Part shown: piece by piece, positions 1-32,296 of the stretch
Numbering within the stretch: position 1 is the first letter of the stretch
Layout of the letters: each line of letters begins with the position of its first letter
Origin: Bacilli bacterium
Lineage (GTDB): Bacteria > Bacillota_I > Bacilli_A > RFN20 > CAG-826
Assembly (NCBI GenBank): GCA_024695405.1
Contig: JAILIF010000067.1
Span: 1 to 32,296, forward strand
DNA: 32,296 nucleotides
Direction of reading: 5' to 3'
Translations under genes and position numbers: made by a program
The notes under the pieces: model-generated
Seen by the model: only the letters and a program-made list of their open reading frames with translations
Told to the model about the DNA's origin: nothing
The model's database searches: none

Positions 1-672
<672 letters not shown>

Positions 673-2211
673 TTATTCCCATTCCACAGTCGCTGGTGGC
701 TTGGATGTAATATCATAAACGACTCGATTCACTCCTTTAACTTCATTAGTGATTCGAGAACTAATAATTTCTAATATGTCAAATGGCACTCTTGTCCATG
801 TTGCTGTCATAAAGTCATCTGTTGTAACACTTCTAAGGGCTAATGTATAACCATAAGTTCTAGCATCTCCCATAACTCCAACAGAATGAGTATCAGTGAC
901 AACTGTAAAATATTGATTTGCGTATTTATCTACGCCATGTTTAACAAATTCTTCTCTTAAAATAGCATCGCTATCTTGAGCTATTCTAATTTTGTCTTCA
1001 GTTATTTCACCAATAATTCTTACTGCTAAACCAGGTCCAGGGAATGGTTGTCTATACACTAATTCCTCAGGAAGTCCTAATTCTAAACCTATCTTACGTA
1101 CTTCATCTTTGAATAAATCACGTAATGGTTCGACTATTTCTTTAAAACCAATATCTTTAGGAAGACCACCTACATTATGATGGCTTTTGATTACTGCAGA
1201 AGCACCTTTACCACTTTCAATAACATCTGGGTAAATTGTGCCTTGTGATAATACATCAATACTTCCTAATTTTTTAGCTTCTTCTTTAAACACTTCTATA
1301 AAAGTGCTACCGATTATTTTTCTTTTTGTTTCTGGATCAGTAACGCCCTTAAGTTTTTCTAAAAATTTATTCTGGGCGTTCGCTCTTATAAGATTTACAT
1401 CAAACTTTTCTTTGAATACTTTTTCTACATAATCCCCTTCATTTTTTCTAAGAAGACCATGATCTACGAATACACATACTAAGTTTTTACCTATTGCTTT
1501 ATGTAGGAGTAACGCTAATACAGAAGAATCAACTCCACCAGATAACGCTAATAAAACTTTTTTGCCTGCTAATTCTTTTTTATATTTCTCAATAGATGTC
1601 TTTGCAAAATCATCCATTTTCCAATCTGCTTTACATTTACATACATCAAATATGAAATTACTTAACATCTTCATTCCATATTCTGAATGAGTAACTTCTG
1701 GATGGAATTGAACGCCATATATGTTCTTAGTTTTATTTTCCATACCAGCACATGGACATACATCAGTAACTGCAGTAACAGTGAACCCATCAGGTACTTT
1801 ACTTACATAATCTGTATGTGACATCCATACAATACTTTCCTTAGGAACTTCTTTAAAAATAGTTCCCTCTTTGACTTTTAATAAAGTCTTACCATATTCA
1901 CTTTGATCCTTAGCGGATTCAATAGTGCCTTTTGCCATATACGCTAATAATTGATGTCCATAACATATACCTAAAATAGGAATACCTAAATTAAGAATAT
2001 CTGGAGAATAGTGTGGTGAAGACTCATCATAAACACTATTAGGACCACCAGTAAAAATGATTCCTTTATATTCTTTTTGTTTTATTTCTTCACAAGTAAT
2101 CTTATCGTAGTTAATTATTTCAGCATAAACGTTTAAAGAGCGGACTCTTCTAGCGATTAACTGATTATATTGACCACCAAAATCCAAAACTAATATCTTA
2201 TCCATAATCAT
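673..2211 (-). CDS. guaA: GMP synthase (glutamine-hydrolysing)
   Basis: Class I GATase motifs ([22 protein letters not shown]) plus ATP-PPase loop ([12 protein letters not shown]) and C-terminal [11 protein letters not shown]. Confidence 0.98.
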
Positions 2212-2215
2212 TTCC

Positions 2216-3667
2216 TTACTTAGTAATTTCTACTTTAATACCAAGTAAATCTTTGTTTTCTTCTAGAATTGGATTTACTTCGTTAGTTAAATAATCTTCT
2301 ACTTGTTCTTTACTTCTACCGATATATTTAATCGCGTTGAAGTATTCTTCTTTCTTTTCTTTAGAAATATGAAGTTTATTAGATGCACATAATCTATCGA
2401 ATAAGTCATTAGATAAGCCTTCTTTCTTTACTCTATTACCTGCTTCAATAGATAACTTACGAATCTCTTCATGAAGCTCTTGTCTATCTCCACCTTCTTT
2501 AACTAAATCCATTAAGATATTTTCAGTAATCATGAAAGGAAGCTCTTTAGCTAAGTTAGCTTCAATAACTTTTTCGTTAACTACTAATCCATCAGTAACA
2601 TTGATACATAAATCTAGAACTGCATCAGTTGCTAAGAAACCTTCTGAAATAGCCACTCTTCTATTAGCGGAATCATCTAATGTTCTTTCTAACCATTGAG
2701 TAGATTCAGTAATATATGGATTCATTGATCCAGAAATAACTAATCTAGATAGAGATGCAATTCTTTCAGAGCGCATTGGATTACGTTTATAAGGCATTGC
2801 AGAAGAACCGACTTGGTTCTTTTCAAATGGCTCTTCAACTTCTTTCAAATGTTGAAGTAAACGTAAGTCGTTAGTCATTTTAGTAGCGCTAGCAGCGATA
2901 AGAGCAAGAACGTTATATACTCTAGCGTCTACTTTTCTAGAATAAGTTTGACCTGAAACAGGATAGACATCTTTAAAGCCCATCTTACTAGCAATCTGCT
3001 TATCTAATTTAACAGGTGTATCTTTATCTTTAAATAATTCAACGAATGATGCTTGTGTACCAGTAGTGCCTTTACAACCTAAAAGTTTTAAAGAACTAGA
3101 GACATATTCTAAATCTTTTAAATCTGAGACAAAGTCTTGTAACCAAAGTGTTGCTCTTTTACCAACGGTGGTTGGTTGAGCAGCTTGGAAATGGGTATAA
3201 GCAAGTGTTGGCACTGCCTTATACGCATTTGCAAACTTACTTAATTTATCAATTACGTTAACTAATTTTTTCTTTAATAAATCTAGCGCTTCTTTCATTA
3301 TGATGATGTCGGTATTATCGCCAACGTAACAACTAGTCGCGCCTAAATGGATGATACCTGCAGCTTTTGGGCATTGCTCACCATACGCTTTAATATGGGA
3401 CATAACATCGTGACGTAGTTTAAGCTCATAACTTTCTGCAACATCATAGTTGATGTCGTAGATATGTTCTTTCATTTCTTTAATCATTTCGTCAGTAATA
3501 ACTGGTTTACCGTTCATAGTTAAACCAAGTTCTTTTTCTGATTCTGCTAAAGCAATCCAAAGTTTTCTCCATGTAGAGAACTTTTTATCTTCACTAAAAA
3601 GATATTGCATCTCTTTAGAGCCGTATCTTTCTTGAAATGGACTTATATAAGCATCACGATTCGCCAT
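2216..3667 (-). CDS. purB: Adenylosuccinate lyase; likely start MANRDAY at 3667 rather than ORF-track 3706
   Basis: Fumarase/ASL superfamily signature [18 protein letters not shown]-like aagaggtagt before ATG 3667; avoids overlap with purA stop at 3672. Confidence 0.95.
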
Positions 3668-3671
3668 ATTA

Positions 3672-4946
3672 CTACCTCTTAATGTATGAGTCTCTTTCAG
3701 GACCAACTGAAACGATACTTACTCTACAGCCAACTTTTTCTTCAATGTATTCAATATATTTTCTAGCGTTAACTGGTAAATCTTCCCATTTTCTTGCACC
3801 AGAAATATCTTGTTTCCATCCATCTAAGTATTCAATGACTGGTTTACAATCAGCAAGTTCAACAGGGAATGGGAAATCATCAATCTGTTCACCATTAAGT
3901 TCATATTTAACACATACAGGGATTTTATCCATGTATGACAAAACATCTAACTTCGTAATAACAATAGAAGTAGCGTTTTGTACTTCAATGCCGTATCTAG
4001 TAGCAACTATATCAATAGGGCCAACTCTTCTTGGTCTACCAGTTTTAGCACCGTATTCTTGACCAACTTCTCTTAATTTATCAGCTTCTTCACCAAACCA
4101 TTCACATACGAAAGGACCTTCTCCAACACAAGTGGAGTAAGCTTTAACAATACCAATTATTTCATTCATAGTAGTGCTACCTAAGCCTGAACCAATAGGA
4201 GCATAACTTGCTAATGTATTAGATGAAGTAGTGTATGGATAAATTCCATAATCTAGGTCACGAAGTGAACCTAATTGTGCTTCGAATAAAATCTTTTTAT
4301 CTTCTTTTTGAGCAGCCTTTAAAAGTTTACCTGTGTCACAGATAAATGGTCTAAGTTTTTCTGCATATTCATCAAACCATGCATATAAATCTTCTAACTT
4401 AATAGGGTCAGCGTTATATACACCAGTTAATGTTAAATTTTTCCAATCTAAAAGATCTTTGATGTGCTCTTTTAAATGCTTTGGATGTAAAAGTTCACCA
4501 ACAAGAATTGTTTTCTTTTGGTATTTATCTGAATAAAATGGCGCGATACCTTGTTTAGTAGAGCCATATTTTTTGTGTTTAAGACGTTCTTCTTCTAATG
4601 CGTCTAATTCCTTATGCCAAGGAAGTAACATAGACGCTCTATCACTGATTTTTAAGTTTTCACCAGTGACTTCAATTCCGCGACTTCTAACACTTTCGAT
4701 TTCTTCCCATAAACTTTGAGGGTCTAAAGCAACGCCGTTACCTAAAACGTTAACGACTCCTTTATGGAAGATACCTGAAGGTATTAAGTGTAGAGCAAAT
4801 TTGCCTAATTCATTAACTACTGTATGGCCTGCATTACCGCCACCTTGATAGCGGACAACAAAGTCATATTCTTTACAGAGGAGATCGACGATTCTTCCCT
4901 TACCTTCGTCGCCCCAGTTAATTCCTACAATCGCGCAATTTTTCAT
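3672..4946 (-). CDS. purA: Adenylosuccinate synthetase
   Basis: GINWGDEGKGRIVDLL, GGGNAGHTVV, GRPRRVGPIDIVATRY. Confidence 0.97.
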   Translation of the reverse strand: MKNCAIVGINWGDEGKGRIVDLLCKEYDFVVRYQGGGNAGHTVVNELGKFALHLIPSGIFHKGVVNVLGNGVALDPQSLWEEIESVRSRGIEVTGENLKISDRASMLLPWHKELDALEEERLKHKKYGSTKQGIAPFYSDKYQKKTILVGELLHPKHLKEHIKDLLDWKNLTLTGVYNADPIKLEDLYAWFDEYAEKLRPFICDTGKLLKAAQKEDKKILFEAQLGSLRDLDYGIYPYTTSSNTLASYAPIGSGLGSTTMNEIIGIVKAYSTCVGEGPFVCEWFGEEADKLREVGQEYGAKTGRPRRVGPIDIVATRYGIEVQNATSIVITKLDVLSYMDKIPVCVKYELNGEQIDDFPFPVELADCKPVIEYLDGWKQDISGARKWEDLPVNARKYIEYIEEKVGCRVSIVSVGPERDSYIKR

Positions 4947-4977
4947 AATTTATTCCTTCTTACCTCTTAACAATAAA

Positions 4978-7065
4978 TTAATCTTCTGAGAACATGAGCT
5001 TTCCGTAGCTTGGATATGGCCATTCTTTCTCAGGTGAGATACGTTCAGCCTCGTCTATTTTACTACGTAATTCACTCATTACTGGGATAATCTTGTCTTT
5101 GATGAATGTTGCTTTTGCTGCGACATCATCAATTCTAGCTTCACCCATTAATTTAATTAATTTATCTGTAAGCGCTTTAGAATCATCAAGTACTTCTGAT
5201 AATTCTTTAAGAATCTTCATTTCATAATCGCATGGAAGTGAGGATACTGCTTGTTTCTTCTTTAAGATAGTTTCTGCCATATCAGCGGATATCTTGCTAA
5301 TTGCAGGTAAGTATCCTTCGTTAGACATTTCTACCATTGTACGAGCTTCAAGTAATACGGATTCACAGTAGTTTTCAAAGTGAATGTTATATCTTGAGTA
5401 GATTTCGGATTTAGTGAATGTTCCGATTTCTGTAAGCATCTTAACGTTTTTATCTTTAATAACGTATGGGAGACAATCAGGTGTAGTTTTTAAATTGAGT
5501 AAGCCTCTTTTTTCTGCTTCTACAATCCATTCATCTCCATATCCATTACCGTTGAAGAGAATTCTCTTATGTGCGGAAACTTCTTTATTAATTAATTTAA
5601 TGATACTATCGTGTGAATTATCTTTTTCTAAGACATCAGCGAATTCTTTAAGTACTGAAGCGACCGCTGAGTTAAGCATGATGTTAGCGCCTGCGATTGA
5701 ATTAGAGCTACCGAGCATTCTAAGTTCGAATTTATTACCAGTGAATGCGAATGGTGAAGTTCTATTTCTATCAGTTGAGTCTTTTGCAAATGTTGGAATA
5801 GATGCGACACCTAAATCTAAGACTTTCTTTTCTGGATCACTCTTACAAGATTCTTCACTTACTGCGAGGAGTGAACTAGATAATTCTTCACCAAGGTAGA
5901 TTGAGACAATTGCTGGTGGAGCTTCGTTAGCTCCTAAACGTAAGTCGTTACTTGCTGTAGCGACTGAGATTCTAATTAAGTCTTGGTAATCATCAACTGC
6001 TTTAATGATTGCAGTTAAGAAGAGATAGAATCTTAAGTGTTCTTCTGCTGTATGTCCTGGAGAGAGTAAGTTAACACCTGTATCAGTTACGATAGACCAG
6101 TTATTGTGCTTACCTGAACCATTGACTCTTGCGAATGGTTTCTCTGCTAATAAACATACAAGGTTATGCTTGTCTGCTACCTTTTTCATGATTTCCATAG
6201 TTAATTGGTTATGATCAGTAGCGATGTTACAAGATTCGTAAATTGGTGCTAATTCATGTTGAGCAGGGGCAACTTCGTTATGTTCTGTTTTTGCAGGGAC
6301 ACCAAGTTTCCATAAAGTTTCATTGAGTTCTTCCATGAATGCTTGGACTCTTGGCTTGATGATACCGAAGTAGTGGTCATCAAGTTGTTGGCCTTTAGGT
6401 GCTGGAGCACCGAAGAGAGTTCTGCCACATAACATTAAGTCTTTTCTCTTCTTGAATACTTCTTTATCTACTAAGAAATATTCTTGTTCAGGTCCAACCA
6501 TTGGAGTGACACTCTTAGCATTGACACCAAGGAGTTTAACAACTCTAGTTGCTTGCTTATTAATAGCGCTTATTGATTTTAATAATGGAGTTTTCTTATC
6601 TAATGCTTCTCCAGTAAAGGAACAGAAAGCAGTAGGTATGAATAATGTATTTCCTTTAACAAATGCGAATGATGTAGGATCCCAAGCTGTGTATCCTCTT
6701 GCTTCAAAAGTGGAACGAAGACCACCTGAAGGGAAACTTGATGCATCTGGTTCGCCTTTGATTAATTCTTTGCCAGAGAATTCAGCGATAGCAGATTCAT
6801 CTCCATCTCTATTGATGAAGCCATCGTGCTTTTCTGCTGTAATTCCTGTTAATGGTTGGAACCAGTGTGTGAAATGAGTAGCTCCTTTTGATATTGCCCA
6901 GTCTTTCATAGCTTTAGCAACTATGTCAGCGATATCATTATCGAGTTCTTTCTTTTCATCAATTGTTTTTTCTAATCTTTTATAGACGTCATCTGAAAGC
7001 AACGCTTTCATTACCTTCTTATTAAATACGTCTGAACCGAAGATTGATTCTAAATCTTTTACCAT
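4978..7065 (-). CDS. glnA: Glutamine synthetase type III (GlnN class)
   Basis: 695 aa; FPSGGLRSTFEARGYTAWDPTSFAF, EVAPAQHELAPIYE, NGSGKHNNWS, RNRTSPFAFTGNKFELRMLGSS. Confidence 0.93.
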   Translation of the reverse strand: MVKDLESIFGSDVFNKKVMKALLSDDVYKRLEKTIDEKKELDNDIADIVAKAMKDWAISKGATHFTHWFQPLTGITAEKHDGFINRDGDESAIAEFSGKELIKGEPDASSFPSGGLRSTFEARGYTAWDPTSFAFVKGNTLFIPTAFCSFTGEALDKKTPLLKSISAINKQATRVVKLLGVNAKSVTPMVGPEQEYFLVDKEVFKKRKDLMLCGRTLFGAPAPKGQQLDDHYFGIIKPRVQAFMEELNETLWKLGVPAKTEHNEVAPAQHELAPIYESCNIATDHNQLTMEIMKKVADKHNLVCLLAEKPFARVNGSGKHNNWSIVTDTGVNLLSPGHTAEEHLRFYLFLTAIIKAVDDYQDLIRISVATASNDLRLGANEAPPAIVSIYLGEELSSSLLAVSEESCKSDPEKKVLDLGVASIPTFAKDSTDRNRTSPFAFTGNKFELRMLGSSNSIAGANIMLNSAVASVLKEFADVLEKDNSHDSIIKLINKEVSAHKRILFNGNGYGDEWIVEAEKRGLLNLKTTPDCLPYVIKDKNVKMLTEIGTFTKSEIYSRYNIHFENYCESVLLEARTMVEMSNEGYLPAISKISADMAETILKKKQAVSSLPCDYEMKILKELSEVLDDSKALTDKLIKLMGEARIDDVAAKATFIKDKIIPVMSELRSKIDEAERISPEKEWPYPSYGKLMFSED

Positions 7066-7247
7066 ATTTGCACCCCTTGTTAGTGTTTCTAAATATGCAC
7101 TAGTAACACTATACCAAATAATCGTAAGTGTTTGTTAAAACAAAATCAAATATAGATAATATTAGTAGAAGTATACAAAAAACATATGATAAAAGACTCA
7201 TTATATATAAAAATTGTGTTTTAACCGCTTTAAATAATAAATATGTG

Positions 7248-7264
7248 TGTACAATGTCCGTACA
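7248..7264. promoter_or_regulatory. Inverted repeat TGTAC-N7-GTACA just upstream of a TATAAT (7270-7275); candidate autoregulatory operator of the TA pair
   Basis: tgtac aatgtcc gtaca, 36 bp before the antitoxin ATG; TA operons are typically autorepressed through such repeats. Confidence 0.55.
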
Positions 7265-7299
7265 TTATGTATAATTAATATAGAAAAGGAGGAAAAAAT

Positions 7300-7554
7300 A
7301 TGGCAGTTGCTATAAAAGAAAAGCGCATTGAGTTCCGTGTACCTGATGAGGCAAAGAAAACAATCGAAGATGCAGCTAGACTTTCTAATATTTCTCTTTC
7401 GTCATATATTCTTTCAGTGGTTTTAAAACAAGCAAAGATTGATTTAGAACAAAATGAAATAATTGTATTAAACAATGCAGAAAGAGATTCATTAATGAAA
7501 GCACTAGAATGTCCTCCAAAACCAAACGAGGCTTTGAAGGATTTGTTTAGATGA
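7300..7554 (+). CDS. DUF1778-family (TacA-like, ribbon-helix-helix) antitoxin
   Basis: KEKRIEFRVPDEAKKTIEDAARLSNISLSSYILSVVLKQA followed by overlapping GNAT toxin; RBS aaaggagg. Confidence 0.9.
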   Translation: MAVAIKEKRIEFRVPDEAKKTIEDAARLSNISLSSYILSVVLKQAKIDLEQNEIIVLNNAERDSLMKALECPPKPNEALKDLFR

Positions 7555-8054
7555 TTTTAAAATCGATAAACGAAGTCAGTGAAAAAGCTTTAAACTCTTT
7601 CTTATGTGGAAATCCTGAACTAGATAGATTTCTAAGTAAATACGCCTTGCGTAATGATCAAAACGGATATGGCAAAACATTTGTTTTAGAAGATAATAAC
7701 GTACTTGTTGGTTTCTTTACTTTATGTAGTTCATCTATTAAGTTTGAAGAATTTCCTACTACAAATGGGCATTCACTTCCTAGATATCCAATTCCTTGTA
7801 TTAGAATTGCTAGATTAGCAGTCGAAGAAAGATTCCAAAGAAAAGGATATGGAAAGGAATTACTCAAACAAGCATTTTTGAAGATTATTGATGCATCTAC
7901 AACAGTTGGTGTAAGACTCATTGTGGTTGATGCAAAAGAAATATCTAAGAAATTTTATGAAAAGTATGGATTTACACATTTAAAGGTTGATAAGCCTTCT
8001 TACTACATATTACTGCAAACAGTAATAGAAGCATTTAAAGAAACTCATCAGTAA
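7551..8054 (+). CDS. GNAT acetyltransferase toxin (TacT-like)
   Basis: CGNPELDRFLSKYALRNDQNGYGKTFVLEDN and acetyl-CoA loop RLAVEERFQRKGYGKELL; ATGA overlap with antitoxin. Confidence 0.9.
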   Translation: MILKSINEVSEKALNSFLCGNPELDRFLSKYALRNDQNGYGKTFVLEDNNVLVGFFTLCSSSIKFEEFPTTNGHSLPRYPIPCIRIARLAVEERFQRKGYGKELLKQAFLKIIDASTTVGVRLIVVDAKEISKKFYEKYGFTHLKVDKPSYYILLQTVIEAFKETHQ

Positions 8055-8079
8055 AAAAGCGATATAATCGCTTTTTTTG
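8055..8079 (+). terminator. Rho-independent terminator of the TA pair
   Basis: aaaagcga-tataa-tcgctttttttg hairpin with U tract. Confidence 0.8.
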
Positions 8080-8166
8080 ATGCTTTGAAATACGTGTGGC
8101 ATATAATTTGCTATGTATTATAAGAATAAAATAATATAAAATTCATATGGTAATTGGAGAATATTT

Positions 8167-9048
8167 ATGGATATACGTACATTGTCTTATTTTGTAGTTA
8201 TTGCAGAGGAACTTAATATCACAAAAGCTGCAGAAAAACTTTGCATGTCTCAGCCTCCACTTAGTAGTCAAATTAAAAATCTCGAAGAAGAATTAGATAC
8301 TGTTTTATTTATTAGAGGAAAAAGACATCTTCAATTAACAGACGCAGGAAAATTGTTATATAGACACGCAAAAGAGATTTTATCTCTTGCTAATAAAACA
8401 TCTGAAGAAATTCGTTCAATGTCAAAAGGTATGCATGGAAAGATTTCTATTGGCTTAGTTGAAGGTAGTGCTCCTAACATTGCCGCAAACTGGATTGAAG
8501 CATTCTCTAATCAATATAAGAATGTCACTTTCCATGTAGTTGATGGTAATAGTGATGAATTAATCCAAAAGCTTAGAAGTGGGCTTATTAACTTAGCTGT
8601 TATTACTTCTCCTTGTGACAATACATTATTGAATAGCTTTAAAGTTGGACAAGAAATAATGACTGCGTTCATGTCTAAAGATAACCCATTAGCATCTATT
8701 CCAGGGAACACAATTGATTTAGCTATGTTAAAAAATAAGGAATTAATTGTGCCTTCTAGAGAATCAATCAACACAATGATTTATAAATGGTTTAAAGAAG
8801 TAAAACTAGAACCAAAGATTATATGCAAGATGGATAACTACTTAGATGTTGCCGCTCTTGCAGGTAAAAATGTTGGTATATCTATCTTCCCTAAAACTTC
8901 TTATATCTTAAATAAGCAAATTGTTGCAAAAGAAATAGTGAACCCAGAAAGATATGTTGAGTATCTTTTCGTGTGGCTTAAAAATAAACCTCTATCTTTA
9001 TTAGAAGAAGCTTTCATTGATCTTGTAAAAGAATCTGTTAAAAAATAG
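8167..9048 (+). CDS. LysR-family transcriptional regulator
   Basis: N-terminal wHTH MDIRTLSYFVVIAEELNITKAAEKLCMSQPPLSSQIKNLEEEL; substrate-binding domain follows. Confidence 0.95.
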   Translation: MDIRTLSYFVVIAEELNITKAAEKLCMSQPPLSSQIKNLEEELDTVLFIRGKRHLQLTDAGKLLYRHAKEILSLANKTSEEIRSMSKGMHGKISIGLVEGSAPNIAANWIEAFSNQYKNVTFHVVDGNSDELIQKLRSGLINLAVITSPCDNTLLNSFKVGQEIMTAFMSKDNPLASIPGNTIDLAMLKNKELIVPSRESINTMIYKWFKEVKLEPKIICKMDNYLDVAALAGKNVGISIFPKTSYILNKQIVAKEIVNPERYVEYLFVWLKNKPLSLLEEAFIDLVKESVKK

Positions 9049-9143
9049 AAAAAGTGATTATTTAAATAATCAAAAAAGATGAGACTTTTTCTCACTGCTT
9101 TTTGTTTACAAAAAGATTTGATTAAGAGAAAATTAAAACAATC

Positions 9144-10115
9144 ATGAAAAGTTATAAGACAAAAGAAGAATTATTAAATCATTTAAAATAAGATAGACAT
9201 GTCGAATTAGAAGAGTCCCTGCTTCCTATCTTTGATATATACCGTTATGGCCAGATTATTGATGCATATAAAGACATTTTAGCTTCTAATATTCTTAGCG
9301 TGCAAAAAATTCACATTTATGATCAAAACATAACTTTAAAAAGTTTTGTTGATGTAATGAATATCGACGAATATATCTCAATAAAATTGATAAGTTACAT
9401 TAGTCACTATGAAAAGATATTAAAGAAATATATATCTGATAAAGTATGCGAATGCATGGTTTCTAACGGATCTTTAGATTGCTGCGATTACAGTTTTTTC
9501 GAAACAATGAAGACCAATAGCATGGAAATAATTCTCGATTGCTTTGTTCTTTTAGACATGCAGTATAACAAAAATGGAAAACTAGAATTAAGAGATCAAA
9601 ATACTTATGAGAGTAGAAATAGAGTTATCGAGAAGATTATTGCGTTTGCAAATGGAAATCAAACGTCTGAATTGAATTATTATGTTAGTTATTATTATTC
9701 TACAAAACATTCAATTCCTTTTTATATTTTGATAGGTAGTTTAACTTTTACAAATTTAATCGTTTTATTTGGAATGTTTAATAGAGACTTACAAAACGAT
9801 TTTATTAAAAATATACATAAAAAGAATTTTATTGGTTATGATGATGTTGTTTCTGCCAAAGGGAAACACGATGTAATAAGAAGAATAAGAAATATAATTC
9901 ATCACCATGAACCATTGATTCCGTATTTATGTAAAAACGAGTATTTGGGTTTTGAGATTAAAAAAGCTGCTATTAAGTTATTAAAAAAAGTATATGAAGA
10001 TAACGAGTGTTTAAACAAACTAATAATTTCTTCATACGCAAATTTTGAAATAATCGAGTCATTAACCAGCAATTCATCAAAGAAATTAGTTGCATTTATC
10101 AATTTAATAAAATAA
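9144..10115 (+). pseudogene. Abi family (Abi_2/AbiD-AbiF-like, HEPN) protein interrupted by an in-frame TAA at codon 16
   Basis: ATG 9144 reads MKSYKTKEELLNHLK*(TAA 9189-9191)DRHVELEESLLPIFDIYRYGQIIDAYKDIL... in frame with ORF 9300-10115; Abi-like segment IPFYILIGSLTFTNLIVLFGMF and HEPN R-x4-H motif RNIIHHHE. Confidence 0.7.
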
Positions 10116-10198
10116 AAAGGTGTGCATCTGCGACACCCAGTCGAGGTTATAACCCCTCTTTAGATATCCTTACTTTATGTTAAGTGTAGATATTTTTC
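10116..10198 (+). ncRNA. Candidate structured RNA element, copy A, directly after the Abi gene
   Basis: Hairpin GGTGT-GC-atct-GC-g-ACACC (10119-10137) then cAGTCGAG, GAGG...CCTC stem, and ATATCCTTA...TAAG..GATAT stem ending in TTTTT. Confidence 0.65.
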
Positions 10199-10231
10199 AA
10201 TAATTATTATGGTTTAATGTAATTACAAAAT

Positions 10232-10312
10232 AAAAAGGTGTGCTACAGCTACACCTAGTCGAGATTTAGCTTCCCTTTACTTGTCCTTATTTTACATGGG
10301 TGCTTATGCACT
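10232..10312 (+). ncRNA. Candidate structured RNA element, copy B (118 bp downstream of copy A)
   Basis: Hairpin GGTGT-GC-taca-GC-t-ACACC (10237-10255) then tAGTCGAG; shared downstream motif CTTTA..TCCTTAyTTTA; GTGC-TTAT-GCAC terminal hairpin. Confidence 0.65.
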
Positions 10313-10340
10313 TTCAATTTTTTAATAAAGAAATTTTAAA

Positions 10341-10470
10341 AATAAAAGACCACATTAGTGATCTTGAACATTCATACTATATTGAGTTACTCATGCTCAT
10401 AGCTGGACCACCGCGGCTCGCTTATTGAGTAAAAACGAGGTTGGGGGCATTTCTGCCACTTTTGCATTTT
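10341..10470 (-). ncRNA. GC-rich structured island, possible minus-strand small RNA or mobile-element remnant with its own terminator
   Basis: Minus strand: GGCA-GAAA-TGCC (GNRA loop), TTACTCA...TGAGTAA 7-bp outer stem, terminal hairpin AAGATCAC-TAAT-GTGGTCTT followed by TTATTTTT. Confidence 0.35.
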
Positions 10471-10499
10471 TAGTTTACCATTTTTTTAGAAAATATTCA

Positions 10500-11213
10500 T
10501 TACTCTTTTATATCTTTAATGGTTTTGATTTTTTCTGCCGTATGGTTTTGATACGAATATTTGTCTACATGATAACCATTAATTGTTTCGTATCTGTTTG
10601 TAGAAAGATTTTTAATTGTGGTGCAGTCTGCAATTATTCCGAATAAATATTCTGGTTTACTGGCGCTGTAAAGAGATGCTAAAACTAAAGCGTTTCTAAA
10701 ATATTTAGCGTTCTTGCCTAGAAATTCTATATTAATGTGAACTCCTATTGTTTTAAGTAGGAAGTATAAAAACAAAGCAACCGATCTTGTATTTCCTTCT
10801 CTGAAGCAGTGGATTTGCCATAGTTCTTGGACAATAGAACAAACATTATTGATTTTTTCTTTATTGCTTAGTGATTGCCAAACAATGCCTTTAAATTTAT
10901 TTTCTAGATTATTCGTTTCTTTTTCAATGTAGTCAAAAGGTGTGTAATCTACTGAACATCCATTTAATATTGGTTCTTTTTTGTACATAGTAATTTTTCT
11001 AAATTCACCCGCCCAATCAAAAATAGACGAAAAAAGAAAACTATGAATTTTTTGTATATCAAAAACACTTTTAATGTTTAGGCCCTCTTTTCTTAGCCTA
11101 ATCATTCTTAAAGGAACAACATCTTCTTCGAGCTTATTTAGTGCTTCAGAATCTTTTATATCCTTTTTGTTAATGAGTACGTCTACATCTGGATATAAAT
11201 ATGGGTCTCTCAT
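10500..11213 (-). CDS. Fic-domain protein (probable AMPylase-type toxin)
   Basis: Fic motif variant HCFREGNTRSVALFL; FDWAGEFRKITMYKKE; ATGA overlap with upstream RelB/DinJ gene. Confidence 0.85.
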   Translation of the reverse strand: MRDPYLYPDVDVLINKKDIKDSEALNKLEEDVVPLRMIRLRKEGLNIKSVFDIQKIHSFLFSSIFDWAGEFRKITMYKKEPILNGCSVDYTPFDYIEKETNNLENKFKGIVWQSLSNKEKINNVCSIVQELWQIHCFREGNTRSVALFLYFLLKTIGVHINIEFLGKNAKYFRNALVLASLYSASKPEYLFGIIADCTTIKNLSTNRYETINGYHVDKYSYQNHTAEKIKTIKDIKE

Positions 11214-11527
11214 ACATTATGTAACCTCATAATAGCAAATTCTGCTGTTTCAAAATCGATAATCCCATCGTCATATAGTCTCATAATTTGTTTAGCTTTT
11301 TCACTAGGCTTTCCAGCATCAACAGAACTTACATTTTCTGCAAAAGCAACAAGATCTTCTTTTTCAGGTAAAACTAAATCAAAAGGCATCCCTTTTCTTA
11401 AAGAAACCTGATTTAAAAACATTGTTATTGCATAACTTGTTGTTATACCAAGTTTGCTGAATATGTAATCACATTCAGCTTTAGTTTCTGGAGATATTCT
11501 TGTGTGTACGATTTCTGTTTTTTGCAT
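11210..11527 (-). CDS. RelB/DinJ-family antitoxin (start MQKTE)
   Basis: MQKTEIVHTRISPETKAECDYIFSKLGITTSYAITMFLNQVSLRKGMPFDLVLP; RBS gaggaaaatat before ATG 11527. Confidence 0.85.
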   Translation of the reverse strand: MQKTEIVHTRISPETKAECDYIFSKLGITTSYAITMFLNQVSLRKGMPFDLVLPEKEDLVAFAENVSSVDAGKPSEKAKQIMRLYDDGIIDFETAEFAIMRLHNV

Positions 11528-11657
11528 ATATTTTCCTCGTTCATATTGTATCACAAAAGTTATACAAAAATATAATTTTTTGAGAAAATATCAAAATTAT
11601 TGTTAACAAAAATAAATTTAATTCACTCTTTTATCGTATCTATTGTTTTTTATATCG

Positions 11658-11673
11658 GTTAGTCTATACTAAC
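11658..11673. promoter_or_regulatory. Candidate TetR operator, copy 1
   Basis: GTTAGT-CTAT-ACTAAC perfect inverted repeat upstream of tetR, overlapping a possible -10 TATACT (with TTGTTT at 11643-11648). Confidence 0.75.
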
Positions 11674-11707
11674 TCATGTTTACAGTGTTAACAAAGGAAA
11701 GGCGAAT

Positions 11708-12298
11708 ATGACTACAAAAGAAGCGATTATAAAAGTAGCAGAGAAACAATTTATTCTTAATGGCTATGAAGATACAACACTTAGAAAAATAGCGGCCAAA
11801 TGTAATATAACTGCAACAGCTATATATAGACATTACAAGGATAAAGAAGAGATTTTTCAAAGTGTTATTAGACCTTTTTTGGATAAAGTAAAATCTGAAG
11901 CTTCTAAAATTGAAAATGATGATTATGAACTTCTTAATAGAGGAAGCGTTGAAGAGATGTGGAAGAGCGAAGAAGATAATAACTATTATTTTGAATTACT
12001 CTTTAAAGAACATCGAGACATCGCTTTATTAGTGATTAAAGAAAGAAGAGAGTGGCTTAAAAATCTTTTCGTTGATATCGAATATTCATGCACTAATAGA
12101 TATTTGAAGAAGATGAAAGAACTCGGTTACAAGATTAACGAAGTCGATGAATGTAGTTTTAAAACAATCCTTGAAAGTTATTTGGATGCTTATTTTCATA
12201 TTCTAGAGATGAAACTAAGTGACGAAGAAGCGTTTAACATTTGCAAAACAATTAGTAATTTCTATCGAGCAGGATTTAGAAATTTATTAGGTTTTTAG
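11708..12298 (+). CDS. TetR/AcrR family transcriptional regulator
   Basis: MTTKEAIIKVAEKQFILNGYEDTTLRKIAAKCNITATAIYRHYKDKEEIFQ. Confidence 0.95.
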   Translation: MTTKEAIIKVAEKQFILNGYEDTTLRKIAAKCNITATAIYRHYKDKEEIFQSVIRPFLDKVKSEASKIENDDYELLNRGSVEEMWKSEEDNNYYFELLFKEHRDIALLVIKERREWLKNLFVDIEYSCTNRYLKKMKELGYKINEVDECSFKTILESYLDAYFHILEMKLSDEEAFNICKTISNFYRAGFRNLLGF

Positions 12299-12306
12299 GA
12301 GGTTAT

Positions 12307-14052
12307 ATGAAAAAAAGAGGATTTTTATCAATTCTTTTAGATTATGCCGGAGATAAAAAGAAATATTACACAGTGAGTATTACTGCAGCAATCATTTCGG
12401 TAGCTGCGGGTATTATTCCTTTTTATTTCATTGCGGACATAATCACAAAGCTTATTGATCATAATGAAGTATTTAATGATTATGTGTTCGATATAATCAT
12501 GATATTAGTATTATTCCTTATTAAAGGATTATTCCATGTATTATCCACTTCTTTATCACACATTGCTGCTTTCCAAACTATTAAGGGAGTTAGAAAAAGA
12601 GCAACTGATTCATTAGCATTAGCATCTTTAGGTGATGTTAAAAGTGAAAACTCAGGAAGTTTAAAAAATACATTATGTGAAAGAATAGACTCTACTGAGA
12701 CAACATTAGCGCATATCATCCCAGAAGTATCATCTAGTGTTCTTTGTTTCTTAGGTACATTTGTATACTTAATGATTCTAGACTGGAGAATGGGCTTATT
12801 CTCATTAATACCAGTAGTGATTGGTGTTATCTCATACGGTACTATGACTATTGGATATGAAAAATACTATAAAGACTGTATTGAAAAAACTAAGGTACTT
12901 AATGACACTGCAGTTGAATACATTAACGGTATTGAAGTAATCAAAGCTTTTGGTAAGAGTGAATCATCTTATGAAAAATTTGAAAAAGCAGCGAAAGAAG
13001 GTGCATCCTGTTACGTTAACTGGATGAGAAACTGTAATATCTCATTTACCGCTGCTATGTCAGTAGCACCTTACACATTACTCGCTATCTTACCTTTAGG
13101 AGGAATACTTTTCTTTAACAATCTTATCCCTCTAAATACATTTGTTATCTGTGTACTTATGTCTATTGGACTTATTTCACCATTAATTAATGCGATGGGA
13201 CACGCTGATGATATATCTAAAGCACAAGTAATTTTTAAAGAAATAGATAGAATTGTTTCTATTAAGAGACTTAGTAGACCAACTGTCTCTAAGGCTCAAC
13301 CAAAAGATTCAAGTATTTCTATTAAAGACGTATCTTTTGGTTACAAGGACGAAGAAGTATTACATGATATTAATTTAGATATTAAAGCAAATAGCCAAGT
13401 GGCGTTTGTTGGACCTAGTGGAGCGGGTAAATCCACAATAGCCAAATTAATCGCTTCCTTATGGGATCCTAATAAAGGAGATATCTATATTGGTGGAGTT
13501 AATATAAAGGACTTAACTTTAGAAGACTATAACAAATATGTTTCATATGTCTCACAAAGTAACTATTTATTTAATGTCTCTATTATGGAAAACATTAGAA
13601 TGGGTAATTTATCCGCGAGTGATGAAGAAGTAATAGAAATATGTAAGAAGTGTGGTGTTCATGATTTCATTATGAATTTAGAAAATGGATACGACACTGT
13701 AGTTGGAGATAGTGGTTCTCACCTTTCTGGAGGAGAAAGACAAAGAATATCTATCGCAAGAGCGATGATGAAAAACTCTAAGATAGTAATTCTTGATGAA
13801 GCTACTGCATATACCGATCCAGAAAATGAATCAATCATCCAAAAGTCTTTAGCGGAATTAGTTAAAGATAAAACAGTTATTGTTATCGCACATAGATTAT
13901 CAACAATCATCAATAGTGATGACATTATCTTAGTTAATAATGGTGTTATTGAAGCACATGGAAAACATAAAGAATTATTAGCTAAGTCACCTTTATATAA
14001 GAGTATGTGGAACGCACATATCCAAGCAAAGGATGGTGATATAAATGATTAA
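12307..14052 (+). CDS. ABC transporter, fused TMD-NBD (subunit 1 of heterodimer)
   Basis: Walker A GPSGAGKST, signature LSGGERQR, ILDEATAYTDPENE, AHRLSTI. Confidence 0.95.
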   Translation: MKKRGFLSILLDYAGDKKKYYTVSITAAIISVAAGIIPFYFIADIITKLIDHNEVFNDYVFDIIMILVLFLIKGLFHVLSTSLSHIAAFQTIKGVRKRATDSLALASLGDVKSENSGSLKNTLCERIDSTETTLAHIIPEVSSSVLCFLGTFVYLMILDWRMGLFSLIPVVIGVISYGTMTIGYEKYYKDCIEKTKVLNDTAVEYINGIEVIKAFGKSESSYEKFEKAAKEGASCYVNWMRNCNISFTAAMSVAPYTLLAILPLGGILFFNNLIPLNTFVICVLMSIGLISPLINAMGHADDISKAQVIFKEIDRIVSIKRLSRPTVSKAQPKDSSISIKDVSFGYKDEEVLHDINLDIKANSQVAFVGPSGAGKSTIAKLIASLWDPNKGDIYIGGVNIKDLTLEDYNKYVSYVSQSNYLFNVSIMENIRMGNLSASDEEVIEICKKCGVHDFIMNLENGYDTVVGDSGSHLSGGERQRISIARAMMKNSKIVILDEATAYTDPENESIIQKSLAELVKDKTVIVIAHRLSTIINSDDIILVNNGVIEAHGKHKELLAKSPLYKSMWNAHIQAKDGDIND

Positions 14053-15775
14053 GATGTTAAAGATGTTCTTTGGTTTTTGTAATAAGAAAAGAAAAAGACA
14101 GTTCTATCTAGCTATTGTATTAACAATTATCATGGGTATTTGTGAAGCCACAAAATTACCTGCGATATGGTATTTATTTAAGAATATATTTGAAGGTACA
14201 TTCTCTTTAACAGTAGTGTTACATTCCTTCTTAATTATGCTTATCCCTTTAATGATAAGTATGGTATGTAGATACGCATCCACAATGCTTCAATGTGATG
14301 GTGGATATGGTTCAACTTGTGAAAAACGTATTGAGATAGCGGAACATTTAAGATATGTACCTATGGGATATTTCAATAATAACTCATTAGGATATATCAC
14401 TAGTGTCACAACTAACTCAATGGAACAACTAAGTGATATCGCTACTAGAGTAGTTATGTTAGTCACTACAGGATTAATTAACACAATTATTGTTGTAATT
14501 GTGTTATTCTTCTTTGATTATAGAATTGGCTTAGTAGCATTAGGTGGTGTACTCATCTTTATGGCGTTTAACACAATTATTAAATCTATGGGTAAGAAGT
14601 TTGCTCCTAAAAAAGAAAAAGCAGACTTAGGAATCTTATCTAATACATTAGATTATGTTTTAGGTATTTCAGAAGTTAAATCATATAACTTATATGGAAA
14701 ATACTCTAAGAGATTAGATGATGCGAATGAATATGGTAGAAAGGTATATCAAAAAGTTGAATTAAGTATGATACCTGTTCAAACTATTCAAACATATATC
14801 ACTAGATTAATTGGTGTAGCGATGACCATTGTAGCTATCTTACTTTGCATTAAAGGCGAAAATGATTTAGCTACAACAATGACAGTAATTATTGGTAGTT
14901 ATGTTATTTACGCTAGCTTAGACGCTATGGGTACATTTAATGCATTAAGTAAGATAGTGGAACGCTGCGTTACTAGAGCTAATGAAATATTAGCTATACC
15001 TACAATGAATATTTCAGGTGAACAATATAAAACTAAATCATCTGATATTGAGTTTAAAAATGTATCTTTCTCTTATGATAAGAAAACAATTATTGATAAT
15101 GTTTCATTAAAGATTAAGAGTAATTCTAAAGTAGCGTTTGTTGGTCCTAGTGGAAGTGGTAAAACCACAATATGTCATTTAATGGCGAGATTCTGGGATG
15201 TTCAAAAAGGTAGTGTTCTACTTGATGGAAAAGATGTTAAAGACTATAACATCGATTCATTAATGGAAAACTTCACATTTGTATTCCAGAATGTATATCT
15301 ATTTAATGACTCTATAGTTAATAACTTAAGAATGGCGAAAGAAAACGCTAGTGAAGAAGAAATAAATAACGCTCTTAAACTAGCATGTTGTGACTTTGTA
15401 TATGATTTACCTAAAGGAGTAAACACTATTATAGGTGAAGGTGGTTCTACTTTATCAGGAGGAGAACTACAAAGACTTTCTATCGCTAGAGCAATTCTTA
15501 AAGATAGCAAGATAGTTATATTAGATGAAGCTACCGCTAACGTAGATCCAGAAAATGAAGAGAAGTTAATGGAAGCTATTGATCACTTAACTAAGAATAA
15601 GACAGTTATTATGATTGCACATAGACTTAAAACAGTTAGAGATTGTGACAATATCTTTGTTATAGATGAAGGTAAGATTGTTCAATCTGGTAAACATGAT
15701 AAGTTAATGGAAGAAGATGGCATCTATAAACGTTTCGTATTAGATAGAAAAGACGCTGTTAGTTGGAAGATATAA
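14045..15775 (+). CDS. ABC transporter, fused TMD-NBD (subunit 2 of heterodimer)
   Basis: GPSGSGKTT, LSGGELQRLS, ILDEATANVDPENE, AHRLKTV; overlaps subunit 1. Confidence 0.95.
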   Translation: MIKMLKMFFGFCNKKRKRQFYLAIVLTIIMGICEATKLPAIWYLFKNIFEGTFSLTVVLHSFLIMLIPLMISMVCRYASTMLQCDGGYGSTCEKRIEIAEHLRYVPMGYFNNNSLGYITSVTTNSMEQLSDIATRVVMLVTTGLINTIIVVIVLFFFDYRIGLVALGGVLIFMAFNTIIKSMGKKFAPKKEKADLGILSNTLDYVLGISEVKSYNLYGKYSKRLDDANEYGRKVYQKVELSMIPVQTIQTYITRLIGVAMTIVAILLCIKGENDLATTMTVIIGSYVIYASLDAMGTFNALSKIVERCVTRANEILAIPTMNISGEQYKTKSSDIEFKNVSFSYDKKTIIDNVSLKIKSNSKVAFVGPSGSGKTTICHLMARFWDVQKGSVLLDGKDVKDYNIDSLMENFTFVFQNVYLFNDSIVNNLRMAKENASEEEINNALKLACCDFVYDLPKGVNTIIGEGGSTLSGGELQRLSIARAILKDSKIVILDEATANVDPENEEKLMEAIDHLTKNKTVIMIAHRLKTVRDCDNIFVIDEGKIVQSGKHDKLMEEDGIYKRFVLDRKDAVSWKI

Positions 15776-15791
15776 TTCTTACTAGTAAATT

Positions 15792-15826
15792 AGCCTTTGG
15801 GAGATTATAGTCCTAAAGGCTTTTTT
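15792..15826 (+). terminator. Rho-independent terminator of the TetR-ABC operon
   Basis: agcctttggga-gattatag-tcctaaaggcttttttt hairpin with U tract. Confidence 0.85.
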
Positions 15827-15889
15827 CATGCTTATATTTTTTTCTATACAAAGATAATGTTTAAAATATTAGACATTAAATCCACTTTA

Positions 15890-15904
15890 GCCTATAATAT
15901 AGGC
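15890..15904. promoter_or_regulatory. Palindrome GCCTATA-A-TATAGGC containing the TATAAT -10; candidate operator of the XRE-DUF3791 operon
   Basis: TTAGAC (15869-15874), 18 bp spacer, TATAAT (15893-15898); palindrome abuts the ATG at 15905. Confidence 0.7.
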
Positions 15905-16354
15905 ATGGAAAATAAATTAGAAATTGGTAAGAAACTTAAAAACAAAAGACTGCAACTTAATTTAAGAATGGATGATGTTGCCAAACAAGTAGGCATTACT
16001 AGATCAACATTATGGTCAATCGAGAATGGTAATGGCCATTATACAATCGATACTCTTCTTAAGTTATTGAATGTTTTAAATATGTCTATTAGTTTAGATA
16101 AGCAAGAAGAGAAAACTAGAATAAGAGCTACTAGGACTAACACTGTATTAGACAAAAAAATTAATAGATTCATCATCATGTGTGTTGAACAATACGCTGC
16201 CAGTGTAAATAAAAGCAGTGGTATAACCTATAACGAGCTTAATGAAGCAGGGATTATTGATGAGCTAAAAGAAGACTATGAAGATATGCACGGCATGTCT
16301 ACATACTCGATAAACGAATATATAAATAAAAGGTTATTAGGAGCTACAGTATGA
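15905..16354 (+). CDS. XRE-family HTH fused to a DUF3791-like domain, probable antitoxin
   Basis: IGKKLKNKRLQLNLRMDDVAKQVGITRSTLWSIENGNG; C-terminal KINRFIIMCVEQYAASVNKSSGITYNELNEAGIIDELKEDYEDMHGMS. ORF-track start at 15797 lies inside the preceding terminator. Confidence 0.8.
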   Translation: MENKLEIGKKLKNKRLQLNLRMDDVAKQVGITRSTLWSIENGNGHYTIDTLLKLLNVLNMSISLDKQEEKTRIRATRTNTVLDKKINRFIIMCVEQYAASVNKSSGITYNELNEAGIIDELKEDYEDMHGMSTYSINEYINKRLLGATV

Positions 16355-16833
16355 TTTTATATCATGGATCTGATGTTGAAGTTAAGAATCCAAAAATAAT
16401 TCAATCTGAAAAAGGTAGAGATTTTGGCTGTGCTTTCTATTTAACTCCAATAAAAGAGCAAGCAGAAAGAATGGCGAAAAGAAAACAAAGAATGAACAAA
16501 AGCAAATCTGCTGTTGTAAGTGTTTTTGATTTTGATGAAAAACAAAAAGTTAATTTTCGATGCAAGGAATTTAAGAATCCGGATTTAGATTGGCTAGATA
16601 TGATTATTAAATGTAGAACCGATGCTTCATTTAAGCATTCCTTCGATATTGTTGAAGGAAAGATAGCAGATGATTCAGTAGGTGAAACAGTTCTTTTTGT
16701 TATAAATGGAATAATTAAAAAAGAAGACGCAATTGAGAGACTAAAATTCCAAAAGATTAATTCTCAAATCGCTTTCTGCAGTGAAGAATCATTATGTCTT
16801 ATTCGTTTTCTTGAATGCTATGAGGTTAAATGA
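16351..16833 (+). CDS. DUF3990-family protein, probable ADP-ribosyltransferase-fold toxin
   Basis: MILYHGSDVEVKNPKII...GRDFGCAFYLTPIKEQAERMA...NSQIAFCSEESL; ATGA overlap with antitoxin. Confidence 0.75.
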   Translation: MILYHGSDVEVKNPKIIQSEKGRDFGCAFYLTPIKEQAERMAKRKQRMNKSKSAVVSVFDFDEKQKVNFRCKEFKNPDLDWLDMIIKCRTDASFKHSFDIVEGKIADDSVGETVLFVINGIIKKEDAIERLKFQKINSQIAFCSEESLCLIRFLECYEVK

Positions 16834-17045
16834 TGGAGCACACTTTATCTAAAACAATCCTTATAGCGCAGACTATCGAACTAATTGCTAAAAAATATAA
16901 GTTAAGTATAGACGAAGCTAGAAATAACTTTTATTCCTCTAAAGTAATCGAAATGTTAGATGATGATGAAACAGGCTTATATGGTGAGTCTGCACTGTAT
17001 TTGTTATCTCTATACGAAAAAGTATTGCAACAAAGAGCATTATAA
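16830..17045 (+). CDS. Small helical protein, DUF3791-like, third gene of the TA-like operon
   Basis: TILIAQTIELIAKKYKLSIDEARNNFYSSKVIEMLDDDETGLYGESALYLLSLYEKV; ATGA overlap with DUF3990 gene. Confidence 0.6.
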   Translation: MMEHTLSKTILIAQTIELIAKKYKLSIDEARNNFYSSKVIEMLDDDETGLYGESALYLLSLYEKVLQQRAL

Positions 17046-17070
17046 AGATGCTTTAAAAAGATATTAAATT

Positions 17071-17090
17071 GGCCTTAAGGCCTTTTTATT
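17071..17090 (+). terminator. Short Rho-independent terminator
   Basis: GGCC-TTAA-GGCC followed by TTTTTATT. Confidence 0.6.
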
Positions 17091-17132
17091 TATCGTTGGT
17101 TTTAAAAAACAAAACAAAAAAATTATATTTTA

Positions 17133-17148
17133 GTTAGTCTAAACTAAC
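17133..17148. promoter_or_regulatory. Candidate TetR operator, copy 2, upstream of the Opp-metalloprotease operon
   Basis: GTTAGT-CTAA-ACTAAC; 16 of 17 nt identical to 11658-11674 (GTTAGTCTATACTAACT). Confidence 0.75.
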
Positions 17149-17149
17149 T

Positions 17150-17206
17150 TAATGGTGTATATTTGTATGGGCCCTTATTTTGGGCTGGTAGGAAGTAACA
17201 CCATTA
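17150..17206 (+). promoter_or_regulatory. Structured 5' leader of oppA
   Basis: 9-bp perfect stem TAATGGTGT (17150-17158)/ACACCATTA (17198-17206, includes A of the start codon) enclosing GCCC-ttatttt-GGGC (17171-17185) and the RBS. Confidence 0.5.
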
Positions 17207-19869
17207 TGAAATTAAAAACATTGCAAATTTTATTATTAATTGGACTACTTTTGGTAGGCTGTAAATCAGAAGAAGATAGTGGCTCAGAATATAATTACAC
17301 ACTTAATGTCGCATTAACTAATTCGCCTAAAGCATGGAACCCTCATACCTGGGAAACTAGTGATGAAAACTATATTCCTTCCTACACAACTATGGGTTTA
17401 TATCAAACTGGTCTTTCTGACGATAGAAAGAGTTTTAAGATATTAAATGAGATGGCTTTATCTACACCTGTTGACGCAGGAAAGAAAGTAAGTACAGCAG
17501 AGAAACAAAAGTATGGATATACAGGTCAATTAAATGACGCTGGGTTAGTTTATGATGTTGAATTAAATCCTGCTGCAAAATGGGAAGATGGTACTCCTAT
17601 TAAAGCAAAAGACTATGTTGAGTCATTAAAAAGACTCCTATCTCCAAATATGTCTAACTTTAGAGCGGACACATTTTGGGCGAGTAACTTTGTCGTAGCT
17701 AATGCTGAAGCTTACTATAAGCAAGGAAGAATCACTAGCGAAGAATTATATAAGTATATAGTTAACACTAATGATGGAGTTCCTACTACTCGTGATATTC
17801 TCTTTGATAATACTTACATTCTTAATTTAGGTTTATTTTCTAGTTATTTTGCTAATATTTTCCCTAATCAAAAACAAGGTTCATTGTTTAATGTTTTAGC
17901 AAGTAGACCAAGAGCAGCAAAACCAGAGGTGGAATTTGCAGCAAAAAGAATTTTAGATGCTGTTCAATATTACATTTTTAATTACGTTGAATTATCGAAT
18001 AATAGCAAATATTCCGATGTAAAAGTAATGACCGATTTAAATGAAGAGTCTCTTTTAAATGTTGATATTGATATTTATTCATTTGATGTAAATAAGGTTT
18101 TGGTTAGAACTAACGCTGATATTGCAATAGATTTAAATGATTCATCAACATATGAAGAATATTCTACTAATGCTTTAAAAGAAGATTTAACTACATTTGT
18201 CAGCAACATGACTGCTGGAGTAGCTTTTCAATCATCCTGGTGTTGGAAATTACCTTTATTTGCCCATATGCAAAATAACAATACAGTTGATTTTGATGAG
18301 GTTGGTTTAAAAGCTGTTGATGATTATGCATTAAGATTCTTCTTAAAACAAAAGATGACTGTTGAAGATTTACAGTTCTCTTTAACATCCAACTGGTTAG
18401 TAAGAACGGATTTGTACGATAAATTAACAAAGCGCTTTTCTAGTGGTGAACTTTCTGCTACAGCATACGCTACTGATAACGCTAATAACTATATGTCATA
18501 TGGTCCATATAAGTTAGAGAGTTTTCAAAAGGATAAGGCTTTTGTAATTGTAAAAAATCCTAATTGGTACGGATATCATGATGGAAAGCATGTTAATCAA
18601 TATCAATGTGATAGGGTAATAACTCAAATTGTTGCTAATCATGAAACTGAAAAGATAATGTTTATGAAGGGTGAATTAGATACTCTTTCATTAAATAAAA
18701 GCGACACCAAAGATTATGGTAGAAGTTCACGAATCAAATATGTTCCAGAACCATATACTCAAAAGATTTCATTTAATAGTGATAGAGAAACATTAAGACG
18801 TAGACAAGAACAAACAAGTGATAATGACAATAAGACTATTTTAAACAACTTAAATTTTAGAAAAGCTTTATCTCTTGCGATTGATAGAAGAGAATTTGCT
18901 AATAACGCTACTGCAGGAAGCCAACCATTTACTGGTTTATTAAATAACCAATACATGATTAACGCTAAGAATGGTGAAACATATCGTAGTACTGCTCAAG
19001 GTAAATCAGTTTATAAGAAAGTTTATGGACAATTAGGTGGAGATAATGGCGGTACATTATTAAATCCTGATGAAACTGGTGATAACCACAGTGGATATAA
19101 TAAAAATCTTGCAATTAAATTAGTAAAGCAAGCTATTGAAGAAGAAAAATTACTAGAAGATGGATATAGAGATGGTCAAACAGTTACCATTCAATTTTTA
19201 ACTTCACAATCTAAAGAAGAAAGTGAAACAGTAAGAGACGGTATCAATTATCTAGAAAGTGCTTTTAATGCGGTTACAGAACCTAATGGAATGCATGTTT
19301 CTATCATCAATAAAAAAGATGGTGACTACTATAACACCGCAAACCGTGGCGCTTATGATATGATTTATTCCATTTGGGGTGGTGCAACCAATAATCCTTA
19401 TGGATTAATGCAAGTATATATTGATGCTAACTTTGCAAAAAACTGTGAATATGGTTTTAAAGGACATCAAGGGGAGATTAACTTAGAAATTGAATTTTCT
19501 GATGGATCTAAAACAACAAAAACTTACTATGCATGGTTTGATGATATTGTTAAAAATTTAATTGAGCCATCTTTAAGTGCTAATCCAGCTCAAAGTCAAC
19601 TTGATGAATATAATAGAGTTCACAATAAGAGATTAGATGTCTTGGCAGGAGTAGAAGCTGGTGTATTATCTCGTTTTGAAGCTATACCTTTAGTAGCAAG
19701 AAGTGAAGCTAGTTTAAATTCATATAAAGTAGAAGATGGAACACAGAATTTTGTTACATTCGTTGGATATGGTGGAATAAGAGAAACAAAATTCAATTTT
19801 ACAGATGCTGAATGGGATGAATTCCTTTCACATCATAATTACGACTTAGCGGAAGAATATAAGAAATAA
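17206..19869 (+). CDS. Oligopeptide ABC transporter substrate-binding lipoprotein (OppA-like, large); start at 17206
   Basis: Lipobox MKLKTLQILLLIGLLLVGC; SBP family 5 features (WEDGTPIKAKDYVESLKRL, YMSYGPYKLESFQKDKAFVIVKNPNWYG, LNFRKALSLAIDRREF). Confidence 0.88.
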   Translation: MKLKTLQILLLIGLLLVGCKSEEDSGSEYNYTLNVALTNSPKAWNPHTWETSDENYIPSYTTMGLYQTGLSDDRKSFKILNEMALSTPVDAGKKVSTAEKQKYGYTGQLNDAGLVYDVELNPAAKWEDGTPIKAKDYVESLKRLLSPNMSNFRADTFWASNFVVANAEAYYKQGRITSEELYKYIVNTNDGVPTTRDILFDNTYILNLGLFSSYFANIFPNQKQGSLFNVLASRPRAAKPEVEFAAKRILDAVQYYIFNYVELSNNSKYSDVKVMTDLNEESLLNVDIDIYSFDVNKVLVRTNADIAIDLNDSSTYEEYSTNALKEDLTTFVSNMTAGVAFQSSWCWKLPLFAHMQNNNTVDFDEVGLKAVDDYALRFFLKQKMTVEDLQFSLTSNWLVRTDLYDKLTKRFSSGELSATAYATDNANNYMSYGPYKLESFQKDKAFVIVKNPNWYGYHDGKHVNQYQCDRVITQIVANHETEKIMFMKGELDTLSLNKSDTKDYGRSSRIKYVPEPYTQKISFNSDRETLRRRQEQTSDNDNKTILNNLNFRKALSLAIDRREFANNATAGSQPFTGLLNNQYMINAKNGETYRSTAQGKSVYKKVYGQLGGDNGGTLLNPDETGDNHSGYNKNLAIKLVKQAIEEEKLLEDGYRDGQTVTIQFLTSQSKEESETVRDGINYLESAFNAVTEPNGMHVSIINKKDGDYYNTANRGAYDMIYSIWGGATNNPYGLMQVYIDANFAKNCEYGFKGHQGEINLEIEFSDGSKTTKTYYAWFDDIVKNLIEPSLSANPAQSQLDEYNRVHNKRLDVLAGVEAGVLSRFEAIPLVARSEASLNSYKVEDGTQNFVTFVGYGGIRETKFNFTDAEWDEFLSHHNYDLAEEYKK

Positions 19870-19871
19870 TT

Positions 19872-20894
19872 ATGAGGAGAAGTAACATCTGGCGATACAT
19901 ATTAAAAAGAATTTTTTTAATGGCAATTACTTTTGTCATCATCTTTACTATATGTTTCTTTTTAGTAAGATTGATGCCGGTTGATATTTCTCAAGGTCCA
20001 GGGAAAGATCCTACAACATATGAAAAAATGAGACAAGCATATGGCTATGATAAGCCATTAATTGATCAGTATTTAATATTTATTAGAAACATCTTTTATC
20101 CATATTATAAAGACGCTAATGGAGTAACTTATTCTGTTTCTAGATTTGGTTATTCTTGGCAAATAGACTATATGGCTGAGCCTAATAAGATGCTATTTTC
20201 TAAAATGGCACCTACAGTCATAATAAATGGCATATCAATTCTTATATCTATTCCTTTAGGAATACTTATTGGAATATATATGGCTTTAAAGAAAAACAAA
20301 TGGCAGGACTATGTTTTGAGTGTGTTAGTTATAGTTTTAATTTCAGTTCCTGCATTTGTTTACGCTTTTATTTTGCAATACAGCTTCTCATATAAATTGA
20401 ATCTATTCCCTACAACTATGCCTCCACTTATGAATGGTATGAGCTGGTTTTCACCAAGTGTACAGAAAGCAATGGTGTTGCCTGTTATAGCTAATTCAAT
20501 TGGTTCTACTGCGGTATTTTCTAGATTTATGAGAGCAGAATTATCTGAGACTCTTACTTCTAGATTTATGATTTTGGCTAGAAGCAAAGGAATGTCTAAA
20601 TTCGAAGCTGTTGTTAAGCACGGATTAAGAAATTCTATGGTACCTATTTTCCCAATGATATTAGGACATGTTATTGGCATATTCTCTGGAAGTATAATTG
20701 TTGAACAAGTGTTTGGTGTTCCAGGAGTAGGAAAAATATTTTTAGATTCTATTCTTCAACATGATTATGATGTGTTCCTATTTGTAGGAATGTTTTACAT
20801 ATTAATTGGTTTAGCAGGTGGCTTACTTGCGGATATTTCATATGGATTAGCGGATCCTCGTATAAGAGTAGGAGGTAATTTTAAAAATGAATAA
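19872..20894 (+). CDS. Oligopeptide ABC transporter permease OppB
   Basis: TM protein with EAA-like loop ILARSKGMSKFEAVVKHGLRNSMVPIFP, followed by oppC. Confidence 0.92.
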   Translation: MRRSNIWRYILKRIFLMAITFVIIFTICFFLVRLMPVDISQGPGKDPTTYEKMRQAYGYDKPLIDQYLIFIRNIFYPYYKDANGVTYSVSRFGYSWQIDYMAEPNKMLFSKMAPTVIINGISILISIPLGILIGIYMALKKNKWQDYVLSVLVIVLISVPAFVYAFILQYSFSYKLNLFPTTMPPLMNGMSWFSPSVQKAMVLPVIANSIGSTAVFSRFMRAELSETLTSRFMILARSKGMSKFEAVVKHGLRNSMVPIFPMILGHVIGIFSGSIIVEQVFGVPGVGKIFLDSILQHDYDVFLFVGMFYILIGLAGGLLADISYGLADPRIRVGGNFKNE

Positions 20895-22521
20895 AAAATT
20901 ATACTCCTTAAATAAAAATGAAGTCACATATGTAAAAGAGGATTTTGAAAAAATATCCATTAACGAAAGAGAAGTAGAAAACTCTATCCAAATAAAATCC
21001 TCGTTCTTTAAAGATTGTTTCAAGGCTTTTGCTAAGAATAAGGCTAGTTTAATAGCTGCTATAGTTCTTTCTATTATTGCTTTATTTGCAATCATCACTC
21101 CAATAGCGTCTCCTTTTACCAAAATAGATTCTCTTTCATATAACATTGATGGATCTAGATTAAGTAATATCCACCCTAAGAATTTAATGTTTGAAGGAAG
21201 TGGTTTCTGGGACGGCACATATGAAAAGAAAATAAATGACGCTGATTATTATGTATATAAATTCTATGACACTGAAAACAAACCAATTATCAAAGATAAC
21301 GGTGAAATTAAAGATGTTGAGATGGAAATGCTAAATGCATCTCAAAAGATACATTCAGTAACTTTAGATAGTTACGCAGTTGGTTCTTCATATATAAGTT
21401 TAAATAAAGAAGATTATTTTAAATTAGAAGAATACTGTAATAATACCGGAAAAAATATAATTCAAGATTACGTAGATTATCGTAGTTATATTGAAGAATA
21501 TCGCAATGAATTATTAGCAAGCGAATTTAATTATTCCCAAGCGATGATTGATATCACCATAAAAAATATGGAGATACAGTATCGCAACGCGAATATTACA
21601 TATAAGATTGTCCCATTATTAAACACTGATGGTTCTATAAGAAATAACAACGTATTCCTTCCTATGTTTGACAACACTGATGTTGTTCATATCTATAGTT
21701 CTTCAGTAATAGATAATGATAGACATATTAAAGGTGTGATAGAAAATGGTCAATATCACATCAGAGTGGACTATATGCCATATTTCGAGTACAAATATGG
21801 CTTTAGTCCTATATTCCTATTTGGTTCAAACTCTGCTGGTCAAGACTTGTTATCAAGATTAGCAATAGGCACTTTATTCTCATTAGGATTAGGCATATTG
21901 GTAACAGCAATTAACTTACTTATTGGTTTAGTCTATGGTGCGGTTGAAGGCTATTATGGCGGAAAAACTGATTTAATTTTAGAACGTGTTTCTGATATAT
22001 TATCGGCTATTCCTTCGATTATTCTTTTAGTTATTTTTAATGTCTATTTCTCCTCTATTCCAGGATTAAATCAAGGAATAGCGGTTGTTTTAGGGTTGTT
22101 TATCGCATTTATTCTTACTGGGTGGATTGGCGTAGCAGGGACTACAAGAATGCAATTTTATCGTTATAAAGGTCTAGATTTTGTCGCTGCATCTCGTTCA
22201 TTGGGTGCAAAAAATTCTAGACTAATTTTCAAACATATTTTGCCTAATGCGATTGGAACTATAATCACTTCTTCAATTTTGATGATTCCAGGAGTAATAT
22301 TCTCAGAATCAAGTTTGTCATACTTGGGTATTATTGATTTTTCGGGTTCTGGATTATCTTCTATTGGCCAACTTTTAAATGAAGGTAGTGGTTCTTTAGG
22401 CAGTGATAATGCTTATTTATTATTATTTCCAACAATACTTATTTCGTTGTTGATGATTAGTTTTAATTTGTTTGGAAATGGGCTTAGGGATGCTTTTAAC
22501 CCTTTATCAAGAGGTGAGTAG
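20887..22521 (+). CDS. Oligopeptide ABC transporter permease OppC with large insertion
   Basis: GSNSAGQDLLSRLAIGTLFSL and FVAASRSLGAKNSRLIFKHILPNAIG; about 220 aa between TM1 and TM2. Confidence 0.9.
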   Translation: MNKKLYSLNKNEVTYVKEDFEKISINEREVENSIQIKSSFFKDCFKAFAKNKASLIAAIVLSIIALFAIITPIASPFTKIDSLSYNIDGSRLSNIHPKNLMFEGSGFWDGTYEKKINDADYYVYKFYDTENKPIIKDNGEIKDVEMEMLNASQKIHSVTLDSYAVGSSYISLNKEDYFKLEEYCNNTGKNIIQDYVDYRSYIEEYRNELLASEFNYSQAMIDITIKNMEIQYRNANITYKIVPLLNTDGSIRNNNVFLPMFDNTDVVHIYSSSVIDNDRHIKGVIENGQYHIRVDYMPYFEYKYGFSPIFLFGSNSAGQDLLSRLAIGTLFSLGLGILVTAINLLIGLVYGAVEGYYGGKTDLILERVSDILSAIPSIILLVIFNVYFSSIPGLNQGIAVVLGLFIAFILTGWIGVAGTTRMQFYRYKGLDFVAASRSLGAKNSRLIFKHILPNAIGTIITSSILMIPGVIFSESSLSYLGIIDFSGSGLSSIGQLLNEGSGSLGSDNAYLLLFPTILISLLMISFNLFGNGLRDAFNPLSRGE

Positions 22522-22522
22522 T

Positions 22523-24253
22523 ATGGATGAAGTATTGCTTTCGATAAAAGATTTAAGAGTGTCATTTAAAACTAACTCAGGCCTTGTTAAGGCAGTTAGA
22601 GGAGTTTCTTTTGATTTATATAAAAACGAAGTTCTGGCTGTTGTTGGGGAATCTGGTTCAGGCAAATCAGTTACAAGCAAAGCAATAATGGGTGTCTTAG
22701 AAAGTAATTCAATTGTTGAACAAGGACAAATTATTTTTGAAGATAAAGATTTATTAAGAATAAAGGAAAGCACTTATAACAAAGTAAGAGGTAGTGATAT
22801 TGGAATCATATATCAAGACACAATGTCCACTCTTAATCCAATAATGAGAGTTGGTAAACAAGTTCTTGAAAGTCTTCTTTTAAAAGAAAAGAAAGCTAAA
22901 AAAGAAGCACGATTATTTATTAAGACTTTTTCTTATTTATCAAAAGCAAAATTAGATGAGTTATATGTAAAAGAGGTATCCTCTTATTATTTGAATAACA
23001 ACGAAGAACTACTCAAATTTAATAATTATCTACAGTCTAATAAGAACAAATTAAATGCTTTAAGTGAAACTATTTCTCAATACTCAAAGTGTTTTGAAGA
23101 TACTGATAATTTTAATTTTTCAACAGCGTTTAATGAGTTTAAAAAGATATGTAAAGAGTATTCGAATTTTACCCCAATTGTTAAAAACGTATTAGATTAT
23201 TCAATCTCAAGCAGTATCTCTTTAATAAAATCTTTATTTATTTCAATGAAGAACTCTTTCAAAGACATAGATAAGCGAGAAAAAGTCTTTAAAAAAAATC
23301 CTGAAGCTAAAAATGATTATTATCTTTTGCCTAAAAAAATTAAGGCAAACTTAAAGGAAGAAATAATTGAGCCATTTTATTTTTATACAAGAATTAAAGA
23401 AGAACTTAACAGTTTACTTAAGACCATTTCTCAAAAAGAAATCAAAAATTATGATGATGAGAACTATAAAAAGTTATTAGAAATTGTTAAAGAAAAGATA
23501 TCTATTTTATATAGAAAAGTTAATAAAGCCGATTTAAAAAAAGAAGTCATATCTTTACTTAAAGAAGTTGGTATTAAGAATCCAGATGTAGTCTATGAAC
23601 AATATCCTTTCGAATTATCAGGTGGCATGAGACAAAGAATAGCTATTATTATCGCGATTTGTATGGAACCTAAGGTTTTAATATGCGATGAACCAACAAC
23701 TTCCTTAGATGTTACTATTCAAAAACAAATCTTGAATTTAATTAAAAAGATAAAAGAAAAGAATCATCTTTCAGTAATCTTTATCACGCATGATTTAAGT
23801 GTAGTGAGCATGCTAGCTGATAGGGTAGTAATTATGTATGCAGGTAAGGTATTAGAAAAAGGAACAGTATATGATATCTTCTATGATCCAAGACATCCTT
23901 ATACATGGTCTTTATTATCTGCGATTCCTGAAAATAAAGTTGATGAAGATTTTACTTCTATAAAAGGTAACGTTCCTAATATGGTTGTGCCTCTCAAAGG
24001 AGACGCTTTTGCTTATAGAAGTGATTATGCAGTTAAACAAGACACTGTTTCTTTCCCAGAAGAATATGTTATTTCATCAAGTCATTTTGTTTATAGCCAC
24101 TTATATCATGAATTTGCTAATAAAGTTTCTCCACCAGATATGGTTGTTGAGCGTATAAGGAAATCACTTAAAGAAAATCCAATCAATATTCCTTTCTATA
24201 CAAATAAAAAGAATTCAGTATTGGAAATCTTAAAAAAGGAGGGAAGTATTTAA
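22523..24253 (+). CDS. Oligopeptide ABC transporter ATPase OppD with large insertion; start at 22523
   Basis: GESGSGKSVTSKAIMG, QDTMSTLNPIMRVGKQ, LSGGMRQRIAIIIAI, CDEPTTSLDVT; long insert between Q-loop and signature; start after OppC stop. Confidence 0.9.
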   Translation: MDEVLLSIKDLRVSFKTNSGLVKAVRGVSFDLYKNEVLAVVGESGSGKSVTSKAIMGVLESNSIVEQGQIIFEDKDLLRIKESTYNKVRGSDIGIIYQDTMSTLNPIMRVGKQVLESLLLKEKKAKKEARLFIKTFSYLSKAKLDELYVKEVSSYYLNNNEELLKFNNYLQSNKNKLNALSETISQYSKCFEDTDNFNFSTAFNEFKKICKEYSNFTPIVKNVLDYSISSSISLIKSLFISMKNSFKDIDKREKVFKKNPEAKNDYYLLPKKIKANLKEEIIEPFYFYTRIKEELNSLLKTISQKEIKNYDDENYKKLLEIVKEKISILYRKVNKADLKKEVISLLKEVGIKNPDVVYEQYPFELSGGMRQRIAIIIAICMEPKVLICDEPTTSLDVTIQKQILNLIKKIKEKNHLSVIFITHDLSVVSMLADRVVIMYAGKVLEKGTVYDIFYDPRHPYTWSLLSAIPENKVDEDFTSIKGNVPNMVVPLKGDAFAYRSDYAVKQDTVSFPEEYVISSSHFVYSHLYHEFANKVSPPDMVVERIRKSLKENPINIPFYTNKKNSVLEILKKEGSI

Positions 24254-24254
24254 C

Positions 24255-25145
24255 ATGCAAAATAAGTACATCTTAGAGATTAAAAATCTCTGTAAATATT
24301 TCCCTATAAATAAAAAGCTATATAAGAAGGCTGTTGATGGAGTAACGTTCAATATCGAAAAGGGTGAGATATTTGGCATCATTGGTGAATCTGGATGTGG
24401 GAAAACAACATTAGTTAGAACACTCAAAGGTTTATATCAAAAAAATGACGGCCAGATTATCTATGATGGTTCAGATATTGATTTATTGGACAAAAAAGAA
24501 ATATCAAACATCAATTTAAAAATGCAAATGGTATTCCAAGATCCTATATCATCATTAAACCCAAGAATGAACATTCTTTCCATTGTTACTGAAGGATTGG
24601 TGGTTAAAGGAATAAAAGATAAAAAATATTTAATCCAACAAGCAGAAAAGTATCTAGAAATAGTTGGGTTATCTAAAGAATACATATATCGATATCCTCA
24701 TGAGTTCTCTGGTGGCCAACGTCAAAGAATTGGTTTAGCAAGAGCCTTAATCATGGAGCCAGAACTGCTTATATTAGATGAACCAATATCTTCTTTAGAT
24801 GTTTCAATGCAAGCGCAAATATTAAACCTTCTTAAGAAGCTTAAAAAAGAGATGAATCTAACAATGATTTTTATATCTCATAACTTATTGATAGCGAGTC
24901 AATTTGCCGATCATATCGCAGTTATGTATGATGGCAAAATTGTTGAAATTGGAAGTAGTAAAGAAATATTTGAACACGCTGCTCATCAATATACGAGGAA
25001 TTTAATTAATTCGGTTTCGTATGCTGATCCAAATAAAGAAAGAAATAAAAAAGATTTAGATATAGTTCAAGAATTCAATACTAATGGTGAACTTGAATGT
25101 ATTGGTGAAGAACATTATGTAAGAAAGGAGAAATTAAATGTTTAA
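24255..25145 (+). CDS. Oligopeptide ABC transporter ATPase OppF
   Basis: GESGCGKTTLVRTLKGL, FSGGQRQRIGLARALI, LDEPISSLDVSMQAQ. Confidence 0.93.
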   Translation: MQNKYILEIKNLCKYFPINKKLYKKAVDGVTFNIEKGEIFGIIGESGCGKTTLVRTLKGLYQKNDGQIIYDGSDIDLLDKKEISNINLKMQMVFQDPISSLNPRMNILSIVTEGLVVKGIKDKKYLIQQAEKYLEIVGLSKEYIYRYPHEFSGGQRQRIGLARALIMEPELLILDEPISSLDVSMQAQILNLLKKLKKEMNLTMIFISHNLLIASQFADHIAVMYDGKIVEIGSSKEIFEHAAHQYTRNLINSVSYADPNKERNKKDLDIVQEFNTNGELECIGEEHYVRKEKLNV

Positions 25146-27024
25146 GAAGTTATCTACAATATTATTTATAGGTTTATTGGCTTCTTGTAGTGGTGCTGCA
25201 GTAGAAACACCAACTGAAGAAACTAAGGAAGAGAAAATAAACAAACTTTCAATAAACATAGAAAATGTTAAAACGCTCTTTTATAAAGGAGATTCCTTTT
25301 CATTAGATGGAATTGAAGTCTCTTTAATGGAATTTAAGAATTTCGAATGGGTGAAAGAAAAGGATATTTCGAATTATGTCTCTTCAATAAAAGAAGGTGA
25401 CACATTAAATAATGAAGGCGAAGTTACTGTAACTGTCTCATATCAAGACTATGTTCCTTTTGAATATACAATAGATGTTATTGATATAGATAAATACAAA
25501 ACAAATAAAGATTTTGATTTTGCTAAAAATACATATTTAGATAGTGAAGGTAATACTAAGCCTATTAACACAACTATCTTAGCTAATAACTGTGTTGATA
25601 TAGCTTATCTTGATCCTTTATCTAAGAATAATCATGTTTTAGTTGTTCCTTATTATTTCAGTGAAGATGAAGATATGGCCACTGAAGAAAATAGAGAGAT
25701 TATTAAGACTGTGTTTTTTGGCAGTGAAGAAGATATGAAAAAACACAATCAACCATATTCAGTTAAGTCATATTATGAAGCATCAAGTTTTGGAAAAACC
25801 ATTTTTGACGGAGATGTTCTTCCTTGGATTAAAGCAAGTGTAGGTAGTTCAGAAAATATGGTTAATGGTGGATATGCTGCTAGTGAAGATATCTACAATA
25901 GATACGTAAGTGAATATAACAAAGAGAATCACGGTATTCTTGGTAAAGACGCTAAAGAGTGGACTTACTATGATGGAAATAAAGATGGATGTATAGATTT
26001 AATTTGGTTTGTCTATTCCAAGGACATGCAACATGTAGGAACTGACCAATGGTGGGCATATACAGCACACGATGCAACAAAAATGTCGCCATCAATTAAT
26101 AGACCAGTACCTAAGACAATATGTTGGGGTTCATTTGGATTCTTATTTGGTAATTATGATCCACATACATTTGTTCATGAAACAGGTCATGCGTATGGTC
26201 TAGTAGACTATTATTGTTATAACGGCTCATGGTCACCTATGGGTGGCATAGCAATGATGGATAATAATTTTGGCGACCATGATTCATATTCTAAGTTTTC
26301 ATTAGGATGGAGTGTTCCAAGAGTGGTTGACGAAAGTGCAATTATTACATTGAAACCTTTTGCTACTAGTAATGAAAGCGTTCTTCTTCCTTCTCCTAAT
26401 TTCAACAACACATTCTTAGATGAATATTTACTTTTAGAATATGATGGTCCTTTTGGATTAAGCACTTCTGATTATATAAATGGATATTCTGGATTAATGG
26501 GTTATAACAAACCAGGATTGAGAATATTACATGTTGATTCTAGAGGAATTAAAGATAGCAATCATAAAGCTCCTTTAGTAGATAACTATCTAGAATCAAG
26601 TAATTTTGCATATGACAATTCTAAATTTGGTAGAAACTCAGGCAATAAACCTAGTGGTTGCCAAACTGATTATTTTGAAGCAATCAATAACCCAACAAAT
26701 TTAGATAGAAGCTATGCTTTATTAACTACTATACCTGCCACATATAACGTAGATAGAAACAATTTTTTAGATAACATCAAACTAGATAATTCTGCACTTT
26801 TTACTAAAGGAACTACATTTTCCTTTAATGACGGTTGGACAGAGTTTTTACCTAGTGCTTGTAATTTATGGAATAAAGCAAGAGTGCCTTTTAAAAACTC
26901 TAAAGGAGAGTATTTAGAAAGTACTATCGATAAAAATATGACAATTGATTACTCAATCAAAGTATTAGAGATGAGTAATGAAGAGATAGTTATAAAGATT
27001 GATAAGGAGGATAAGAATAGATGA
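25138..27024 (+). CDS. M6-like zinc metalloprotease lipoprotein (1)
   Basis: Lipobox LLASC; FVHETGHAYGLVDYYCYNG...MGGIAMMDNNFGDHDSYSKFSLGW (HExxHxxGxxD zincin motif). Confidence 0.85.
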   Translation: MFKKLSTILFIGLLASCSGAAVETPTEETKEEKINKLSINIENVKTLFYKGDSFSLDGIEVSLMEFKNFEWVKEKDISNYVSSIKEGDTLNNEGEVTVTVSYQDYVPFEYTIDVIDIDKYKTNKDFDFAKNTYLDSEGNTKPINTTILANNCVDIAYLDPLSKNNHVLVVPYYFSEDEDMATEENREIIKTVFFGSEEDMKKHNQPYSVKSYYEASSFGKTIFDGDVLPWIKASVGSSENMVNGGYAASEDIYNRYVSEYNKENHGILGKDAKEWTYYDGNKDGCIDLIWFVYSKDMQHVGTDQWWAYTAHDATKMSPSINRPVPKTICWGSFGFLFGNYDPHTFVHETGHAYGLVDYYCYNGSWSPMGGIAMMDNNFGDHDSYSKFSLGWSVPRVVDESAIITLKPFATSNESVLLPSPNFNNTFLDEYLLLEYDGPFGLSTSDYINGYSGLMGYNKPGLRILHVDSRGIKDSNHKAPLVDNYLESSNFAYDNSKFGRNSGNKPSGCQTDYFEAINNPTNLDRSYALLTTIPATYNVDRNNFLDNIKLDNSALFTKGTTFSFNDGWTEFLPSACNLWNKARVPFKNSKGEYLESTIDKNMTIDYSIKVLEMSNEEIVIKIDKEDKNR

Positions 27025-28916
27025 ACACAAAAAAACTTTTAGCGTGTTTTCTTGTTTCTATGTTTTCTCTTTCTGCTTGTAATGAGCCAGTAGAAGAAAA
27101 TAAAGAAAATGAAAGCGAAGAAAAAGTCACTCAATTAGAAAACATAGAAAATGTAAAAATCATTATTCAAACCGATAGGTATGAACTTGCTATTGGTGAA
27201 TACCATAAGTTAAGTCTAATTCCGGTTAACTTTGTTGGTGCAATAAGTGTTACTTCAAGTAATAGTGAAGTTATAGAAGTAAATCCTAAAAATAATGAAT
27301 TACATGCTTTAAAAGAGGGAACCGCAATATTAACTGCATCATATGTTAATGATTCTAGAGTTAGTAGCGCTATTGAATTAGAAGTTATTTCTGGAAAAAA
27401 GGGAAGTGACTATAACTACCATGAGTTTAATCAACAAATAAGTCACACTCATAGCCTTAATCCTAAAGGAAAGCAGCATGTTATAGTGCTACCTATATCT
27501 ATTAAAGATTATGAATGCAATGCAACTGCTGAAAACTTAAATAGACTAAAGAAAGCATTTAATGGTCCAAATGATTATTGGGAAAGTGTTGCAAGCTTTT
27601 ACAAAAAAAGTTCATTTAATCAATTAGATTTAGATTTTGTGTTTCCTGATGAATGGTATGAATGTCCTTATAATCCAGTTGAATTTCAAAGTCATTATAA
27701 AGCTGAGTATGTACTAGCTGATGACCGTGGCTCTTCTAAATTAGTTGAAGAAGCACTCAATTGGTTTAAAGAGAAATATGGTTTCTCTGCCGAAAAATAT
27801 GACAAAGATAAAGATGGATATGTCGATGGTATATGGGCTATATATAGTGCTCCTGCGATGGCGGAAGAAAAAGAAAAATATGAAGAACTATATCCAGGAA
27901 TTGATGTAGAAGGATGGTGGGCATTTTGCTGCGATTCTAGAGTCAACATTGGTAATACAGGCTTATTAAGTAATCCAGTAAGTAAAATGTATGGCTGGGC
28001 TAGTTATGACTTCATGAATAATGCAGGGGAAGGATTAACAGATGCTCATACTTATATTCATGAAACAGGCCATATGATAGGGGCTAAAGATTATTACTGT
28101 ACCTTATCAATACAAGGTATGGAATATAATTTTCCAACTCCATTAGGAGGTGTTGACATGATGGATAACAACATCGGTGATCATAACGCCATGACTAAGT
28201 ACTGTTATGGTTGGACTAAACCTATAGTGATTAATAAAGAAACAACAATAGATTTAAAACCATATGAAGAAACTGGTGATTTCTTATTAATCACTAATGA
28301 ACATCATAACAATACTGCATGGGATGAATACTTTATGGTTGAATATATAACTCCTAGTGGATTAAATGCGAATGATTATCTTAAGCCATATCCAAATAAC
28401 GGGTTACAAGGTTATTCGAAACCGGGTATAAGAATAACTCACGTAGATAATAGAGGAGTGTACGCTGATAGCAATAAAGGATTATGCTTCTCTACTGATG
28501 ATACGAATATATTCAATGATCCAATAAGCAATACACCTGTTACTTCTTATACGATGTTTGCTGATAATACAAATAGCAAATCTCCATTCTTTCAAATAAC
28601 ACTTATGCAAAAGAATATTGAGACTGCTAAATATAATGTACTTTCAGAATCAAGAAATTATCTAAAGAGTATTAGAAATAGAGAAGAGTCACCAAGAACT
28701 CAAATAGCGGATGATGCGCTTTTCTATGAAGGGGAAAGTTTCTCTTTAGAACTTAATTCGCCATATAGAGAATTGATGCCATCTAAGAGTCATCAATTAG
28801 ATAAATACTTCGATTCTAAAAGTAAGCTAGACGTATTTGATTACAAGATTAATGTTGTTTCGATAAATGAACAAAGCGCAAAGATAGAGATTAAAAAGAT
28901 AGATATATCTAGATAG
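27021..28916 (+). CDS. M6-like zinc metalloprotease lipoprotein (2), paralogue of upstream gene
   Basis: Lipobox SLSAC; Ig-like N-terminal region; YIHETGHMIGAKDYYC...LGGVDMMDNNIGDHNAMTKYCYGW. Confidence 0.85.
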   Translation: MNTKKLLACFLVSMFSLSACNEPVEENKENESEEKVTQLENIENVKIIIQTDRYELAIGEYHKLSLIPVNFVGAISVTSSNSEVIEVNPKNNELHALKEGTAILTASYVNDSRVSSAIELEVISGKKGSDYNYHEFNQQISHTHSLNPKGKQHVIVLPISIKDYECNATAENLNRLKKAFNGPNDYWESVASFYKKSSFNQLDLDFVFPDEWYECPYNPVEFQSHYKAEYVLADDRGSSKLVEEALNWFKEKYGFSAEKYDKDKDGYVDGIWAIYSAPAMAEEKEKYEELYPGIDVEGWWAFCCDSRVNIGNTGLLSNPVSKMYGWASYDFMNNAGEGLTDAHTYIHETGHMIGAKDYYCTLSIQGMEYNFPTPLGGVDMMDNNIGDHNAMTKYCYGWTKPIVINKETTIDLKPYEETGDFLLITNEHHNNTAWDEYFMVEYITPSGLNANDYLKPYPNNGLQGYSKPGIRITHVDNRGVYADSNKGLCFSTDDTNIFNDPISNTPVTSYTMFADNTNSKSPFFQITLMQKNIETAKYNVLSESRNYLKSIRNREESPRTQIADDALFYEGESFSLELNSPYRELMPSKSHQLDKYFDSKSKLDVFDYKINVVSINEQSAKIEIKKIDISR

Positions 28917-28927
28917 GAGAAATATTC

Positions 28928-30970
28928 ATGAAAACTAAATTAATAAAAATTGGACTTATGTCATTATTAGTGACATCGTTAGGGGCTTGTGGGGAAGAAA
29001 AACAAGGTGAACAAAATAAAGAAAATCAAGAAGAAGCAAAAGTAGAAGTTCCTACAATTCCAGAAGACACTATATTTGTTGATGAAATACCAACAATGCA
29101 ATATGGTAGTTCTTTAGATTTAAGTGGTTTTGTTACTATTGGTGGCAATTATTATGGGTATGTGGTTATTAAGTGCACTAGTTTAACACCTGATATTGTC
29201 ACTGTTAATAATGATAAACCATCTGAAGTTATCGCAGTTGGTGTTGGAGAAGCTAAAGTAAAGATTAATATTGGAGGTGTAGACAAAGAAGTCACTTTTA
29301 ATGTTGTTCCTCAAATTAAAAATATTGTTATCAATAATCCTAGTGATGATTTCTTACTAAATGACATTATCTCATTAGATGATTATGTGAGTATCAATGT
29401 CGCTAACCCTATTGGTAGTAAAAGTGATTATATCGCTACAGTAAGTAGAGATAGTAAAGATATTGTGTCTATTCAAGGCCACATGGTTAAATTTACCGCA
29501 ACAGGTGATTTTACAATTGTTATTCAAGATTTAGGGAAATCTAAAACTGCGTATTTTAAAGGATATGTATCTTCTAAATTACAAAAGGCTATTACTGAAT
29601 ATACAAAAACAGTCACTAATGATTATTCAAATGTATTAGCGGGCAATATCATTACTATCCATACAGATAATTATGTTTTCTATCCAATGAAAAGAATGTT
29701 AGGCGGTAGCTGGGAATTCAATGGTTTAGTAGATATGGAATATGAAGGATATATTGAATTTAGTGATGGAACACTTTATCAAGTAGTGTGTGGCCAAAAT
29801 AGTGATGGCTATCCTGATTTAGATAATTTAAAATTCATTTCTAAACTTAATGGTGGCAAAGAAGCTTATTGGAATTTTGACCCTATTAACTGGAACTTCT
29901 TAAAACAGTTCAAAACTCATGTTGATGAAGAAGGAAATGAGGATTATATATACGCTAACTGTAGTAGTGCTATTTTAGATGAACTAATTGGTACTACATA
30001 TCAAATTCAATTAGCGCCTCGTACTGTAGATGAAATTAGAATCTATTTTGATGAAGAAGCCGAAAACAATAAATTAACTGTAGGCTTCTATCTTAACGAT
30101 GAATTAGCGTTCAATGAAAGATTCTGGGATGTTAATGATTCAAACTACTCTATCGCTGATTCTTTTGTAAATAATTTAAATAACAAACCAGCACCAATAG
30201 TTACTACTTCTATCGTTAGTAAATTAAATGAAATCATTAATGCTAAAAACTTTACTGTTACTGGTAGATCATATATTTCCGATCCAAATGGTAATGAAAT
30301 GGAATATAAAGACGCTATTGCAGCGTACTTGCCTCTTCATACTATGTACTATACTGGTGGAGCCAAATATGTAGAAGATGCTATGTTTATTAGAAATGTT
30401 CAAGCTTTTGAAGTTGAAGGAAATACTGATAAACAAAAATCACACGGCTTTATTAATAAAGATGGTAAGGTTTATGAAGTTAACTTTGAAAAAGATAGCA
30501 AAGGTAACGAGGTATATAATGGTGCTATTTCATTAGACAATAGTCCTATCGTAAATAGCAATGGACAACAAATTAGTTTCTATGGCGATAATACTTCATT
30601 TAAATCATTATTCCGTATTAACTTTGATGATTGGAATGAGTTAGATTTCTTAAGTGAAAGTGAAAAAGGATATGAATTTACAATAGGAAAAACTAGTAAA
30701 AAAGGAAGTGAATTATTAAGAAACATCTTAAATACTACTCTTCCTGAATTTACTGAACATATCTTCCCAAGCAACTTATACAATAACAACTTTGAAGCTG
30801 CTAGTGCGGGCTCAGGTATATTTAAGATAAACGAAGACGGTTCATTATATTTTGCATATCAAGTCGCGAATATTATTTCTGAAATGAATTTATCAATTCG
30901 TTTATCAGTTGAATTTACTATTTCTGATATTGGCACAACTACATTAACTGAATTTGATTCATTAAGATAA
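28928..30970 (+). CDS. Uncharacterised lipoprotein with Ig-like (BIG2-type) N-terminal region
   Basis: Lipobox SLGAC; TSLTPDIVTVNNDKPSEVIAVGVGEAKVKINIGG; no HExxH seen. Confidence 0.7.
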   Translation: MKTKLIKIGLMSLLVTSLGACGEEKQGEQNKENQEEAKVEVPTIPEDTIFVDEIPTMQYGSSLDLSGFVTIGGNYYGYVVIKCTSLTPDIVTVNNDKPSEVIAVGVGEAKVKINIGGVDKEVTFNVVPQIKNIVINNPSDDFLLNDIISLDDYVSINVANPIGSKSDYIATVSRDSKDIVSIQGHMVKFTATGDFTIVIQDLGKSKTAYFKGYVSSKLQKAITEYTKTVTNDYSNVLAGNIITIHTDNYVFYPMKRMLGGSWEFNGLVDMEYEGYIEFSDGTLYQVVCGQNSDGYPDLDNLKFISKLNGGKEAYWNFDPINWNFLKQFKTHVDEEGNEDYIYANCSSAILDELIGTTYQIQLAPRTVDEIRIYFDEEAENNKLTVGFYLNDELAFNERFWDVNDSNYSIADSFVNNLNNKPAPIVTTSIVSKLNEIINAKNFTVTGRSYISDPNGNEMEYKDAIAAYLPLHTMYYTGGAKYVEDAMFIRNVQAFEVEGNTDKQKSHGFINKDGKVYEVNFEKDSKGNEVYNGAISLDNSPIVNSNGQQISFYGDNTSFKSLFRINFDDWNELDFLSESEKGYEFTIGKTSKKGSELLRNILNTTLPEFTEHIFPSNLYNNNFEAASAGSGIFKINEDGSLYFAYQVANIISEMNLSIRLSVEFTISDIGTTTLTEFDSLR

Positions 30971-30993
30971 TTAGAAAGGAATAAACAATTAAT

Positions 30994-31359
30994 ATGAAAA
31001 TAACTAGAGAATTAAATGAATTTCTTAAAATGTTTTTAAAGATGGAAGGAAAAGATGCAGTGGAGATTTCTTTAATCCCACACGAATGTGGAGGCAAAGG
31101 TTTAGATTTACACTGCGTTAAATTAGAAAATAGAGACTATGTCGATTATGATGGCTTAAAAGTAATTATTTCAAAAGAAGATGATGAAGTTTTAACTCAC
31201 TACATATTAGACGCTGATGATAAAGGCGGAGTCGCTATTTCTATGGACACTAACTATGCTCACCAATGCGGTTGTGGACACCATGGAGATTGTTCATGTG
31301 GGGAAGAAAATCATACTTGTTCGTGTGGGGGAGATTGTTCTTGCAAGAAGGATAATTAA
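30994..31359 (+). CDS. Small protein with HesB/IscA-like body and Cys/His-rich tail
   Basis: DYDGLKVIISKEDDEVLTHYILDADDKGGVAI; tail HQCGCGHHGDCSCGEENHTCSCGGDCSCKKDN. Confidence 0.5.
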   Translation: MKITRELNEFLKMFLKMEGKDAVEISLIPHECGGKGLDLHCVKLENRDYVDYDGLKVIISKEDDEVLTHYILDADDKGGVAISMDTNYAHQCGCGHHGDCSCGEENHTCSCGGDCSCKKDN

Positions 31360-31375
31360 TAAGGAATAATAGTGG

Positions 31376-31408
31376 AAAAAGGCAATGTTTCGAGCATTGC
31401 TTTTTTTG
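31376..31408 (+). terminator. Rho-independent terminator ending the Opp-metalloprotease operon
   Basis: aaaaaGGCAATG-tttcga-gCATTGCttttttt. Confidence 0.85.
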
Positions 31409-31538
31409 TTATCAATATATTCCGTTTTAAGTCAATCTTGCTACTCAATATTGACGTTTTTTGTTGTTACTAATATTTTTTAATAAAATATAGACATTAA
31501 ATAATCTAGAATATTAAAATATTTAACGTGGTGGCAAG

Positions 31539-32033
31539 ATGAAGACTCTAATACTATGTACTGCAATCCCTGCTAGTGGAAAGTCTACATGGTCCCGTCT
31601 CTATCAAAAAGAGCACGAGAATGTCTTTATTGTCTCTAGTGATGAAATAAGATACGAACTCACTGGATGTTATACAGATAGAAGCAAGCAAAAAGAAGTT
31701 TGGGAAGTTTTCTCCAAACGCATACATGAATTTGGTAAAAACGAGGACTGTACAGTTATTCTCGATGCTTTAAACGATAGAAATTATTTAAGAGAAAAAT
31801 ACGTAACTGATAATCCAGAATTTGATAAATATATAATGGTTACTTTTCCTGGTGAGACAGAAAGAGCGATTAAACTTAATAATGAAAGAATAGATGATAC
31901 AAAAGTACCTGAAGACGTTATGAAGGTACTCGTTGATACATTTGAAGAGCCTACCGAAGAAATAAAATCATTATTTGATGAAGTATGGGAAATTAGATGG
32001 AAAGAAAGCATGTATAGGAGGGAACAACAATGA
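31539..32033 (+). CDS. P-loop kinase (polynucleotide-kinase/AAA_33-like)
   Basis: LCTAIPASGKSTWSRLYQ Walker A; VSSDEIRYELTGCYTDRSKQKEVWEVF; VILDALNDRNYLREKY. Confidence 0.75.
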   Translation: MKTLILCTAIPASGKSTWSRLYQKEHENVFIVSSDEIRYELTGCYTDRSKQKEVWEVFSKRIHEFGKNEDCTVILDALNDRNYLREKYVTDNPEFDKYIMVTFPGETERAIKLNNERIDDTKVPEDVMKVLVDTFEEPTEEIKSLFDEVWEIRWKESMYRREQQ

Positions 32034-32296
32034 AATATGATGTAGTTATAGTCGGAGCAGGACCTTGTGGATATTTTGCAGCATATGAACTTACTGAAAA
32101 AAATCCTAAATTAAAGGTTTTACTTATTGATAAAGGAAATCCAATTGAAAGAAGAAGATGCCCTGTTTTAGAGCATAAAATAGACAAGTGTCCAGCAAAC
32201 ACTAAAGGATACAATGAATGTTACCCTGCTTGTAGCATTACTAATGGTTTTGGTGGTGCAGGTGCTTATTCTGATGGAAAGTTTAATATTACAACT
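32030..32296 (+). CDS. NAD(P)/FAD-dependent dehydrogenase, N-terminal part (runs off window edge)
   Basis: MKYDVVIVGAGPCGYFAAYELTEKNPKLKVLLIDKG (GxGxxG Rossmann) ...CSITNGFGGAGAYSDGKFN; RBS aggaggg. Confidence 0.85.
   Translation, partial: MKYDVVIVGAGPCGYFAAYELTEKNPKLKVLLIDKGNPIERRRCPVLEHKIDKCPANTKGYNECYPACSITNGFGGAGAYSDGKFNITT

Follow-up and report, generated by a model that had tools for sequence, protein, structure and literature searches.

Abi_2 gene and its genomic neighborhood

The window, i.e., the whole 32,296-nt stretch of DNA that was analyzed, carries an Abi_2 gene (AbiD/F-type HEPN RNase, a phage-defense toxin) at 9144..10115 on the plus strand, identified by a PF07751 match (E = 1e-12) and by PADLOC AbiD. 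Two tandem repeat units, A and B, directly follow it. The HEPN RNxxxH motif (RNIIHH, 9888..9905, +) is intact, and its residues R233, N234, and H238 were invariant in an alignment of six Abi_2 proteins. The reading frame is not intact, as a premature TAA occupies codon 16 (9189..9191, +). Alignment with the homologue L002 (31% identical) ran from the ATG of L002 through this codon, indicating an interruption in the window copy that is either genuine or a sequencing or assembly error. If it is no sequencing error, the premature stop suggests that the locus is decaying or that the toxin is silent.

The window protein represents a remote HHHEP subfamily, which PADLOC AbiD scored at 29 bits compared to about 300 bits for classical members. 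The subfamily was found at only four loci (the window, L002/L013 from horse gut, L003/L014, and L015). An AlphaFold2 model from four sequences was poor, with a mean pLDDT of 52; its top PDB match was 8VZ6, with a probability of 0.99 but an E value of 0.086 and a TM score of 0.36.

Together with a TacA-like/GNAT pair (7300-8054) and a RelB-Fic pair (10500-11554, minus strand), the Abi_2 gene surrounds lysR. In G016, the one same-genus genome in which the lysR neighborhood could be located, lysR is grouped with glnA and an M32-type peptidase gene, and TacAT, Abi, and RelB-Fic genes are absent from the group, indicating that the window locus is accessory. Judged by gene content, the region 7300-11554 appears to be an accumulation spot of toxin-antitoxin (TA) and defense genes. 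Elsewhere in the window, 25138-28916 encodes a tandem pair of lipoprotein-like paralogues carrying HETGHAYGLVDYY / HETGHMIGAKDYY motifs; the pair appear to be secreted metallopeptidases, and another lipoprotein-like protein follows them.

Tandem repeat units downstream of the abi gene

Units A (10109..10148, +) and B (10227..10266, +) are direct repeats placed 118 nt apart, with 34 of 40 positions identical (85%). Each contains a conserved core of an A-rich leader, a hairpin, and AGTCGAG, and the two direct copies within 10109-10325 share the consensus AAAATAAAAAGGTGTGC-NNNN-GC-N-ACACC-N-AGTCGAG. The elements begin 3 nt past the abi stop codon and extend to ~200 nt after it. The repeat search gave an ungapped score of 22.0, whereas 300 dinucleotide shuffles averaged 8.4 (SD 1.0) and reached at most 13.5. 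This score is far above the shuffle maximum, indicating that copies A and B are related by duplication.

Hairpin 1 (GGUGU-GC/GC-ACACC with a 1-nt 3′ bulge) was located by folding at 10119..10137 in A and 10237..10255 in B, both on the plus strand, with in-context pair probabilities of 0.63-0.99 in both copies. AGTCGAG follows one linker base after each hairpin 1, at 10139-10145 and 10257-10263. Between A and B, the 5+2-bp hairpin stem and AGUCGAG do not vary, and the differences fall in the loop (AUCU in A and UACA in B, three of four positions), the bulge (G/U), and the linker (C/U). The core block of hairpin plus AGUCGAG is identical at 27 of 33 positions. The remainder of the 118-nt unit has diverged, except for a second shared block, CTTTA..TCCTTAyTTTA, which the comparison of A and B placed at 10158..10177 (CTTTAGATATCCTTACTTTA) and 10275..10294 (CTTTACTTGTCCTTATTTTA) on the plus strand. 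Both units close with a hairpin and a U-rich tail, and these hairpins differ in sequence and register. That of A (about 10162..10195, +) has a short U tail (UUUC), and that of B (10298-10313), followed by TCAATTTTTT, is intrinsic-terminator-like (10298..10323, +). No U-run lies behind hairpin 1, indicating that hairpin 1 itself is no terminator. The preliminary description had reported an Abi/HEPN gene followed by two copies 118 bp apart, identical paired bases beside a differing loop, bulge, and linker, the second common block, and terminal hairpins with unlike sequences; the PF07751 and RNIIHH matches, the repeat score, the A/B comparison, and folding bore out each of these, with the gene interrupted at 9189-9191.

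The same description took the constant stems and variable loops as the mark of a selected RNA structure. The pattern stands, but its force is limited. All five differences would fall in unpaired positions by chance with P = 0.043 (18 of 32 positions are unpaired), and no compensatory change was found in any stem pair between A and B; therefore, the hairpin structure is plausible rather than proven. Short-window folding gave modest z-scores of −1.3 and −2.1. When whole units were folded, z was −3.3 for A and only −0.9 for B, which folded no better than shuffles. No adequate promoter site was found upstream of either A or B. A reading of the repeats as short ORFs was rejected, as no conserved frame was seen by eye, and the structure of a G+C-richer patch at 10366-10475 was no better than that of shuffles.

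Comparison with abiF RNA and other Abi_2 loci

The repeats had been suggested to be the "AbiF RNA" motif or a variant of it. The RF03085 covariance model (gathering cut-off, 37 bits) gave no match at the cut-off and none at E ≤ 10 in 10040-10420, and it had no match in the whole genome of the window. The same model detected phage phiC2 (37.6 bits) and L010 of the same bacterial family (44.7 bits), indicating that the search works. RF03085 consists of 6 bp, a 1-nt 5′ bulge, 3 bp, a loop of about 11 nt, and a 6-nt 3′ bulge, and is located upstream of the abiF gene, whereas the window hairpin has 5 bp, 2 bp, a 4-nt loop, and a 1-nt 3′ bulge, recurs with a 118-nt period, and lies downstream of abi. 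Thus, the missing model match, the other fold, and the other side of the gene ruled out RF03085. Searches with all Rfam families gave no match in the window, and the elements appear unlike any catalogued RNA. What they have in common with RF03085 and RCd22 is a bulged hairpin RNA adjoining an Abi_2/AbiF HEPN gene; RCd22, from the C. difficile prophage AbiF system (PMC12373285), likewise has two motif copies per locus. The element is real and uncatalogued, and plausibly akin to the AbiF-RNA kind.

Further copies were searched for with the repeat pattern and with a covariance model, R1. In its own genome, the pattern allowing up to three mismatches matched A and B only. Over 225 same-family genomes, all R1 matches except A and B had E values of at least 0.026, none above noise, and the phage and plasmid collections yielded no convincing copy. 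The closest homologue, L002, has nothing but a terminator-like hairpin after its stop. Conservation of the repeat sequence downstream of other Abi genes, which the preliminary description had looked to, was hence not seen in the own genome or the 225 genomes. The repeat is represented by a single genome, with two copies beside an interrupted toxin gene. Since no copy was found outside the locus in these genomes, there is no covariation and no independent association with abi.

We then considered RNAs beside other Abi_2 genes, using 28 Abi_2 matches from 26 of the 225 same-family genomes. By inspection, RF03085 or RF03085-like hairpins were observed upstream of Abi_2 at L046, L047, L048, L051, and L063. 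The hairpins at all of these except L047 showed 6 bp, 1 nt, 3 bp, a loop, and a NACCAN-type 3′ bulge; they fell below the Rfam cut-off or were missed entirely, indicating that the Rfam model appears too narrow. Downstream of the gene, L050, L052, L053/L054, L061, L063, L066/L067, and L072 have a promoter-like site and, behind it, one or two hairpins and a T-run. This small-RNA layout occurred at 9 of 25 Abi_2 genes compared to 4 of 56 other genes in the fetched loci (Fisher p = 0.002), with promoter and terminator thresholds of our choice that were fixed after some loci had already been inspected. When near-duplicates were collapsed, 7 of 22 Abi_2 genes showed the layout (p = 0.009). The window scored no match in this test because there is no good promoter between abi and the elements. 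These results are circumstantial evidence that a neighboring RNA, on either side, is common for Abi_2 genes in this bacterial family. These RNA-like neighbors are unrelated in sequence to the window elements. Separately, the genome of the window contains a second Abi_2 gene (L056, G000:C41), preceded by an attenuator-like element, GUCCAGAGGACGACGGAC...GUUCUACUCCCUGACUUUUUUU, that is shared with L058 and also lies upstream of the homologue in G066; the element had no Rfam match and is a candidate additional AbiF-type RNA.

A different element follows abi at L014 and L015, where 49 of 50 nt are conserved after the stop and third codon positions are 54% identical. This element (L014 3874-3927; L015 1183-1236) is ~50 nt long, with two hairpins (an A-run hairpin and CUUUUCAAACCUUAUCGGUUUAUGUUC) and two covarying stem pairs, and was also found at L107 (1664-1717 and 13063-13116), L074 (1491-1544), L080 (1501-1554), and L081 (1501-1554). 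In a pattern and model search, one genome had it twice, 11.4 kb apart, once behind a HigB-like/PD-Lambda-2-like pair and once behind a Pycsar cyclase/PycTM pair. It also lies past a DegV gene, close to a tyrosine recombinase (integrase), and with a ResIII-type helicase on one side and an AbiLi-like ATPase on the other; its neighbors also include Abi_2/ThsB-like genes. Because it follows unrelated defense genes as well, it is not abi-specific, and we dropped it as proof of an abi-linked RNA. By its neighbors, it appears to be a general defense-neighborhood element, perhaps serving defense islands as an attachment site or cassette end, or else a shared RNA. The model of this element gave no match at the window repeats. 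Equating it with the second block of copy A was rejected, as the alignment was weak (equaled in 1-6 of 1000 shuffles) and B failed to align.

Possible function of the repeats

Experiments have established AbiF-associated RNAs as antitoxins (PMC12373285; reviewed in PMC12737573). RCd22, with its two abiF motifs, neutralizes AbiF by direct binding, for which its stems are required (PMC12373285). AbiFr is an antitoxin, 8VZ6 is the structure of PbAbiF bound to its ncRNA (PMC12737573), and PbAbiF-AbiFr is a type III-like TA system and proposed Cas13 ancestor (PMC12737573, PMC12373285). By analogy with RCd22 and AbiFr, the best explanation of the window repeats would be a toxin-first, type III-like RNA antitoxin unlike RF03085, possibly decaying with its toxin; this reading is about as likely as not. 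The preliminary idea of an RNA antitoxin was thus right as to its class, given the AbiD/F-type HEPN gene and the established AbiF antitoxins, and its identification with RF03085 was not.

In such a system, A and B would be tandem structured RNA units of ~85 nt directly 3′ of the gene for an AbiD/F-type HEPN ribonuclease toxin, most likely co-transcribed with it. Each unit would comprise the A-rich leader, the bulged 5+2-bp hairpin, AGUCGAG, and the terminal hairpin, and the transcript would end after B at the intrinsic terminator. We infer that processing may take place in the AAAAA or U-rich linkers, and that the bulged hairpin and AGUCGAG would bind the toxin dimer and block its RNase site, neutralizing it, perhaps with one RNA unit per toxin subunit, on the model of PbAbiF-AbiFr and of RCd22 with its two motifs.

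Similar to the window, PbAbiF-AbiFr (8VZ6; Zilberzwige-Tal et al. 2025) involves an AbiD/F-family HEPN protein with RNxxxH. The window differs in its remote HHHEP subfamily, its interrupted ORF, and an RNA unlike RF03085. Type III antitoxins (ToxI, AntiQ, TenpI, and CptI) are likewise tandem RNA units beside a ribonuclease toxin, and two such repeats adjoin the Abi_2 gene here. However, the type III repeats are about 34-50 nt long, compared to the window period of 118 nt, and they lie 5′ of the toxin, with ToxN-family toxins as partners (PMC12373285); the window elements are 3′ of the gene, not 5′ of it with a terminator between.

The antitoxin reading gains from the adjacent Abi_2 gene with intact RNxxxH, from a non-chance repeat with stronger conservation of the 5′ hairpin and AGUCGAG than of the rest, from the RNA-like partners of other Abi_2 genes in the family, and from the accessory location of the locus. 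Against it count the lack of another sequence instance, and hence of covariation and abi association; the mere terminator-like hairpin of L002 and the L014/L015 element that is not abi-specific; the lack of a convincing promoter in front of either unit; the toxin-first order, unusual in type III systems, with an interrupted toxin ORF; and the fold of unit B.

Some of these observations suit other explanations. That the element starts 3 nt after the stop, that a hairpin and U-rich tail close each unit, and that L002 carries a plain terminator-like hairpin in the corresponding position would agree with a 3′UTR feature of the abi mRNA, namely duplicated stabilizing hairpins and tandem weak terminators with no antitoxin role. 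We consider this rather unlikely, as hairpin 1 lacks a U-run and AGUCGAG, which terminators do not need, is invariant, whereas the terminator parts diverged.

The repeats might instead act as DNA, as a site for recombination, or as the end of a cassette, in a mobile defense/TA region. The accessory TA cluster absent from the G016 glnA-lysR site fits this, and some weight comes from the structured, widely shared element that follows the L014/L015 abi and other defense genes. Yet the genome has only two copies, both on one side of a single gene and within 118 bp of each other, no integrase was found among the window ORFs, and the model of the L014/L015 element had no match here, making a DNA element improbable. 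There is also a slim chance that the tandem duplication is a neutral local event next to a decaying pseudogene, as the in-frame stop in abi, the retention of the element in no other genome, and the absence of covariation would allow. Nevertheless, conservation within the unit is uneven, with 27 of 33 positions identical in the hairpin/AGUCGAG core and clearly lower identity downstream, which is not expected of uniform neutral drift.

Returning to the antitoxin reading, a more specific proposal is that the locus represents an undescribed RNA antitoxin class for the remote Abi_2 (RNI[IV]HHHEP) subfamily, toxin-first, with two ~85-nt units carrying the GGUGU-GC hairpin and AGUCGAG and unrelated in sequence to RF03085. 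This joint proposal is tentative and somewhat doubtful. If true, AbiF-type toxins would repeatedly have gained RNA antidotes that differ from each other and lie on either side of the gene. Systems of this sort would at present go unnoticed, since RF03085 was above its cut-off in only 1 of 281 genomes searched in the order. AbiF-type HEPN toxins with RNA antitoxins are proposed Cas13 ancestors (PMC12165695, PMC12373285). If divergent AbiD/F proteins use non-homologous RNAs on either side, the RNA partner would be far more interchangeable than a single Rfam motif suggests, and this would bear on how a toxin-inhibiting RNA might become a guide RNA.
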